A stretch of DNA of 64,000 nt from the NCBI GenBank assembly GCA_014728085.1, contig WJMF01000099.1:62001-126000 (forward strand), written 5' to 3'. Shown piece by piece: positions 1 through 64,000 of this stretch. Source of the DNA: Candidatus Zhuqueibacterota bacterium. GTDB taxonomy: Bacteria; Zhuqueibacterota; Zhuqueibacteria; Residuimicrobiales; Oceaniaggregativiventaceae. Within the stretch, counting starts at the first letter, position 1. Each line of letters opens with the position of its first letter. Below the pieces are notes generated by a model, which was not told where the DNA came from, ran no database searches, and saw only the letters and a program-made list of their open reading frames with translations. Position numbers and translations under genes: made by a program.

Positions 1-1911
1 GAAAAGTATGATATGTTGATCCTTTACGCTTTTTCCGATGCCAACGACCAGTTGATGGCACAGGAAATGCGGCGCCGTAATCCGGATCAAATTTTGCTCG
101 GCTCGGGGATAAACGGCATTTGGGTGAATGATCCACCGGCTTTTATGCTTTATCGCAGCTACCGGGGTACCCTGCTGGAAGATATCGAACCCGGACAGCC
201 GAGCTTTCGTGTCGATACCGTTGAAGGTGCGGATCTCGGTGTATATAGCGATGATCGCGTCTATTTATGGATCGGCGATGAAATTGTCCGGGTAACCATT
301 ATTGATGAAGCCGAAAATATTTTCCATGTGGTCAGCGATACCAGTTATCCCGGGGCTGTCAACGAGCAGCATTTTGCCGGCGATTCCGTTTTGAGCGCTA
401 TCCGGGACCAGGGGCCCGGTTTATATTGTACCTTCAGCGAATACGGCCCAACCTTGAACGGCCAGCGTTCCTGGGAGTATATGGCGGAAAAAAATATTGA
501 TCGTGAAATTCCCTATTACACCGGACTTTATGACGGTGTGTTTCATGATTTTTTTGCTTATAATCTCTATATCGGTCATTTCACCTTTGATCTCGATTAT
601 AACGGTGTCAGTGATCCGGAGGAGCATTCAAATAACTGGATCGGCAATACCTGGGGTTATGGCCGCGATCTTTTTGTCGAAACTGAACTGGCCGAGATGC
701 AGGAGGCATATCCGGGGGGAGCCCATTTGCTCAATCTAAACACCGGCAGCGCTCTGACGGATTATTACAATCTCTGCAGCGGTCATATGTTCGAAGGTTT
801 TCAGCGTTTTTCGGAATGGAGTTATGTAAAATACGATGCGACAACCTGGATCAACAATCATTCGGGTCCGAACACCAATTTTATCTTTGATTATTTTCCG
901 GAAAATAAATTTTATAACGGCAAAAACCGTTTCACCGAAGTCCGGTTCGGACTCGCGACGGCTATGATTTTTGAGTGCTATTACGCCCGTACGGCCGGCG
1001 ACACCTATTATCTGATGTTTTGGTACGATGAGTTTGAAACGGAGATGGGTTATCCGGTCGGCGATTATTATGAAATGAGCAATGGACTGGTTGCTCGAAA
1101 TTTTACCAATGGCTGCGTTGTCTGCAATCCCACCGGCTCGCCGCAGATTCTCAGCGCAAGTGATCTTCAGGGCGGGCCTTATTACCGTTTTCTCGGCGGT
1201 CAGCAACCCGATTTTAACAATGGTGAATTGTTCAACGGAACCCTGGAGCTCAGTGGCGCCGATTATGGTCCCCGCAACCTCAGAGGCGATGGTATCTTGT
1301 TGTTTAACGAACCTACGGTCTGTGTCAATGATATTATAATCGATAATTATTTCAATAACGGCACCTCTCCCGGCCAGGATTCTTCGGCATTCCAGCTGGT
1401 CGGCAGCTGGCGGGATTTAACCGCCAGCGGCTTTGAGGATTTTTCACAATGCAATCCTTTTTATTCCCAGCTTGCCAATGAGATGAGACACAGCAATTTC
1501 AATGGCGCCTATGGCTATAATGCCTGTTACGCCGGAGAGGGTGAAAAACAAGCCCTCTACCGTCCCTTTATCGGCGTACCGGGTTGGTACAAAGTCAGTG
1601 AATGGCATGGCTGGCACGGAAATACACCGGGAGCCGTCGATGAAGCCACCAATGTTCCCTTTCAGGTGGTGGTCTCCGGGGAGATAAAACTACGCGGTAT
1701 TATCAATCAACAACTGAATTATGGTCAATGGAACCGGTTGGGTTATGTTTACCTGCCACGGGGCACCGATGGCTATGTCAAGATCACGAACGCCGCCAAC
1801 GGAACCGTGATCGCCGATGCCATGAATTTTCATTATATGGGTCCGGATTATGTGCCGGATACCACACCGCCGGCTAGTCCTCAAAATATTCAGGTCTATA
1901 CTGTTGACTAG
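1..1911 (+). CDS. GHL15-like/golvesin-domain surface polysaccharide protein, 5' end outside window
   Basis: The frame is open from base 1, so the gene begins upstream; 636 residues are visible. The body, with many aromatic and Asp residues and segments such as YYTGLYDGVFHDFF and FNEPTVCVNDI, resembles the putative glycoside-hydrolase-like family 15 (GHL15) proteins found in polysaccharide loci. Residues of about 510-610, with GWYKVSEWHGWHGN, NYGQWNRLGYVYL and DGYVKITNAANG, look like the golvesin/xanthan-lyase C-terminal beta-sandwich. The protein stops right after PDTTPPASPQNIQVYTVD, which is normally the first strand of a fibronectin-III module, so the C-terminus appears cut short. Its position at the head of a glycosyltransferase cluster suggests a role in cell-surface or capsular polysaccharide handling. 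Family assignment is from remembered patterns and is moderate; catalytic activity is not shown. Confidence 0.6.
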   Translation, partial: EKYDMLILYAFSDANDQLMAQEMRRRNPDQILLGSGINGIWVNDPPAFMLYRSYRGTLLEDIEPGQPSFRVDTVEGADLGVYSDDRVYLWIGDEIVRVTIIDEAENIFHVVSDTSYPGAVNEQHFAGDSVLSAIRDQGPGLYCTFSEYGPTLNGQRSWEYMAEKNIDREIPYYTGLYDGVFHDFFAYNLYIGHFTFDLDYNGVSDPEEHSNNWIGNTWGYGRDLFVETELAEMQEAYPGGAHLLNLNTGSALTDYYNLCSGHMFEGFQRFSEWSYVKYDATTWINNHSGPNTNFIFDYFPENKFYNGKNRFTEVRFGLATAMIFECYYARTAGDTYYLMFWYDEFETEMGYPVGDYYEMSNGLVARNFTNGCVVCNPTGSPQILSASDLQGGPYYRFLGGQQPDFNNGELFNGTLELSGADYGPRNLRGDGILLFNEPTVCVNDIIIDNYFNNGTSPGQDSSAFQLVGSWRDLTASGFEDFSQCNPFYSQLANEMRHSNFNGAYGYNACYAGEGEKQALYRPFIGVPGWYKVSEWHGWHGNTPGAVDEATNVPFQVVVSGEIKLRGIINQQLNYGQWNRLGYVYLPRGTDGYVKITNAANGTVIADAMNFHYMGPDYVPDTTPPASPQNIQVYTVD

Positions 1912-1965
1912 CACTGGCGTGTAATTTGTAGATTTTCTAAAGCATCAAATTATAGGAGAGCTCTG

Positions 1966-2766
1966 TTGGCAAGATTTCAGCGATGGGCTGTTTATCATAA
2001 AGGCGTGGAAGAAAAGGGAAAACTTGCCAAACTTTATGTTAAATGGATTGGGGGGTCGACATATACAGCTCATAATTTTTTAATTCATTTAAATAAAGTA
2101 TTGCCCTCAAAACACTACCAATCGATACTGGATGCAGGCTGCGGAAAAGGGGATTTTACCTTCTATTTGGCAGACAATTATCCTGACAGCCATATAGAAG
2201 GGTGGGATAAATCCGATCCCGAACTGCATGAACTCGGCAACAATATCACGGTTTGCCGGCGTATCAAAGCAATCGGCAGCTATCAAAATGTCGATTTTTT
2301 CGAAAAAGATCTACACGATTTGAATGCGGAGAACGCCTTTGACCTTATTCTCTCTATTCATGTTCTTGAGCATATTCCGAATAACGAATTGATTCTGGAA
2401 AAATTTTACCGCGCTCTCAGGCCAGGCGGTATTCTGCATATACAGCTTCCGGGTAAAAACGATCACACGTTTTTCCTGCTTGAACACTTTACCGATTTTT
2501 ATGAATGGGAAGAAAAGGAACATATCGGACGCGTTTACACCATGTCCGGTCTTGTCCTCCTGCTCGAACAGCTCGGTTTTCGAGTTTTGCAAAAACGCAC
2601 GGACGGACATGTTCTATCCGGCTTTTTATTCGATTTGACCGAGACCTGTAAACAAAGATGCATGCCCTTATATGCCATATTGCTTCCTGCTGCCAGATTC
2701 ATCAACCGGGTGCTAAGTGTTTTCGACAATAAGAAAGGCAACCTTGTTCTGGTGGCACAAAAGTGA
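1966..2766 (+). CDS. Class I SAM-dependent methyltransferase
   Basis: 266 residues. A Rossmann SAM-binding motif LDAGCGKGDFTFYLAD lies near residue 50, an acidic loop (EGWDKSD) follows, then FDLILSIHVLEHIPN and the LRPGGILHIQLPG post-motif, which is the classic Methyltransf_11/UbiE fold. The start is a TTG preceded by AGGAG (1954-1958); an ATG six codons later (1984) lacks a comparable ribosome binding site. It sits 54 bases after the golvesin-type gene and 45 before a glycosyltransferase, so it probably methylates a sugar or lipid-linked intermediate of the polysaccharide made by this cluster. The substrate is inferred only from context. Confidence 0.8.
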   Translation: MARFQRWAVYHKGVEEKGKLAKLYVKWIGGSTYTAHNFLIHLNKVLPSKHYQSILDAGCGKGDFTFYLADNYPDSHIEGWDKSDPELHELGNNITVCRRIKAIGSYQNVDFFEKDLHDLNAENAFDLILSIHVLEHIPNNELILEKFYRALRPGGILHIQLPGKNDHTFFLLEHFTDFYEWEEKEHIGRVYTMSGLVLLLEQLGFRVLQKRTDGHVLSGFLFDLTETCKQRCMPLYAILLPAARFINRVLSVFDNKKGNLVLVAQK

Positions 2767-2811
2767 AAAATCAGCGGATGCGAGAACCTGCGATCAATTT
2801 AGGGAGTCAAA

Positions 2812-3996
2812 TTGCGCATCGTATATTTTAATTATATGGCAGACCTGTATGGAAGCTCGATTGGGTCAACAATAAAAGCTCAGGAATTGCTCGGTCATCT
2901 TCGCGAACGGGGTCATGAGGTAACCAGTTTTTGGCGATATGGAAAGACGTCGCCAAAAACGGAACGTTCAAGAGCGGACAAAAGATCTCCGCTCCGGCAT
3001 CCGTTTTTACGCCGGATTCTCTATACACCTAAAGAAATCGTAAAAAACATCTTTGATCTCATTGCTGAATATCGCTTTATCGTTAAACACAAACCCGATA
3101 TCATCATCAGCAGAGTGGATGCCTATCGATTTTCATCGTCCCTTTTGGCAAGATGGTGTGGTATCCCTTTGTTGCTGGAGGCAGATGGTGCGAATTCTTA
3201 TGAGTGGCTGCAGTATAATAATCGCGATGGTATCATCTGGAAACGCTGTTTGCTTTTAATTGAAAAGTTAAATTTCCGCATTGCCAGCCAGGTGTTTGTA
3301 CAATCAACCGTGACCAAAATCTATTACGATCAGCTATATGGATACGGCCACAAGATTGGTGTTATTACCAATGCAGCAACGCCCAGAACCAGTCCTGAAC
3401 GCGCCGCTCTTCGGGCTGAATTTTCTATGCAACCTGCGTCTGTTGTATGCGGGTTTTTGGGATCGCTGCATTACTGGCATGGCACCAATGTATTACAGGA
3501 GCTGATTAGCCGGGTTGTGGAAAAATACGATCAACTTGTGTTTTTGATTGTTGGCGGAGGCGGTCCGAATGCTGAGGATTTTAAAGCATTCTGCTATGCC
3601 AAACCCTGGAGTAAGCGGGTGATTATACACGATTATCAGGACCATGCCGATGTCCATCACTATATCAATCTATTTGATATAGCCCTGGCGCCTTATACAG
3701 ATCAGAATTTATTCTATTATTCCCCGGTCAAAATTTTTGAGTATATGGCGCTGGCAAAACCCGTCCTGACCGTTCCGGTGGGACAAATAGAAGAAATTAT
3801 TCAACACGGTTATAACGGCTATTTTTTTAAACCAGGGTGCATGACTGATCTGGAAGAAAAACTCGCAGAGCTGATTCACAATAGCGATTTGCGCCAAATG
3901 CTTGGTCGGCATGCGCTTACAACCATCCGGCAGCACCATACCTGGACTCACAAAGCCAAAGAACTGGAACAGATGTGTCTAAAAGCAAAAAACTGA
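2812..3996 (+). CDS. GT4-family glycosyltransferase
   Basis: 394 residues. The N-terminal half has the GT-B pattern of an activated-sugar transferase (GSTIKAQELLGHLRERGHEVT, then a GIPLLLEADGANSYEW segment). The C-terminal half carries the GT4 features VCGFLGSLHYWHGTN, LFDIALAPYTDQNLFYYSPVKIFEYMALAKPVLT and GYNGYFFKPG; the EYMA/KPV portion corresponds to the nucleotide-sugar E-x7-E region. It starts with TTG behind AGGGAG. It lies in the same direction as its neighbours with short gaps and is probably part of the same polysaccharide transcript. Donor and acceptor sugars cannot be read from the sequence. Confidence 0.85.
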   Translation: MRIVYFNYMADLYGSSIGSTIKAQELLGHLRERGHEVTSFWRYGKTSPKTERSRADKRSPLRHPFLRRILYTPKEIVKNIFDLIAEYRFIVKHKPDIIISRVDAYRFSSSLLARWCGIPLLLEADGANSYEWLQYNNRDGIIWKRCLLLIEKLNFRIASQVFVQSTVTKIYYDQLYGYGHKIGVITNAATPRTSPERAALRAEFSMQPASVVCGFLGSLHYWHGTNVLQELISRVVEKYDQLVFLIVGGGGPNAEDFKAFCYAKPWSKRVIIHDYQDHADVHHYINLFDIALAPYTDQNLFYYSPVKIFEYMALAKPVLTVPVGQIEEIIQHGYNGYFFKPGCMTDLEEKLAELIHNSDLRQMLGRHALTTIRQHHTWTHKAKELEQMCLKAKN

Positions 3997-4015
3997 AATT
4001 CTAAAGGATGATTTT

Positions 4016-5623
4016 TTGTCAAGGATCGATTCACGCATTCAACTTGCTTTTGCAGCAGCACTACTTGTGCTTGTTATGTACCTGCACTTTTATGGCAATA
4101 GCCGTATTGTTTTGGGCAGCGATGAGCTTCATCCGGCACGCACGCTCATCAGTGACGATTGGAGCCTGACGGATTATCCCTGGCCCCGGGAAGCGGTTCG
4201 GGAATATTATAAAAATTGGCCCATCCAATTTCCCCCGCTATTTGGACTGTTAACGCGTTCGGCCGTGGTTTGTTTTGGTTCCAACGCATTTGCACTGCGC
4301 TTTTTCCCGGCCCTTTTCGCTGTTCTGGCTGTTTTGCTGGGCTATCGTCTGTTCAGGCTCTATTTTTCCGTCTCCTGGTCCCTGGTCGGGGTGTTGTTGA
4401 TGGGCGCTGCCTCCAGGAATTTTATTATTTATGCCAAATCTCTAAAACATTATACCGCCGACGTATTGATGACCGTAATTCTTATTTATCTCGGTAAACA
4501 GCTCATTACCAAAGGCGGTAAAAAATACTGGCTGCTTTTTATCACCATCGCGATAGCAGGGCTGTATCTGGCATTCGCCTCTGTATTCGTCACGGTCTCC
4601 GTATTTGTGATCCTTTTGCTCGTTTTCAAAGCAAGGGAGAAACCGTTTCGCTACTATTTTGCGGCGGCAGCACTTTTATATGGATTGTTCGCTCTCTTTT
4701 TGTATATAACGTTTATCGCCGGCGCTGTAAGCAACCCGGTATTTTTGCGTGATTGGTCCGTACAGATATTGAACTGGAACAGGATATCGGAGATCGATTA
4801 TCTGGCCCATTATACAGGGCACGTGGTTTTGCATATACTGCGCATGTCGCGATATTTTTTTAATGTTGCTTTACCGGTATGGATTGCCTTTAATGTTTTA
4901 ATCGCCTTTTGGCTGCTTTATTTGCTCAGGCGAAAAAGATGGCAAGAGTTGCTGCTATACCTTTTGCCCTTATTCCTGGTTATTGTAGCATCGGTAACCG
5001 GTAAATATCCTTTTTCCGCCGGCAGATTGTCGCTTTTTCTCCTTCCTGTTTGGAGTGTTATGATTGTCGGCGGTGCATGGCTCAGTTCAAAATGGCTTGA
5101 AAAGCGATCGAAAATTTTATGGATTCTTTTTTTATTTGCTTTTGCCTGGGCGATCGCCAGACCGGTTTATATCAACATCCTCAAAGTAGATCATTACAAA
5201 TATGGCGGCGGTAGACGGGTGGACCTAATGATGCAGACGTTAAAGCAAAATGCCCGGAAGGGGGATACGGTGTTCCTGCATTGGGGTGCGATTTTACCCT
5301 TTTATTTCTATTATACCGATCATCAACCGGGATACCGGAAACGCTATCCCGTTGCTAATGATTCAGGCTATATAGAGGTTATCTACGGAGAAGAACGCAG
5401 CTTTCATCCTGAAGCTTATGAAAAAATGTATCATAAGGTTGAATCCGTTCCCGGCCGGCTTTGGCTTGCATTTGCACACCGGTGGCCGGAACCGGATATG
5501 ACCACCCTGTTGGAAAGAATCGATCGGCAGCGAACCAGAATACAGCGTTGGGAATTTGATGGTTGTAACCTGGTTCTGTTCGGACCTGCCGGCAACTCTT
5601 TCAAAGAGACATCTCCAGAGTAG
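4016..5623 (+). CDS. GT39-like (ArnT/PMT family) membrane glycosyltransferase
   Basis: 535 residues with about ten hydrophobic segments and a short soluble C-terminal domain. After the first membrane helix there is GSDELHPARTL, whose acidic pair matches the catalytic DE loop of polyprenyl-phosphate-sugar transferases of the GT39/GT83 (Dolichyl-P-mannose mannosyltransferase, ArnT) superfamily. SRNFIIYAKSLKHYTADV resembles the second conserved loop of such enzymes. It starts with TTG behind AAAGGATG, 19 bases after the preceding GT4 gene. It likely moves a sugar from a lipid carrier on the periplasmic side of the inner membrane. A second paralog lies at 8361-9836. Substrate unknown. Confidence 0.75.
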   Translation: MSRIDSRIQLAFAAALLVLVMYLHFYGNSRIVLGSDELHPARTLISDDWSLTDYPWPREAVREYYKNWPIQFPPLFGLLTRSAVVCFGSNAFALRFFPALFAVLAVLLGYRLFRLYFSVSWSLVGVLLMGAASRNFIIYAKSLKHYTADVLMTVILIYLGKQLITKGGKKYWLLFITIAIAGLYLAFASVFVTVSVFVILLLVFKAREKPFRYYFAAAALLYGLFALFLYITFIAGAVSNPVFLRDWSVQILNWNRISEIDYLAHYTGHVVLHILRMSRYFFNVALPVWIAFNVLIAFWLLYLLRRKRWQELLLYLLPLFLVIVASVTGKYPFSAGRLSLFLLPVWSVMIVGGAWLSSKWLEKRSKILWILFLFAFAWAIARPVYINILKVDHYKYGGGRRVDLMMQTLKQNARKGDTVFLHWGAILPFYFYYTDHQPGYRKRYPVANDSGYIEVIYGEERSFHPEAYEKMYHKVESVPGRLWLAFAHRWPEPDMTTLLERIDRQRTRIQRWEFDGCNLVLFGPAGNSFKETSPE

Positions 5624-5648
5624 GGAAAGGACAATAAACAGAATAATC

Positions 5649-6827
5649 ATGAAAAAAGTTAATGTACTCCAGTTGGTGGATAGTTTTGGTATAGGCGGGG
5701 CGGAAAAAAAGCTCAAAGAGTTGATCGAACATATGGATTCCAGCCGCTTTGATACCACGATCTGTAACGTCGGCCATGGTGACAAGATTCTCGACTATTT
5801 TAAAGATGTGGGATACCCGGTTATTCCCATATACCGTAAATACCGCCTGGATCCCAGTCCGGTATGGAGATTGGCTCACCTGATTCGTCAGAACCGCATA
5901 GACGTTATCATGACCACGCTTTTTTATGCCGATTTTTTGGGTGCCCTGGTCGGAAAACGGGCCGGGGCTAAAGCTGTTTTTTCATGGGAAACCATATCAT
6001 CGCCGGAGTGGCTCTATCCGCGGCGTCTCTATCCCTATCGGGCCGTGATCCGCAATATCGATAAAGTGATATCGGTTTCCAACGCTACCGCAAAATGGCT
6101 GGTGGATATACGCAGGGTGCCGGAAGAAATGGTTCAGGTCATTCCTTACGGTGTGAATCTGGAAACGTACCGCCGACGCCAGGATGACTTGCGCCGGCAA
6201 TTGAACATTTCCCCTCACGACCCGGTCATCGGCATGGTTTGCCGTCTGCATCCACAGAAAGGCCACGTTTATTTAATCGAAGCAGCCGGCCGGATTATAG
6301 ATAAATTCCCGAATGTGCATTTTGTCCTTGCCGGTACCGGGCCTTTGGAACAAGAGTTGAAAACACAGGTGAGGGCAAAAGGCCTGGAATCGTGTTTCCA
6401 CTTTCTGGGATTTTGCAGCGATGTTGTTTCGGTTTATTCTATTTGTGATATCTTTACCTTGCCGTCTTTATATGAGGGATTACCCAATGTCGTTTTGGAA
6501 GCGATGGCTGTTTCCAATCCGGTTGTTGCCACGCCGGTAGATGGCACCAAAGAAGCGGTTGTTGACGGCGAGACGGGTATTTTGGTCCCTGTCCGGGATG
6601 CACAGAAACTGGCGGAGGCGTTGATCGATCTTTTATCCAACCCCGGTAAAGCCAAAAAGATGGGAGAAAAAAGCCGTGAGCGGGTGGAAAAACATTTTTC
6701 CTTAACGGCTCAGGTCAAACAATTTCAGAATTTGTACGAGTATTATGTTAATAAAAATAGATACCATAACCAGGATAACCATACCTCAAGTATGGAAGAA
6801 CACATCTATACTGCTGTCCGGGATTAA
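5649..6827 (+). CDS. GT4-family glycosyltransferase
   Basis: 392 residues from the ATG that opens MKKVNVLQLVDSFGIGGAEKKL, the usual GT4 N-terminus with a GG loop. Earlier in-frame starts overlap the preceding gene and encode unrelated sequence. Conserved C-terminal elements are VIGMVCRLHPQKGHVYLIEA, FVLAGTGPLEQEL, FHFLGFCSDV, and the E-x7-E donor site in LPSLYEGLPNVVLEAMAVSNPVVAT. It is a clear retaining GT-B glycosyltransferase of the WaaG/PimA type. It lies between a GT39-like gene and the flavoprotein gene, consistent with assembly of an O-antigen or capsule-like glycan in the cytoplasm. Confidence 0.88.
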   Translation: MKKVNVLQLVDSFGIGGAEKKLKELIEHMDSSRFDTTICNVGHGDKILDYFKDVGYPVIPIYRKYRLDPSPVWRLAHLIRQNRIDVIMTTLFYADFLGALVGKRAGAKAVFSWETISSPEWLYPRRLYPYRAVIRNIDKVISVSNATAKWLVDIRRVPEEMVQVIPYGVNLETYRRRQDDLRRQLNISPHDPVIGMVCRLHPQKGHVYLIEAAGRIIDKFPNVHFVLAGTGPLEQELKTQVRAKGLESCFHFLGFCSDVVSVYSICDIFTLPSLYEGLPNVVLEAMAVSNPVVATPVDGTKEAVVDGETGILVPVRDAQKLAEALIDLLSNPGKAKKMGEKSRERVEKHFSLTAQVKQFQNLYEYYVNKNRYHNQDNHTSSMEEHIYTAVRD

Positions 6828-6895
6828 GCGTAAATCGGGAGTAAAGAGCAACAATAGAACCGTTTAGGATAGAGTTCAAGAATGGGAGGAACTGA

Positions 6896-8350
6896 ATGCA
6901 CCAGAAGGAATACGAATGTTGCATACTCGGCGCCGGGCCGGCCGGGTTGGGAACCGCAATGGAATTGGTCAAACATAGAGTTCGCGATTGTGTTGTGATC
7001 GATCGCAATCATACAGTTGGTGGATTGTCCCGAACCGAAGTGTTTGACGGCACCCGTTTCGATGTTGGTCCCCATCGGTTTTTTACCAAAAACAGAGAGA
7101 TCAATCAGCTGTGGCATGACACGCTCGGCGAAGAATTCGTTCCGGTTGAAAGATTGACCCGTATTTTTTATAATAAAAAGTTGTTCAATTATCCTCTCAA
7201 AGCTGGTGATGCGCTGACCAAAATGGGAATCACAGAATCGATGCATGCCATGTTTTCCTTTGCTTTGGCAAAATTTTACCGCTCTCGTGACGCGGTGAGC
7301 TTTGAGGACTGGATCGTCGCAAAGTTTGGACGCAAAATATATGAAACATTTTTCAAGACTTATACAGAAAAGGTTTGGGGGATTCCCTGCGATCAAATCG
7401 GAGCTGAATGGGCAGCTCAGCGCATAAAAGGACTCGATCTCTTTCAGGTGATGAAAAATACCTTGCGTTTGAACAAAAAGGACAACATTAAAACGCTTGT
7501 CGATCAGTTCGATTACCCTCTCCTTGGCGCCGGGTATATGTATGAGGCCATGGCGGACAAGGTTGCTGCCAGAGGGGTTCACGTCTTAACCGATACGACC
7601 ATACAACAATTTCAGCGCAACGATCGGGAAATCACAGCGATTAAGGTGCGCGATAGAGACGGCAATTCATTTTTGATCAAGGCCGGACATTATTTCAACA
7701 GTATTCCGATAACAACCTTTTTTAAAATGCTTTCACCGGTTGAAGATGACCGGGTGCAAAAAGCCGCGGATTCGCTCTATTTCCGCGATCACATTACCGT
7801 TAATTTGCTGGTCGATAGCACGGATGTTTTTCCGGATCAATGGATTTATATCCACGCACCGGAGGTACTGATGGCGCGGGTGGCTAATTATCGTAATTTT
7901 TCTGCAAAAATGGTTCCGGCCGGCAAGTCTGCACTGAGTGTCGAATACTTTGTGTTTAAAGGCGATCAGGTCTGGAACAAATCCGATGAAGAGTTGATTC
8001 GGTTGGCTGTTGAAGAAATGCACCGGTCAACCCTGATCAAGAACGATCAGGTCGAAAAAGGTTGGGTCGTTCGCGAAACCGAGAGTTATCCCACTTATTA
8101 CATCGGTTTTCAGGAACCCTATTCAGTATTAAAGCAGGTACTGAATCAGTATAAAAACCTCACTCCGATCGGACGAGGAGGGCTATACAAGTATAACAAT
8201 CAGGACCATTCCATTTATAGCGGACTTTTGGCGGCAAGGAATTATGCCAAAAGTGAGCCCGTTCGTTATAACCTTTGGGATATAAATATCGACGCAGAAT
8301 ATCAGGAGAGTTTGGAACGGCAAGAATTGGATGAATTCTCAAAACACTAG
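6896..8350 (+). CDS. FAD-dependent oxidoreductase of the UDP-galactopyranose mutase/amine oxidase type
   Basis: 484 residues. The N-terminal dinucleotide fold is ILGAGPAGLG (G12, G14, G17), followed by VIDRNHTVGGLSRTEVFDGTRFDVGPHRFF, the NAD(P)-binding_8 signature shared by UDP-galactopyranose mutases and related polysaccharide-locus flavoproteins. TYTEKVWGIPCDQIGAEWAAQRIKG is the region that follows in that group, and a C-terminal FAD-contact segment is LTPIGRGGLYKYNNQDHS. The length is larger than the typical mutase (about 370-400), so it is better described as a mutase-like relative than as Glf itself. ATG start behind GGGAGGAA, well spaced. In this cluster it may isomerise or oxidise a sugar nucleotide. 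Confidence 0.75.
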   Translation: MHQKEYECCILGAGPAGLGTAMELVKHRVRDCVVIDRNHTVGGLSRTEVFDGTRFDVGPHRFFTKNREINQLWHDTLGEEFVPVERLTRIFYNKKLFNYPLKAGDALTKMGITESMHAMFSFALAKFYRSRDAVSFEDWIVAKFGRKIYETFFKTYTEKVWGIPCDQIGAEWAAQRIKGLDLFQVMKNTLRLNKKDNIKTLVDQFDYPLLGAGYMYEAMADKVAARGVHVLTDTTIQQFQRNDREITAIKVRDRDGNSFLIKAGHYFNSIPITTFFKMLSPVEDDRVQKAADSLYFRDHITVNLLVDSTDVFPDQWIYIHAPEVLMARVANYRNFSAKMVPAGKSALSVEYFVFKGDQVWNKSDEELIRLAVEEMHRSTLIKNDQVEKGWVVRETESYPTYYIGFQEPYSVLKQVLNQYKNLTPIGRGGLYKYNNQDHSIYSGLLAARNYAKSEPVRYNLWDINIDAEYQESLERQELDEFSKH

Positions 8351-8360
8351 ATTTTAATGA

Positions 8361-9836
8361 ATGAGTGAGGATGTTTTGCAAAACAAAGATACTTTTGCCG
8401 GCAGAATGGTACAAAATATTTATTTTGTTTTGACTATTTTGTTTTTGATCAATTTAATTACATCCCTAAAAGCGGGTATGGGGAACGATGAAGGCATCTG
8501 GAACTATATCGGCCAACTGTGGTCAAATTATTCAATTCCTCCCTATACAGGAGCTGTTGAGAACAAAACACCGGGGATCTTTTTCCTGTTTGGATTGTCC
8601 AACAGCTTGTTCGGCATGAATTACTGGTTCCCCCGGTTAATTGCCGTTGTTGCTATTGTTATTACCTCTTTTTTCCTCTACCTTGTCGGGCGTCGTCTTT
8701 ACAGCCATACCACCGGTATTCTATGCGCCTATATTTTTGGTCTCTCTATGACCTGGCGTTTGATGGATGGCCTTTATACATCACAGACTGAAACCTTTAT
8801 GGTGCTCTTTACTGTTATAGCAATCTACTATTTGATACTTGCTTTACAAAGCGATCGATTTTATAAACGGCACTTTTTACTGATCGGGTTTTTTCTCGGA
8901 GCTGCAATCAGCTTCAAGCAAATCGCTATTTTTAGCGGTCTTTTCGTGGTTATCGCTTGTGCCTGGATAAAGCCATTTCGCCTTCATATTATTAAAGTTT
9001 ATCTATGGATCGCTTTAGGGACGATGGCCTCTGTACTGCTATCCTGTATGCCTCTGTGGTTTTCCAATGTCTCTTTTATGGATTATATCGACGGTGCCTG
9101 GCTCATCCTGCTCAAGTCCGGAAGCTCCCTGGGGCCGGAGAATCGTTTGATTTATTTTTTAGGTGCCTGGAAAAGGCTATCCATCGCGCTTTTCTATCCA
9201 TTTTTATTTCTCTTTTTTGTCAATTGGCGTCTGTTACTTGAGAAAAATATTCCGGTTGTCTTGCTGACGATATGGCTGGGACTTGATTTTATCGCTATAA
9301 ATTTGTCGGGATATTACTATGGTCATCAATTCAAACATATTCTTCCGGTTTTTTCACTGATCACAGCAATTACGCTTTCTGTATTGCTGGATAACCTCAT
9401 AAAGGAAAATAAATTCAGATGGCGGCTGCAGTTGTTAATGGTTGTTCTGTTGCTTTGGGCACCCCATGGTGCTTTTATGGACAGGCTCAGACCATGGCTT
9501 GCCGAGTCACAAAAAGCGTACAGAGAGTTGGGACTGTGGTTGAAGGAGAATACAACACCTGATGACTATATTTATATTTGGGGAGCAAAAGGAAATACCA
9601 TCCAGGCCTATAGCGAGCGCCGATCTGCATCTGAATACTTTAATTCAATTTTTGTTTATATCCCCGGTGCTTTGGAGGAACTGGTGAGGGATTTACACCT
9701 AAACTGTCCCAAATGGATTCTCATAGATAGAGATGGCCGCTATGATACACCCGAATTTTTTAAAGAGGTATTGGATGGTTATTCTCTGGTTTCCCACGAG
9801 TGCGGATATGATGTTTACAAGATTGCCTTGAGATAG
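8361..9836 (+). CDS. GT39-like membrane glycosyltransferase
   Basis: 491 residues with about nine to eleven hydrophobic helices. Just after the first helix is GMGNDEGIWNYIGQLW, the acidic-pair loop of the GT39/GT83 superfamily, and GAVENKTPGIFFLFGLSN follows as in ArnT-like proteins. A soluble tail ends the protein (DDYIYIWGAKGNTIQAYSERR). It is the second such enzyme in the cluster and starts only 10 bases after the flavoprotein stop. It probably acts at the outer face of the inner membrane on a lipid-linked sugar donor. The donor and acceptor are not identifiable. Confidence 0.72.
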   Translation: MSEDVLQNKDTFAGRMVQNIYFVLTILFLINLITSLKAGMGNDEGIWNYIGQLWSNYSIPPYTGAVENKTPGIFFLFGLSNSLFGMNYWFPRLIAVVAIVITSFFLYLVGRRLYSHTTGILCAYIFGLSMTWRLMDGLYTSQTETFMVLFTVIAIYYLILALQSDRFYKRHFLLIGFFLGAAISFKQIAIFSGLFVVIACAWIKPFRLHIIKVYLWIALGTMASVLLSCMPLWFSNVSFMDYIDGAWLILLKSGSSLGPENRLIYFLGAWKRLSIALFYPFLFLFFVNWRLLLEKNIPVVLLTIWLGLDFIAINLSGYYYGHQFKHILPVFSLITAITLSVLLDNLIKENKFRWRLQLLMVVLLLWAPHGAFMDRLRPWLAESQKAYRELGLWLKENTTPDDYIYIWGAKGNTIQAYSERRSASEYFNSIFVYIPGALEELVRDLHLNCPKWILIDRDGRYDTPEFFKEVLDGYSLVSHECGYDVYKIALR

Positions 9837-9873
9837 TAATGTGCCGATGAAATCACCACTAGACGGATGACTG

Positions 9874-11118
9874 ATGAAAATATTAATGGTTCACAAGTTT
9901 CACTATATCGAGGGGGGTGCCGAGAGATATGTTTTTAACCTCACGGATCTGTTGAAAGCAAAAGGTCATCAGGTTATTCCTTTTTCCATGCAGCATCCCC
10001 GAAATTTTGCTTCTGAATACAGTGATTATTTTGCCGACTATTTCAATCCCAATCAATTTCAAAGCAAGAGTCCCGTCACCATTCTCAAAAAAGCGGCACG
10101 GGTCATTTACAATCGCGCAGCTCAGAGACAACTCGAAGAGCTGATCAAAAAAACAAAACCCGATATTGCTCATGTGCACAGTGTTTATCATCATTTGTCT
10201 CCGGCTGTACTCGGTACATTAAAGGCTTACAACATACCGATCATTCTCACATTGCATGATTTCAAACTGGTGTGTCCCAACATCGTCCTGCTCGACAATA
10301 AAAATCGCGTCTGCCAGCTTTGCAAGGGCAGACATTTCTGGCATGTTTTCCTGAAGAAATGTTTTCGCAACTCTTATGCCGCGAGCCTGTTGGTTTGGTG
10401 GGAAGCCTCCATACATAAATATTTGAAAAGCTATATCCGCAATGTCGATCTTTTCCATTCCCCGAGTTTTTTCCTGGCGTCAAAAATCGTGGAATTGGGA
10501 TTGCCCAAAAAAAGGGTGAAGGTGTTGCCTTATACGCTTGATGTCAGGCGCTTTTCCCCCGCGACCAGCCATTCGGACTATTTTGTCTATATCGGCAGAT
10601 TGTCGGTGGAGAAGGGGGTATTGTTCCTGCTGGACGTCATGCAGCATGTCGGGAATGGCAAACTCTATATTATCGGTACAGGCCCGCTGGAAGAAGAATT
10701 GAGGACACTTGTTCATAAAAGAAATCTGCACAACGTCTCGCTGTTGGGATACAAATCCGGTGATGAATTAAAAAAGCTGTTGTCCGGTGCCCGGTTTATG
10801 GTTTTGCCTTCTCTCTGTCATGACAACTCTCCTTTGGCAATTTACGAAGCTTTATCCATGGGAAAGCCGGTCATTGGCTCCCGCATGGGCGGAATCCCCG
10901 AGCTTATTGAGGACGAAGAGAACGGATATATCTTCGAGCCGGGAGATGCAATTGATTGTGCGGACAAGATCAACCATTTACAGGAAAACCAACAACTCAT
11001 CCCTCTTTTGGGTATGAACGCGCGCAAAAAAGCAGAACGTCAGTTCGGCTTTGATCATCATTATCAATCTATTCTCCGCTTGTATGAGGAAACAACAAGG
11101 CGGGCGAATCCAGCCTAG
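9874..11118 (+). CDS. GT4-family glycosyltransferase
   Basis: 414 residues. The N-terminus MKILMVHKFHYIEGGAERYV carries the GG loop. A cysteine pair region VCPNIVLLDNKNRVCQLC occurs in a subgroup of GT4 enzymes that includes O-antigen transferases. The C-terminal domain has FVYIGRLSVEKGVLFLLDVM, KLYIIGTGPLEEEL, and the E-x7-E donor site in SLCHDNSPLAIYEALSMGKPVIGS. It is the last gene of the polysaccharide cluster; the following 223 bases hold the promoter of the next gene and no obvious intrinsic terminator for this one. Confidence 0.88.
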   Translation: MKILMVHKFHYIEGGAERYVFNLTDLLKAKGHQVIPFSMQHPRNFASEYSDYFADYFNPNQFQSKSPVTILKKAARVIYNRAAQRQLEELIKKTKPDIAHVHSVYHHLSPAVLGTLKAYNIPIILTLHDFKLVCPNIVLLDNKNRVCQLCKGRHFWHVFLKKCFRNSYAASLLVWWEASIHKYLKSYIRNVDLFHSPSFFLASKIVELGLPKKRVKVLPYTLDVRRFSPATSHSDYFVYIGRLSVEKGVLFLLDVMQHVGNGKLYIIGTGPLEEELRTLVHKRNLHNVSLLGYKSGDELKKLLSGARFMVLPSLCHDNSPLAIYEALSMGKPVIGSRMGGIPELIEDEENGYIFEPGDAIDCADKINHLQENQQLIPLLGMNARKKAERQFGFDHHYQSILRLYEETTRRANPA

Positions 11119-11183
11119 GAATTCTATTCTTCCCTGCATTATCTTCCATTCATATCAAATTACGGTTATTTCCGGATTCAAAC

Positions 11184-11200
11184 TGGCACTGTGTTTGCAT
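11184..11200 (+). promoter_or_regulatory. Sigma-54 (RpoN) -24/-12 promoter
   Basis: TGGCAC, five bases, then TTGCAT matches the sigma-54 consensus TGGCAC-N5-TTGCW exactly. It lies 142 bases upstream of the start codon of the giant T9SS protein, in a non-coding gap, and in the correct orientation. Transcription would begin about 12 bases after the GC of the -12 element, near 11210. Sigma-54 promoters need an enhancer-binding activator; none is encoded in the window. Confidence 0.7.
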
Positions 11201-11341
11201 AAATTAATGGCAATTGACGCTCAGCTATTGTTTTTTAATAATTAAGGTCTGTTTTAGGGTGATGAAAAGTGTATCACGATGAATAGACAAAAAATATTTG
11301 TTTTGTTTTGAGACAAAATCACGTTGTGGAGGTTAATTGTC

Positions 11342-14300
11342 ATGAGAGTTTTGTCCAGGTTCCCCTTTATTTTAATTCTTTGTATGACATTGTGTGCATC
11401 AACGCTTCTGGCACAATCAGAGAGCGACAAATTTGACGGAACCGGTGCACTGAGTGCCAGTTGGGATGCAGATCCAGCGATGGCGAGGTTAAATGGCAGC
11501 TTGCATTTGAGTGCAACCGATGGCAGCTGGCGTTTCGCCGTTTATAATTCTTCATTTGCGGCCAACCGGGTTTCGATGCAGTGGGCGGCAGCGCCGGCGG
11601 CTGATGCCGATGGAGCGGTGGCCAGCGGCTTGTTGCTGGTGGATGGGACGTCGCGCAACTCGAACGGTTACTTTGTCTATTACCATTCCAGCGGTAACTA
11701 TTACCTCTATCGCCTGGAAGGCGGACAACTGCAAACCCCCTGGCTGGATTATTCTCCCAGCTCACCGGCACCAGCTCCTGCCGGCCATTTACAAATTGAT
11801 TATTGGGATGGTAATATTAATGTATATCTGGATGGTAATTTAAAAGCAACCCTTACCGATCCCCAGGGTGAAAGGTATACTGTCCAATACGGCGGTATCG
11901 GACTCTATCCAAATCGCAATAATGACATCGATGGTTTCAAGGTCGAATACAGTACCGATATCGGTGGCGGCGGTGGTGGTGAGCCCGGCGGTGGTGGCGG
12001 TGGTACTGTCGTCGGTAACCTCATCGGTACCACAGATGATTTTTGTCAAACCGATACGGAAAAATGGGCCTATGATCCAAATGCAATGGTTGCAAATTGT
12101 GAATTGGGAATTGATGCGGCTTCTGATGATGGTTGGGATCATGTGTCAGTGAACAAGCGTGCTGGTGCAGCTGGTGCGAAAATCGTATACAGCCCGGACA
12201 ACAGCCAGCAGATCAACGGCTATATTCCCGCCGGGTTTGCTATTCTGATGGATGCGGCCTCTCCTGATGCAAACGGTTATTTGATCACCAAAAGAAATAG
12301 CGTCGTTTTATATCAAATAAGCGGGGGTGTTGTTGGTGATGCTATTAAGAATGTTGCGGCTTCTCAGCCCAATCCGACCCCGGGAGGCTCGATCAAGGTT
12401 ATCATTCAGCAAACCAGCGAAACCAGCAAATTCATACAGTTTTATGTGGACGATCAGCTGGATGTAGAATTTACATTTGACAATGCAACCCCGCTGGAGA
12501 ATGCCTATGTCGGTGCGGTACAATATTCAACTTCTTCCAGTACCAACCTGGCCAATATTACGGAATATACAACCTATATCGAAGGCGGAGGGGATCCGGA
12601 AAATGTGGAAATGGTCAGCGGAGATGGTCAAAGCGGTCTTATCGAACAATGGTTACCTGATACGCTTAAGGTCAAAGTCACGGCGGAAGATGGCGAAACG
12701 CCGGTCAGTGATGTAGCTGTTGACTTTAATATTATCCAGCCGCTCAACACCGGCGGCGCAGAGCTTAGTGTAAATAATTTTCAATTTGACGGACGTTTAT
12801 GGGCTGAGGCTGAAATCGGGACCATGTCTCCCGGTCTTGGTCAGGTGGTTGCCGATAATCAGGCATCCAATCAACAGGCGGTGTATGTCAACTATGTCGC
12901 CGGAAGTCGTGGTCAGGTCGCCTTTGAAGTGCCTTTTTATGTTCCGGAACAGCGAACATTTGAGGTTTATGCCCGATATAAAGCGCCTTCTCTGGATGAA
13001 AACCGTTATTATGTAGAAATAGATGGTGCCAACCGCACCGTACGGCGTGATTTTGTTGCTCCCATGACTGCATGGAACTGGAACCTGGTTTATCCGAGCA
13101 TTACGCTGGACAAAGGAAACCATACGGTTGGATTTGTGGTCTATCATACCGGATGGTCAATCGATAAAATTCTTATCGTCGATCGCCAGTTGGGCTATAC
13201 CCCTGGTGGTGAAGGCGGCTCCGGACCGATTTTTCCCAATTTAACGGATAACCGAGGTATTGCCGGTACATTGGTAAAATTCGGCACAAAAGCCGATTCC
13301 AATGTCGTGGTTCGCGCATCCGTCTCAAAGTCGGACGGTACCCTGTTGACTCCGGTTGATTTTGTATTAAATCCAAATCCCGGTCCCGCCACCACGATGA
13401 TTCAGAATCCGAATACAAGCTATCCGGTTCCCGGCTATGCCGGTCAGTCCACCCCGGTTTCCGTTGTGGTCATGGATCAATATGATAACCGGGTGGGGGG
13501 ATCAAACATTACCTGGCAGCTGGTCAAAGGTCAGGGCGCTACGGTGAATCCAAGCGTTTCCCAGTCGGATCAAAGCGGAATTGCATCGACTAATGTAACA
13601 CTCGGTTTTTTGGATACGGAATACGAGGTGCAGGCGGTGAATGCTGCTTTATCGGGGTCACCACATACGATCCCCATTCTCATAGGAGAAACACCGGATC
13701 GTGTCGAACCCGTCAGCGGTGCCAATCAGACCGCTAACGCCGGTGAAACGTTGCCCTTGCCTTTGGTGGTCAAGGTTTCCAAGGATGACGGCAGCGGATT
13801 TGCCAATTATCCGGTCAAGTTTAATGTCACTCTGGGAGATGGAACGGTCAAGAATGTCAATGGAGCGGAAGAAGGCGATGTTATCACCATCAATACGGAC
13901 GCAAACGGACTTGCTCAGGTTTATTGGACTTTGGATCCTCGAGTAGGTAATGATAACCAGGTTACGGTCGAGGCTCCGGCAGTAGCGGGAAGCGGATTTA
14001 CCTTCACCGCCACAGGTACTCTTGGACCGCCGGAAAAATTCACCAAGGTCAGCGGCGACAATCAGCAGGGTCCCATTCTGATGGAATTACAGGATCCTTT
14101 TGTCGTGCGCGTTACCGACAAGCACGATAATCCGATAGCCGGACACAAAGTGACCTTTAACAAAACAGCCGGTTCGAATGCCAAATTGATAAATCCCCTT
14201 GATCCCATCGCTGCCCCGGATACGTTTCTGGTTGCCTATACCGACGTTAACGGAGAAGCAAAAGCAAAATTGATCATGGGAAATCAGATTGGTGAATTGC

Positions 14301-17300
14301 ATCAAGTCACGGCTACAGCTCAAAACCTGACTCCTGTACATAGTTTTCAGGCCAGCCCCTCCGGCCGCAGTGCCAGTCAACTCGTTATGGTAAGTGGCGA
14401 TGACCAAATTGCGCCGGTGACTCAGGATTTGCTTGAAGATTTTGTCGTTCAGATCCTTGCTCCGGATGATACCCCGATTGAAGGACATCCGGTAAGATTC
14501 GAGGTTATCAAGGGAGGCGGCAACATCAGCGGACAGGCCGCCAGAACCGTCAATACGGATGAAAACGGCTATGCCAGAATACGGCTCTCGCTGGGGACCA
14601 CGGCCGGAGATACGACCCAGGCCGTCAGAGTGACTTCTTATCGGGAAGGCTCCACTGACTATCACCTCGATAATTCACCGATGAAATTCTATGCCTCGGC
14701 ATCTCCGGGGCCGGCATCGATTTTAACAACCGATGGTCCGGATACCCTGAGAGCGCCTGCCGGCTCTACAGTCGAAGTACGCGCCAGGGTAACGGATATC
14801 TATAACAACCCGGTATCAGGACATCAAGTGACTTTTGAAGTTCAGGGAGGCGGTGGAGACCTTATTGATACCCAGGGCGAATCCTCTTCCAAGGTTGTTG
14901 ATACCAATGATGCCGGAATTGCGGTGGTCTCCTGGCGCATGCCACAGGAAGTCGGATTCTATCAGGTGCTTGCCATCGCCATTAGGGAAGGCGGTCAGTT
15001 TCTCAGCGGTGCTCCTTTACCGTTTCCCGGTATTCGCGAGCCCGGATTGGCGCAAAATCTGACCAAACTGAATGCCGACACGCTGGTGGGTACCGTCAAT
15101 CAGGAACTGGATGAAAAAATCAGGGTCAAAGTTACCGACCAGTATGGCAATCCGGTTCCCAATTTCCGCGTTGTCTTCCGGGTTACCGAAGGAGGCGGAA
15201 AGGTAAATGGAGCCACGCAGACCGAGGCGATTACATCAGCGGATTCCGGTATTGCTGAAACATCCTGGGTCCTTGGAAGAAACGCCGGCGTTGCCAACAA
15301 CCTGGTCGAAGCGCGCGCAGCCATTAGTCAGGGTGGATTGATTGTTTTCAAGGCTACAGGACAGCCGGATACGCCGAAACGCATGAATGTCGATCAGGCT
15401 TCTACCGGTCAGGCGGGTAACGTGGGCGAAAAACTTTCCTATCCCATCAGAGTGCGAGTGGTCGATCAATTCGATAACGGCGTTCCGAATCATCAGGTTG
15501 TCTTTTTTGTCAGCGGTGAGGACAGCATCAAGGGCAATATTGACGGCATGCCTGAACAGCAGGTGATGACCGGAAATAATGGCTGGGCAGAGGTTGAATG
15601 GACATTGGGTAAGCGTCCGGGATCGCTCAACAACACGATGATCGTAAGTTCGAAATACAATCAGAACGATCTTATCAACTCTCCCTATACGTTCAGGGCC
15701 AGCTCTTCGGTCGGTAATCCCTATAAAGTGGTCAATATTACAGCCAATAAAGATAGCTTAAAGACAGCGACCAACAGCCAATTGCCTGAATTGCTTAAAG
15801 TTAAAGTCACGGATCAATTTGACAATCCCATTGCCAATCATAGCGTAACCTATCAGGTATTGAGCAGAGTCGATGCCGGAGGTGGTGGTATTGACGATAC
15901 CCTGACGACAGAAAAAACAGTAAAAACGAATTCAGAAGGTGTGGCGGCTGTCAAGTTCTACACCGGTAAATTCGCCGGCAACAAGCGCAATCACGTGGTT
16001 GCCAGAGCGGAATTCAATGGCACCCAGTTGCTCTATTCTCCGGTGGATTTTTATATTTCCGCTTATAGTACCAATGCAGATCATATCGAAATATATGATG
16101 GCAACAATCAGGTGGCGGCTGTTGGTGAAGACTTGCCAAAGGAGTTGATGGTCATTGCCCGGGATCAATTCGATAATCCGGTTCGTCAGGCTCAACCTGT
16201 TACGTTCAGGGTCATTGCCGGTGATGGATTTTTTCTGCCGGATTCATTGCGGGAAAAGACCGTTACCACAGGAACAAATGGAATTGCTAAAATTCGCTGG
16301 CGTCTGGGGACAATTGCCGGGATCAACAACAATGTGGTTGAAGTTACGGCCAACAATGGTGTTAAAAATTTGGGAACCTTGCGTTTTACCGCCCGGGCCA
16401 ACGCTGATATAACCAGCGCTGTAAAGTCGACAATTATCGCTTCTCCGGCGACGCCGATACAGGTTTCTCAGGGAAGCAACAAAGCCACGATCGTGGTAAC
16501 ACTGCGTGACAAGTTTGGCAATCCTGTTGTCAATAAGGCCGTTTTTCTCGAAGCCTCCGGACAAAACCCGATCATATCGCAACCGACGCAGGTATCCGAT
16601 GTCAATGGTCAGGTAACCGGTGCAATAGCTTCGATGACTGCCGGGGTCAAATACGTCTGGGCCCGTGATATGAACAACAGTATCACTGTAGCCGATTCGG
16701 TGGAAGTCACGTTTGTACCACTTGAGGCTTACAGAATTGAGAAAGCGTCAGGACAGAACGGAGATCAGCAGACAAGAAATACGGGCACGGTTTTGCCTCA
16801 CCCGCTTCGCGTCGTGGTTGTCGATATGTTCGATAATCCAATTCCGGATTATCAGGTTGAATATGCTGTGGTGAGCGGTGGCGGCATTTTTCTGGATGGC
16901 GTAACCGTACGCACAGATAGCAGTGGTGTTGGTTCAAACCGTTTTCAATTGGGTAATGAACAATTCAATTCAGTAGAGGTACGTGCACCGGGCCTGGTTG
17001 GATCGCCGCAGACCTTTATCGAACGAGGGATCAATTCACCTCCTTCAAATATTATGATCGTTGACGGTAATTCGCAGCAGGCCGGTCCCGGAAATGAATT
17101 GCCCAATCCGCTCAAAGTACGCGTGGTCGATCAGAGTCAATGGCCCCTGGCAGGTGTAAAGGTGCGGTTTGATGTCGTGATCAATAAAGGTACCATTCTG
17201 GGACAAAATGTTCAAGTTACCGATCAAAATGGCGAAGCAAAAGTTCGGGTAACCGTCGGAACCACGATCGGGGCAAACTTGTATGGCGTTTCTCTGCCCG

Positions 17301-19153
17301 ACTATCAGGCCCTGACGCCGGTAACGTTCTCCGCAAAGACAACGGTAATTCTCGGGCAGGCGGAACGTTTACAGCTCAGCCATGGAAATCAACAGCATAC
17401 CACGGTTGGTCAGCAATTTCCACAGCCTTTTATTGTTATTGCAAAAGATGATTTCGATAATCCGGTACCGGATGTGCCGGTGACCTTTTCAGTCCTGGAC
17501 GACGGTTCTTATCCGGGAATCGGTACTTTTGTTGATGGAAGCAAGAGTTATCTGGCTAAAACCGATCAGCAAGGTCAGGCCAGAGTGTATTACCAGGCCG
17601 GGACGGTTGCCGGTATTAACAAGGTTACAGCCTGTCTGCCGAGCGTACAGGGATGTATTGACTTTGAAGTTGTCGGTGATCCGGATTATCCTTTTAGCAT
17701 GCACTATCATTCCGGTAACGGAACCGATGGCCTCGGCCAGCATGGTGAAAAAGGCCAGCCATTGTTGAATCCTGTCTCTGTTATTATTCGGGATCAATAT
17801 GGTAATCCGGCGCCCAATGGCAGCGTGCATTTTTCAGTGTTGTCTCCAACTCACGGACGGATTCAGGAAGCTCAGCCGGTTCTTTCCAATTCAAAAGGAA
17901 TCGCCCAGGCCACCTGGATCATCGGAGACTCGCAGAAAAACCAGGCTGTTGCGCTGTCCTATCTGCCCGGCAACAATGAACCTTATCAGGTTAATTTTAC
18001 CGCCTGGGGCGACGATAACAAGTATCCCAAGCTGCAAAACATGCCTGGTGATATGACCGTTAACGAAGGTCAGCCTGTCAGTTTTACCGTGCAGGCACGG
18101 GATGATGATGGCGATCAACTTTATTATACGGTTGAAAATTTACCCGATAGCGCGGAATTCAATCCGGTAACACATGGTTTTTACTGGAAACCTCTTTATT
18201 CACAAGGGTCTCCGGAGGGTAAAGTTTATTCACCGGTCTTTGTCGTCACTGATAGCCGGGGAGGAAAGGATATGTATAGGCTTAATATAAAGGTATATAA
18301 TGTCAGCATTCCCCCGACTATAACATTTACCTCACCGAGTCAGCAACTGTCGATGACAAAAGATGTTACACAAAATTTTGTCGTCGATGCATATGATCCG
18401 GACGGTCAGCAGGTCTTTTATACCTGGTACGTTGATGGCGTTGCTGTCTACACCGGAAGTAATGCTTTTACGTTCTATCCCGGTTCTTATGTTTATGGTT
18501 CGCACAGCGTAAAGGTAATCGTTTCTGATATGGATAATGCCCGTACCTCGCATCAGTGGTACCTGCAACTAAAAACGTCTGTTGAACTGAACACGTTTAG
18601 CTGTTCGGCAGCGCCTTATCAGGGCGTTGAATTGTTCTGGGAAACGGCTTCCGAGGTCGATAATAGCGGCTTTAATGTCTATCGCAGTCTGTCAAAAGAG
18701 GGAACCTATAAAAAGATCAATACGGAATTGATTCTCTCCAACCCGGAACGGCGATATGAATTTATAGATGAACAGGTCCAGGCCGGTCGCGAATATTTTT
18801 ACAAGATCGAGGATGTGAGTTTGTACGGATTCCAAACAAAGCATGGACCCGTTTCAATCCAGGCCGCAGTGCCCAGGGACTTTGAATTGTCTCAGAATTT
18901 TCCAAATCCGTTCAATCCGACGACGATGATTCGTTTTCAATTGCCCAAACCGGTTCGCGTGCGTCTGGATATCTATAATATCCAGGGGCAGCTTGTTAAT
19001 ACACTCGTTGATGCCATCAGGGAAACCGGCTATCATGAGCTTGTTTGGAATGGTCGTAATGATGCAGGTGAACTGGTTAGCTCCGGAGTGTATTACTATC
19101 GTCTGGTTGCTGATGATTTTACCATGACCAGGAAGATGGCTTTTCTAAAATAG
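11342..19153 (+). CDS. Giant secreted protein with about 15 Big_1-like Ig repeats and a T9SS type A sorting domain
   Basis: 2603 residues. The start is the ATG 9 bases after GGAGG; an in-frame TTG six codons upstream overlaps that site. Residues 1-25 are a signal peptide ending LLAQS. Two concanavalin/LamG-like modules follow (about 30-415), separated by a Gly-rich linker, with a CBM35/golvesin-like module near 490-620 (AEAEIGTMSPG, FEVYARYKAPS). About 15 units of roughly 100 residues then run to about 2230; the recurring core is V-x-V-x-D-x-[FY]-[DG]-N-P-V/I-P-x-x-x-V-x-F, the invasin-type bacterial Ig-like (Big_1) pattern. Next come a cadherin-like domain (about 2235-2330), another Ig-like domain, and a T9SS tail from about 2510 with NFPNPFNPTTMIRFQL. 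The protein is predicted to cross the outer membrane by T9SS and act as an adhesin or surface stalk. A sigma-54-type promoter precedes it and a terminator follows. Confidence 0.85.
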   Translation: MRVLSRFPFILILCMTLCASTLLAQSESDKFDGTGALSASWDADPAMARLNGSLHLSATDGSWRFAVYNSSFAANRVSMQWAAAPAADADGAVASGLLLVDGTSRNSNGYFVYYHSSGNYYLYRLEGGQLQTPWLDYSPSSPAPAPAGHLQIDYWDGNINVYLDGNLKATLTDPQGERYTVQYGGIGLYPNRNNDIDGFKVEYSTDIGGGGGGEPGGGGGGTVVGNLIGTTDDFCQTDTEKWAYDPNAMVANCELGIDAASDDGWDHVSVNKRAGAAGAKIVYSPDNSQQINGYIPAGFAILMDAASPDANGYLITKRNSVVLYQISGGVVGDAIKNVAASQPNPTPGGSIKVIIQQTSETSKFIQFYVDDQLDVEFTFDNATPLENAYVGAVQYSTSSSTNLANITEYTTYIEGGGDPENVEMVSGDGQSGLIEQWLPDTLKVKVTAEDGETPVSDVAVDFNIIQPLNTGGAELSVNNFQFDGRLWAEAEIGTMSPGLGQVVADNQASNQQAVYVNYVAGSRGQVAFEVPFYVPEQRTFEVYARYKAPSLDENRYYVEIDGANRTVRRDFVAPMTAWNWNLVYPSITLDKGNHTVGFVVYHTGWSIDKILIVDRQLGYTPGGEGGSGPIFPNLTDNRGIAGTLVKFGTKADSNVVVRASVSKSDGTLLTPVDFVLNPNPGPATTMIQNPNTSYPVPGYAGQSTPVSVVVMDQYDNRVGGSNITWQLVKGQGATVNPSVSQSDQSGIASTNVTLGFLDTEYEVQAVNAALSGSPHTIPILIGETPDRVEPVSGANQTANAGETLPLPLVVKVSKDDGSGFANYPVKFNVTLGDGTVKNVNGAEEGDVITINTDANGLAQVYWTLDPRVGNDNQVTVEAPAVAGSGFTFTATGTLGPPEKFTKVSGDNQQGPILMELQDPFVVRVTDKHDNPIAGHKVTFNKTAGSNAKLINPLDPIAAPDTFLVAYTDVNGEAKAKLIMGNQIGELHQVTATAQNLTPVHSFQASPSGRSASQLVMVSGDDQIAPVTQDLLEDFVVQILAPDDTPIEGHPVRFEVIKGGGNISGQAARTVNTDENGYARIRLSLGTTAGDTTQAVRVTSYREGSTDYHLDNSPMKFYASASPGPASILTTDGPDTLRAPAGSTVEVRARVTDIYNNPVSGHQVTFEVQGGGGDLIDTQGESSSKVVDTNDAGIAVVSWRMPQEVGFYQVLAIAIREGGQFLSGAPLPFPGIREPGLAQNLTKLNADTLVGTVNQELDEKIRVKVTDQYGNPVPNFRVVFRVTEGGGKVNGATQTEAITSADSGIAETSWVLGRNAGVANNLVEARAAISQGGLIVFKATGQPDTPKRMNVDQASTGQAGNVGEKLSYPIRVRVVDQFDNGVPNHQVVFFVSGEDSIKGNIDGMPEQQVMTGNNGWAEVEWTLGKRPGSLNNTMIVSSKYNQNDLINSPYTFRASSSVGNPYKVVNITANKDSLKTATNSQLPELLKVKVTDQFDNPIANHSVTYQVLSRVDAGGGGIDDTLTTEKTVKTNSEGVAAVKFYTGKFAGNKRNHVVARAEFNGTQLLYSPVDFYISAYSTNADHIEIYDGNNQVAAVGEDLPKELMVIARDQFDNPVRQAQPVTFRVIAGDGFFLPDSLREKTVTTGTNGIAKIRWRLGTIAGINNNVVEVTANNGVKNLGTLRFTARANADITSAVKSTIIASPATPIQVSQGSNKATIVVTLRDKFGNPVVNKAVFLEASGQNPIISQPTQVSDVNGQVTGAIASMTAGVKYVWARDMNNSITVADSVEVTFVPLEAYRIEKASGQNGDQQTRNTGTVLPHPLRVVVVDMFDNPIPDYQVEYAVVSGGGIFLDGVTVRTDSSGVGSNRFQLGNEQFNSVEVRAPGLVGSPQTFIERGINSPPSNIMIVDGNSQQAGPGNELPNPLKVRVVDQSQWPLAGVKVRFDVVINKGTILGQNVQVTDQNGEAKVRVTVGTTIGANLYGVSLPDYQALTPVTFSAKTTVILGQAERLQLSHGNQQHTTVGQQFPQPFIVIAKDDFDNPVPDVPVTFSVLDDGSYPGIGTFVDGSKSYLAKTDQQGQARVYYQAGTVAGINKVTACLPSVQGCIDFEVVGDPDYPFSMHYHSGNGTDGLGQHGEKGQPLLNPVSVIIRDQYGNPAPNGSVHFSVLSPTHGRIQEAQPVLSNSKGIAQATWIIGDSQKNQAVALSYLPGNNEPYQVNFTAWGDDNKYPKLQNMPGDMTVNEGQPVSFTVQARDDDGDQLYYTVENLPDSAEFNPVTHGFYWKPLYSQGSPEGKVYSPVFVVTDSRGGKDMYRLNIKVYNVSIPPTITFTSPSQQLSMTKDVTQNFVVDAYDPDGQQVFYTWYVDGVAVYTGSNAFTFYPGSYVYGSHSVKVIVSDMDNARTSHQWYLQLKTSVELNTFSCSAAPYQGVELFWETASEVDNSGFNVYRSLSKEGTYKKINTELILSNPERRYEFIDEQVQAGREYFYKIEDVSLYGFQTKHGPVSIQAAVPRDFELSQNFPNPFNPTTMIRFQLPKPVRVRLDIYNIQGQLVNTLVDAIRETGYHELVWNGRNDAGELVSSGVYYYRLVADDFTMTRKMAFLK

Positions 19154-19199
19154 CCCTTCGGTTGGTGGGCCTTGCCAGTGGTCAGGTGTAACTCAAAAA

Positions 19200-19239
19200 A
19201 ATAGCCGGTATGGTGACAGCACTACCGGCTATTTTTTTT
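19200..19239 (+). terminator. Rho-independent terminator after the giant T9SS gene
   Basis: An 11-bp perfect stem (AATAGCCGGTA at 19200-19210 with TACCGGCTATT at 19223-19233) encloses a 12-base loop and runs into a T tract ending at 19239. It lies 46 bases after the stop codon, with an A run on its upstream side, so it may also work on the opposite strand. Confidence 0.9.
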
Positions 19240-19335
19240 GTGCACATTTTAGTTCGATTTTTCATTTTTAGATATGATTTTGGTTTATCTTTTTGTTTCA
19301 TAAAGGATATAAACAATTTTTGCATTGGATGTCTT

Positions 19336-20229
19336 ATGAGCAGCGAAACGTTAAATGATAACATCTCCGGGGCGTCGGAAATTTTTAATCGGGCCGCTTT
19401 GTTTTTGATTGAGCAAATCAAAGACTTGACAGAATCTGAAAACGACAGCAATCGCATTTTACACATCGCCAAAAAGATTCTTTACGAGCAACCTCGTATG
19501 GCCCCCCTTTATCATCTTCTTAATCTGACGCTTGTTTTGTGGCAGGAATACGGAAGCAGTAATCAGGACAGGGGAAAATTAATTCGGCACATTGAAGAGG
19601 TTATCGATCATGAGAAAAAGGCCGGCAAGCGCATAATCCAACACCTTTTTCCTCTGACGGATCAAAAAACAATTGCTGTTTTTAGTCGCAGCAGCACCAT
19701 TCTCGATGCGCTTTTATATGCACATGAGCAGGGAGCCGTTTTCAGGGTGTTTATCACAGAGGCACGGCCGAATTTGGAAGGACATAAAACGGCAATGGAC
19801 CTGGCCAATGCGGGAATAGAGACCACGTTGGTGGTGGATGCAGCACTTTCTCACGTGGTTCGAAACAGTGATTTTATATGTGTCGGAGCGGATAGAATTT
19901 CTGAAACGTCGGTGATCAACAAAATCGGCACAAAAGCACTCGCCCTGCTCAGCCGGGAGGCAACCAAGCCCATTTATGTTATCAGTAGCGAAAATAAATT
20001 TCTTCCCGATCAGATCAAGATGCGCGACGAAGCCTTACATCCATCCTCAGAGATAGACTCTGAACAGAGGGAAAATTTACATTACTGGAATAAATATTTT
20101 GAAGATATTCCATTAACCCTGTTTACCGGCGTCATCAGCGAATCCGGAATGCTTACGACGGCAAATGTTCGCAAAAGGATTCAAGGGTTGAATTTGCAGG
20201 CGCTGCAAGCCTTATTGCAGAAACAGTGA
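19336..20229 (+). CDS. eIF-2B alpha/MtnA-like family protein (sugar-phosphate isomerase fold)
   Basis: 297 residues from the ATG opening MSSETLNDN; the upstream in-frame extension overlaps the terminator and codes hydrophobic sequence that does not belong to the family. The C-terminal half has VFSRSSTILDAL, FITEARPNLEGHKTAMDLANAGI, VGADRIS and NKIGTKALALLS, the shared signature of eIF-2B regulatory subunits, methylthioribose-1-phosphate isomerase and ribose-1,5-bisphosphate isomerase. The N-terminal half is helical, as in eIF-2B-alpha type proteins. In bacteria these paralogs are likely phosphosugar isomerases; the substrate cannot be told here. It converges on the argA-like gene with only 13 bases between stops. 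Confidence 0.75.
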   Translation: MSSETLNDNISGASEIFNRAALFLIEQIKDLTESENDSNRILHIAKKILYEQPRMAPLYHLLNLTLVLWQEYGSSNQDRGKLIRHIEEVIDHEKKAGKRIIQHLFPLTDQKTIAVFSRSSTILDALLYAHEQGAVFRVFITEARPNLEGHKTAMDLANAGIETTLVVDAALSHVVRNSDFICVGADRISETSVINKIGTKALALLSREATKPIYVISSENKFLPDQIKMRDEALHPSSEIDSEQRENLHYWNKYFEDIPLTLFTGVISESGMLTTANVRKRIQGLNLQALQALLQKQ

Positions 20230-20242
20230 CCGGAAAGCCGTT

Positions 20243-20695
20243 TTACTTTAAATTACGGATCATAGCGATTTCATCGCAATCCGGAAAATGAGGGCAATTG
20301 ATACAATCTTTCCATACCTTATGGGGTAATTCTTTTTTATCAACAATTTGAAATCCCAATTTTTCGAAAAATCCGGGTTTATACGTCAGCGTAAACACGG
20401 TCGGGAGTTCCAGGTCTCGGGCTTCCTGTAAAAAGTATTCGACAATCTCGCGGCCATAGCCTTTTCCGATCTGGTCCGGAGTAATTGCCAATGATCTGAT
20501 CTCGGCTATATCTTCCCAAACGATATTCAGAGCACCACAACCAATGATGGTGTTATTCTCCTCGATGACCATAAAATCCCGCAAAGAATTATAGAGCTGA
20601 ATCCGGGACCGCGCCAGCATTTCTCCGTTGGCGGCATATTGGTTGATCAGCTGTATAATGTTGGGTACATCCTTGATTTTTGCTTTTCGTAACAT
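20243..20695 (-). CDS. argA: GNAT N-acetyltransferase, short-form N-acetylglutamate synthase (ArgA-like)
   Basis: 150 residues forming one GNAT domain: MLRKAKIKDVPNIIQLI, the central IRSLAITPDQIGKGYGREIVEYF acetyl-CoA loop (Q/R-x-x-G-x-G/A type) and YKPGFFEKLGFQ. This matches the stand-alone acetyltransferases annotated as N-acetylglutamate synthase in arginine operons, which lack the amino-acid kinase domain of E. coli ArgA. A cysteine-containing C-terminus (CINCPHFPDCDE) is also usual in this subgroup. It would make N-acetylglutamate, the first arginine intermediate, topping up the acetyl groups recycled by ArgJ. It is the last gene of the operon, 9 bases after argD. Confidence 0.8.
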   Translation of the reverse strand: MLRKAKIKDVPNIIQLINQYAANGEMLARSRIQLYNSLRDFMVIEENNTIIGCGALNIVWEDIAEIRSLAITPDQIGKGYGREIVEYFLQEARDLELPTVFTLTYKPGFFEKLGFQIVDKKELPHKVWKDCINCPHFPDCDEIAMIRNLK

Positions 20696-20704
20696 AATGA
20701 ATTA

Positions 20705-21886
20705 TCATCCTTTTAGAGAGCGTTGAAATATTCCCATAGCTTTATCGATGTGTTTCTTTTTTACCGTCAGCGGAGGCAAAAAACGAATCGTATTGTTACC
20801 GGCTTTGCAAAGTAGCAATCCGTTTGATACGCAGGTTTGTATGATTTTTTGTGGATCCTGGTCGAGTTCGACTCCTACAATTAATCCTTTCCCGCGTATG
20901 GCGGTTATCTTGTCTGATTTTATTTGAGAAAGTTGATCTTTCAGATATTGGCCGGTTTTTTTGACATGGGTCAAAAAGTCACCGTCTGCTATCGTTTTAA
21001 TGACATGTTCGGCGACTCGACTTACCAGGGGGCCGCCTCCGAAAGTTGATCCGTGATTTCCCACTTTGGTATGTTCAGCGATATGATCCTTCATCAAAAT
21101 GGTTCCCATCGGCAGTCCCCCTGCGATGGGTTTGGCCATCGTCATTATATCGGGTTCAATGCCGGAATGTTCATAAGCACAAAATGAGCCGGTGCGTCCA
21201 AGTCCACATTGAATTTCATCAAAAATGAGCAGACAATTATTTTCATCACAGAGGTTGCGCAAGCCCTGCAAAAAGGCTTTTTGCGCCGGGAAAATACCGC
21301 TTTCGCCCTGCACCGGTTCTGCAATAATGGCGCAGGTGTGAGGCGTGATATGTTTTTTTACTGATTCGAGATCGTTAAAGGTTGCATAGACAAAGCCGGG
21401 AACAAGGGGCTCAAAACCTTCCCAGAATTTCGGCTGTCCCGTTGCACTAAGCGCGCCAAAGGTGCGGCCATGAAACGCCTGGTGAAATGAGATGATTTGA
21501 TGGGCGTTTTTGTCCTTGACCGCGTGCGCCCATTTGCGGGCTATTTTCAGCGCTCCCTCAATCGCCTCCGCTCCTGAATTGCAGAAAAACACCTTGTCGG
21601 CAAAGGTTATCCGTGTGAGTAATTCAGCAACCCGAATCTGTGGTTCCGAATAATAAAGATTTGAACAGTGCCATAATTTTTCAGCCTGTTTTTTCAATAT
21701 TTTTACAGATGTTTTTTCACAGTGCCCAAGTGCGTTTACCGCAATACCGGCACAAAAGTCGAGATACTTTTTGTTCTCTTTATCATACACATATACACCC
21801 TTTCCGTGTGTGAGAACAAAATCAGGTCTGCTGTAGGTGTTTAAAATTACCTTTTTTTCAAGTTGTATACATTTTCCAGTGTTCAT
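20705..21886 (-). CDS. argD: Acetylornithine aminotransferase
   Basis: 393 residues, the normal length for ArgD. Class-III PLP aminotransferase features are GHCEKTSVKILKKQAEKLWH, FCNSGAEAIEGALKIARKW, SFHQAFHGRTFGALSATGQ, LLIFDEIQCGLGRTG and the PLP lysine in MAKPIAGGLPMG. It interconverts N-acetylglutamate semialdehyde and N-acetylornithine in arginine synthesis (and may serve in lysine synthesis). Unlike the tightly packed genes around it, it is separated from argB by 109 bases containing its own promoter-like sequence and a hairpin. Confidence 0.93.
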   Translation of the reverse strand: MNTGKCIQLEKKVILNTYSRPDFVLTHGKGVYVYDKENKKYLDFCAGIAVNALGHCEKTSVKILKKQAEKLWHCSNLYYSEPQIRVAELLTRITFADKVFFCNSGAEAIEGALKIARKWAHAVKDKNAHQIISFHQAFHGRTFGALSATGQPKFWEGFEPLVPGFVYATFNDLESVKKHITPHTCAIIAEPVQGESGIFPAQKAFLQGLRNLCDENNCLLIFDEIQCGLGRTGSFCAYEHSGIEPDIMTMAKPIAGGLPMGTILMKDHIAEHTKVGNHGSTFGGGPLVSRVAEHVIKTIADGDFLTHVKKTGQYLKDQLSQIKSDKITAIRGKGLIVGVELDQDPQKIIQTCVSNGLLLCKAGNNTIRFLPPLTVKKKHIDKAMGIFQRSLKG

Positions 21887-21920
21887 CTTATTTCCCGTAA
21901 AGGTTCAAAATTTTCTCTTG

Positions 21921-21936
21921 CCCGGTAGCAACCGGG
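21921..21936 (-). other. GC-rich hairpin in the argD leader
   Basis: CCCGGT and ACCGGG form a perfect 6-bp stem with a 4-base loop, 35 bases before the argD start on the coding strand. There is no T run after it, so it is not an intrinsic terminator; it could affect transcript stability or processing. Function unknown. Confidence 0.45.
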
Positions 21937-21953
21937 TCATGGATAGGTTCACT

Positions 21954-21981
21954 AAAATATAAAAATCATTTATGAGGTCAA
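21954..21981 (-). promoter_or_regulatory. Internal sigma-70-type promoter for argD-argA
   Basis: Read on the minus strand, TTGACC (21976-21981), a 16-base spacer and TATTTT (21954-21959) lie entirely within the argB-argD gap. Start of transcription would be near 21947, giving a leader of about 60 bases that includes the hairpin. This would let the last two genes be expressed apart from the long operon. Confidence 0.55.
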
Positions 21982-21995
21982 AACGAATTTTTTAT

Positions 21996-22775
21996 TTAAA
22001 GCTGGATAACAGTTCCCGTTGTTTCGTTCTGGTCAAGCATCTGTTCCAGAGCTCTGGCGCCCTGCCATTTGGTTATATGTACGCGCTTTACTCCGTTTTC
22101 AAGTGCTGCAAAAGCAGAATCCATTTTCGCCACCATACCACCGTGAATTTTGCCCTTATCGATCAATGATTTTATTTCTGCAGCAGCCAGAGCGGATTGC
22201 ACTCTGCCGTCTATCACCAATCCCTGAACGTCCGTGAAATAAATCAGATCCGAGCTGGTGGTTGCATACGCGAGGGCGGCTGCAGCGCTGTCCGCATTGA
22301 CGTTGTAGGTTAGACCATTTTGATCTGCGGAAACAGGGGATATCACGGGGACCTGATTCTCTTCGAGAACCCGCAAGACCACGGAAGGATTTATGTTTTT
22401 GATTTTTCCGACTCTTCCGAGAGAGCGGCCATGGCGAAAATAGGGTTCAACATGCAACAGATTTTTGCTTTTACCGGAAAGCGATCGGCAGGTGATGCCG
22501 TATTTTTCGAGATGACTGCAAATCGACTTGTTGACCTCTCTTGAGAGGACGCGTTCCACGATTTTAATGTCCTGCTCGGTTGTAATTCTATAACCATCGA
22601 CAAAAGCAGGTTCCCGTTTTGCTTCTTTTAGAGCCTGACTGATAGCGTTGCCACCGCCATGAACGATGATAAACCGCATATGATGAAGACGTTTAAATGC
22701 ATCTGCGAGTTCCTGATAACAGCTTTGCCGGTCAAATGCGCGCCCGCCGATTTTTATCAAGATTTTTCTCGTCAT
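21996..22775 (-). CDS. argB: Acetylglutamate kinase
   Basis: 259 residues from the ATG whose ATGA overlaps the argC stop; a longer upstream frame runs back through argC and is not used. Amino-acid kinase features are ILIKIGGRAFD (phosphate-binding Lys and Gly), IIVHGGGNAISQALKEA (substrate loop), VNADSAAAALAYA and a C-terminal GGMVAKMDSAFAAL segment. It phosphorylates N-acetylglutamate, the second step of the arginine pathway. Translational coupling with argC is likely because of the 4-base overlap. Confidence 0.92.
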   Translation of the reverse strand: MTRKILIKIGGRAFDRQSCYQELADAFKRLHHMRFIIVHGGGNAISQALKEAKREPAFVDGYRITTEQDIKIVERVLSREVNKSICSHLEKYGITCRSLSGKSKNLLHVEPYFRHGRSLGRVGKIKNINPSVVLRVLEENQVPVISPVSADQNGLTYNVNADSAAAALAYATTSSDLIYFTDVQGLVIDGRVQSALAAAEIKSLIDKGKIHGGMVAKMDSAFAALENGVKRVHITKWQGARALEQMLDQNETTGTVIQL

Positions 22776-23797
22776 GGCTGTAATCCTGTTTCTTCGTCCA
22801 GGCCCAGGAGTAGATTCATGTTTTGAATGGCTTGCCAGCTCGCTCCCTTGCCGAGATTGTCGATGGCGGAAAAAAGCTGAATGGTATCGTCGTAACGGTT
22901 GCCGACATGAATAAAACAATAGTTTGTATGGATGACCATATTCGTAGAGGGTATGATATCGACAGGCTTGACAAAAGGTTCATTTTTATAGAATTGTTCA
23001 AAGCTGGCGTGAACCGTTGCTCGGTCGACATCTTTTGCCAGGGGGACGTACAAAGTTGAAAACAAGCCCCGGTTCATCGGTATAAGGTGCGGGGTAAAAA
23101 CAACTTTACAGCCTTTATTTTGCTGTTGCAAAATAGTTTCAATCTCTCCGACATGCCGGTGTGTGCGTCCGGGTTTATAGGCAGTGAGATTTTCGTTTGC
23201 CGAGCAGAAATGGCTTGTCGGCGTGGGCGTTTTACCGGCACCGGTGACTCCGGATTTAGAGTCGATAAAAAGCAGGCCGGTGCCCAGTAAATTTGACTTT
23301 ATCAAGGGCAACAGGGCAAGCAAAATACTGGTCGGGTAACAGCCGGGATTACCGACAATGGCCGCAGCTCGGATTTGCTCGCGGTTCCATTCCGGCAATC
23401 CGTAAACCGATTTTTGCAGAAGGTCAGGGTGAGGATGTTTTGTCTGGTACCATTGTGCATAAAGATTCGCTGAACGAAAGCGAAAATCTGCTCCGAGATC
23501 GATGATTTTAATCCCTTTTTGCAAAAGGTCACTGGCCAGGGAGGCGGTCTCGCCTGCCGGCAGGCAGGTAAATACTATATCTGCATCTTTTTCCGCAATC
23601 TGATGTGAAGAGATCAATCGATGTTCGCCATATTGATTTAGCCAGGGATATATCTCTTCCAGCCTTTTGCCGGCACTGCTTTCCGAGGTGGCGTATGCCA
23701 ACGTCACAGCCGGATGCTTGCAGACAAGTCTGATGAGTTCTTCACCCGTATAACCGGTAGCCCCTACGATTCCTATCCTGTGTTTTGTGGAGGTCAT
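22772..23797 (-). CDS. argC: N-acetyl-gamma-glutamyl-phosphate reductase
   Basis: 341 residues. N-terminal Rossmann motif GIVGATGYTGEELIRL; catalytic cysteine at about residue 153 in VGNPGCYPTSILLAL; the C-terminal half has the substrate-binding stretch KTPTPTSHFCSANENLTAYKP and a conserved His in FTPHLIPMNRG. It reduces N-acetylglutamyl-phosphate to the semialdehyde with NADPH. It overlaps both neighbours by ATGA (proC upstream, argB downstream), which shows tight coupling inside the operon. Confidence 0.94.
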   Translation of the reverse strand: MTSTKHRIGIVGATGYTGEELIRLVCKHPAVTLAYATSESSAGKRLEEIYPWLNQYGEHRLISSHQIAEKDADIVFTCLPAGETASLASDLLQKGIKIIDLGADFRFRSANLYAQWYQTKHPHPDLLQKSVYGLPEWNREQIRAAAIVGNPGCYPTSILLALLPLIKSNLLGTGLLFIDSKSGVTGAGKTPTPTSHFCSANENLTAYKPGRTHRHVGEIETILQQQNKGCKVVFTPHLIPMNRGLFSTLYVPLAKDVDRATVHASFEQFYKNEPFVKPVDIIPSTNMVIHTNYCFIHVGNRYDDTIQLFSAIDNLGKGASWQAIQNMNLLLGLDEETGLQP

Positions 23798-24648
23798 TTT
23801 CTCGCTTTTTGGTTTTTTAAATTTTCTTCCGTCAACAGTTGACTGAGTTGTTTTGATTTGTTGGTGGCGGTTTCAACAGCTCTGATCAGCATGGGGCGCA
23901 GGCCATGTGTTTCCAATTCTTTTATTGCTGAGATCGCGGTGCCCCCGGGTGTGGTGACCTGGTCTTTGAGTACGGCCGGATGGACGTTGGTTTCTCTCAC
24001 CAGCTTGGCTGAACCGAGAACGGTCTGAGTCGCGAGCCGGGTGGCAACGTCGCGCGGCAACCCCATCATAACACCGCCATCGGTCAGCGCTTCGATCACC
24101 ATATATATATAGGCGGGGCCGCTACCGCTCATGCCGGTTATGACATCCATAAGCGATTCCGGTACGACCTCGACCATGCCGACTGAACTGAATATCTGCA
24201 TGGCCAATTCTTTATGAACCTTCTTTGCATGCTGACCCAGGCAAATACCGGTAGCCCCCTCGTCGACCACGGCCGGTATGTTCGGCATCGCCCGAATAAC
24301 CGGATTGTGTTTATCCAGTACGGACTGGATGGTATAGGTGTTGATACCGGCCAATATGGATATGATCAGGTGTTCTTTTTTAACAGCGGGTTTTATTTGT
24401 TGTAGTACGGTTTGTATGGTTTGCGGCTTTACGCAGAGGACAATGATATCCGCTTTTTCAACCGCTTTGTTGTTTTTAAGGGTGGTTTGTACACCCCAGT
24501 TGTCTTTAAGGGTTTGCAATCGGCTCTCAAAGATATCGGTTGCGATGATATTTTCAGGCCTGGTTAGGTTTGCTTTAATCAAGCCACCCAGCAGAGCCTC
24601 TCCCATATTGCCGGAACCGATAATTGCAATTGTTTTTGACATTAACAT
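23794..24648 (-). CDS. proC: Pyrroline-5-carboxylate reductase
   Basis: 284 residues. NAD(P)-binding start KTIAIIGSGNMGEALLGGL, the VLCVKPQTIQTVLQQI strand, VIRAMPNIPAVVDEGATGIC, and the C-terminal signature SGSGPAYIYMVIEALTDGGV with VTTPGGTAISAIKELE. It makes proline from pyrroline-5-carboxylate. Its place inside an arginine gene run, with a 4-base overlap to argC, suggests proline and arginine share control here; no proA or proB is seen. The start chosen has AGAGG seven bases upstream. Confidence 0.94.
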   Translation of the reverse strand: MLMSKTIAIIGSGNMGEALLGGLIKANLTRPENIIATDIFESRLQTLKDNWGVQTTLKNNKAVEKADIIVLCVKPQTIQTVLQQIKPAVKKEHLIISILAGINTYTIQSVLDKHNPVIRAMPNIPAVVDEGATGICLGQHAKKVHKELAMQIFSSVGMVEVVPESLMDVITGMSGSGPAYIYMVIEALTDGGVMMGLPRDVATRLATQTVLGSAKLVRETNVHPAVLKDQVTTPGGTAISAIKELETHGLRPMLIRAVETATNKSKQLSQLLTEENLKNQKARK

Positions 24649-24672
24649 TGTCGATCCTCTATAATGTTCAAC

Positions 24673-25866
24673 TCAGGTATGGTATTCAGCATTGATTTCG
24701 ATGTACTTGTGGGTCAGGTCACATGTATAGATGGTCGCTTTTTCTGTGCCTGTTCCCAAACTGGCATGAATTTTTATATCCTTCTTTTTTAATGCGGCTT
24801 TTAGTTTTTTTGTGTCGTATGGGACAGCCGCACCTTCCCGGGCAACCGGAATATCAGCGAACCAGATATCGAGTTTATCGGGTCTGATATCCACGCCGGT
24901 ACTGCCAATGGCCGAAATAACTCTGCCCCAATTCGGATCTTCTCCATAGATCGCAGTCTTTACCAGCTGAGAATTGGCAACAGCTCTTGCCGCCTGTTCG
25001 GCTTGCCCGGTGGTTCGGGCGTTGGTCACGGTGACGCTGATCGACTTTGTGGCTCCTTCTCCATCGGCAGCTAATTTTCGAGTCTGATCGAGGCATATCG
25101 CGTTGAGAGCGTCGAGAAAAACATCATACGCTTGATTTTCTTTGTTGATGATTCGGTTTCCCGACAGTCCATTGGCCAGACAAAAAACACAATCATTGGT
25201 GCTCATTTCGCCGTCTATCGTGAGGCGGTTATAACTGACATTAACCGCCTGATAAAGCGCTTTCTGTAATAAATCTGCTGAAATCGCCACATCTGTCGTG
25301 AGAATAGATATCATTGTCGCCATATTGGGCTGTATCATACCACTTCCTTTGGAAATCGCGCCGATGGTACAGTTGTTTTCTTGCAGCCGGAACGCAACCG
25401 CTTTATGTTTGGGCTTTGTATCTGTGGTTAAGATCGCCTGCGCCGCCTTTGCTCCGTTTTCAGGCGAAAGATTCCGACAGGCCCGTTCTATTCCGCTTCG
25501 CAGCAACGGCATGGGAAGATATTCACCGATAACACCGGTGGAGGCGATCAGTACCTGGCCGGCATCAATATCCAGTCCTTTTGCCGTCAACGCAGCCATT
25601 TCTTCGCAATCGTTCAGGCCTTGCTGACCTGTGCAGGCATTGGCAACACCGCTATTGATTACGATTGCCTGGGCCTCTTTGTTTCGTATGATTTTTTGAC
25701 TGAAAAGAATCGGTGCTGCTTTGAGGGTATTGGTGGTAAAAACGGCTGCCACTGTTGCGGGACAGTCGCTTTTTATCAAAGCAAGATCAGGAGTGCTCTC
25801 TTTAAGCCCTGCATGAATCCCCGCAGCGGCAAAACCCTTCGGGGTTGTTATCGAACCGGTTTTGAT
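24673..25866 (-). CDS. argJ: Bifunctional ornithine acetyltransferase/N-acetylglutamate synthase, apparent ATC start
   Basis: 397 residues if it starts at the ATC at 25866-25864. The in-frame TTG at 25779 would remove the conserved N-terminus TTPKGFAAAGIHAGL. The ATC is preceded at six bases by a strong AGGAGG, and no ATG, GTG or TTG exists in frame nearby, so a non-AUG start (or a sequence error at this base) is implied. The self-cleavage site is KGSGMIQPNMATMI, with the nucleophilic Thr at about 184 separating alpha and beta chains. NPNWGRV-type and GTGTEKATIYTCDLTH segments are conserved. It recycles the acetyl group from acetylornithine to glutamate. It overlaps the end of cimA by 19 bases. 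Confidence 0.9.
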   Translation of the reverse strand: MKTGSITTPKGFAAAGIHAGLKESTPDLALIKSDCPATVAAVFTTNTLKAAPILFSQKIIRNKEAQAIVINSGVANACTGQQGLNDCEEMAALTAKGLDIDAGQVLIASTGVIGEYLPMPLLRSGIERACRNLSPENGAKAAQAILTTDTKPKHKAVAFRLQENNCTIGAISKGSGMIQPNMATMISILTTDVAISADLLQKALYQAVNVSYNRLTIDGEMSTNDCVFCLANGLSGNRIINKENQAYDVFLDALNAICLDQTRKLAADGEGATKSISVTVTNARTTGQAEQAARAVANSQLVKTAIYGEDPNWGRVISAIGSTGVDIRPDKLDIWFADIPVAREGAAVPYDTKKLKAALKKKDIKIHASLGTGTEKATIYTCDLTHKYIEINAEYHT

Positions 25867-27461
25867 TTTGTACCTCCTTTTTTCGCTATTTTTTTCATTT
25901 CTTTTAACAATTTATATCGGATGCTGTCCACCAACGCCTGCCAGCTGGCTTGAATTATATTCTCTGAAACCCCTACCGTCCCCCAAATACTATCGTTGTC
26001 GGCTGATTCGATGAGTACCCGTACCTTGGATGCTGTTGCTGCTGAGCTATCCAGGACACGAACCTTATAATCGACAAGGTACAGTTGTTTTAATGACGGA
26101 TAAAAAGGCTCCAGCGCTTTTCTTAAAGCTTTATCCAGTGCATCCACGGGTCCGTGCCCATCTGCCGCAGTGTGTTCAACAACACCATCCACCCGAACTT
26201 TACAGATCGCTTCCGAATAGGCACTGCTTTCTTCTCTTTTTTCAATAATGACCTTTGCCCCCTGGAGCTCGAAAAAGGGGTGGAATTCTCCTGTTGCTTT
26301 TCTGGCCAAAACCTCAAAGGATCCATCCGCTGCTTCATACTGATAACCGTAATGCTCCAGTTCCTTGAGGTGATCGACGATTTTTTTTACATTGTCGTTA
26401 TCGCCCTTTATGTCGAGCCCCATCTTTTCAGCTTTGAAGACAACGTTGCTTCGCCCTGATTGGTCAGAAATCAGGATACGCTGGTGATTACCGATCAATG
26501 CCGGATCGATATGTTCATAGGTCTTTGGGTTCCGGCGTATCGCACTGACATGAATACCCCCCTTGTGTGCAAAGGCGCTGTTGCCGACAAATGGCAGTTC
26601 GTCACGTTGCGGTATATTGGCGATTTCGCTTATATAGCGGGATACCCTGGTCAGCTCTTTCAGGTCCAGGTTTTTACTTGTCGGGATTTTTAATTTCAAC
26701 GCTGCGTTGGCAATAACCGAACAGAGATTGGCATTGCCGCAGCGTTCTCCATATCCGTTAATGGTGCCCTGTACATGATCAAATCCCTGCTGAATGGCCT
26801 GTAACGAATTGGCGACGGCAACATCGCTGTCATTATGGGCATGAATGCCATAGGAAGCAGAAATGTTTTGTGCCCGCGTATGCTCGATAATGGCTTCCAG
26901 TTGTTTTGGAATGGTGCCGCCATTTGTATCACAAAGAACCAAGCAATCGGCCCCGGCCTCAACCGCTACGTTTAATGTCTCCAGCGCATATTGCGGATTG
27001 GCTTTATGGCCGTCAAAATAATGTTCTGCATCGTATATCACTGTTTTATTTTTTTCTTTCAGATAGGCAATACTGTCGTAAATCATCTCCAGATTTTTCT
27101 CAAGAGTTGTCCTCAAGCCTTCGGTGACATGTAAATCCCAGGACTTTCCGAAAATGGCGATTGCCGGCGTTTTTGCCTTTAACAACAGCCCGATGTTTTT
27201 ATCCTCGCTGACGGTACAATTCGCCCGCCGGGTACTGCCAAAGGCCGCGATTTTTGCGTTTTTCCATTCCAGATCATTCGCTTTTTCAAAAAAGCGAATA
27301 TCTTTGGGGTTGGAACCCGGCCATCCCCCTTCGATATAATCAACACCGAACTGGTCCAGTTTCTTTGCGATTTTTATTTTATCTTCTGCGGTATAGGATA
27401 TCCCCTCGCTTTGCCCTCCGTCGCGGAGGGTGGTGTCATATATGACTAGGGTTCTGTTCAT
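25848..27461 (-). CDS. cimA: (R)-citramalate synthase
   Basis: 537 residues. DTTLRDGGQSEGISYTAEDKI is the DRE-TIM HMGL-like N-terminus with the GGQ/E variant of citramalate synthases rather than the GEQSPG of LeuA (present next door at 28660-30171). YDAEHYFDGHKANPQYALE, VLCDTNGGTIP and ASYGIHAHNDSDVAVANSL give the metal-binding His and Asp residues, and residues beyond about 370 form the LeuA-type regulatory domain. It condenses pyruvate and acetyl-CoA to citramalate, supplying 2-oxobutyrate for isoleucine without threonine ammonia-lyase, which fits its place beside leuB and the ilv genes. Start ATG behind GGAGG. Confidence 0.9.
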   Translation of the reverse strand: MNRTLVIYDTTLRDGGQSEGISYTAEDKIKIAKKLDQFGVDYIEGGWPGSNPKDIRFFEKANDLEWKNAKIAAFGSTRRANCTVSEDKNIGLLLKAKTPAIAIFGKSWDLHVTEGLRTTLEKNLEMIYDSIAYLKEKNKTVIYDAEHYFDGHKANPQYALETLNVAVEAGADCLVLCDTNGGTIPKQLEAIIEHTRAQNISASYGIHAHNDSDVAVANSLQAIQQGFDHVQGTINGYGERCGNANLCSVIANAALKLKIPTSKNLDLKELTRVSRYISEIANIPQRDELPFVGNSAFAHKGGIHVSAIRRNPKTYEHIDPALIGNHQRILISDQSGRSNVVFKAEKMGLDIKGDNDNVKKIVDHLKELEHYGYQYEAADGSFEVLARKATGEFHPFFELQGAKVIIEKREESSAYSEAICKVRVDGVVEHTAADGHGPVDALDKALRKALEPFYPSLKQLYLVDYKVRVLDSSAATASKVRVLIESADNDSIWGTVGVSENIIQASWQALVDSIRYKLLKEMKKIAKKGGTKSKPVR

Positions 27462-27520
27462 ATGAATATCCTCCGGTCTGTGACCAACAGCATCAAAAAA
27501 GCAACAGGGTATGCTGATGG

Positions 27521-27537
27521 TTCGGGAATTTCCCGAA
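27521..27537. promoter_or_regulatory. Perfect 8+1+8 palindrome between leuB and cimA (operator candidate)
   Basis: TTCGGGAA, one base, TTCCCGAA: an exact inverted repeat of 17 bases inside the 131-base leuB-cimA gap, the longest gap inside the operon after the leader. Nearby, CAGCAT (27488-27493) and ATGCTG (27511-27516) form a second, looser inverted repeat. No convincing -35/-10 pair was found beside it. It may bind a dimeric regulator or form an RNA hairpin; the regulator is unknown. Confidence 0.45.
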
Positions 27538-27592
27538 TAAACATCATTAACAATCGATCAGGAGACAATCGGCTAAAATTTTGACATGTTGG

Positions 27593-28654
27593 TTATAGAC
27601 ACTTTTCTGCTATAGCTGTTCCCATCTGCTCTGTCGATACCGCCGTCGTATTCGAGTCGGCAATATCCACAGTGCGCAATCCCTCTGTGAGAACTCTGTT
27701 GATGGCGTTCTCGATTCGAGTTGCACAATTTTTCATTTTAAACGAGTATCGAAACATCATCGCAACAGAAGCTATCATGGCGATAGGATTGGCTTTGTTC
27801 TGTCCGGCAATATCAGGCGCTGAACCGTGTACGGGTTCATACAGGGCTCTGGATTCACCGAGACTGGCGGAGGGCAGCATGCCCAGAGAGCCGGTTAACA
27901 TGGAAGCTTCATCGCTGAGAATGTCGCCAAAGAGATTACCGGTCAGAATAACATCGAATTGCCCTGGATTGCGTACAAGCTGCATGGCGCAATTGTCGAC
28001 ATACATGTGGTTCATTGTAATGTTTGGATGGGTTTGAGAAATTTGTTTCACGCGGCGCCGCCAGAGCTGGGAGACCAGCAGCACATTTGCCTTATCCACA
28101 GAGGTGAGTTTTTGTCTTCGCATCGCAGCGGCGGCAAATGCAATATCTGCAATGCGGTCTACTTCCTTTTGCGTATATACCATGGTGTTGTATGCTTTGT
28201 CACCCTGGTCCTCTGCAGGGGTGCCGAAATAGAGGCCACCGGTTAATTCGCGAACAATCAGGATATCCACGCCGCTAATGATCTCCTTTTTCAATGTTGA
28301 GGCATTTTCCAGAGCAGAAAAGACCCGGGCCGGCCGTAAATTGGCGAATAATCCCAATTCTTTGCGCAAGCCCAGCAATCCCCTTTCCGGTCTCTTATCC
28401 GCCGGACCGCTGTCCCACTTTGGGTCTCCGATGGCGCCCAACAGTACGGCATCGCAAGAGGTGCAAAGTTGCAGAGTTTCCTTCGGAAGAGGAGTGTTGT
28501 GGCGATCAAGGGCTTTGCCGCCGATGTCGCCGTACTGATAATCAAACTCTATATCGGCAAAATCAGAGATTGCATCCAGGACCTTGATGGCCTGTTTGAT
28601 GACTTCCGGTCCAACTCCATCTCCGGGCAGAATGGCTATTGATTTTTTTTTCAT
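27593..28654 (-). CDS. leuB: 3-isopropylmalate dehydrogenase
   Basis: 353 residues from the ATG opening MKKKSIAILPGDGVGPEV; a GTG three codons earlier overlaps the leuA stop and is an alternative. Conserved points are LLGAIGDPKWDSGPADKRPERGLLGLRKEL, the VRELTGGLYFG motif, the catalytic Lys in TSVDKANVL and the metal-binding stretch LTGNLFGDILSDEASML (Asp residues). It oxidises 3-isopropylmalate in leucine synthesis, and with citramalate-derived 3-methylmalate it can also serve the isoleucine route opened by CimA. leuC and leuD are not in the window. Confidence 0.94.
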   Translation of the reverse strand: MKKKSIAILPGDGVGPEVIKQAIKVLDAISDFADIEFDYQYGDIGGKALDRHNTPLPKETLQLCTSCDAVLLGAIGDPKWDSGPADKRPERGLLGLRKELGLFANLRPARVFSALENASTLKKEIISGVDILIVRELTGGLYFGTPAEDQGDKAYNTMVYTQKEVDRIADIAFAAAAMRRQKLTSVDKANVLLVSQLWRRRVKQISQTHPNITMNHMYVDNCAMQLVRNPGQFDVILTGNLFGDILSDEASMLTGSLGMLPSASLGESRALYEPVHGSAPDIAGQNKANPIAMIASVAMMFRYSFKMKNCATRIENAINRVLTEGLRTVDIADSNTTAVSTEQMGTAIAEKCL

Positions 28655-28659
28655 AACAG

Positions 28660-30171
28660 TCACTTTTCCGTATGGATTCTGTTCACAGCACTGAGGTAGG
28701 CGCGAATACTCGCTTCTATCACATCTGTGCTCGCTCCGCGTCCCAGATACTTTTTACCGTTTTTTTCCAGCCTGACCACCACTTCACCAAGGGCATCTTT
28801 GCCGCTGGTTACACCACGAAGGTTATACTCCGCCAGTTTGACGTCAGAGCCGGTTAGTTTATCAATGGCCTTGCAGGCGGCGTCAATCGGTCCATCACCG
28901 ACGGCGGCATCCTGGATGATTTTATCCTCATACCTCAATTTTATGGCTGCTGTCGGAGCCGTTTGGTTGCCGCTAAGAATATGAAAGTAGACAAGCTGAT
29001 ATTTGTTCTCGGTTTTCTCGGTCTCATCACTCACCAGAGCAAGCAAATCCTCTTCGTAAACCTCTTTTTTCTTGTCTGCGACCTGTAAAAAGCGGTCATA
29101 AACGTGATCCAGCTCTTCTTTTATCAATACGAATCCGAGTTCAGCCAGGCGGGTTTTAAGACCGTGTCTGCCTGAATGACGGCCCAGCACGATTTTATTG
29201 GACTCTAAACCAATATCAGAGGGTGACATGATTTCATATGTGCTGGCATCTTTTATGACTGCATCCTGGTGGATTCCGCTTTCATGTGCAAAGGCATTGC
29301 CACCCACAATCGCCTTATTGGGTTGTACGGGAATGCCCATAAGATGGCTGACCATCCGGCTTGTATTCATGATTTCTTCTGCATTGATGGAGAGCGTTTT
29401 ACCATAATAACCCTGTCGGGTAACGAGCGTCATGACGACTTCCTCGAGCGCTGCATTGCCGGCTCTCTCTCCGACGCCGTTTATGGTAACTTCTGCCTGT
29501 TGGGCTCCATTCTTAATCGCCGCGAGCGTATTGGCGACAGCCAACCCCAGATCATTGTGACAGTGAACGCTGAGTATGGCGTTGTCGATATTGCTGACCG
29601 ATTGCCGCAGCTCTTTAATTAATTCTGCAAATTCTTCCGGGTTTGTGTATCCCACCGTATCGGGTATATTAATGACCGTTGCTCCGGCCTCTATTGCAGC
29701 CTGAACAATTTTAAACAAAAATGCCTTGCCCGTACGAGCGGAATCTTCCGGAGAAAATTCAACATCGGCGACATAACCTTTTGCTTTTTTCACCCCTTTT
29801 ATGGCCATGTCCAGGATTTCGTCTTCTGACTTTTTAAACTTTTTATCCAAATGTATTTTTGACGTGGCAACAAACGTGTGAATCCTTGGCTTTTCGGCTT
29901 TTTCAAGAGCCCTGGCTGCCTGCTCGATATCGACATCTATACAACGGGCCAGAGCAGCTATTGAAGGGCCTTTCACCTGTTCGGCGATGTTCTGAACGGC
30001 CTTGAATTGTACCTGCGACGAGACAGGAAATCCCGCCTCGATCACATCTACACCCAGCTTTGCGAGCTGATGCGCAATGGTTACTTTTTCATGAATATCG
30101 AGACTCGCGCCGGGTGATTGTTCTCCATCGCGCAAGGTGGTATCAAATATATAGACCCGATTTTGATCCAT
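28660..30171 (-). CDS. leuA: 2-isopropylmalate synthase
   Basis: 503 residues, normal for bacterial LeuA. The N-terminus YIFDTTLRDGEQSPGASLD is the LeuA signature; catalytic barrel elements include DVEFSPEDSARTGKAFL, INIPDTVGYTNPEEFA and LSVHCHNDLGLAVANTLAAI. Residues after about 390 form the LeuA dimerisation/allosteric domain where leucine binds. It condenses 2-ketoisovalerate with acetyl-CoA. It lies 12 bases after ilvC and essentially abuts leuB. Confidence 0.95.
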   Translation of the reverse strand: MDQNRVYIFDTTLRDGEQSPGASLDIHEKVTIAHQLAKLGVDVIEAGFPVSSQVQFKAVQNIAEQVKGPSIAALARCIDVDIEQAARALEKAEKPRIHTFVATSKIHLDKKFKKSEDEILDMAIKGVKKAKGYVADVEFSPEDSARTGKAFLFKIVQAAIEAGATVINIPDTVGYTNPEEFAELIKELRQSVSNIDNAILSVHCHNDLGLAVANTLAAIKNGAQQAEVTINGVGERAGNAALEEVVMTLVTRQGYYGKTLSINAEEIMNTSRMVSHLMGIPVQPNKAIVGGNAFAHESGIHQDAVIKDASTYEIMSPSDIGLESNKIVLGRHSGRHGLKTRLAELGFVLIKEELDHVYDRFLQVADKKKEVYEEDLLALVSDETEKTENKYQLVYFHILSGNQTAPTAAIKLRYEDKIIQDAAVGDGPIDAACKAIDKLTGSDVKLAEYNLRGVTSGKDALGEVVVRLEKNGKKYLGRGASTDVIEASIRAYLSAVNRIHTEK

Positions 30172-30183
30172 GACCTTATTACC

Positions 30184-31176
30184 TCATTTATTATTGATCC
30201 AGCTCATCATCTTGCGTAATTCTTTGCCTACTTTTTCGATTTTTTCGTTATCCAGTTTTTGCCGCAAGGCATTGAATTTTGGCCCATTGGCCTGGTTTTC
30301 CAGAATCCATTCCGTGGCAAAAGAACCGTCTTGCACTCTTTTAAGAGCCTCTTTCATCGCTTTTTTGCTCTCTTCGCCAATGATTTGAGGGCCCCTTGAC
30401 AGCCCGCCATACTCTGCTGTATCACTGACAGAGTAGTACATCCCAGACAAGCCATTTTCGTAGATTAAATCCACGATTAATTTCATTTCATGCAGACATT
30501 CAAAATAGGCAATTTCCGGTTGATATCCGGCTTCCACCAGCGTGTTAAAGCCAGACAGAATCAATTCCGTTACTCCTCCGCAAAGAACGGTTTGTTCCCC
30601 AAACAGATCGGTTTCCGTCTCTTCTTTAAAGCTGGTCTGCAAAACACCGGCTCTTGTTGCACCAATACCCCTGGCATAGGCGAGGGCAAATTCTTTGGCC
30701 TGACCTGAATAATCCTGATAAATTGCAATCAGACTTGGGACGCCCTGTTTTTGTTGATATTGACGCCTGACAAGATGCCCCGGTCCCTTTGGCGCAATCA
30801 TGATAACATCGATAGTGGACGGGGGTACGATTTGATTGTAGTGAATGTTAAATCCGTGCGCAAAAGCCAGAATGTTGCCTTTCTGCAGATTGGGAAGAAT
30901 GTCGTTTTTATAGACTCCGGGTTGTATGGTATCCGGTACGAGTAACATAATAATATCACCGGCACGAACAGCCTCTTTGTTTTCCATTACCTCAAGGCCG
31001 TCAGCTTCTGCCTGGTGCCAAAATTCATTTTTTTCGTGCAGAGCGACAATAACGTTCAACCCACTCTCTTTTAGATTCTGGGCATGTGCATGTCCCTGAC
31101 TACCATAACCGAGGATTACAATTTTTTTGTCCTTGAGGATATCAAGATTCGCGTCGCCATCATAATAAACTTTCAT
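30184..31176 (-). CDS. ilvC: Ketol-acid reductoisomerase
   Basis: 330 residues, the short class I KARI length. NADPH-binding [20 protein letters not shown], then [24 protein letters not shown], and the C-terminal knotted domain with [16 protein letters not shown], containing the metal-binding acidic residues, and [13 protein letters not shown]. It converts acetolactate or acetohydroxybutyrate to the dihydroxy acids for valine, leucine and isoleucine. The next enzyme (ilvD, dihydroxyacid dehydratase) is not in the window. Confidence 0.96.
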
Positions 31177-31191
31177 TTTTTGACTCCCAGT

Positions 31192-31698
31192 TTAAACATG
31201 GTTGGATAAAGTTTTGTCATGAAATTCTCTGATCATGGCAATAGAACCCGTTCTTGCCAGATCTTTAATGCCAAACGGTTTGAGGGTTTCAAGAAATGCG
31301 TTGATTTTCTTTTCACTGCCGGTTAATTCCAAAGTAACGGAATGATTGCTAATGTCCACCACCTTGGCGCGAAAAATGTCAACCAGGTTGGTAATATCGC
31401 CGCGTTTGGATGAAGGGCAGTGAACCTTGGCGAGAACCAGCTCACGGTTGACATAGTCTCTGCCGCTGGTTGTGATATCGGTTACCCGTATGACATCGAT
31501 GAGCTTGTTCAGTTGTTTGTTGATCTGCTCAATGACCCAGTCATCGCCTCTGACCACCATAGTCATGTTTGAAGTTTTGGTATCCACATGGCTGACACTC
31601 AGGCTTTCAATGTTAAATCCACGCGCGCTGAAAAGTCCTGAAATTCTTGCCAAAACCCCTGCCTGGTTTTCAACTTCGATATTGATAATATGTCTCAT
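31192..31698 (-). CDS. ilvN: Acetolactate synthase small (regulatory) subunit
   Basis: 168 residues. The ACT domain opens the protein (MRHIINIEVENQAGVLARISGLFSARGFNIESLSV), the hallmark of IlvN/IlvH that binds valine, and a second ACT-like C-terminal domain follows (LELTGSEKKINAFLETLKPFGI). It partners the catalytic subunit IlvB encoded just upstream; the stop of ilvB and start of ilvN share one base (TAATG), which suggests coupled translation and balanced amounts. Confidence 0.95.
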   Translation of the reverse strand: MRHIINIEVENQAGVLARISGLFSARGFNIESLSVSHVDTKTSNMTMVVRGDDWVIEQINKQLNKLIDVIRVTDITTSGRDYVNRELVLAKVHCPSSKRGDITNLVDIFRAKVVDISNHSVTLELTGSEKKINAFLETLKPFGIKDLARTGSIAMIREFHDKTLSNHV

Positions 31699-33416
31699 TA
31701 GGCCATTCCCCTTATCATTTCGTCAATTGGTGCTCCTGATGGCACCATTGGATAGACATTTTCTTCTTTATCTATAATGACATCAACAACGACCGGCCCG
31801 GGCGTTTCGAGTGCTTTTTTCAGTGTGGATTGGACCTCATCGGGTTCGGTTATACGGAACCCGGCAGCCCCATAGGCCTGTGCCAGGGCAACAAAGTCCG
31901 GGACATATGTCGGACAGTCATCTTCGGTTTGTTTGCAGTTCGGCGGACAATTGGGATTGCGTCTGAGACAAATGGATGAGAAGCGGCGCTTGTAAAAAAT
32001 TGCCTGCCACTGCCTTACCATGCCCAATGCACCGTTGTTCAGGATAATGATTTTTACCGGCAGATTGTAAATCACGGCCGTTGCCAGCTCCTGTATATTC
32101 ATTTGTATGCTGCCATCTCCGGCAATATCGATGACCATTCGGTCGGGGTTGGCGACTTGTGCTCCTATTGCTGCCGGAAATCCATACCCCATGGTCCCGA
32201 GCCCCCCGGATGTTAAAAACGCTCTGGGTTTCTTGAAATTATAATACTGTGCCGTCCACATTTGATTTTGTCCCACTTCTGTGGCAACAATGGCATTGTG
32301 GTCTGTCAATTCGGCTATCTGTTCGATGACGTATTGAGGTTGAATTTTGCCGATATTTGCATAAGAGAGCGGATGATCGTTTTTCCACTGCAGAATTTGT
32401 TTCATCCAGGTCTTGTGTTTTTGCTCGCTTAGAAGCTTGTTGATTTCGCGCAAAACGTACTTTACATCGCCAACCACCGGTACGGCGACCTGAACATTTT
32501 TGCGAATTGTGGTGGGGTCAATGTCGATATGAACAATCTGGGCGTTTGGGGCAAATTGTTCCACTTTGCCGGTGACGCGGTCATCAAAACGAACGCCGAC
32601 TGCAATGATGAGGTCAGCCTGTTGCATGGCATAATTTGCATAGGCGGTTCCGTGCATTCCGAGCATCTTCAAAGCCTGATCCGAGGTTTCGGGAAATGTG
32701 CCCAGCCCCATCAGTGTTGTTGTCACCGGTGCTTGAATTTTTTTTGCCAGGGTTTCGAGCTCCTGGTTGGCACCACTGCTGACCACACCACCGCCGGCAA
32801 ATATTACGGGTTGTTTGCTCTGTTCTATGAGGCTGGCCGCCTTTTTAATTTGGCGTTTGTTGCCTTTTATAGTGGGTTTGTAACTTCGAATTTCCACAGA
32901 ATCCGGATAAGTTGATCTGGTTTTAGCCTGCTGAATATCTTTTGGGATATCGACCAAAACCGGTCCCGGCCTTCCGGTTTGAGCAATATAAAAAGCGGAT
33001 TTTAAAATTTTAGCGAGGTCTTCGATGTTCTTTACCAGATAGTTATGTTTTGTGATCGATCGGGTTACCCCGCAAACATCCGCTTCCTGAAACGCATCAT
33101 TTCCGATCAAATGCGTTGCCACCTGTCCGGTAATGGCGACGATCGGAATGGAATCCATATGTGCCGTTGCCAGCCCGGTGGCCAGGTTGGTTGCTCCGGG
33201 CCCGGAAGTAGCAAGACAAATACCGGCCTTTCCTGAAGACCGCGCATAACCATCAGCCGCATGTATGGCACCCTGTTCATGGCGGGTGAGATAAAAAGGG
33301 ATGTCGCTGTTATAAAGACAGTCAAAAATATCGATCACCGCTCCGCCCGGGTAGCCGAAAATGGCCTGCACACCTTCCTGCTTGAATGCATGAATGATCA
33401 ATTCTGCTCCAGTCAT
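31698..33416 (-). CDS. ilvB: Acetolactate synthase large (catalytic) subunit
   Basis: 572 residues. ThDP enzyme with the catalytic Glu in YLTRHEQGAIHAADGYARSSG, FAD/central-domain stretch, and the ThDP-Mg motif GDGSIQMNIQELATA with NNGALGMVRQWQAIFY. The first gene of the operon, preceded by AAGGAG, a leader peptide and a strong promoter. An uncommon cysteine-bearing insert lies between the GMVRQWQ helix and the VPDFVALAQAYG segment, with C483, C490, C494 and C501, which could bind a metal or form disulfides; similar inserts occur in some other bacterial IlvB proteins. It makes acetolactate and acetohydroxybutyrate, the first shared step of branched-chain amino-acid synthesis. Confidence 0.95.
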   Translation of the reverse strand: MTGAELIIHAFKQEGVQAIFGYPGGAVIDIFDCLYNSDIPFYLTRHEQGAIHAADGYARSSGKAGICLATSGPGATNLATGLATAHMDSIPIVAITGQVATHLIGNDAFQEADVCGVTRSITKHNYLVKNIEDLAKILKSAFYIAQTGRPGPVLVDIPKDIQQAKTRSTYPDSVEIRSYKPTIKGNKRQIKKAASLIEQSKQPVIFAGGGVVSSGANQELETLAKKIQAPVTTTLMGLGTFPETSDQALKMLGMHGTAYANYAMQQADLIIAVGVRFDDRVTGKVEQFAPNAQIVHIDIDPTTIRKNVQVAVPVVGDVKYVLREINKLLSEQKHKTWMKQILQWKNDHPLSYANIGKIQPQYVIEQIAELTDHNAIVATEVGQNQMWTAQYYNFKKPRAFLTSGGLGTMGYGFPAAIGAQVANPDRMVIDIAGDGSIQMNIQELATAVIYNLPVKIIILNNGALGMVRQWQAIFYKRRFSSICLRRNPNCPPNCKQTEDDCPTYVPDFVALAQAYGAAGFRITEPDEVQSTLKKALETPGPVVVDVIIDKEENVYPMVPSGAPIDEMIRGMA

Positions 33417-33518
33417 AAAAAGATCTCCTTAAACTAGAAAATATTGTCAAAGCAAACCCTTGCGAGTTGGATGCCAGAGGAAATTTTGAAACAAAGTGGA
33501 ATGTTTTTTAAAGAGGAG

Positions 33519-33564
33519 CCCCTTGCACCCAAGTCCGTATTAACGAATACGGGGAAGCAAGAGG
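33519..33564 (-). promoter_or_regulatory. Attenuator-type RNA structure downstream of and overlapping the ilv leader peptide
   Basis: On the minus strand CCGTATT and AATACGG (33535-33552) form a 7-bp hairpin with a 4-base loop that contains the leader stop codon. It is enclosed by CCTCTTGC (33557-33564, Leu codons of the leader) pairing with GCAAGGGG (33519-33526). The same downstream stretch, GGGTGCA (33524-33530), can instead pair perfectly with TGCACCC in leader codons 15-16 (33633-33639), so the two folds exclude each other. No T tract follows, so Rho-dependent or translational control is as possible as intrinsic termination. Confidence 0.55.
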
Positions 33565-33680
33565 TCGAGTAGAATAATAATTGGGGTCAAAACAAGAATA
33601 TCGAGGGCAGGAATACCCTGAACGCCTACCATGGGTGCAGTGGTTAAATCAAATCTGCAGATTTTTTTGTTTGCGTTCAT
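33540..33680 (-). CDS. Branched-chain amino-acid leader peptide of the ilv-leu-arg operon (46 residues)
   Basis: ATG at 33680 to TAA at 33540, in the gap before ilvB. Residues 29-43 read LVLTPIIILLDLLLP; of the last 21 residues 8 are Leu, 5 Ile and 1 Val, with consecutive Ile codons (ATT ATT ATT) and Leu codons (CTA CTC, and CTC TTG CTT). This is the signature of an attenuation leader peptide that senses charged Leu/Ile/Val-tRNA, as in the ilv and leu operons of enteric bacteria. It begins about 36 bases after the predicted transcription start. It ends 123 bases before ilvB, inside a foldable region. The ribosome binding site is weak (AAAGAA). Confidence 0.78.
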   Translation of the reverse strand: MNANKKICRFDLTTAPMVGVQGIPALDILVLTPIIILLDLLLPRIR

Positions 33681-33722
33681 AACGATAATTCTTTAAAATG
33701 AGTGACTTAGTTTTATTAGCTA

Positions 33723-33750
33723 AATATAATCATTTATTTAAAAATGTCAA
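33723..33750 (-). promoter_or_regulatory. Sigma-70-type promoter of the ilv-leu-arg operon
   Basis: Read on the minus strand: a perfect TTGACA (33745-33750), 16-base spacer, TATATT (33723-33728). Predicted start near 33716, about 36 bases before the leader-peptide ATG. The surrounding sequence is very AT-rich. Confidence 0.8.
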
Positions 33751-33848
33751 GTATTATTATTTATTTTTTTGTTTTTTTGTAGAAAGCGGCTAATTTTCCT
33801 AAGATAATATCGGTACCCTGTTTCCGGCTGCAGAGTTGAATTCCTTTC

Positions 33849-33877
33849 TTGATTTACGGATTGATTATGCGTAATAT
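33849..33877 (+). promoter_or_regulatory. Sigma-70-type promoter for the 33910 gene
   Basis: TTGATT (33849-33854), 17-base spacer, TAATAT (33872-33877), with transcription predicted from about 33884, 26 bases before the TTG start. Together with the minus-strand promoter it makes this 493-base gap a divergent control region. Confidence 0.65.
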
Positions 33878-33909
33878 ATAAAATTACCTTAATTATTGAC
33901 GGAGTTGAT

Positions 33910-35151
33910 TTGCTCGGAGAACTGATAAAAATCGGGATTTTGATACTGTACTTTATCTGGAGTCTTGTGCTCTCTTTGCAGATTTTTGTGTGGACATCCT
34001 GGAGATTTCATATCAGTGAAAATGTGCTTGTTGAAACAATGGTCAGTGTTGTTCAGGATTTAATATGGATACCGGTCGGATTGAGTTTGCCGTTTTATAT
34101 CTGGTTTTTGGCGAAAGAGGTCATTCGGAATCGTTGGTTAAGCATAGCTGCATTTGTTGTTTCCATTACCATTGGTTTTTACGGTTTGTTTCATCTAATG
34201 ACCTATTTTCGCTATCTCTTTTTATTATTCATCTTGTTTTTCTTTTTTTTATTGCTCGATAGTTTAATCCGCCGGCATGTACGGTTGGATATTCTGATTT
34301 TTACACTGTCCGTTCTCTTTGTCATTTTTCACTATCAAACTCAACTGTTGCCCGTCACACCTTTTCGCAAGCCATATCAGCACAAATTGAAGATCATGAG
34401 CTATAATATTCTTGTCAAACAGGCTCCTGAAAAGCGTAAAGCCATTATAGAATTAATCAACAAGGAGAGGCCGGATATCGTCTTTATTCAGGAGATCAAT
34501 CGCTATGACCGGGAATACTTTCCACGGCAACTGCCCGATTACCCTTACCAGTTGTGGGCCGGGCAATATGATGATTATAACGGTGGTGCGATTTTGTCCC
34601 GTTTTCCGTTGTCTGATAAACAAAACATACATATACGAACGGATTTAATGACCTCGTATACCAACCTGAATTATGCCGCGGTTAAGATTGAAAACCAAAG
34701 AATACATTTATATAATTTTCATTTTTATCCGAGCGGCCATCCGTTTATTCGATTTTTTACCGGCCGGAACAGCTTTGCAACCTTTTTTCCCAGTGCCAGG
34801 CGAACCTATACAAGGCGCCAGTCAGAAGCATCCCAGGTTCTTGATATTATTGCTGAAAAGAATGGAAGGGTCATTGTCGGTGGCGATTTTAATGACACGC
34901 CGAACAGCAGGCTTTATTATCGATTTTCCAAACGGTTTCAAAATGGATTTGCACAGGGCGGATGGGGATTAGGGACAACCTTTGGAAGGTCGTTATTGTC
35001 AACCATTTTTGATCCGTCATCGGCTTTTCATTTTGATTTTCTCAGAATCGATCATGTTTTTTGTTCGGAAAATATGGCTGTTTTATCGGCAAAGGTGCTC
35101 GACCTGGATGTTTCCGATCATCGCGCTCAGGTCGTTGTGATCGGCATATAA
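33910..35151 (+). CDS. Membrane-anchored endonuclease/exonuclease/phosphatase family protein
   Basis: 413 residues. Four hydrophobic helices occupy roughly residues 1-145. The C-terminal domain has the EEP fold landmarks: KIMSYNILVKQ (Asn), PDIVFIQEINRYD (metal-binding Glu), RVIVGGDFNDTPNS (Asp and Asn), and the terminal RIDHVFCSE plus VSDHRAQVVV (catalytic Asp-His). This arrangement is common among predicted membrane-linked phosphodiesterases; the substrate (nucleic acid, phospholipid or phosphosugar) is unknown. TTG start behind ACGGAG. Confidence 0.8.
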   Translation: MLGELIKIGILILYFIWSLVLSLQIFVWTSWRFHISENVLVETMVSVVQDLIWIPVGLSLPFYIWFLAKEVIRNRWLSIAAFVVSITIGFYGLFHLMTYFRYLFLLFILFFFFLLLDSLIRRHVRLDILIFTLSVLFVIFHYQTQLLPVTPFRKPYQHKLKIMSYNILVKQAPEKRKAIIELINKERPDIVFIQEINRYDREYFPRQLPDYPYQLWAGQYDDYNGGAILSRFPLSDKQNIHIRTDLMTSYTNLNYAAVKIENQRIHLYNFHFYPSGHPFIRFFTGRNSFATFFPSARRTYTRRQSEASQVLDIIAEKNGRVIVGGDFNDTPNSRLYYRFSKRFQNGFAQGGWGLGTTFGRSLLSTIFDPSSAFHFDFLRIDHVFCSENMAVLSAKVLDLDVSDHRAQVVVIGI

Positions 35152-35329
35152 AAAACGGCTCCTCAGGAATAACTTTTGGTTCAGAAAGGTTGGAACGTTA
35201 ACGAGTTTGATTTCGTTTAATGTGCGGATTGAAATAAAAGCCCGGGATGGATTGACCATATTATTCATAGTACCTGTTCCGCTTGATAAGTAGAGTAAGC
35301 AAGCATCTATTTGATAAAAAGGAGTCTTT

Positions 35330-37594
35330 GTGAAGGTTTTTAGTCATATGTTTTTGTTAACTTATTTTATCATCGGGTTGGGAGCCGCCCGAGAGGATAC
35401 CTTTAAAGCTCAATACGACTGGGGCTTGATGCTCTGGCGCAAGGGAGAATATAAGCAGGCCATTAACCAGCTTGAGGAGATGTCCAAACGCTGGCCCGAT
35501 AGTAGCGTGATCTATAGCCTCCTTGGCCAATTCCAAATAAAAATGGATGATTACGGTGAGGCGAAAAAATGGTTCAAAAAGGCCGAGGAAAGAGACGAAA
35601 ACAATCCGGAAACACATTATTATCTGGGAATATGCAGCCGGGAACTTTCCCTTCACAAACCGCCGTTATTACGGCAACTTGAAATGAAACGATCCAGAGA
35701 GCACTTTGAGTGGGTCACACAAACCTTTCCCGATTACAAAGATGTTTGGTATCAGTTTGCTATTTTGGATAAATACAAGCGCCACTACAAGGATGCAGTC
35801 ATCAAAGCGGAAACGCAGGCCAGAATTAAACCGTATGTTCCTCATATCATATCAGGTGCACATTGGTTGTATGATATATTTTTGGATCACAAAAATCCTG
35901 AAGAGTGGTTGTTGGCACAGGAGGGGTTTCGGGCGGATTATTTTTTGGCGGAACTTTACCGCAGGGAGGAAAAATTCAGACAGGCGGATTCGATACTGCA
36001 AAATCTCATCGATTGTCCGATAGAGTATCTCAAAGTTCCTGTTTTTCTCTCCTATGCCCGCATGTACTCGCAACAAAACAGGGGAAAAGATGTTCAAAAC
36101 AGTTTTTATCGCGCTATTGACTCTCTTGAAACGGTGGTTGAGGCGGCATTGGTGTTTCAGGATATTAAATTCGTGTTAACCGACACTGAGTTGGATTATT
36201 ACCTTTCCTTAAATAATATTGCTGAGCTTAGACGATTTTTTCGTCTTTTTTGGCAACGCAGAAACCCGGTACCGGCTGCACCATTAAATTTTCGGCTGAT
36301 AGAGCATTACCGGCGATTGGTTTATGCTGAAGCGTATTATCGTTACGATGGCGAACGGACGTGGTTTAATAACCCCGACAAGGAAAGATATTTACGGTTT
36401 CCCAGGGTATTCAACCTGAATCGGATTTTTAATGACAAGGGACTGGTATATATCCGCCACGGAAAACCGGATGATTATGCCGCCGATGTCGGAGAAGACA
36501 TACCTCAAAATGAATCCTGGCTCTATTACAAAAGAGGAAACAATAAAAAATTAATCTTTCATTTTTTCATTGACGAAAATGCATCCGGAAACAACTGGCG
36601 CCTGAAAGCAGAAATTCCCAGGGCGCTGGCTTTTAGCCGTATTAACTGGGATAAAATTTTCCATCGCATCTATTCTGCCAGCTATCTGGATTATCTCAAC
36701 ATCAAGACAGAGATGACCGAATTGAGCAAAAAGGACGTCATGGTGGGGTTGAATAGCGATCGTCACAGCTGGCCAAAGGAGACCAAATCTCTGTCTTTTC
36801 CTTTCTACCTCTCTTCGTTTAAAGGCAGAGGTGATTCTACCCGATGCGAAATATATTATGGCTTGTCAATTGAAGATTTATTGCTGAAAACGGATGAAGA
36901 CGCTGCAGGTGATGAGATTATCTGGGGCTTTAAGGCTGTGGATAACCATTTCAATGATATCCATAAAGAGGTAAAGAGAATTTCGCTTTCGGATATCCGC
37001 GATATGACGGATTCTCTGGGCATGTATATCGATCAAATTACGTTTAGCTCGGACACCAGTCAGCATCTTCTCAGCCTTTATTTGCAGGGGATCAAAGAAA
37101 ACGAAAAAGGCGGATACACCTTTCGTTATCATCCTCCCTTCTATGATGATAAATCCATCAAAATGAGCGAACTGGAACTCGCCAGAACGATTCAGCCTTC
37201 CGCCGATGCCGGTTCATTCGGCAAAAAGGGATTATCGGTTATTCCTCAGCCGGATCGCAGCTTTTACAAAAACAATCCCGTTTATGTTTATTTTGAATTG
37301 TATAATTTACCCGTTGAATATGGCAAAAAAATACAGTATACTTTGGAGTACAATATAGAAACGATTAAAAAATACAACCAGAATATCTTTTCCAAAATTG
37401 CCGGTATTTTTACAAAGAGCAAAGAGAAAATTTTCAACAGGGTCGAAAGATCGAGCGCCCAACGCGATGTTGTAGAATATATCGCTCTCGATCTCAGCGC
37501 CAAGGATGCCGGAGAGTATGAATTGACAGTACATGCCAAAATTCCGGGCAAATCAGCAACTGTCTCTTCCAAAGCAGGATTTACATTGTTATGA
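35330..37594 (+). CDS. TPR and GWxTD-domain protein, predicted exported
   Basis: 754 residues from a GTG start behind AAAGGAG. A short hydrophobic N-terminus (MFLLTYFIIGLGAA) is a likely signal peptide. Residues of about 22-110 hold TPR repeats (WRKGEYKQAINQLEEMSKRWPDS, DDYGEAKKWFKKAEERDENNPE). The middle contains the GWxTD-type domain: YLRFPRVFNLNRIFNDKGLVYIRHGKPDD followed by ESWLYY and LIFHFFID. GWxTD proteins are common in Acidobacteria and FCB lineages, but their function is unknown. It overlaps the next methyltransferase gene by ATGA, so the two are co-translated. Confidence 0.75.
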   Translation: MKVFSHMFLLTYFIIGLGAAREDTFKAQYDWGLMLWRKGEYKQAINQLEEMSKRWPDSSVIYSLLGQFQIKMDDYGEAKKWFKKAEERDENNPETHYYLGICSRELSLHKPPLLRQLEMKRSREHFEWVTQTFPDYKDVWYQFAILDKYKRHYKDAVIKAETQARIKPYVPHIISGAHWLYDIFLDHKNPEEWLLAQEGFRADYFLAELYRREEKFRQADSILQNLIDCPIEYLKVPVFLSYARMYSQQNRGKDVQNSFYRAIDSLETVVEAALVFQDIKFVLTDTELDYYLSLNNIAELRRFFRLFWQRRNPVPAAPLNFRLIEHYRRLVYAEAYYRYDGERTWFNNPDKERYLRFPRVFNLNRIFNDKGLVYIRHGKPDDYAADVGEDIPQNESWLYYKRGNNKKLIFHFFIDENASGNNWRLKAEIPRALAFSRINWDKIFHRIYSASYLDYLNIKTEMTELSKKDVMVGLNSDRHSWPKETKSLSFPFYLSSFKGRGDSTRCEIYYGLSIEDLLLKTDEDAAGDEIIWGFKAVDNHFNDIHKEVKRISLSDIRDMTDSLGMYIDQITFSSDTSQHLLSLYLQGIKENEKGGYTFRYHPPFYDDKSIKMSELELARTIQPSADAGSFGKKGLSVIPQPDRSFYKNNPVYVYFELYNLPVEYGKKIQYTLEYNIETIKKYNQNIFSKIAGIFTKSKEKIFNRVERSSAQRDVVEYIALDLSAKDAGEYELTVHAKIPGKSATVSSKAGFTLL

Positions 37595-38295
37595 CAAATA
37601 CAGACCGGAACGAAGAAATTGATCTGATTGATGAGGTGTTTGCCTCTGTAATTCCAAAATTCCACGAAGCCCATGATATTATGGTTTCATTGCTGGATTT
37701 TCCACAAGCGCAAAAGGTTCGGATTGCTGACCTCGGAAGCGGATTCGGCGCCTTTTCAACCCGTATATTCAACGTATTGCCTTCTGCAACCCTGTTTGCT
37801 ATCGACCGGAATAAAGATATCCTGGAAAGAACAAGGAAACGCCTGCCAAATGAGGTCACAGATCAATATATTCCGTTTCTTCGTGATTTGAACGATAAAG
37901 CATGGATGCATGAGCTGGACTCGCTGGATGCCGTTCTGTCATCCTTTACGCTTGATTTTTTAACCCTGGAACGACACGAAGAGCTCATTCATGAAGCCTA
38001 TCATTTGCTTAATCCTCAAGGCCGGTGGATTTCATGTGAGTTTTTCCGCACCGAGGATAACCGGATCAACAGGGTTTTTCATGAGATTGAGATAAGATAC
38101 GTGCAGAATGAAATGAAAGCCGGAAATGTGGATAAAGAGCAAATCGACCGAATGGCCAAATCCAATCTTTTGCGGCAACAGCATCACGTCTGCACTGTTG
38201 GTGAAAAAATGGAGTGGATGAGAAAAGCAGGATATCAACAGATTGAAATTCCGTGGAAATTTTTAAACCTCGCCGTTATTTCCGGGGTCAAGTAA
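37591..38295 (+). CDS. Class I SAM-dependent methyltransferase
   Basis: 234 residues. Motif I VRIADLGSGFGAFSTRIF and the acidic end of the second strand LFAIDRNKDIL mark the SAM site; DAVLSSFTLDFLTLERHEELIHEAYHLLNPQGRWISCEFF gives motifs II and III. A helical cap follows. The start overlaps the stop of the GWxTD gene by four bases. Substrate unknown; small-molecule type methylation is most likely from the fold. Confidence 0.8.
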   Translation: MTNTDRNEEIDLIDEVFASVIPKFHEAHDIMVSLLDFPQAQKVRIADLGSGFGAFSTRIFNVLPSATLFAIDRNKDILERTRKRLPNEVTDQYIPFLRDLNDKAWMHELDSLDAVLSSFTLDFLTLERHEELIHEAYHLLNPQGRWISCEFFRTEDNRINRVFHEIEIRYVQNEMKAGNVDKEQIDRMAKSNLLRQQHHVCTVGEKMEWMRKAGYQQIEIPWKFLNLAVISGVK

Positions 38296-38378
38296 TTTCA
38301 TCACCTTGACATCCACCTGGATTTCTGATTACCAATAAAAGTGAACCGATTTCTCTGCCAATCGATAAGGACCTTGCC

Positions 38379-40571
38379 ATGTTTACTGCAACACTTTTCG
38401 GTGAAAAAAGAATCTGTGTTGAATTTGAGAATCATACGGATCATTTACATGTCCAGGATTTTAAGCTCAATCCCGGGGTAAGAATCAAACAAATCCGGCA
38501 AAAAGGAAACATATACGTTGTTCACACGGATCCTCTTTCGCTGAATCAGACTCTGCACCTGACCTGTAAAGATCATACTGCCGAGATTATTCCGGATACG
38601 GTTCTGGATCGTTATCGGTCCAACAAGGAGATGGGGTGCAGCTGGAATGCAGAACAAACTTTTTTTAGACTCTTCTCGCCGCGGGCAAAACAGATTACCT
38701 TGTTCCTCTATAATGAATTTGGTTCTGATAAACCGGATGCGTACGACATGCTGCGCGATGAGGACGGTGTATGGGAATACGTTTTGCCTGGTCATCATTT
38801 TGGAAAATATTATGCCTACAGCGCCAAAGGTCCCGAAGGGGTTGCCGAATGTTTTGATGAAAAGGTCATTATCGGTGATCCCTATTCGCGTGCTGTGGCG
38901 AGGGACAACTCTTATCACCACCGCTCTATTTCATTGATTATCGATCCGGCAGATTATGACTGGCAGGGGGATACCGGGATTCACATACCGCCCGAAGAGC
39001 TGATTATCTATGAATGCCATATACGCGATATGACTGCGGATTCGAGCTCCGGCGTTTCACCGGATCTTGCCGGAACCTACAGAGGACTTTGCCAGACCGG
39101 CATCCGCGGTGGCCTCGAACATATAAAATCTTTGGGCGTCAATGCCGTTGAATTCCTGCCGGTTCACGAGTTTGCCAACCTGGAAATTCCTTATGGTGTT
39201 AAGACAGATGGGGTTCTCAACTCCTGGAATCCCTATTCGCGAAACCATTGGGGATATATGACCAGCTATTTCTTTGCCCCTGAATCCTGCTATGCAACGC
39301 AACAATCATTACAAAGCGACTTTTGTGGTGTGGACGGAAGAGCGATCTTTGAATTCAAAGATGTGGTAAGAATTGTTCATCAAAATGGAATGGCGGTTAT
39401 TCTGGATGTTGTTTTCAATCATATCTCTCACTATGACTGGAACTGCTATAAACATCTGGGAAAAAGCTACTATTTTCGTCTGGATAAAAAGGGGAAATAT
39501 CTGAAAACGAGCGGTTGTGGAAACGATTTTAAAACAGAACGCCCGATGGCGAGAAAGATGATTCTGGACTGCCTGAAATACTGGATGAGGGAATACCATA
39601 TCGATGGATTTCGCTTCGACCTTGCCGCTCTTATCGATCACGAGACGGTTGAAGCGATCGCTTTCGAATTGCGCGAGATAAATCCGAATGTCATTTTGAT
39701 TGCAGAACCTTGGGGAGGAGGAAAATATCAACCGGCTGAATTTTCTCAGCATGGCTGGGCTGCCTGGAACGATCAATTTCGAAACAGTGTCAAAGGTGAG
39801 AATCCACAGCATGGACAGGGATTTATATTTGGAAAATGGTGGGGCGGTAACAACAAAGAGACGTTGAAACGCTATATCGGCGGCACCCTGATAAACGAGG
39901 GCGGAATGTTCAAACAGGCCGGGCACTCTGTAAATTATCTGGCTTGCCATGATGATTATGCGCTCGGTGATTTTATCCGCATCGGAAGCGGTAAAATAGA
40001 GCCGGAAACCATTGTTACCGACATGACCTCTCATGTCAAGCTGGATGCCGGGGAAATGCGGCTGAACAAACTGGCAGCGCTTGTTCTGTTTACCAGCCGG
40101 GGCGCCTGTATGGTTACAGCCGGTCAGGAATATGCCCATAGCAAGGTGATCGCCCGGACGACAGCTCCGGATTATCGCATTGGCAGAATCGACAACAACA
40201 GTTATAATAAAGACAATCAAACGAACTGGATTAATTATGATTTCGTTGATCTCAACAGACAGTTGGTTGAATATTATCGCAAATTGATTCATATGCGTAA
40301 ATTAAATCCAGTGTTCTCTGATTCATCGGCAAAACTTGAATTTATTGATCATCCCAATCCTTTTGCCCTGGGATATCATTACAAACGGGGGGAAGAGTCG
40401 AACCGCCCTGATCTAGTGGTTTATATCAATGGGGATAACAATCATGCGGTTGAGTTTGAACTGCCTGCCGGTAAATGGAAAATTGTGATCAGCGAGACAG
40501 ATAAAAACATAACACGTTTTGTGGAAAGTCGCATAACCCTTTCACCAGCTACCGGAATTGTGCTGGAATAA
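38379..40571 (+). CDS. GH13 alpha-glucan debranching-type enzyme (pullulanase/isoamylase-like)
   Basis: 730 residues, no signal peptide. An N-terminal beta domain is followed by a CBM48-like domain (WNAEQTFFRLFSPRAKQITLFLYN). The GH13 catalytic regions are DVVFNH (343-348), GFRFDLAA with nucleophile D414, AEPWGGG with acid/base E443, and CHDD with H524 and D525. NHWGYMTSYFFAPE and the order CBM48-barrel-C-domain match type I pullulanases and glycogen-debranching enzymes. Likely acts in the cytoplasm on alpha-1,6 linkages of glycogen or imported glucans. It has region-IV variant HDD where HDN is common. Confidence 0.85.
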   Translation: MFTATLFGEKRICVEFENHTDHLHVQDFKLNPGVRIKQIRQKGNIYVVHTDPLSLNQTLHLTCKDHTAEIIPDTVLDRYRSNKEMGCSWNAEQTFFRLFSPRAKQITLFLYNEFGSDKPDAYDMLRDEDGVWEYVLPGHHFGKYYAYSAKGPEGVAECFDEKVIIGDPYSRAVARDNSYHHRSISLIIDPADYDWQGDTGIHIPPEELIIYECHIRDMTADSSSGVSPDLAGTYRGLCQTGIRGGLEHIKSLGVNAVEFLPVHEFANLEIPYGVKTDGVLNSWNPYSRNHWGYMTSYFFAPESCYATQQSLQSDFCGVDGRAIFEFKDVVRIVHQNGMAVILDVVFNHISHYDWNCYKHLGKSYYFRLDKKGKYLKTSGCGNDFKTERPMARKMILDCLKYWMREYHIDGFRFDLAALIDHETVEAIAFELREINPNVILIAEPWGGGKYQPAEFSQHGWAAWNDQFRNSVKGENPQHGQGFIFGKWWGGNNKETLKRYIGGTLINEGGMFKQAGHSVNYLACHDDYALGDFIRIGSGKIEPETIVTDMTSHVKLDAGEMRLNKLAALVLFTSRGACMVTAGQEYAHSKVIARTTAPDYRIGRIDNNSYNKDNQTNWINYDFVDLNRQLVEYYRKLIHMRKLNPVFSDSSAKLEFIDHPNPFALGYHYKRGEESNRPDLVVYINGDNNHAVEFELPAGKWKIVISETDKNITRFVESRITLSPATGIVLE

Positions 40572-40628
40572 ATTTTTCTTGTTTGCCGGGATGTGTTTTT
40601 GTATTTTTAATTTTTCAAGGGTGACAGC

Positions 40629-41777
40629 ATGCAAAAAAATATCTCAGCGCTTGACCTGGCGATTAAACTGGTACAGATCAATTCCGTTACTCCCTCCCAA
40701 AAGATCGACGCACAAACACCGGGGGAGCAGGATATGGCGCAATTTCTATATGATTATTTAACACCACAAAATTTTCAGTGTGAACTGATTCCGGTAAAAG
40801 AAAATCGTCCCAATTTTATTGCCAGGCACGATAGTTATGATCCGGAATTACCGACTCTGGCGTTTGAAGCCCATCTGGATACGGTGGATGTCGAAAATAT
40901 GTCGATAGAACCGTTCGCCGCCGGTATTCGGGATGACCGCCTTTATGGCAGGGGGGCTTGTGATACGAAAGGCACTATGGCTGTAATGATTACAGCCATG
41001 TTGGAGTGGTATCGCAAACAGCCTGACACGTTTAATCTCATTTTCATCGGCACCATGGGTGAAGAACTCGGGACCATCGGTGCCAAGGCCCTGATCAAAA
41101 CAAAACCCGATGTGCAAATGGTTTTGGTCGGCGAACCAACCCATTGTGTTCCGGTTGTTGTACATAATGGATTATGGCGTTTTAAACTCTTGACCGACGG
41201 ACGGGCCTGTCATAGTTCAACACCGCATGAAGGAGAAAATGCCATTGAAAAAATTCGTCCCATATTCAATTATTTGTTGACCGATTTTAAACCGTTTTTT
41301 GAGAAATTCAGGGGCAACACCTTTTCCATTACGCAGTTTCATGGGGGCGTAATGATGAATATTGTTCCGGATCGCTGCTCGCTTACCATTGATGCCAGGT
41401 ATGGCCCGGAAACAGATCTGAACGCCTTACAGAAATCACTATTTAAACAGCTCGAGCAAATCGATAACTATCACTATGAAGAAATTCAACGTGAACCTGC
41501 TTTCAGGTCAGAAGGTGCGCTGCTCTATCTGCTGGATAAAGCACTTTACGATTTGGGGATCGAGTCCGTTCATGGCCGCGAGCCATGGTTTTCCGATGCG
41601 GCGCATTTTAGCCAGGCCAATTATGATTGTGTGGTGTGGGGAGCGGGATCGATTCAACAAGCGCATACGAGAGATGAATATGTTTCGATAAAGCAATTGC
41701 ATAAAGCCCTTCAGGTTTTAAACAGAATGTTAATACATTGCAAAGAGTATTTTTATGATAAACAAAAAACCACTTAG
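40629..41777 (+). CDS. M20-family zinc metallopeptidase/deacylase (ArgE/DapE/CPG2 type)
   Basis: 382 residues. Metal ligands are H82 and D84 (AHLDTV), D112 (GRGACDTKG), the catalytic E145 with E146 (MGEELGT) and E169 (VGEPTH). A dimerisation-domain insertion contains ACHSSTPHEGENAIE. The group includes acetylornithine deacetylase, succinyl-diaminopimelate desuccinylase and carboxypeptidase G2. ArgE is unlikely to be needed because ArgJ is present, so the substrate is left open. It overlaps the next radical SAM gene by 23 bases. Confidence 0.82.
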   Translation: MQKNISALDLAIKLVQINSVTPSQKIDAQTPGEQDMAQFLYDYLTPQNFQCELIPVKENRPNFIARHDSYDPELPTLAFEAHLDTVDVENMSIEPFAAGIRDDRLYGRGACDTKGTMAVMITAMLEWYRKQPDTFNLIFIGTMGEELGTIGAKALIKTKPDVQMVLVGEPTHCVPVVVHNGLWRFKLLTDGRACHSSTPHEGENAIEKIRPIFNYLLTDFKPFFEKFRGNTFSITQFHGGVMMNIVPDRCSLTIDARYGPETDLNALQKSLFKQLEQIDNYHYEEIQREPAFRSEGALLYLLDKALYDLGIESVHGREPWFSDAAHFSQANYDCVVWGAGSIQQAHTRDEYVSIKQLHKALQVLNRMLIHCKEYFYDKQKTT

Positions 41778-42984
41778 CTCGGTTTTAATCAAACCGGCCG
41801 GACCAGATTGTAATCTCAGCTGTGATTACTGTTTCTACCTGCAGAAAAGCGAGTTGTTTGAGCATTCCGTTCACCGAATGTCCGACGATATTCTTAAAGA
41901 GACTGTTCGGCAGACGATGCAATCCGGTGCTGATCAGGTCTCTTTTGGATGGCAGGGTGGAGAGCCAACCCTGATGGGACTTGATTTTTTTGAACGTGTC
42001 ATCCAATATCAGCAAAGATTCGGACGACCGCATCAGGTGGTCGGTAATGGATTGCAAACAAATGGCATGGTCATCGACGCAGAGTGGGCTGATTTTTTAC
42101 AGCAAAACCAGTTTTTGGTTGGGCTGTCGCTGGATGGCCCTGTTCATATACACGACCGATATCGAAAAACAAAGAGCGGTAAATCCACATGGGAGCGGGT
42201 TGTAAAAGCCCGGGATATCATGTTGGAAAAAGATGTACAGGTCAACGCCCTGGTCGTGGTTAATGATTATTCGGGTCAATATCCTGAAGAAATCTACCAG
42301 TATCATAAGGAAAACGGATTGTCATTCATGCAGTTCATACCCTGCGTGGAGCCGCATCCTCTGGACAAGGAGGCAGCGGCACCATTTTCGGTAGATGGTG
42401 AGACGTTTGGCCGTTTTTTATGCCGGGTTTTTGATCTTTGGATAGAGGATTTTCGTTACGGTCAGCCCACAACATCGGTGAGGTTTTTTGATTCGGTGTT
42501 TTATACCTATGTGGATAGGCAGCCGCCGGAGTGTACCCTGTTGGAGGAGTGCGGTGTTTATGTTGTGGTTGAACACAACGGCAATGTTTATTCCTGTGAC
42601 TTTTTTGTTGACCCCGACTGGTACCTCGGAAATGTTATGCAAGATCAGCTCACAGAGCTTCTCAACTCGCCACGGCAGCTTCAATTCGGCCGGGTGAAAT
42701 CGGCTTTGCCACCAGAGTGTAAACCCTGTAAATGGTTATCGTACTGCAGAGGCGGATGTCCCAAAGATCGCAGCAGCGATCCGCGTGACAAGGGGTCGAA
42801 TCATTTTTGTAAAGCTTATAAACTGTTTTTCGAACATGCCGATGAAAAATTAAAACAACTTGCCTATAAATGGAAGCTTGAGCACGGTATGATAAAACCG
42901 CAACAAAAGAATAACGTGGGAAGAAATGATCCCTGCCCCTGCAACAGCGGACGCAAATACAAAAATTGTTGCGGCGTCATTTGA
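41755..42984 (+). CDS. Anaerobic sulfatase-maturase-type radical SAM/SPASM enzyme with SEC-C tail
   Basis: 409 residues. The radical SAM cluster site is C19-x3-C23-x2-C26 (CNLSCDYC), followed by WQGGEPTLMGLDFF and GLSLDGPVHIHDRYR, as in anaerobic sulfatase-maturating enzymes. The SPASM region has C-rich segments NVYSCDFFVDPD, CKPCKWLSYCRGGCPKDR and NHFCKAYK. The last 20 or so residues are a SEC-C zinc motif ([19 protein letters not shown]). Such enzymes convert a Cys or Ser of a sulfatase to formylglycine. No sulfatase lies in the window, so another client is possible. Confidence 0.85.
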   Translation: MINKKPLSSVLIKPAGPDCNLSCDYCFYLQKSELFEHSVHRMSDDILKETVRQTMQSGADQVSFGWQGGEPTLMGLDFFERVIQYQQRFGRPHQVVGNGLQTNGMVIDAEWADFLQQNQFLVGLSLDGPVHIHDRYRKTKSGKSTWERVVKARDIMLEKDVQVNALVVVNDYSGQYPEEIYQYHKENGLSFMQFIPCVEPHPLDKEAAAPFSVDGETFGRFLCRVFDLWIEDFRYGQPTTSVRFFDSVFYTYVDRQPPECTLLEECGVYVVVEHNGNVYSCDFFVDPDWYLGNVMQDQLTELLNSPRQLQFGRVKSALPPECKPCKWLSYCRGGCPKDRSSDPRDKGSNHFCKAYKLFFEHADEKLKQLAYKWKLEHGMIKPQQKNNVGRNDPCPCNSGRKYKNCCGVI

Positions 42985-43010
42985 CAAGGAGTAAAAACTT
43001 TTTTTTCTGC

Positions 43011-43039
43011 TTGACCTTTTTTGCAAAGGTGTGTATTAT
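43011..43039 (+). promoter_or_regulatory. Sigma-70-type promoter for the M29 peptidase gene
   Basis: TTGACC (43011-43016), 17-base spacer, TATTAT (43034-43039), 40 bases before the ATG. An ATGAGGGGG sequence overlapping the ribosome binding region precedes the start. Confidence 0.7.
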
Positions 43040-43078
43040 TAAAAACAAATTTGGTCTATATACTTTTATGAGGGGGCC

Positions 43079-44221
43079 ATGGAAACCCTTTCGAAAAATG
43101 AATTAAAAAAGCTGATTCAGTCGGTTTTTCCTCCGCTCGAATCGGATAAACAGTTATATATTCTCGTTGATTTGCCGAAAAGCAGGCAAGAGGAGCTTGC
43201 CGCCTGGAACCGACGTAGAAACATTGCTTTTGACTGGTACGGGACTTTGGCAGGGATGCAGGCAGCGTTGGGTATCAAGCCTCATCTGGTTGCCTATATC
43301 AATGTCGGCTCGAATAATGCGGATTTACCCGAAAACGGTTACATTATCGAGGAGGCGGTTCCGCAAAACGCTGAAATTTTGGTTTCTCGTCATCAACCAC
43401 AGTCCTTTTCTCGGATATTCACAAATGCCGATATTGTGATAGCGCTTACCCAGTTTTCGGCAACAGCCCCTCTCAAATTGGCGGCAAAAGTATACGATTT
43501 CAGAGCGGCAACCATGCCCGGATTTTCCGAAAAAATGATTCCGGCCTTGCGAATTGACTATAATCTGGTGAATGATCGCGTCAATAAATTAAAAAACATG
43601 TTAGACGATGCCAAGGGGGCCCGCGTTCATTTCATCGTCGATAAAAACAAATCATATGAAATGTATTTTGACCTTCGCTATCGCAGCGCTCATGCCAGTG
43701 GCGGCAGGTTTCCCTCGCCGGGGACGGCCGGCAATCTTCCCAGCGGAGAGGCCTATATCGTTCCCTATGAAGGCGAAAAAGACTCTCAGAGTCTGACCGC
43801 TGGAACGCTGCCGGTTCAGTTTGATAATGACCTTGTTTTTTATCATATCGAACAGAATCGTGCCAGAGTTGTTTCCGGCAACAATAAAAGAGCCATCAGC
43901 GAAGAGCTTTTGCTGAAAAACGAACCTGCCTATGGCAATATGGCTGAGCTGGGATTCGGTATTCTTTACGATTTTGGGCTCAAGGCAATCGGCGAAGTAT
44001 TGCTGGATGAAAAACTCGGATTTCATATTGCATTTGGCCGCAGCGATCATTTTGATGGCTATGTCGGCCCTCAACAGTTTTCTTCGCCGGAAAATGTTGT
44101 CCATATTGACCGCATTTATCTTCATGATATACAACCCCGGATAACGGTTAGCGCTGTTGAGTTGGAGATTGATAAAAAGTTGACATTATTAATCGATAAC
44201 GGCCGGTATACTGTATTTTAA
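43079..44221 (+). CDS. M29-family (thermophilic) aminopeptidase-like metallopeptidase
   Basis: 380 residues. The C-terminal part carries the family pattern: GNLPSGEAYIVPYEG (metal-binding Glu), GNMAELGFG (Glu), EKLGFHIAFGRSDHFDG (His and Asp ligands) and VHIDRIYLH. The N-terminal part (YILVDLPKS, ALTQFSATAPLKLA) is the usual M29 lead domain. It would remove N-terminal residues from peptides using two metal ions. The assignment is from motif order rather than high identity, so substrate range is unknown. A strong promoter lies directly upstream, so it is probably monocistronic. Confidence 0.72.
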   Translation: METLSKNELKKLIQSVFPPLESDKQLYILVDLPKSRQEELAAWNRRRNIAFDWYGTLAGMQAALGIKPHLVAYINVGSNNADLPENGYIIEEAVPQNAEILVSRHQPQSFSRIFTNADIVIALTQFSATAPLKLAAKVYDFRAATMPGFSEKMIPALRIDYNLVNDRVNKLKNMLDDAKGARVHFIVDKNKSYEMYFDLRYRSAHASGGRFPSPGTAGNLPSGEAYIVPYEGEKDSQSLTAGTLPVQFDNDLVFYHIEQNRARVVSGNNKRAISEELLLKNEPAYGNMAELGFGILYDFGLKAIGEVLLDEKLGFHIAFGRSDHFDGYVGPQQFSSPENVVHIDRIYLHDIQPRITVSAVELEIDKKLTLLIDNGRYTVF

Positions 44222-44270
44222 TCCACAATGGCCATTTATGCCGGCCGGCAGCCTGGTTGGTAAATTTTTC

Positions 44271-44299
44271 TTGATTTTTTAATGTTTTTATGCTATACT
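44271..44299 (+). promoter_or_regulatory. Sigma-70-type promoter of a short transcription unit
   Basis: TTGATT (44271-44276), exactly 17 bases, TATACT (44294-44299). Transcription from about 44306 would reach the terminator at 44417-44447 after about 140 bases. Confidence 0.7.
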
Positions 44300-44333
44300 A
44301 TAACAATAATGAAGATAAGATGTTCTTTATAGG

Positions 44334-44417
44334 ATGGTTATTACATTGCGAAAAGTAAAAAACAGCAATTGTTTGTTTTGTCTATGGTATGACGATAACA
44401 CACGTATGAAAAAATAA
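44334..44417 (+). CDS. Candidate 27-residue microprotein (or small RNA)
   Basis: An ATG at 44334 or an in-frame TTG at 44346 (behind AGGATGG) opens a frame of 27 or 23 codons ending in TAA at 44415-44417, directly against the terminator stem. The peptide is basic and contains a CxxC pair and acidic run: NCLFCLWYDDNTR followed by MKK. It sits in its own promoter-terminator unit. I do not recognise it. CxxC could bind zinc or be redox active; equally the transcript could act as a small RNA with the frame being chance. Confidence 0.4.
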   Translation: MVITLRKVKNSNCLFCLWYDDNTRMKK

Positions 44418-44447
44418 AGTGCATCCTTTTGGGTGCACTTTTTTTTT
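44417..44447 (+). terminator. Rho-independent terminator
   Basis: AAGTGCATCC (44417-44426), TTTT loop, GGGTGCACTT (44431-44440): a 10-bp stem with one G-U pair, then a T run to 44447. It closes the short unit that starts at 44271. Confidence 0.9.
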
Positions 44448-44486
44448 GTCGGGAATGAGTATAACGTACGGGAAGGAGTGTAAAAG

Positions 44487-45200
44487 TTGCGAGAGGTACT
44501 GCTAACTCTCAAGGAATTGCAATACGTCGATAACGAGCTTCAAACTCTTGAGCAGAAGAAAGGTGATTTGCCGAACAGGGTTAATGCTTTAAAATCGGAA
44601 ATGGAATCCTTGCAACAACAGCTTGATGAAAAAATCAGCAAAAACCGGGAAGAATCGTCTCTGCGGTCGCGCCAGGAAAATGAGCTGGAACTGCTGCGTC
44701 AACAACTCAAAAAATATCAAAAGCAGCTATACCAGGTGAAAACAAATAAAGAATATGATGCCATTACCCTGGAGATTGAGGAGACAGAATCCGAGATTGA
44801 GCGTCTGGAGTTTAACAATTTAGAGCTCGAAGAAAGTATTGAAAAGCGAGATCAGGAGGTTCAGGAGCTTGAAGTTTCTTTAAATGCGCTTAAAACAGAA
44901 TTGGAACAATCGAAAACTAGCCTGGAAAAGGTTATGGCCAGAACCCGGGATCAGGAAAAGGTCTTGCGCGAAAAAAAGGAATCGACTCAGACGAAATTGA
45001 CCAAACCTATTTTGAGTACCTATGAACGGATAAGAAATGGTCGTGGTGGTTCTGCGATTGCTTTTTTAATCAACGGTGCATGTAGCGCATGTTCATCACG
45101 TGTTCCTCCCCAGCGAGGAGTGGAAATTAGAATGATGAACAAATTATTTTTATGTGAAACATGCGGGCGTATACTAATATATGATCCGGAAAAGGAATAA
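44487..45200 (+). CDS. Coiled-coil C4-type zinc-ribbon protein (DUF164/zf-RING_7 family)
   Basis: 237 residues. About residues 10-170 are continuous heptad-like coiled coil (KELQYVDNELQTLEQKKGD onward, rich in Glu, Gln, Leu, Lys). The C-terminus is a zinc ribbon CSACSSRVPP ... FLCETCGRIL with two CxxC pairs. Such proteins are widespread in bacteria, often beside genes for RNase P RNA or nucleotide metabolism, and are thought to be nucleic-acid binding, but no firm function is known. Start is TTG behind GGAAGGAG. The gene ends a few bases before rnpB. Confidence 0.85.
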   Translation: MREVLLTLKELQYVDNELQTLEQKKGDLPNRVNALKSEMESLQQQLDEKISKNREESSLRSRQENELELLRQQLKKYQKQLYQVKTNKEYDAITLEIEETESEIERLEFNNLELEESIEKRDQEVQELEVSLNALKTELEQSKTSLEKVMARTRDQEKVLREKKESTQTKLTKPILSTYERIRNGRGGSAIAFLINGACSACSSRVPPQRGVEIRMMNKLFLCETCGRILIYDPEKE

Positions 45201-45205
45201 CCAGG

Positions 45206-45567
45206 CAAAGCAGGTCAGACAGTCGCGTGTGATATTCGATATCACATGAGGAAAGTCCGAACTCCGCAGGGCAGGGTGGTCCGTAACGCGGACGCGTTGT
45301 GAGGCGCGGAAAGTGCCACAGAGAACAGACATTCCGTCATTGACGGATTAAGGTGAAACGGCGAGGTAAGAGCTCACCGCCTCAATGGTGACATTGAGGG
45401 CACGGTAAACCCCACCCGGAGCAAGACCAAATATAAGGGGAGAGACGGCCCGTCTTGTTTGACCCTTGGGTAGGTCGCATGAGTCTGGTGGCAACATCAG
45501 GCCCAGATAAATGACTGTCGGTTCGCCTGTCGGCGAATTACAGAATTCGGCTTATCGATCTGCTTTG
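45206..45567 (+). ncRNA. rnpB: RNase P RNA, bacterial type A
   Basis: The catalytic RNA of tRNA 5' processing. Ends pair in an 11-bp P1 helix (45206-45216 with 45557-45567, one G-U pair). Internal conserved stretches are GAGGAAAGTCCGAACTC near the 5' end, ACAGAGAACAGAC, AGAGCTCACCGC, CGGTAAACCCCACCCGGAGCAAGACCAAAT, AGATAAATGACTGTC and the 3' GAATTCGGCTTATCGATC. The length (about 362) is normal. A possible promoter is TATACT at 45170-45175 inside the end of the zinc-ribbon gene. Confidence 0.96.
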
Positions 45568-45619
45568 TAATTTTTTAAGGATAATAGGATGTATTTATTA
45601 TATTTGGAGCAAAATATTT

Positions 45620-47317
45620 ATGGAAACAAAATGGGTACTGGAGAACGAATACCCAGAAGAGGAGGTGAAGTCTCTTTCTAGTGCTTTAAACATACCATAT
45701 ACATTGAGCAAAATTCTCTATACGCGTAGTATTACGGATTACGAAAAAGCCAAAGCGTTTTTTCGTCCGATACTGAAAAAGCTGTATGATCCCTTTCTGA
45801 TGAAAGATATGGACGTTGCGGTTAAGCGACTGCGTCAGGCTGTTTTAAGCGACGAAAAAATTATGATTTATGGCGATTATGATGTTGACGGCATCACGTC
45901 AACAGCATTTTTGTATATGGTATTGAAAGAGATTGGTGCCACTGTATATTATTATATTCCTGACCGTATCAGTGAGGGATATGGATTATCCGAACAGGGT
46001 ATACAGTATGCCGCGGAAAAAGGTGTTGATCTTATTATTACCGTGGACTGCGGTATAACCGCTCATGCGGAGATCGAAAAAGCGCGAATTCAGGGTATTG
46101 AAACCCTGGTTACGGATCATCACGAGCCGGGCCAGACATTGCCTGCTGCTGTGGCGGTTATCGATCCAAAACAGACGGATTGTGATTATCCGTTCAAGGA
46201 ATTGGCCGGTGTCGGTGTTGCGTTCAAACTCGCACAGGGACTGCTTATAAGGCTGGGAATTGACCTGTCCGTTCTGGAACATTATCTCGAGTTTGTCGCT
46301 ATCGGCACATCCGCGGATATCGTACCCCTGGTGGAAGAAAACAGAATTTTTGTTAAAAAGGGTCTGGAAAAGCTTAACCATACAGAGAATCTGGGTCTGA
46401 AGGCTCTTTTACAGGTGACCGGACTTGAGAACAAGGAGATCGGGACCGGTCATATCGTTTTTTTGATCGCACCGCGCATCAACGCAGTCGGAAGAATGGG
46501 TGATGCTGAGCGGGCGGTCAAACTGTTAACCGTGAACGACTTTACCACAGCCTGTAATATTGCCCAGGTTCTGGAACAGGAAAATCGACATCGTAAAAAT
46601 GTTGATGAAGAAACCTTTAACGAAGCTCTGGTTTATGCGGAAGAGTTTTTTAGTTCCCAGGCGCCGAACTCGCTGGTATTATCAAAAGATGGCTGGCATC
46701 CTGGTGTGATCGGTATCGTTGCATCACGTGTGGTTGAAAAATTTTATCGACCGACTATATTGATTTCCGTCGAAAAGGGAATTGGAAAGGGGTCGGCACG
46801 CAGCATAAAAGATTTTGATATTTATGATGCCATCAAGCAGTGCGAAGATTTGCTCATCGGCTACGGTGGTCACAAATACGCCGCCGGCTTGTCTATCGAA
46901 GAGAGCAAGATCCCGGAACTGCGAGAGCGCTTTGAATCCCTGGCCCGGGAGACGATTTCTCCTGACCTTCTGATACCAAAATTATACATCGATTCCGAAA
47001 TTACACTTGATGAAATCGATGAGAGATTTATTAAAATACTAAAGTTCTTTGCGCCTTTCGGCCCCAAAAACATGCGACCGGTTTTTTATTCTCATAATCT
47101 GGAGGTTGCCGGAACCCCTTCAATTGTGGGAAGCAATCATATCAAATTCAAGGTTCGTCAGAACAGATGTGTATTTGATGTTATCGGATTTGGTAAAGCG
47201 GATTACTATTATCGCCTGAATCCCGGTCAAAAAAATTTGGATATGGTTTATGTGATAGATGAAAATGAATATTTGGGTCGTAAATTCATTCAATTGAGAG
47301 TGAAAGACATAAAATAA
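45620..47317 (+). CDS. recJ: Single-stranded-DNA 5'-3' exonuclease RecJ
   Basis: 565 residues, normal length. DHH-superfamily motifs: YGDYDVDGITSTAFLYMVL (residues 85 onward, motif I), IITVDCGITAHAEIEKA (II), ETLVTDHHEPGQTLP with the DHH triad (III), and RINAVGRMGDAERAVKLL. The DHHA1 domain has GGHKYAAGLSI, and an OB-fold C-terminus follows. It degrades single strands during recombination and mismatch repair. Its gene is followed at 13 bases by ilvE. Confidence 0.94.
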   Translation: METKWVLENEYPEEEVKSLSSALNIPYTLSKILYTRSITDYEKAKAFFRPILKKLYDPFLMKDMDVAVKRLRQAVLSDEKIMIYGDYDVDGITSTAFLYMVLKEIGATVYYYIPDRISEGYGLSEQGIQYAAEKGVDLIITVDCGITAHAEIEKARIQGIETLVTDHHEPGQTLPAAVAVIDPKQTDCDYPFKELAGVGVAFKLAQGLLIRLGIDLSVLEHYLEFVAIGTSADIVPLVEENRIFVKKGLEKLNHTENLGLKALLQVTGLENKEIGTGHIVFLIAPRINAVGRMGDAERAVKLLTVNDFTTACNIAQVLEQENRHRKNVDEETFNEALVYAEEFFSSQAPNSLVLSKDGWHPGVIGIVASRVVEKFYRPTILISVEKGIGKGSARSIKDFDIYDAIKQCEDLLIGYGGHKYAAGLSIEESKIPELRERFESLARETISPDLLIPKLYIDSEITLDEIDERFIKILKFFAPFGPKNMRPVFYSHNLEVAGTPSIVGSNHIKFKVRQNRCVFDVIGFGKADYYYRLNPGQKNLDMVYVIDENEYLGRKFIQLRVKDIK

Positions 47318-47330
47318 CCAGGAGGTTCGA

Positions 47331-48257
47331 ATGGATCCCAGAGATGAACAAGGTAAAATCTGGATGAATGGGAAATTGATACCCTGGAAAGATGCCACCA
47401 TCCATGTTATGTCGCATGTCATACACTATGGAACCGGTGTATTCGAAGGAATTCGCTGTTATAAAACGCCAAACGGTCCCAGTATTTTTCGTTATCGCGA
47501 GCATATGAAAAGACTTCTGGATTCCGCCAAGATATATAGAATGGAAATACCCTTCAGCCTCGAAGAGCTGATGAAAGCGGGTAAAGAAGTTGTCAAGGTC
47601 AATGAAATGGAATCCGCTTATTTGAGACCTATTGCTTTTCGAGGATATAACAGCCTTGGTGTGGATCCGTCAAAATGCCCGATAGAAGTTGTGATCGGTG
47701 CCATGAATTGGGGGAAATATCTGGGTGAAGAAGCCATCGAGTATGGCGTTGATGTCAGCGTTTCCTCCTGGAATCGCATGGCGCCCAACACCATGCCGAC
47801 CATGGCCAAAGCTTGTTCGAATTATATGAACTCTCAACTTTTGAAAATGGAAGCTCTGGTCAATAATTATGCTGAAGGTATCGGCCTCGATGCCTTTGGA
47901 CATGTGAGTGAAGGCAGCGGTGAAAATATTTTTGTTGTTCGCGACGGCGTCATGTATACACCACCGAACGATGCCGGTATTTTGCCCGGTATTACCCGGC
48001 ACTGTATCATTCAGCTTGCCGCGGAATTCGATATTCCCGTCAAGGAAACCCATATCGCCCGGGAAATGCTCTATATAGCAGATGAAATCTTTTTTACCGG
48101 TACTGCGGCAGAAGTTACACCGATACGATCGATCGATCGGATTAAAATTGGAGAGGGAAAACGCGGTCCTCTGACGGAAAAGCTGCAAAAGCGTTTTTTC
48201 GAATATGTCAATGGCGATTGTAAAGATATTTACGGGTGGCATGACTATATCAAATAG
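47331..48257 (+). CDS. ilvE: Branched-chain amino-acid aminotransferase
   Basis: 308 residues. Class-IV PLP fold: IHVMSHVIHYGTGVFEGIRCY, YLRPIAFRGYNSLGVDP, the PLP lysine K160 in TMAKACSNYMNS, and GSGENIFVVRDGVMYTPPNDAGILPGITR. It carries out the last step of valine, leucine and isoleucine synthesis, completing the pathway of the distant minus-strand ilv operon, though it lies in a different transcript between recJ and nusB. AGGAGG precedes the ATG. It overlaps nusB by 17 bases. Confidence 0.94.
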   Translation: MDPRDEQGKIWMNGKLIPWKDATIHVMSHVIHYGTGVFEGIRCYKTPNGPSIFRYREHMKRLLDSAKIYRMEIPFSLEELMKAGKEVVKVNEMESAYLRPIAFRGYNSLGVDPSKCPIEVVIGAMNWGKYLGEEAIEYGVDVSVSSWNRMAPNTMPTMAKACSNYMNSQLLKMEALVNNYAEGIGLDAFGHVSEGSGENIFVVRDGVMYTPPNDAGILPGITRHCIIQLAAEFDIPVKETHIAREMLYIADEIFFTGTAAEVTPIRSIDRIKIGEGKRGPLTEKLQKRFFEYVNGDCKDIYGWHDYIK

Positions 48258-48765
48258 TTCTGAAAACATTGAAGAAGAATTGAAAATTCCTTCGTCTATA
48301 GGTCCCAGGCGTAAGGCCCGGGAGATCGCCCTGCAAGGTCTGTATGCTGTTGAACTTTCCCAAAACACCATCCAGGAAGTGATGAGCAATCTGAGGGATC
48401 TTTATAATGAATCGGATTTTATTTTTTCATTTGCCCGGGAGCTCCTGACCAGAGCCAAAAATTACAAATCTGAACTGGATCAATATATTCAGGCGAAAAC
48501 CACCAATTGGGATTTTGAAAGAATAGCTATTATCGATAAAATCATTCTGAGAATTGCTATTTGTGAATTTTTGTATTTTAATGATATCCCACCCAAGGTA
48601 TCCATAGATGAGGCAATTGAGCTGAGTAAATGTTACAGTACCGAGCAGAGCGGTCGTTTTGTCAATGGCATTCTGGATGCTATTTTGAACGATCTGAAAA
48701 AGAGCAAGAAAATCAATAAATCAGGACGCGGCTTGATGGATTCCTCATCCAAAGATCGTTCATAG
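48241..48765 (+). CDS. nusB: Transcription antitermination factor NusB
   Basis: 174 residues from the ATG inside the end of ilvE; a longer upstream frame lies wholly within ilvE. The NusB fold is shown by RRKAREIALQGLYAVELS at the N-terminus, WDFERIAIIDKIILRIAICEFLYF, and PPKVSIDEAIELSKCYSTEQSGRFVNGILDAI. It binds boxA RNA with ribosomal protein S10 to prevent early termination in rRNA operons. A short N-terminal extension and a basic C-terminal tail are present. Confidence 0.93.
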   Translation: MTISNSSENIEEELKIPSSIGPRRKAREIALQGLYAVELSQNTIQEVMSNLRDLYNESDFIFSFARELLTRAKNYKSELDQYIQAKTTNWDFERIAIIDKIILRIAICEFLYFNDIPPKVSIDEAIELSKCYSTEQSGRFVNGILDAILNDLKKSKKINKSGRGLMDSSSKDRS

Positions 48766-48850
48766 TTTTCCCCTGAAACTTTCAAGAATTCCAAACATAT
48801 AAACGTAACCGTTTATTTTGAAAATGGTCAAGAATGCATGAGGTAATTGA

Positions 48851-51800
48851 ATGGCTAAATCAATCGAAAATATATTTGCAAAACTGTTTGGCGGTACCGC
48901 TACGGATAAATTTCTGAAAGAGGCTTCTCAGGTCGTTGAGGAGATTAATCAGTTCGTCGCCGATTATGAAAACATCACTGATGATGAATTAAAAGCAAAA
49001 ACTCAGGAATTTAAATACCGGCTACATGCCGGTGAAACGCCGGATGATATTTTACCGGAAGCGTTTGCAACTGTCAAGGAGACTTGTAAACGGTTGTTGG
49101 GCAAGAAATGGATAGTGAGAGGTCAGGAGACCCCCTGGGATATGGTTCCCTATGATGTACAGCTGGTCGGCGCTCTGGCCTTGCATCAGGGAAAAATAGC
49201 AGAAATGGCCACCGGAGAGGGAAAAACGCTTGTCGCCACCATGCCGCTTTATCTCAATGCGCTTTCCGGGGAAGGTGCACATCTGGTAACGGTTAATGAC
49301 TATCTGGCTCAGCGTGACTGTGAATGGATGGGTAAGGTTTATGAGTTTTTGGGGTTGAAAGCCGTCGCCCTTCACGGTGATCTGACGCCGGAAGAAAAAC
49401 GCGACGCCTATAATGCGGATATAACCTATGGTACCAACAATGAGTTTGGTTTCGATTACCTGCGTGACAATATGGCCATCGATGTATGGTCTGTCGTGCA
49501 ACGACCTTTGAACTATGTTATCATCGATGAGGTGGATAGTATTCTGATCGATGAGGCCAGGACGCCGCTTATTATTTCCGGCTCGGTGGGGGCACCGCGA
49601 AATGTTTATCGCGATTTAAAACCGATCGTTTCCAATCTGTATAAAAAACAAAAAGAACTCGTTGAACAGTTGATTCGGGAGGGAAAAGCGCTTCTCGAAA
49701 GCGACGAAGAAAAAGCCGGCTTGATTTTGTTGCGCGCCCAGCGTGGCGATCCTAAAAGCCCCGCCCTTCTTGAATTGCTGACCTCTAAATTTTGGGTCAA
49801 AAAACTTATAGAGCGAATTCAGGGACAATTTGAAATTAATAAAACCATGTCCGAGGTCGATGCAGAGCTCTATTTTACCATCGATGAAAAAAGCAATGTG
49901 GTGGATATTACGGAAAAGGGAAGAATTTTTCTTTCCGGAGGGCAGGATGAGGATATTGTTCGAAAAATTAAAACACTCGATGACCTCGATAACGGACTAC
50001 AACAATTGAGCAAACGAAAGGATGCCGTCCGTTATTATAATGAAACGGACTCTGGAAGCGGCATGGATATGACGCTGGAGGGAAAGCTGTTTCTCTGCGG
50101 CGCTTCGGCTCAGGTTGAAGAGGCAATGCGGAGTGCGTTAACTATGCTCGATGAACGCATGCAGGAATTTCCCGCTGCCGTCAGCAGACTGATAGAGCAA
50201 AAAAATATGGATAAAAATTCTGCATGGCGTCGATTTTTTAACATGTCGAAAAAGGCGGATAAACTGGTTCAGGGTATCAGTGCCGACGGTATCGCATTTC
50301 TCAAAGAAAAAGAGCAGGATCAATCTTACCAAAAAGCTGTGCAGGGTCTCGAAAAGCTTTTTGAATTTATCGGTCAGGAATTGGATGACGAGGATAACCC
50401 CAGAATTCAAAATGAAAGACGGCAGCTCTATATAAAAACTTTATTTGAACTCTCCTCACAAAGTCATTGCCCGATTGGGCTGACCGATGAGGGCAAGGCC
50501 GCAGTCATTGCGATTTTACAGGATGTAAATCCAGAGATGCTGCCCTTTATACATAAAATCAGAACCATGCTCAACCAGGAAAAGGGTGAGACGTCGCCGC
50601 AAAGCGCAAGTCCGCCTCTGCTCGCCACGCATCAGGATTATTTTGAATTTGCAGATAATGGTGTGGTTATCAAACACATCACCGAGAAGGGCCGCATTGC
50701 GCTTTTAGGCGGTAATCCGGATCTATATGTTTTACCGGACAGAAGCATTGTTGAAAGCCGCGACCAGGCTACTCAGGATCTCCTGGATCGCACATTGAAT
50801 CAATCTCAATTTGATTATATCGGCCGGGTTCAGGCCATTGAAAAAATGAATTCAGACCTGACAGCCCTCTGTGAATATGATGAACAAAAGGCTGCTGAAA
50901 AACAGTCATCTTTTGAATTTTACAAAAAAGTAAACATCTATGATCAGGAAAGAATTCAGTTTACCGATAAGGGCATGGCCGTGGTCAGCGACTATGCTTC
51001 CCAAACGGAGAGCCTCTTAAATGCCCTGGATGCGGCGTTGCACAAGCAGGATCAGGCGGTTTTCCAATATAACGATCGCAATCAACCTGTGGCCCTGACC
51101 AAAACGGTTTTGGATGAGCTGCTCGGCACCCCCTACAGTCAGATTCAGGATAAAATCAAGGAATGGCAGCAAAACCTGAATGAAAAACAGGACAGCAATT
51201 CTGTCCGGTTGCGATTGAATCTCGATGACTATCTATTTTCACAGTTCCCTCAGCTCAAAGATAAATTTGCGAGTCCTTCCCGCATCTATGAAGAGCTTGA
51301 ACGCATCGACCGCGTTTTTAAACTGCGACTGACCAGTTTGACCTCTGATGAATTATCCCCCCGGGATAAACAGAGGGTGATATATCGTTATTTTGATGTC
51401 GATGGAGAACCCGACTTTTCCGCTACGGAAACCGGACTAAAAATCACCGGCCTGTCCGATTCGGGTTTTCGCCTGCTGATGGGCGATGCGCTCAATCGCC
51501 GGCGGGTGGCGGAAAAGCTTGTTGAATTAACAAATGATCCGGATATCGATTCGGAAGTGTTGTTCGAATGGAGTCAATCGGGGTATCCCCGTTCTTTTAA
51601 AAAAAGCGCCAAAACCCGCCTGGTCGATGGCCTGCCGTTTTATCGGTATGACAAGGAATTCTCCGACTTTCGCGACGAAATATTGCGCATCAGCAGTAAA
51701 AAAGTAAATTCCCGTTCCGAGCTGGAAAATATTCTGCCAAAGGACAAGATACACCTCAAAAACAAAGGTATTCTTCTCGATGAACGCGAGTTGAATGATC

Positions 51801-54800
51801 TGCTTTCAAAGGCCCATGCGCCCAATTTGGTTTTGACTCAGAATGAAATAGAGTCCTGGTTTCATGTGCACTTTGAGCGCAAGCCTCAGCGTGAATTGGA
51901 AAGCCGGCGCGATCGCCTGTGGCGGGATTATAACCGCGTTGAGGAGCGCATCCAAAATATTTCTCAGCTTTTAAAAGCCTACACGCTCTTTCATAAAGAC
52001 GTTGATTATGTGGTTAAAACCCTTGAAGAGAGCGATTTGCGCCGTCACGGCGGAGGAAAGGGTAAAAATGCCGTCATGATTGTTGACCAGTTCACCGGCA
52101 GATTGATGCCCGGTCGTCGCTTTAGTGAGGGATTGCATGAAGCCCTTGAAGCAAAAGAGAATGTGGAGGTTCAGGCTGAAACACAAACTTTGGCGACAAT
52201 TACCATACAGAATTTTTTCCGTCTTTATAAAAAAATAGCCGGAATGACCGGTACGGCCGAGACCGAGTCACAGGAGTTTTTCAGTACTTACAAACTGGAT
52301 GTTGTTGTCGTTCCCACCAATAAACCCGTGGTACGGGATGATTATAACGATGTTATATATCGCACAAAAAATGAAAAATACAATGCTCTGATCGAGGAAG
52401 CCATTCAGATGCATGAGCAGGGACGCGCTGTTCTCATCGGTACCATTTCAGTCGATGTATCAGAGCGGCTGAGCCAGCTTTTAACCCGGCGCGGTATCCC
52501 CGTAGCCAATTGGCTCAAAAAGGGGGATGTCTCCAGCGAACTGGAATCAGGCAAATTTCATACCGTGTTGAATGCTAAATTCCACAAATCCGAGGCAGAA
52601 ATCGTCGCCAAGGCGGGATTGCCGGGCTCGATTACGATTGCGACCAACATGGCCGGCCGCGGTACTGATATAAAACTGCATCCCGCTGTAAAAGAACAAG
52701 GTGGTTTGCATATTATCGGTTCTGAAAAACATGAGGCACGTAGAATTGACCGTCAGTTGCGAGGAAGAGCCGGACGTCAGGGAGATCCGGGCTCATCGCG
52801 TTTTTATTTGTGTCTTGAAGATGATTTGATGCGTCTCTTTGGCTCTGACCGCATTACAAATATCATGAGCCGGTTGGGCCCGTCGGAGCAGGGAGAGCGA
52901 ATCGAACATCCCCTGATTACGCGATCTATTGAGCGCGCTCAAAAAAAAGTTGAAGAACGGAATTTCGAAATCAGGAAACAATTGCTCGAATACGATGATG
53001 TGCTGAATGAACAGCGTAAGATTATATACAAGCGCAGGCTAAATCTGCTGGGATTTGCAGAGATAGAGGATATGGTGGAATCCAAAGCAAAGCGTTATTT
53101 CGGGGAAGAGGATAACCGGGCAACGTGGGATGTTGATGGACTGATAACTAATTTAAAGGAATACTTTAATCAGGATCCGCCTTTTTCAGCAAACGAACTC
53201 GAGCCCCAAAATATAGATGAAATTAAAAGAAGGCTGGGAGATTGGATTTCTCAACAGCTGGATGAACGGCGTCACATTGAATCGATGCGAATCCGGCATC
53301 GTATACTGGGATGCTGTCAGATGGATGAATTGATTGAATATATTGTCGGCCATCTGATTCACCTGCACCGAATGGGAAAATCCGATTTCCAAAATTGGAA
53401 CCTGGAAGGACTGGAAACCGATCTTGAACGTATATTCAACGACAAACCGGATGTTCGGCAAAAAGTTGATAATTCCGAACAATTAAGAATCAGCCTGGTA
53501 GAGTGGGGCAAACAGGTTTACAGAGAGGATTATAAGGAACAACACGCTGAATTTGAGCAGCTCTTGTTCGGTCGCTTGTCCTTTGAAGAATTTGTCGATG
53601 TTTTTCTCTTTGCCATGATGCAATTTCATCTCAATCCGGCGCAACCTCCTGTTTCCTGGGAAAGCAAACGGTTTTTCCATGACCTTGAACGTGTTTTCGG
53701 GTCAACTCCGGAAGTGGGTCTCAATGAAATACGCACCATAAGACGGCAAAAATTGCAGGAGATTCTGCGTGACTGGGTCTCCGGCCTGAATATACATTCG
53801 GACAACTATCTCCTTTACCGTCACCGCATACTCGGCTTGCTATCATTGTCAACGTTTGTAGATGCCCTGGCTTTATCTTGTCTGGTCGATGAAGAAGGGC
53901 GTTTGTTGCGCGACGAGTTTCAACTTGCTCAAAAGCAGCAACTACTGGATAAAGTCTTTGGTGAGGGTATTGCTGAACGTAATCGCACAGAGAACCAGGA
54001 GCGATATCGCGAGAATATTATGTCAAGTGCGCGTGAAGCATTCAACAGCGAGTACCGCAAGCGGCGTTCCGCTTACGACACGGTTATGCTTGCCGGTGCC
54101 ACCAATGATGCTTTTATCCAGGCAGTCGTCCAGGTGATGGTAGATCAGGCCATCCAGAGCGGTGATGCGGATAAAACACTGTCACAAATGCTCGACTTTA
54201 TCTTTCTCAACCGGCCGGAAAAGCTCGGATCTGTTGTTCAAGATCAAAGCAAGATTAATGAATTGAAAAAAGATCTGATTGCCTGGGCGTTGCGATTACA
54301 CAGTGCCATTCATTATCAGCAGAAACGGCTCGAACAGGCCCGTTTGAGCAGTGAAATTGTAAGAGATTCGATCCTGACCATGATAGATGATACGCTCTAC
54401 AATGTAATTTCCAATCTACTCGGTGAATCAGATGATCTTGATCGGGAACTGGTGGGCAGATTACAGACCGAATGCCGGCTTGTATTTCGTCAATCACCGC
54501 GAATTGCGGATGGCGGTGACGAGGCCTTTGATCCCGCTCATATACTGGAGGATTTAAATCAGTGGGCTCAGTCCATTTATCTGCGACGTATCAGGGAATT
54601 GGGTGAAGATTTGGCTGCCCGTTATGAACGCTATTATATGCTCGATAAAATAGACGATAATTGGCGCCAGCATCTTCATGCGATTGATGAATTACGCGAG
54701 GGAATTGGATTGCGCGGTTATGGGCAAAAGGATCCCTTGCTCGAATACAAATCCGAAGCCTATAGAATGTTCGTTCAAACCATTGATCGAATGAATCGGG

Positions 54801-55078
54801 ATGTGGTTTCCACCCTGTTTACTATTTTCGATGTCGGTGGTGAACTGGAGGAAAAAAAGCAGCAACGTTCAGAACCAAAAGAATATGTAACCACACATTC
54901 TCAGGTTCAAACCTTTCAGCAGACGGCTCCGGCAACCTCCCCGGCGGCCCAGGTTCAGAGCAGAGGGCAGGCCGGCGGCGCACAAAAGCCGAAACAAGCT
55001 GTTAAAGTGGGCCGAAATGACCCCTGTCCCTGTGGTAGTGGCAAAAAGTATAAACAATGCTGTGGCAGCAAAGTTTGA
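48851..55078 (+). CDS. secA: Protein translocase ATPase SecA, giant variant (2075 residues)
   Basis: Drives preproteins through SecYEG by ATP hydrolysis. Core parts are intact: Walker A MATGEGKT (119-126), DEVD box (226-229), the PPXD return segment [13 protein letters not shown] (from 1043), [32 protein letters not shown]2 motifs [10 protein letters not shown] (about 1265) and [17 protein letters not shown] (from 1300), [13 protein letters not shown], the scaffold signature [19 protein letters not shown] (about 1927) and a C-terminal SEC-C zinc motif [19 protein letters not shown]. Usual length is about 800-1150. The excess lies in two places: residues about 262-1040 (PPXD, many LTEKG-like units) and about 1426-1925 (six units of about 88 residues with a hhxxhF...P...W pattern). 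The frame is uninterrupted over 6.2 kb. Confidence 0.95.
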
Positions 55079-55091
55079 ACAATGAAATGAT

Positions 55092-55119
55092 TTGACTTGT
55101 AATAATAAATTCTTATATT
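55092..55119 (+). promoter_or_regulatory. Sigma-70-type promoter for smg-xer
   Basis: TTGACT (55092-55097), 16-base spacer, TATATT (55114-55119) in the 85-base secA-smg gap. The transcript, starting near 55126, opens with a purine-rich AAGGAAAC and a GTG-led frame of 8 codons (55141-55167) whose TGA overlaps the smg ATG, a possible coupling mini-ORF. Confidence 0.6.
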
Positions 55120-55163
55120 GAAAAGGAGCAAGGAAACTGAGTGAAAAATCAAGAGCTTATGGA

Positions 55164-55631
55164 ATGAAGCGAAACATCCTGGATATATTAACCTTTATAA
55201 TGAGTGAAATACAATCGAACCCGTTGCAGGATATTGATTTTGATTTAATGGTCGAGACGTTAGAAGACCATGGATATAGCGACGAGGAAATTTCAGCAGC
55301 AATGGATTGGATTTCACAACACAGTGAAAGCATCGATCGCCTGGTTTCAACGGAAAATTCAGATCTTCCGAGACCTGTATGGCGACAGCTTAATGATGTA
55401 GAAAAAGATGTCATATCTCCGAACGCATTTAGTTATCTTTTTCACTTACGGGAACTCGAGTTGTTACGTGATGATGAAATGGAAGCGATCATTGACCGGG
55501 CGATTCATCTGGATTTGCCTTCATTGAATGTGGAGGACATGCAGGACCTTATAGCTATTGTGGTACTGGATTACGAAAATAATGCCTCCAGGGGATATTT
55601 TCAGTTTAGTATCAATCAATTGCCGCATTGA
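55164..55631 (+). CDS. smg: Smg/DUF494 family protein
   Basis: 155 residues. MKRNILDILTFIMSEIQSN at the N-terminus, ETLEDHGYSDEEISAAMDWI, and the C-terminal EMEAIIDRAIHLDLPSLNVEDMQDLIAIVV are the DUF494 (Smg) pattern. In proteobacteria smg lies with dprA and topA; here it lies between secA and a Xer recombinase. Its function is not established. No good ribosome binding site stands in front of the ATG, so translation may be coupled to the tiny upstream frame. Confidence 0.85.
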   Translation: MKRNILDILTFIMSEIQSNPLQDIDFDLMVETLEDHGYSDEEISAAMDWISQHSESIDRLVSTENSDLPRPVWRQLNDVEKDVISPNAFSYLFHLRELELLRDDEMEAIIDRAIHLDLPSLNVEDMQDLIAIVVLDYENNASRGYFQFSINQLPH

Positions 55632-55636
55632 CATAT

Positions 55637-56551
55637 ATGGTTAACTCAAAACACATTTTAAGCCACTGGATTGACAGATTTTTATATTTCCTAAAGACGG
55701 AAAAGCACGCCTCTCCTCACACCCGATCGAATTATAAACATGATTTGCTGCAATTTCGTGATTTTCTCAGGGATCGGTACGATCTGCAGTCTGTTGGTCT
55801 GGGTTATTTTGAAAAGCGGAATATCCGGCAATTTCTCAGTCACCTCTTGTCTGCCGGCTATGCGAAGAAGAGCATTGCCAGAAAACTGGCTTGTCTCCGC
55901 GCCTTTGCACGCTATTTGATCCGGGAACAAGCTATTGACGTGAACCCCACCTTGAATATTGCATCTCCAAAACAGGAAAAACGATTAGCACCATTCATCA
56001 GTATGAGTGAAATTAAAGCCCTTTTCCGACTTCCGGATGGTTCCACATCCACGGGCAAGCGCGATTTGGCCATTCTGGAGTTGTTTTACGCTACGGGTGT
56101 GAGAATTGGGGAAATGGTGACGCTCCGCATCAAACACGTTCATGCTGAGGGAACCCTGATCGTCCACGGTAAGCGCAATAAAACCAGAATCGTTCCCATG
56201 GGCGGACGTGCACTGCAGAGTCTGCAGCGATACCTCAATTTGAGAAATTACAAGCCCGGACAGATGAGCGAGGACTTTGTTTTCGTTACTTCAGAAGGAG
56301 AGCCTTTTACACGGCAGCAGCTTGCCAGAATCGTCAGCAGCTATTTAAAACTCGTTACCAAAAGAGACGCAGCGCATCCCCATGCTCTACGACACACATT
56401 TGCCACGCACTTGCTGGATCAGGGGGCGGACTTGATGTCTGTTAAGGAGTTACTCGGTCATGCAAATCTGTCTACGACACAAGTCTATACACACATGTCT
56501 GCAGAACATTTAAAACGGATATATAAACATTCACATCCCCGAGCCGATTAA
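55637..56551 (+). CDS. xerD: Tyrosine recombinase XerC/XerD
   Basis: 304 residues. N-terminal SAM-like core-binding domain (LYFLKTEKHASPHTRSNYKHDLLQFRDFL). Catalytic residues are visible: Arg in YATGVRIGEMV, Lys in VHGKRNKTR, His-x-x-Arg in PHALRHTFATHLLDQGADL, His in LLGHANLSTTQ and the nucleophilic Tyr in VYTHMSAEHL. It resolves chromosome dimers at dif. No dif-like site was seen nearby. A TTG at 55628 overlapping the smg stop is an alternative start. Confidence 0.92.
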   Translation: MVNSKHILSHWIDRFLYFLKTEKHASPHTRSNYKHDLLQFRDFLRDRYDLQSVGLGYFEKRNIRQFLSHLLSAGYAKKSIARKLACLRAFARYLIREQAIDVNPTLNIASPKQEKRLAPFISMSEIKALFRLPDGSTSTGKRDLAILELFYATGVRIGEMVTLRIKHVHAEGTLIVHGKRNKTRIVPMGGRALQSLQRYLNLRNYKPGQMSEDFVFVTSEGEPFTRQQLARIVSSYLKLVTKRDAAHPHALRHTFATHLLDQGADLMSVKELLGHANLSTTQVYTHMSAEHLKRIYKHSHPRAD

Positions 56552-56563
56552 ACAACCGGGAAT

Positions 56564-56594
56564 TGTGACCTGTCCCCGCATTTTTAGAGTCACA
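56564..56594. promoter_or_regulatory. Inverted repeat TGTGAC-N19-GTCACA before hpf
   Basis: TGTGAC at 56564-56569 and GTCACA at 56589-56594 are exact complements in the 78-base gap before hpf. The half-sites resemble CRP/FNR half-sites, but the spacing is far too wide for one such dimer site. It could be an RNA hairpin with a 19-base loop or two half-sites for separate contacts. Function not shown. Confidence 0.3.
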
Positions 56595-56629
56595 GCTTTT
56601 GAACCCTGTTTAAATTGTAGGAGGGACTT

Positions 56630-56953
56630 ATGAGAATCACTTTCACTGCGAGGCATTTTAAAACATCAGACAGATTAAAAAATTATGCTGAAGAAAAGGT
56701 CAAGAAACTGCGCCGCTATGATGATACATTGATGGACATAAGTATTATTCTCGATTATGTAAAACAGGAGCAGGTAGCGGAAATTATCTCCAAAGTATCC
56801 GGAAATAAATTCGCTGTGGTTGAAAAAAGTGAAGACATGTATAAATCGATAGATCTCGCGGTGGATAAGCTCGAACGAAAACTAAAAAAGCACAAGCAAA
56901 AACTTCGCCGCTTTGAAAACGAGCGCATTACTCAAAACTTTGATGAAAAATGA
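56630..56953 (+). CDS. hpf: Ribosome hibernation promoting factor, short form (HPF/RaiA family)
   Basis: 107 residues, so the short form without the C-terminal dimerisation domain of long HPF. Beta-alpha fold MRITFTARHFKTSDRLKNYAEEKVKKL, then SKVSGNKFAVVEKSEDMYKSIDLAVDKLERKLKKHK, with the basic helices that bind the 30S decoding centre. It stabilises idle ribosomes in stationary phase. AGGAGG precedes the ATG. The stop overlaps the hprK start by ATGA, making the first pair of an hpf-hprK-PTS cluster. Confidence 0.92.
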   Translation: MRITFTARHFKTSDRLKNYAEEKVKKLRRYDDTLMDISIILDYVKQEQVAEIISKVSGNKFAVVEKSEDMYKSIDLAVDKLERKLKKHKQKLRRFENERITQNFDEK

Positions 56954-57897
56954 AAGTGCAGTATATAGCCGTTAAGGATCTGTATGACGCCAATGCCAAA
57001 CGGGTCCGCCTGAGCATTCTCAATAACGAGAGTAGTTTTGAACGTAAGATATTTGAAAAAGAATTGCACAGACCCGGTCTCGCTCTCAGCGGCTTTGTCG
57101 AGGTGTTTACCTATTGGCGCGTACAAATTATGGGGAATACGGAGATCGGTTATCTGAATACGTTGCATGGCAAAGAGCGTATTCGTGCTATCGCATCGGT
57201 TTTGGGATTTGATCTTCCCTGCATTATTATCACCAACAATAATATACCGCCGGATGAATTGCTGGAAATTGCAGATGAAAACGGTATAACGGTTTTCTCC
57301 ACACCGTTGACGACAACGACCGTTACTCATCATCTTAGCGAATTTCTGGATGGTATTTTTGCTGATACAACAATCGTTCACGGATCAATGTTGGAAGTTT
57401 TTGGTGTCGGTGTCCTCATTACCGGTGAAAGCGCTATCGGAAAAAGCGAGCTGGCTCTTGATTTGATCGAACGGGGGCATCAGCTTGTAGCTGATGACGT
57501 GGTTCATGTTACCAAAGTTGGTGCCAGCCAGCTGGAAGGGGCTCCGAGTGATCTTTTAGCTCATCATATGGAAATCCGTGGGCTGGGCATTATCGATATA
57601 CGCAAATTATTCGGCATCCGTGCTGTACGCGGTAAAAAAGGGGTGGAGGTTATTGTCCATCTGGAAAAATGGGACGATGAGAAGGAATACGAACGTATTG
57701 GTATGGAAGAAACCGTCAGAGAAATTTTGGATGTCCCGATACCATTGATTACATTGCCTATTGTGCCGGGGAAAAATATCACCATCATTGCCGAAGCGGT
57801 AGCCCTGAATCAAAAATTGAAAGAACAAGGCACATACACAGCACGCGATTTTAATGAACGATTGATTGCTAAAATGAATAAATCAGAGTCGGATTAA
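56950..57897 (+). CDS. hprK: HPr kinase/phosphorylase
   Basis: 315 residues, normal length. The catalytic C-terminal domain has H144 in TIVHGSMLEVFGVGVLITG, Walker A GESAIGKS (159-166), the acidic pair D182-D183 in HQLVADDVVHV, and the HprK/P signature EIRGLGIIDIRKLFGIRAV. It phosphorylates and dephosphorylates Ser46 of HPr according to energy state. HPr and EI genes are not in the window. It is fused by overlap to hpf and lies 3 bases before the EIIA gene, so all four are almost certainly one operon. Confidence 0.95.
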   Translation: MKVQYIAVKDLYDANAKRVRLSILNNESSFERKIFEKELHRPGLALSGFVEVFTYWRVQIMGNTEIGYLNTLHGKERIRAIASVLGFDLPCIIITNNNIPPDELLEIADENGITVFSTPLTTTTVTHHLSEFLDGIFADTTIVHGSMLEVFGVGVLITGESAIGKSELALDLIERGHQLVADDVVHVTKVGASQLEGAPSDLLAHHMEIRGLGIIDIRKLFGIRAVRGKKGVEVIVHLEKWDDEKEYERIGMEETVREILDVPIPLITLPIVPGKNITIIAEAVALNQKLKEQGTYTARDFNERLIAKMNKSESD

Positions 57898-57900
57898 AAC

Positions 57901-58287
57901 ATGAAAAATGCTATCATACTGACACACGGTCTAATCGGTGAGGCACTTATAGAAGCCGTGTATGGTATTCTTGGAATAAAGGACGGATTATGGGCTCTTT
58001 CCGTTACAGAGATGTCTGTGGCCGAAATTTCGGAGAGATTGCTCTCCATTGTAAATGCACCTGACAAAAAAGAAGATGGTGTTATCATAATGGCGAGCTT
58101 GAAAGGCGGGAGCTGCTGGAATGTTGCCGTGGCGGTTGCCATGCAATATTCCAATGTTAAAGTGGTTTCCGGTGTGAATTTGCCGATGGTTCTCTCGTTT
58201 ATGACCAAGCGCGAAAATACAAACCTGGAAGTACTAACCGACTTGATAATTAAAGACGGTGTTCGTGGGTTGTGCAAGTTTGAATAA
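57901..58287 (+). CDS. Mannose-family PTS EIIA protein
   Basis: 128 residues, a lone EIIA-Man domain. The phosphoacceptor is H9 in AIILTHGLIGEALIEAV; a conserved glycine loop is MASLKGGSCWNVAVAVA and NLPMVLSF corresponds to the late beta-strand of the family. It receives phosphate from HPr and passes it to an EIIB. It sits 3 bases after hprK and 22 before EIIB. With no EIIC/EIID permease next to it, a regulatory rather than transport role is likely. Confidence 0.88.
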   Translation: MKNAIILTHGLIGEALIEAVYGILGIKDGLWALSVTEMSVAEISERLLSIVNAPDKKEDGVIIMASLKGGSCWNVAVAVAMQYSNVKVVSGVNLPMVLSFMTKRENTNLEVLTDLIIKDGVRGLCKFE

Positions 58288-58309
58288 TAAAGTGTGGAGA
58301 AATCTTATC

Positions 58310-58798
58310 ATGCCTCTGGTTCAAGTACGAATTGACGATCGTCTTATACATGGTCAGGTTGTTGTCGGTTGGCGTCGTGTTTTACGACCTCAGCGAATTG
58401 TTCTTTGCAGTGATGAAGTAGCCAATTCAGAATGGCAACGTACGATATATCTTTCAGCAGTCACCAACGATATTGAATCATCGGTTTTAACCCTGCAGGA
58501 AACCATCGACGCCCTTAAATCAAACCGTTTCAAGGATGAGCGTGTTTTGCTTTTGGTCGATACTCCCAAAAGTATTGTCGAACTTGTCAATGCCGGTGTG
58601 GATATTAAAGAGGTCAATGTGGGGGGTATGCACTTTCGCCCGGGCAAGAACCAGATTGCTCCGTTTATTTTTGTTGACGAAGAAGATATTCGCAATTTTC
58701 GCATTCTTTTTGAAAAGGGTATCCGTCTGGACGGTCGTGATGTTCCGACCCGATCCCCGGTGGATATCGCCAATGCGCTCAATTTTTATGACGAGTAG
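58310..58798 (+). CDS. Mannose/sorbose-family PTS EIIB protein
   Basis: 162 residues from the ATG behind GTGGAGA; upstream in-frame codons overlap the EIIA gene. The phosphorylation site is H14 in VRIDDRLIHGQVVVGW, the exact EIIB-Man/Sor pattern, and NVGGMHFRPGKNQ is the second conserved loop. It would accept phosphate from the EIIA encoded just upstream. The usual partners EIIC and EIID do not follow; the next recognisable gene is an adenosyltransferase. Confidence 0.92.
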   Translation: MPLVQVRIDDRLIHGQVVVGWRRVLRPQRIVLCSDEVANSEWQRTIYLSAVTNDIESSVLTLQETIDALKSNRFKDERVLLLVDTPKSIVELVNAGVDIKEVNVGGMHFRPGKNQIAPFIFVDEEDIRNFRILFEKGIRLDGRDVPTRSPVDIANALNFYDE

Positions 58799-58813
58799 AA
58801 TTTTACGGCTATT

Positions 58814-58975
58814 ATGAACACGAGTCATCAAAACAGCCAGAATAGCGACATTTTCATTCCTTACAACCGTTTTTTGTCCCAGACTTTTAGTACCGTTCCT
58901 CGTCGAATTGATAACGAACCGAAAAAAAACCATAGCGACCACCTCGGCGCTTTCGGATTAATCCATCGCATCTGA
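58814..58975 (+). CDS. Small hypothetical ORF (53 residues), doubtful
   Basis: ATG at 58814 to TGA at 58975, filling most of the 217-base gap after the PTS EIIB gene. The peptide is polar and basic (SQNSDIFIPYNRFLSQTFS, then VPRRIDNEPKKNHSDH) with no signal peptide or motif I recognise. It is too short for HPr and lacks the HPr active-site pattern. No clear ribosome binding site is present. It may be a real small gene or a chance frame. Confidence 0.3.
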   Translation: MNTSHQNSQNSDIFIPYNRFLSQTFSTVPRRIDNEPKKNHSDHLGAFGLIHRI

Positions 58976-59015
58976 TAATCGGAACCCATAATTCATAATC
59001 CCAGGGTATAAGAAG

Positions 59016-59531
59016 ATGAAAGGATACGTACAAATATATACCGGTAACGGTAAGGGAAAAACCACAGCTGCTTTGGGCGCTGCCCTTCGGGCTGCAGGCG
59101 CCGGTTATTATGTTTTTATTGGCCAGTTTCTAAAGGGAATGAACTATAGTGAATTGAATGCTCTCAAACACTATCGAAACCTTATTGAGGTCGAGCAATA
59201 CGGCAGGCGTTATTTCATCAAAGACAAACCGGATAGCAGGGATATCAAATTGGCGCAAGAAGGATTTGCGAGGTGCCGGAAAATAGTCGAAAACCCTAAA
59301 TATGGCATGGTTATACTGGACGAGATCAATATTGCCGTTTATTTTAAACTCCTGGCGGTGGAGAGTATAATTGATCTGATTCAGAACAAGACCGAATCTG
59401 TCGAGCTCATTCTTACCGGCCGATATGCGCATGAAAGACTAATACAAATGGCAGATCTGGTTACCGAAATGAAAGAGATTAAACATTATTTTCATAAAGG
59501 CGTAAACGCCCGAGAGGGAATCGAAAAATAA
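59016..59531 (+). CDS. cobO: Cob(I)yrinic acid a,c-diamide adenosyltransferase (CobA/CobO/BtuR type)
   Basis: 171 residues. MKGYVQIYTGNGKGKTTAALG holds the P-loop G10-N-G-K-G-K-T-T17 typical of this family; GQFLKGMNYSELNAL, MVILDEINIAVYFKLL and LILTGRYAHERLIQMADLVTEMKEIKHYF are the other family blocks. It adenosylates cobalt corrinoids, completing coenzyme B12 from scavenged or synthesised precursor. No other cobalamin genes lie in the window. Confidence 0.93.
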   Translation: MKGYVQIYTGNGKGKTTAALGAALRAAGAGYYVFIGQFLKGMNYSELNALKHYRNLIEVEQYGRRYFIKDKPDSRDIKLAQEGFARCRKIVENPKYGMVILDEINIAVYFKLLAVESIIDLIQNKTESVELILTGRYAHERLIQMADLVTEMKEIKHYFHKGVNAREGIEK

Positions 59532-59648
59532 GCATTTTAATGGGGATATGAATCCGGCTGATATTTTTTCCAAGAATTCGGTTCAAAAGGTCCCTTGTAT
59601 ATCTCCGCCTTTTTGTATTCAACTTTTTTAGTAAAAAGAGGAGGCTCT

Positions 59649-60902
59649 ATGATGAATGGTGTTTGCCGATTTTATAATGCTATTCTGGTCTGTCTGCTCG
59701 TTGTCGTGAGTGCTTTCTCCCAGCCTGTGGACACTTTGCTCACATTGCCTTCGGGTTTTCAGTCTGTTGTATTTGCCGAGGCTGTGGGCAGGGCCCGGCA
59801 CCTTACCGTAAGATCAAATGGAGATGTATATGTCGCTTTGCGCAAAGCCAAAAACGGAAAGGGTGTTGTAGCGCTGCGGGATTCTGACGGCGACCATGTT
59901 GCTGATCAGATTTCTTATTTTGGTGATTTTGTCGGCACTGGTATCGAGATTTACCATAACCATATTTATTTCGGCGCTGATACAGCCGTTGTGCGCTATG
60001 CGCTTATGGATGATGCCTTGTTGCCCAACCCGTCCCCGGAAGTGATCATAGCGGGGTTACCCGACCAGCGTCAACACCGTGCAAAGCCACTGGCATTTGA
60101 TGATCAGGGGAATTTGTATTTAAATATCGGTGCACCTTCAAATGCCTGTCAGGAAGAATTGCGCACACCGGGGTCGCCCGGAATGGATCCCTGTCCGCAG
60201 CTGCAACGACAGGGCACCATATGGGTATTCTCCGCTGAAAAACCGAATCAGACTCTGCAACAGGATGGCAAACGTTATATCAGCGGTATCCGTCACTGTG
60301 TCGCCGTTGCCTGGAATCCTCTGACCGGTCTCCTCTATGGCGTGCAACACGGACGCGATCAGCTTCACTCGCTCTGGCCTGATTATTATACGGAACAAGA
60401 TAATGCCGGGTTGCCTGCTGAAGAATTTTTGCTTTTTCGCCGGGGCAGCGAATACGGATGGCCCTATTGCTATTATGACTCCCGCCAGGACAAGAAGGTC
60501 CTGGCCCCCGAATACGGCGGTGACGGAAACAAAATCGGCCGTTGTGATCAATATGAAGATCCGATCATGACGTTTCCCGCGCATTGGGCGCCCAATGATT
60601 TGCATTTTTATACCGGTAACCAGTTTCCGCCGCGTTACAGGGGAGGAGCTTTTATTGCCTTTCACGGTTCCTGGAACAGGGCTCCCGAACCTCAGCGCGG
60701 TTATAAGGTAATGTTTGTGCCTTTTAATGGAGAGCTGCCCACAGGTGAAAAGGAGATCTTTGCGGATGGCTTTAGCGGCAATAGTCCTATTTTTAGCCCC
60801 CGCGAGGCAAAATACCGCCCCATGGGTTTGGCAGAATCGCCTGATGGCAGTCTATATATTTCTGACTCGACCCAGGGAAAAATTTGGAAAGTTATTTATT
60901 GA
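59649..60902 (+). CDS. Exported PQQ-dependent sugar dehydrogenase-like beta-propeller (sorbosone dehydrogenase type)
   Basis: 417 residues from the ATG behind AGAGGAGG; an earlier in-frame ATG lacks this site. A signal peptide covers residues 1-25 (ILVCLLVVVSAFS). The rest is a six-bladed propeller of the glucose/sorbosone dehydrogenase superfamily: LPSGFQSVVFAEAVGRARHLTV, GVVALRDSDGDHVAD, LYLNIGAPSNACQE, SGIRHCVAVAWNPLTGLLYGVQHGRD, GSEYGWPYCYYD and FHGSWNRAPEPQRGYKV. Acts in the periplasm or at the surface; whether it really uses PQQ and which sugar it oxidises are unknown. Confidence 0.82.
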   Translation: MMNGVCRFYNAILVCLLVVVSAFSQPVDTLLTLPSGFQSVVFAEAVGRARHLTVRSNGDVYVALRKAKNGKGVVALRDSDGDHVADQISYFGDFVGTGIEIYHNHIYFGADTAVVRYALMDDALLPNPSPEVIIAGLPDQRQHRAKPLAFDDQGNLYLNIGAPSNACQEELRTPGSPGMDPCPQLQRQGTIWVFSAEKPNQTLQQDGKRYISGIRHCVAVAWNPLTGLLYGVQHGRDQLHSLWPDYYTEQDNAGLPAEEFLLFRRGSEYGWPYCYYDSRQDKKVLAPEYGGDGNKIGRCDQYEDPIMTFPAHWAPNDLHFYTGNQFPPRYRGGAFIAFHGSWNRAPEPQRGYKVMFVPFNGELPTGEKEIFADGFSGNSPIFSPREAKYRPMGLAESPDGSLYISDSTQGKIWKVIY

Positions 60903-61097
60903 GACACAACGCTTGTTGACGTAAAGAGTCATTTGAGACCATTTGTCGGGGTTGGCACCATATCGAAAAAAGTGTGTGAAAATGCAACTTGTCTTGCAAA
61001 GGTCTGTCACACAAGTCATTATTTCCACGTGGCTTTGACAGGATAAGCTTGATCTATTCCCAATATTCCGGATTCAGTAAATTGTCTTTATTCCGGA

Positions 61098-62699
61098 TCA
61101 GGCTGAGTGATCCTGTGATGTTCCTCCCTCTATAAGAGCGAGTAGATTGCCGATTGTAAAGGTAATGATTGATCCGAGAAAAACATACCATGGCCAGGCA
61201 AACTTGAAGGCCGGTATGCTGAAAACAAGGGTGGTAATGAGAAGCAGCCAAAAGAAAACAAAAAGCCTGTGTTTTTTGTCTTTGGCCATATAAAAAATCC
61301 AGATCGCAGCCAGTACATTGAGAAAGACAATGATATTTAAAATCCATCCTTTTTGTCCAATAATCCAGGTCATAAAATAGATGGCACTCCACATTGAAAC
61401 CAGAGCATCATTCTCGGAAACCTTGTTTTTCCAGTTGCCGAGGAAAAATGTTCCCAACAGTCCTCCGTACGTAAAGGAGGCGATGGCCAATCCGAGTTCT
61501 ACAACGGGATTTTCTTTATCCTTGAACAACAACGCACCGGCGATAAAGACGAGTCCCCAGAAAAAGGTGATCAGGCGCGAAATGAGTAAATCTTTACTTT
61601 CAGAGTTGTTTTTGCCCCATTTCGGTTTATAGATATCGATCATGGTCGAAGATGCAAGGGAGTTTAGAGATCCGCTGAGCGTTGACATGGCAGCAGCAAA
61701 AATGCCGGCGATTATAAACCCTGAGACGCCGGGCGGCAAGGCTTCGACAATAAAGCGGGGAAAGATTTCATCGGAACGGATAGGCGCTCCTTCATAGTAG
61801 GCAAAAAGACCGAGTCCGATCACGAGAAAGAGGGCGAACTGTACGATAACGATGCCGCCGCTCGCAATCAGGGCTTTTTGACTGCTGCGCAGGTCTTTGC
61901 AGGACAACAGGCGTTGTACAATCAGTTGATCAGACCCATGTGAAGCCATAGAGAGAAATGCACCACCAAGTAGTCCCGAAATCAGCGTATAGGGATCGCG
62001 AAAAAAGCCGGTCAGGCCGCCGGAAAATCCGGTATTAAAAATATCGAATTTGTTGTCCGGCCCCGCTGCCGCAATTACACTTTGAAAACCATGAGGGAGC
62101 TGGTTCAGCAAGACATAGCCGGCTAACAAGGCGCCGCCGATATAAAGCGTCATCTGGATGACATCCATCCACACCACGGCGCGTATGCCGCCCACATAAG
62201 TATATACAATGGTAAAAAAAGCGATAATAACAATGCTTGTGGAATAGCTCCAGCCGGTTAAGACGGCGAGCGGAATAGCCGTTGCAAACAGGCGGACGCC
62301 ATCGGCCAAAAGCCTGGTTATCTGAAAGACGACAGAAGCAAAACTGCGCAAGTTGGGTCCAAAGCGGTTTCCCAGCAATTCATAGGCGGTGTAGAGCTCT
62401 CCCCGGTAGTATGCCGGCAACAGTGTGAAACTGATGATAATACGGCCCAGAAAAAATCCCAGGGTGATTTGCAGGAAATTTAGGTTGGTCAAATATGCGA
62501 GTCCGGGAATGCTGATGAAGGTCAGGGTGCTGGTTTCAGTGGCAACGACTGAAAAGCATACGGCTGTCCAGGGCAAATTTCGATCTCCCAAAAAATAATC
62601 CCGGGTATTGCGTTGCTTCTTGCCGATCCAGACGCCAAATAGTGTTATGCTAATAAGGTAAATAAAGAGAATGGAAATATCGAGTACAGAAAATTCCAT
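61098..62699 (-). CDS. Sodium:solute symporter (SSF family)
   Basis: 533 residues from the ATG behind GGAGAAG; a GTG six codons upstream overlaps that site. About 13-14 hydrophobic helices. Family landmarks are KKQRNTRDYFLGDRNLPWTAVCFSVVATETSTLTFISIPG after helix 1, TYVGGIRAVVWMDVIQMTLY, SHGSDQLIVQRLLSCKD and FAAAMSTLSGSLNSLASSTMIDIY, the last near the predicted Na+ site. Imports a small solute (sugar, sialic acid or similar) with sodium. It diverges from the cysteine-rich gene at 62991. Confidence 0.9.
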   Translation of the reverse strand: MEFSVLDISILFIYLISITLFGVWIGKKQRNTRDYFLGDRNLPWTAVCFSVVATETSTLTFISIPGLAYLTNLNFLQITLGFFLGRIIISFTLLPAYYRGELYTAYELLGNRFGPNLRSFASVVFQITRLLADGVRLFATAIPLAVLTGWSYSTSIVIIAFFTIVYTYVGGIRAVVWMDVIQMTLYIGGALLAGYVLLNQLPHGFQSVIAAAGPDNKFDIFNTGFSGGLTGFFRDPYTLISGLLGGAFLSMASHGSDQLIVQRLLSCKDLRSSQKALIASGGIVIVQFALFLVIGLGLFAYYEGAPIRSDEIFPRFIVEALPPGVSGFIIAGIFAAAMSTLSGSLNSLASSTMIDIYKPKWGKNNSESKDLLISRLITFFWGLVFIAGALLFKDKENPVVELGLAIASFTYGGLLGTFFLGNWKNKVSENDALVSMWSAIYFMTWIIGQKGWILNIIVFLNVLAAIWIFYMAKDKKHRLFVFFWLLLITTLVFSIPAFKFAWPWYVFLGSIITFTIGNLLALIEGGTSQDHSA

Positions 62700-62830
62700 G
62701 ACAAGCTTCTCCGGCACTTGTAGATCAACAGTTTGCCCTGAAATTACGCAATGAAAAATCGAAAAGCAAATGGATTTACAAAACGGGGGTGCGATAATTC
62801 GGCTTATACTCCGGCCGTTTAATAAATGAC

Positions 62831-62859
62831 TTGAATCTAAACAGATATCATTTTATATT
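62831..62859 (+). promoter_or_regulatory. Sigma-70-type promoter for the cysteine-rich gene
   Basis: TTGAAT (62831-62836), 17-base spacer, TATATT (62854-62859). Transcription from about 62866 would give a leader of about 125 bases before the ATG at 62991. Confidence 0.6.
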
Positions 62860-62891
62860 ATTTGTTTATTCAGCAATAGCGAGGATAAAAG

Positions 62892-62931
62892 CCCCAATAC
62901 CGACAACAGGCGGAAGAGCCTGGATTCGGGG
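62892..62931 (+). other. Structured 5' leader element
   Basis: CCCCAAT (62892-62898) can pair with ATT-c-GGGG (62924-62931), enclosing an internal loop and a second helix CAGGC/GCCTG (62907-62911 with 62918-62922) with a GGAAGA loop. It lies inside the predicted leader of the cysteine-rich gene. It matches no riboswitch class I can name; it is a candidate cis-regulatory RNA. Confidence 0.35.
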
Positions 62932-62990
62932 ATACTCTGGCACGTTGATCTGGACAGGGTTTTTATCTTAAAATGAGGAGGATTATAGCG

Positions 62991-63875
62991 ATGAATAATC
63001 CTTATAAGCGAACGGATGTATTTGTATGCAATTATGAATCACACGCGCGTTTTAAAAACCGCGTTTCCGTTTATCATGTCCTGAAGGAGAAAAAATGTTA
63101 TCCGCAGGGATGCATTTTTTTTAAATGGTCCTGTGAGCTGCGCAATAAAGGCAAAAAGTGTATTCGTAATTTTAAATATATGGGACGGCTTTGTGAAGGG
63201 TGTACCTATTACCTGGATGAAAAGATCAATTATCAACCCCGTCTCAAGCTGTCCAAACTCGAATATGAGCGTTTTACGGAAGAACTTGAAAGCTTTGATG
63301 ACTGGATTGAAGAGATCAAAGACCATAAAATCAGTTTTTGGTGTCGGATTGGATCGTTGAAACCGCGCTTTAAACGGATGATCGATGGCAGCCATGGTCA
63401 TTTTCGGCTTGATGGATATGTGGCGGTCTGTTGCGATGGTTTTATCGGAACCACGGCGTTTGATGGTTATTTTTATGTTTATATCTCGCCGCGGTTGCAG
63501 GATCGTCTGCGGCCGGCAACGGGTGATGCTTTTGAAGCAAAAGGATATGTTACCCTCGACAGGGGACGTCTTTTGATTCATAGAGTACACCATATTGAAT
63601 TCGAGATGCGCTCGGGCGAAAAAGGCTGGTCGAACAGCGAGGCGCTGGTATGCAGAGAAATTGCGTCCAGGTTTTCGCACCAGCCGGAAAGCTGTCTGCA
63701 TTGCCCACATGGTGCCCTGGTAGATACTCAGGAGCGGAAACAGGGGAAGGTTATTTCGAGAAGAGAACTTTATTGTCTGGAGGGTATTGCCGATCCTGAA
63801 ACCTGCTATATCGCTCCATTGGAAAAAATTGATATGTGTAAAATCAATCAGAATAAAGCAAATTATTCACTGTAA
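62991..63875 (+). CDS. Cysteine-rich hypothetical protein upstream of proS
   Basis: 294 residues from the ATG placed 8 bases after AGGAGG; an ATG six codons earlier would sit upstream of that site. I do not recognise a family. The N-terminal 80 residues carry seven cysteines, several spaced as in metal or Fe-S sites: VCNYESH, CYPQGCIFFKWSC, CIRNFKY, LCEGCTYY. The middle (GHFRLDGYVAVCCDGFIGTTAFDGYFYVYIS) looks like a beta-rich, possibly OB-like domain. Near the C-terminus are ESCLHCPHGALVD, ELYCLEG and ETCYIAP, which resemble a second cysteine cluster. No signal peptide, so cytoplasmic. A structured leader and its own promoter precede it, and proS follows at 12 bases. Confidence 0.7.
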   Translation: MNNPYKRTDVFVCNYESHARFKNRVSVYHVLKEKKCYPQGCIFFKWSCELRNKGKKCIRNFKYMGRLCEGCTYYLDEKINYQPRLKLSKLEYERFTEELESFDDWIEEIKDHKISFWCRIGSLKPRFKRMIDGSHGHFRLDGYVAVCCDGFIGTTAFDGYFYVYISPRLQDRLRPATGDAFEAKGYVTLDRGRLLIHRVHHIEFEMRSGEKGWSNSEALVCREIASRFSHQPESCLHCPHGALVDTQERKQGKVISRRELYCLEGIADPETCYIAPLEKIDMCKINQNKANYSL

Positions 63876-63887
63876 ACGGAAGAAATT

Positions 63888-64000
63888 ATGGCAAAAGGAA
63901 TTACAAAAAGGTCTGTGGACTATTCAAAATGGTATATTGACATCGTTTCTAAAGCGGAACTGGCCGAGCACTCACCGGTAAAGGGGTGTATGGTCATTAA
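63888..64000 (+). CDS. proS: Prolyl-tRNA synthetase, archaeal/eukaryotic-type, 5' end only
   Basis: The ATG at 63888 opens [20 protein letters not shown] and then [17 protein letters not shown] before the window ends. This is the well-conserved N-terminus of the ProS form shared by archaea, eukaryotes and many FCB and other bacteria, distinct from the E. coli type. It charges tRNA-Pro. It is 12 bases downstream of the cysteine-rich gene and probably on the same transcript; AGAAA is the only purine-rich stretch before the start. The rest lies beyond base 64000. Confidence 0.88.

What the first reader, a model, noticed from the sequence alone, without database searches (positions are those of the whole stretch)
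53126..54690. SecA helical region carries six tandem units of about 88 residues
Between the [13 protein letters not shown] helix and the canonical scaffold signature, units begin near residues 1426, 1516, 1603, 1691, 1778 and 1866, so the period is constant at 87-90. Each reads roughly as [W/L]-x-x-x-x-L-x-x-x-h-x-x-h-F-x-x-x-P, about 20 residues, L-x-x-W-x-x-x-h, Arg-rich helix, then a helix such as [51 protein letters not shown], ending in [17 protein letters not shown]. Only the last copy keeps the normal SecA HSD residues. Normal SecA has one copy of this wing/scaffold segment. The copies have diverged in both protein and DNA, so this is an old amplification, not an assembly repeat. It would lengthen the part of SecA that contacts the preprotein and SecY, and may relate to export of very long proteins such as the 2603-residue T9SS protein.
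Basis: partly seen in the sequence, partly recalled or inferred. Interest (0 to 1): 0.9.

Follow-up and report, generated by a model that had tools for sequence, protein, structure and literature searches.

The report
Giant SecA with two amplified domains
In one order of uncultured bacteria, the motor that pushes proteins out of the cell (SecA) has doubled to about 2,070 residues because two parts that flank its protein-gripping clamp were copied over and over in tandem, a change found in every sampled member with a recovered SecA and in no other bacterium examined here.

Summary
The window's only SecA is 2,075 aa, against about 1,040 in the rest of its class. Residues 1406-1935 hold six in-register units of 85-92 aa. 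Each is homologous to, or in register with, the single helical wing domain (HWD) of ordinary SecA, and only the last runs into the canonical two-helix finger. There the native PPXD strand-strand-helix element appears about nine times in all. Both arrays are predicted as confident repeating folds.

SecA of 2,057-2,100 aa occurs, intact or fragmented, in 21 of 22 sampled genomes of the order. It is absent from 41 other genomes of the class and 19 of the phylum. Elsewhere, listed SecA frames do not exceed 1,188 aa. One origin is supported (100/100), each copy is conserved by position, and selection is purifying.

SecY, SecDF and trigger factor are unchanged, and SecB is essentially absent class-wide. 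Most likely the arrays form an accessory lobe around the clamp that handles preprotein or replaces the PPXD-HWD dimer contact. That function is inferred.

The parts
48851..55078 (+). secA, 2075 aa, the only full SecA in this genome
   Evidence: Pfam SecA_DEAD, P-loop_SecA, SecA_SW, SecA_PP_bind and SEC-C all hit
48851..49510 (+). NBD1 first part (res 1-220, approximate end), Walker A GEGKT 122-126; the DEVD motif (226-229) lies just beyond; all invariant in the order
49511..49936 (+). PPXD, native N-terminal part (res about 221-362) shared with ordinary SecA of the class
   Evidence: alignment to ordinary SecA
49937..51901 (+). PPXD insert (res 363-1017), 655 aa, in the order only; predicted helix/strand-strand/helix/helix repeats, mostly pLDDT 80-93
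49853..50014 (+). PPXD unit A1 (res 335-388), native hairpin-helix copy (ITEKGRIFL)
   Evidence: E 4e-11 to ordinary SecA PPXD
50015..50215 (+). PPXD unit A2 (res 389-455)
   Evidence: A1-A2 E 4.2e-11, score 52.7 vs null max 14.2
50216..50422 (+). PPXD unit A3 (res 456-524)
   Evidence: A1-A3 31.0 vs null max 15.6
50423..50620 (+). PPXD unit A4 (res 525-590)
   Evidence: A2-A4 30.4 vs 13.6; A4-A5 34.9 vs 13.7
50621..50830 (+). PPXD unit A5 (res 591-660), conserved about as strongly as the motor (0.80-0.84 over res 601-650); keeps the native 'PDLYVLPD' continuation
   Evidence: A1-A5 36.8 vs 18.5; native PPXD E 3.3e-5; conservation
50831..51043 (+). PPXD unit A6 (res 661-731)
   Evidence: A1-A6 29.3 vs 15.4
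51044..51250 (+). PPXD unit A7 (res 732-800), degenerate
   Evidence: A7-A9 31.5 vs 14.9
51359..51538 (+). PPXD unit A8 (res 837-896)
   Evidence: A3-A8 25.8 vs 11.8
51539..51694 (+). PPXD unit A9 (res 897-948), degenerate
   Evidence: A4-A9 28.7 vs 16.4
51902..52075 (+). PPXD, native C-terminal part (res 1018-1075)
   Evidence: res 1018-1057 to ordinary SecA PPXD, E 5.8e-13
52076..52960 (+). rest of NBD1, then NBD2/IRA2 (res 1076-1370); includes a 19-aa insert in NBD2 at res 1218-1236 (window 52502-52558)
52961..53065 (+). Helical scaffold long helix with [13 protein letters not shown] (end, res 1371-1405)
53066..53335 (+). Helical wing unit B1 (res 1406-1495)
   Evidence: ordinary HWD E 1.1e-8
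53336..53596 (+). Helical wing unit B2 (res 1496-1582)
   Evidence: ordinary HWD E 1.2e-6
53597..53857 (+). Helical wing unit B3 (res 1583-1669), closest to B1 (shared RHRILG motif)
   Evidence: B1-B3 E 1e-14; ordinary HWD E 2e-4
53858..54112 (+). Helical wing unit B4 (res 1670-1754), closest to B2
   Evidence: B2-B4 E 2.7e-8
54113..54379 (+). Helical wing unit B5 (res 1755-1843), weakest by sequence
   Evidence: B2-B5 22.8 vs null max 16.9; helix pattern
54380..54622 (+). Helical wing unit B6 (res 1844-1924), aligns to ordinary HWD over its full 92 columns (to res 1935)
   Evidence: E 4.4e-7
54623..54829 (+). Two-helix finger (res 1925-1993), canonical, tip [10 protein letters not shown] nearly invariant
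54830..55078 (+). C-terminal tail with SEC-C zinc motif (res 1994-2075) and stop
   Evidence: PF02810

Best explanation
SHOWN: this is the housekeeping SecA ATPase of its order. The two domains that flank its preprotein clamp, the bulb of the PPXD and the helical wing domain, were each expanded into tandem arrays (about nine PPXD strand-strand-helix units in total, six HWD units). This happened once, on the stem of the order. The arrays have since been inherited vertically, with each copy specialised and under purifying selection. The ATPase core, scaffold helix, two-helix finger and zinc tail are canonical. INFERRED: SecA still docks on an ordinary SecY and pushes with an ordinary two-helix finger. 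The two arrays grow from neighbouring places on the cytosolic face (in ordinary SecA the PPXD packs near the HWD) and form one large accessory lobe around the clamp. This lobe contacts the unfolded preprotein over a longer stretch, or steadies the PPXD swing, or supplies inside one chain the PPXD-HWD contacts that ordinary SecA is proposed to make between the two monomers of a dimer. Confidence is about 0.95 for the anatomy and single origin, and about 0.4 for the lobe having a preprotein-handling or clamp-control role.
For: HWD array: in-register profile alignments above shuffled nulls; homology of B1, B2, B3 and B6 to the single ordinary HWD, B6 over its full 92 columns; predicted repeating three-helix units, pLDDT mostly 80-95, matching the HWD described as three helices and a loop inserted in the HSD bundle (PMC7503281). 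PPXD array: in-register alignments above nulls among A1-A9; A1 and A5 match the ordinary PPXD hairpin, E 4e-11 and 3.3e-5; predicted E-E-H-H units, mostly pLDDT 80-93. Foldseek significant hits for both models are SecA only. Distribution: insert in 21/22 genomes of the order, 0/41 of other orders in the class, 0/19 elsewhere in the phylum; ordinary length in the rest of the class; listed frames elsewhere at most 1188 aa. One clade 100/100 on motor-core sites, sister to ordinary SecA of the class. Units group by position, not by species. dN/dS 0.09-0.18 in the arrays. Only SecA in 19 of the 21 genomes. In ordinary SecA the PPXD lies near the HWD in the closed state and PPXD/HWD cross-contacts are proposed for the dimer (PMC7503281); the PPXD binds signal sequences and rotates to form the clamp (PMC8082313).
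Against: No direct evidence of function. The arrays were modelled separately, NBD1/NBD2 came out poorly in those models, and contact between the two arrays is untested. Whole-domain TM-scores to solved SecA are low because the models are incomplete. The arrays evolve faster than the motor, so part of them may be tolerated bulk.
Confidence: 0.5

Rival explanations
1. Covalent dimer mimic: the added PPXD and HWD copies reproduce inside one chain the PPXD-HWD cross-contacts of the SecA dimer, making the enzyme a permanent pseudo-dimer or an obligate monomer.
For: Exactly the two domains proposed to cross-contact in the dimer (PMC7503281) are the two expanded, and they expanded together in one stem lineage.
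Against: The motor domains were not duplicated. A single extra copy of each would be enough, yet there are about eight extra PPXD units and five extra HWD units. Interaction between arrays was not modelled.
Confidence: 0.2
2. Constructive neutral growth: the copies accumulated without benefit and are now kept because removing them would unfold or misplace neighbouring parts; there is no new function.
For: Arrays evolve faster than the motor (dN/dS 0.09-0.18 vs 0.004-0.08); no change in SecY, SecDF, trigger factor or SecB pattern; no visible change in cargo length.
Against: Copy number is fixed and lengths are 2057-2100 aa across 17 full sequences that share about 55% identity. Unit A5 is conserved about as strongly as motor blocks (0.80-0.84). 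Two independent domains at one functional site grew on the same stem.
Confidence: 0.25
3. Adaptation to very long exported proteins.
For: A 2609-aa FlgD_ig protein lies in the same window.
Against: Sister orders with ordinary SecA have equally long FlgD_ig proteins (2635, 2647 aa).
Confidence: 0.07
4. Docking platform for another partner (ribosome, an unknown chaperone or a cytosolic targeting factor).
For: Large, soluble, hydrophilic, folded additions on the cytosolic side; SecB is missing in nearly all genomes.
Against: Both arrays are acidic (median net charge -20 and -25), which argues against bulk rRNA or acidic-lipid binding. SecB is also missing in sister orders with ordinary SecA, and trigger factor is present.
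Confidence: 0.15
5. Assembly or binning artefact.
For: All genomes are draft assemblies; one genome has a frameshift and one an internal stop.
Against: 17 full-length open frames in genomes from several families, orthologous unit by unit, dN/dS well below 1; no DNA-level repeat.
Confidence: 0.01

Closest known systems
SecA (general, SecA1), e.g. E. coli 2FSF/2VDA, B. subtilis 1M6N/5EUL/6ITC, T. maritima 3DIN
   Same: NBD1, NBD2, PPXD, HSD, two-helix finger and zinc tail all present and alignable; Walker, DEVD and arginine-rich motifs intact; single copy per genome in most members
   Different: About 1000 residues longer; one HWD becomes six, one PPXD strand-strand-helix becomes about nine
Bacteroidota-type SecA (NCBIfam NF009536 / PRK12901, 1118 positions)
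   Same: Best-scoring NCBIfam model (1062.9 bits)
   Different: Falls below that model's cut-off of 1493 bits; a model of 1118 positions cannot hold the two arrays
Lineage-specific SecA inserts: 50 aa in Thermotogales/Aquificales, 76 aa in Thermales (PMC7023208)
   Same: Clade-marking insertions in SecA, inherited within an order
   Different: Those are single loops in the ATPase domain; here about 655 and about 435 residues, in PPXD and HWD, built by tandem duplication of native elements
SecA2 proteins (C. difficile 6SXH, M. tuberculosis 4UAQ)
   Same: Known natural variation in HWD size (HWD shortened in many SecA2, PMC7503281)
   Different: Variation is in the opposite direction; SecA2 is a second paralogue, whereas this is usually the only SecA

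Membership tests
SecA translocase ATPase (general SecA) | Motor domains with Walker A, DEVD and arginine finger motifs | tested here: met
   PF07517 2.6e-118 and PF21090 7.6e-69; G122-T126, D226-D229 and the GRGTD / QLRGR.GRQGD residues invariant in 17 orthologues
SecA translocase ATPase (general SecA) | Two-helix finger that inserts in SecY | tested here: met
   res 1925-1993 align to ordinary SecA; tip [10 protein letters not shown] nearly invariant
SecA translocase ATPase (general SecA) | PPXD present | tested here: met
   PF01043 9e-21 at 1031-1100; N-terminal half at 335-364, with 655 aa between the halves
SecA translocase ATPase (general SecA) | C-terminal zinc-binding SEC-C motif | tested here: met
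   PF02810 1.2e-9
SecA translocase ATPase (general SecA) | Single HWD of about 80-90 aa and overall length about 800-1200 aa | tested here: not met
   Six HWD units, 2075 aa; a usual but not a defining property; this departure defines the variant
SecA translocase ATPase (general SecA) | Curated NCBIfam SecA score cut-off | tested here: met
   TIGR00963 883.6 vs 800 and NF009538 950.8 vs 814
SecA translocase ATPase (general SecA) | Preprotein-stimulated ATPase and translocation through SecYEG | not testable with these tools
   Needs biochemistry
SecA2 (accessory) | Second paralogue next to a general SecA; passes a SecA2 model cut-off | tested here: not met
   The only full SecA in the genome; TIGR03714, TIGR04397, NF012136 and TIGR04221 all below cut-off

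The most novel reading that the evidence does not exclude
A clade rebuilt the clamp region of an essential, otherwise conservative motor by parallel tandem amplification of its two clamp-flanking domains. The result is a single-chain translocase with a built-in preprotein-holding lobe, or a covalent stand-in for the SecA dimer, that works by a modified clamp cycle.
Probability: 0.4. Interest if true: 0.88.

Novelty: new variant of a known kind. Interest (0 to 1): 0.78.

Why it matters
SecA is essential and structurally conservative; the largest lineage inserts found in the papers read here are single loops of 50-76 aa. A natural doubling of SecA by multiplying exactly its PPXD and HWD is a ready-made experiment on open questions: what the HWD does, whether SecA works as monomer or dimer, and how the PPXD clamp is controlled. 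It is also a clean case of intragenic repeat amplification inside an essential motor, fixed at the base of an order.

Tried and rejected
hhalign's built-in self mode returned nothing; replaced by sub-profile comparisons. First PPXD coordinates were out of frame, corrected. A tenth PPXD unit (anchor 969) gave no in-register support and was dropped; pairs A6-A7, A8-A9 and A9-A10 in that table overlap in residues and their scores were ignored. 'SecA replaces a lost SecB': rejected as a specific cause, because SecB is essentially absent class-wide. Lost trigger factor, altered SecY or SecDF: not seen. Long-cargo link: no support (the listed rows are a sample by E-value, not a full census). Paper searches for earlier reports of such a SecA found none; the library holds open-licence papers only.

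Full report
WHAT IS THERE. The window (G000:C240) carries one open frame, 48851-55078 on the + strand, coding a 2075-residue SecA between nusB and a DUF494 gene. It is the only full SecA in this 97.9% complete draft genome. All SecA Pfam domains are hit, but PF07516 (wing/scaffold) falls into two distant pieces and PF01043 (PPXD) is hit only in its second half. Alignment with ordinary SecA shows two large extra stretches, about 363-1017 inside the PPXD and about 1406-1885 in the wing region, plus 19 residues at 1218-1236 in NBD2.

CHECK OF THE CLAIM. Using profiles of 17 full-length orthologues (53-57% identical to the window), segments of 1405-1935 align to each other at offsets 87-90, 174-177, 350 and 440, best E 5.9e-12. 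Six units cut at the same phase align within 3 residues of the expected register in all 15 pairs, and 11 of 15 exceed 40 column-shuffled nulls. B1-B3 is the best pair and B4's best partner is B2, suggesting that a two-unit block of about 177 aa was itself copied. Ordinary class-level SecA aligns to B6 over all 92 columns (E 4.4e-7), and to B1 (1.1e-8), B2 (1.2e-6) and B3 (2e-4) over about 60-70 columns. The unit is therefore the helical wing domain, described in solved SecA as three helices and a loop of about 80 residues inserted in the scaffold bundle (PMC7503281). AlphaFold2 gives repeating three-helix units through 1405-1955, pLDDT mostly 80-95. Unit identity is 11-24% and there is no DNA tandem repeat, so the amplification is old.

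The PPXD insert (655 aa) is also a tandem array. Units anchored on the motif h-T-x-x-G-x-x-h-h at 353, 407, 476, 544, 610, 704, 749, 868 and 916 align in register above nulls, for example A1-A2 E 4.2e-11 (52.7 vs 14.2), A4-A5 5.6e-7, A1-A5 2.7e-7, A7-A9 2.5e-6. A1 and A5 match the native PPXD element ELYFAIDEK..IDLTDIGRDALSPN (E 4e-11 and 3.3e-5). The model shows strand-strand-helix-helix units throughout, mostly pLDDT 80-93. Units A7 and A9 are degenerate, and a tenth was rejected. Foldseek finds only SecA at significant E for both models, and the insert has no significant sequence relative among solved structures.

DISTRIBUTION AND ORIGIN. SecA of this kind occurs in 21 of 22 sampled genomes of the order, intact in 17 and fragmented by contig ends, a frameshift or a stop in 4; the 22nd is 78% complete and has no SecA match at all. 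It occurs in none of 41 other genomes of the class and 19 of the phylum. In a search of 232 genomes spread over the domain, no listed SecA frame outside the order exceeds 1188 aa (the row list is cut). A motor-core tree that leaves the arrays out gives the long SecAs as one clade, 100/100, sister to ordinary SecA of the class, so the origin is vertical and single. In unit trees every unit groups by position rather than by species, so the copies existed before the order radiated. dN/dS is 0.09-0.18 in the arrays and 0.004-0.08 in the motor (pairs with finite dS).

WHAT CHANGED WITH IT. Nothing else that was tested. SecY is single and about 450 aa, SecD and SecF are of normal size, trigger factor is present, and SecB is essentially absent in the whole class including orders with ordinary SecA. 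T9SS-type FlgD_ig proteins of 2600 aa occur in sister orders too. Both arrays are acidic and hydrophilic.

HOW IT MOST LIKELY WORKS. The ATPase core, scaffold helix, two-helix finger and zinc tail are canonical, so docking on SecY and pushing should be ordinary (established SecA mechanism, PMC8082313). In ordinary SecA the PPXD binds signal sequences, packs near the HWD in the closed state and swings to NBD2 to close the clamp. HWD residues take part in substrate binding and SecY contact, and PPXD-HWD cross-contacts are proposed for the dimer (PMC7503281, PMC8082313). Expanding precisely these two domains should add a large folded lobe around the clamp. Whether it holds preprotein, steadies the clamp, or replaces the dimer contact is inference. 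Neutral growth remains a serious rival, though fixed copy number and the strong conservation of unit A5 speak against pure bulk.

VERDICT. It is a general SecA by its defining features, in a new and extreme variant. The function of the arrays is open and directly testable.

Noticed in passing
window 52502-52558 (SecA residues 1218-1236): A 19-residue insert in NBD2 with invariant residues (NWLKKGD), absent from ordinary SecA of the class; small but as conserved as the motor.
   Followed up: partly
G016:C166:6412-8376, G017:C5:2290922-2293015; also G025:C20, G026:C31, G036:C10, G046:C157: A second, SecA2-like protein of about 808-856 aa (42-54% identical in aligned segments) in two genomes of the order and in some sister orders.
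   Followed up: no
L068 about 2755-2906 (G017:C1 near 78869-78913) and L069 (G021:C457): The long SecA is split by a frameshift in G017 (5-contig assembly) and by an in-frame stop in G021; probably assembly errors, but the G017 frameshift lies inside the PPXD array and was not checked against reads.
   Followed up: partly
window 11324-19153 (+): 2609-aa secreted protein with seven Big_1 Ig-like domain matches, macroglobulin-like domains (MG2/MG4) and a C-terminal FlgD_ig domain.
   Followed up: partly
window 41755-42984 (+): Radical-SAM/SPASM protein (409 aa) ending in a SEC-C zinc motif like the SecA tail.
   Followed up: no
G000:C129:4501-4797, G001:C272:3774-4061, G017:C1:454694-455002: Weak SecB-like proteins of about 140-156 aa in three genomes of the order only; possibly SecB-like chaperones of toxin-antitoxin systems.
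   Followed up: no
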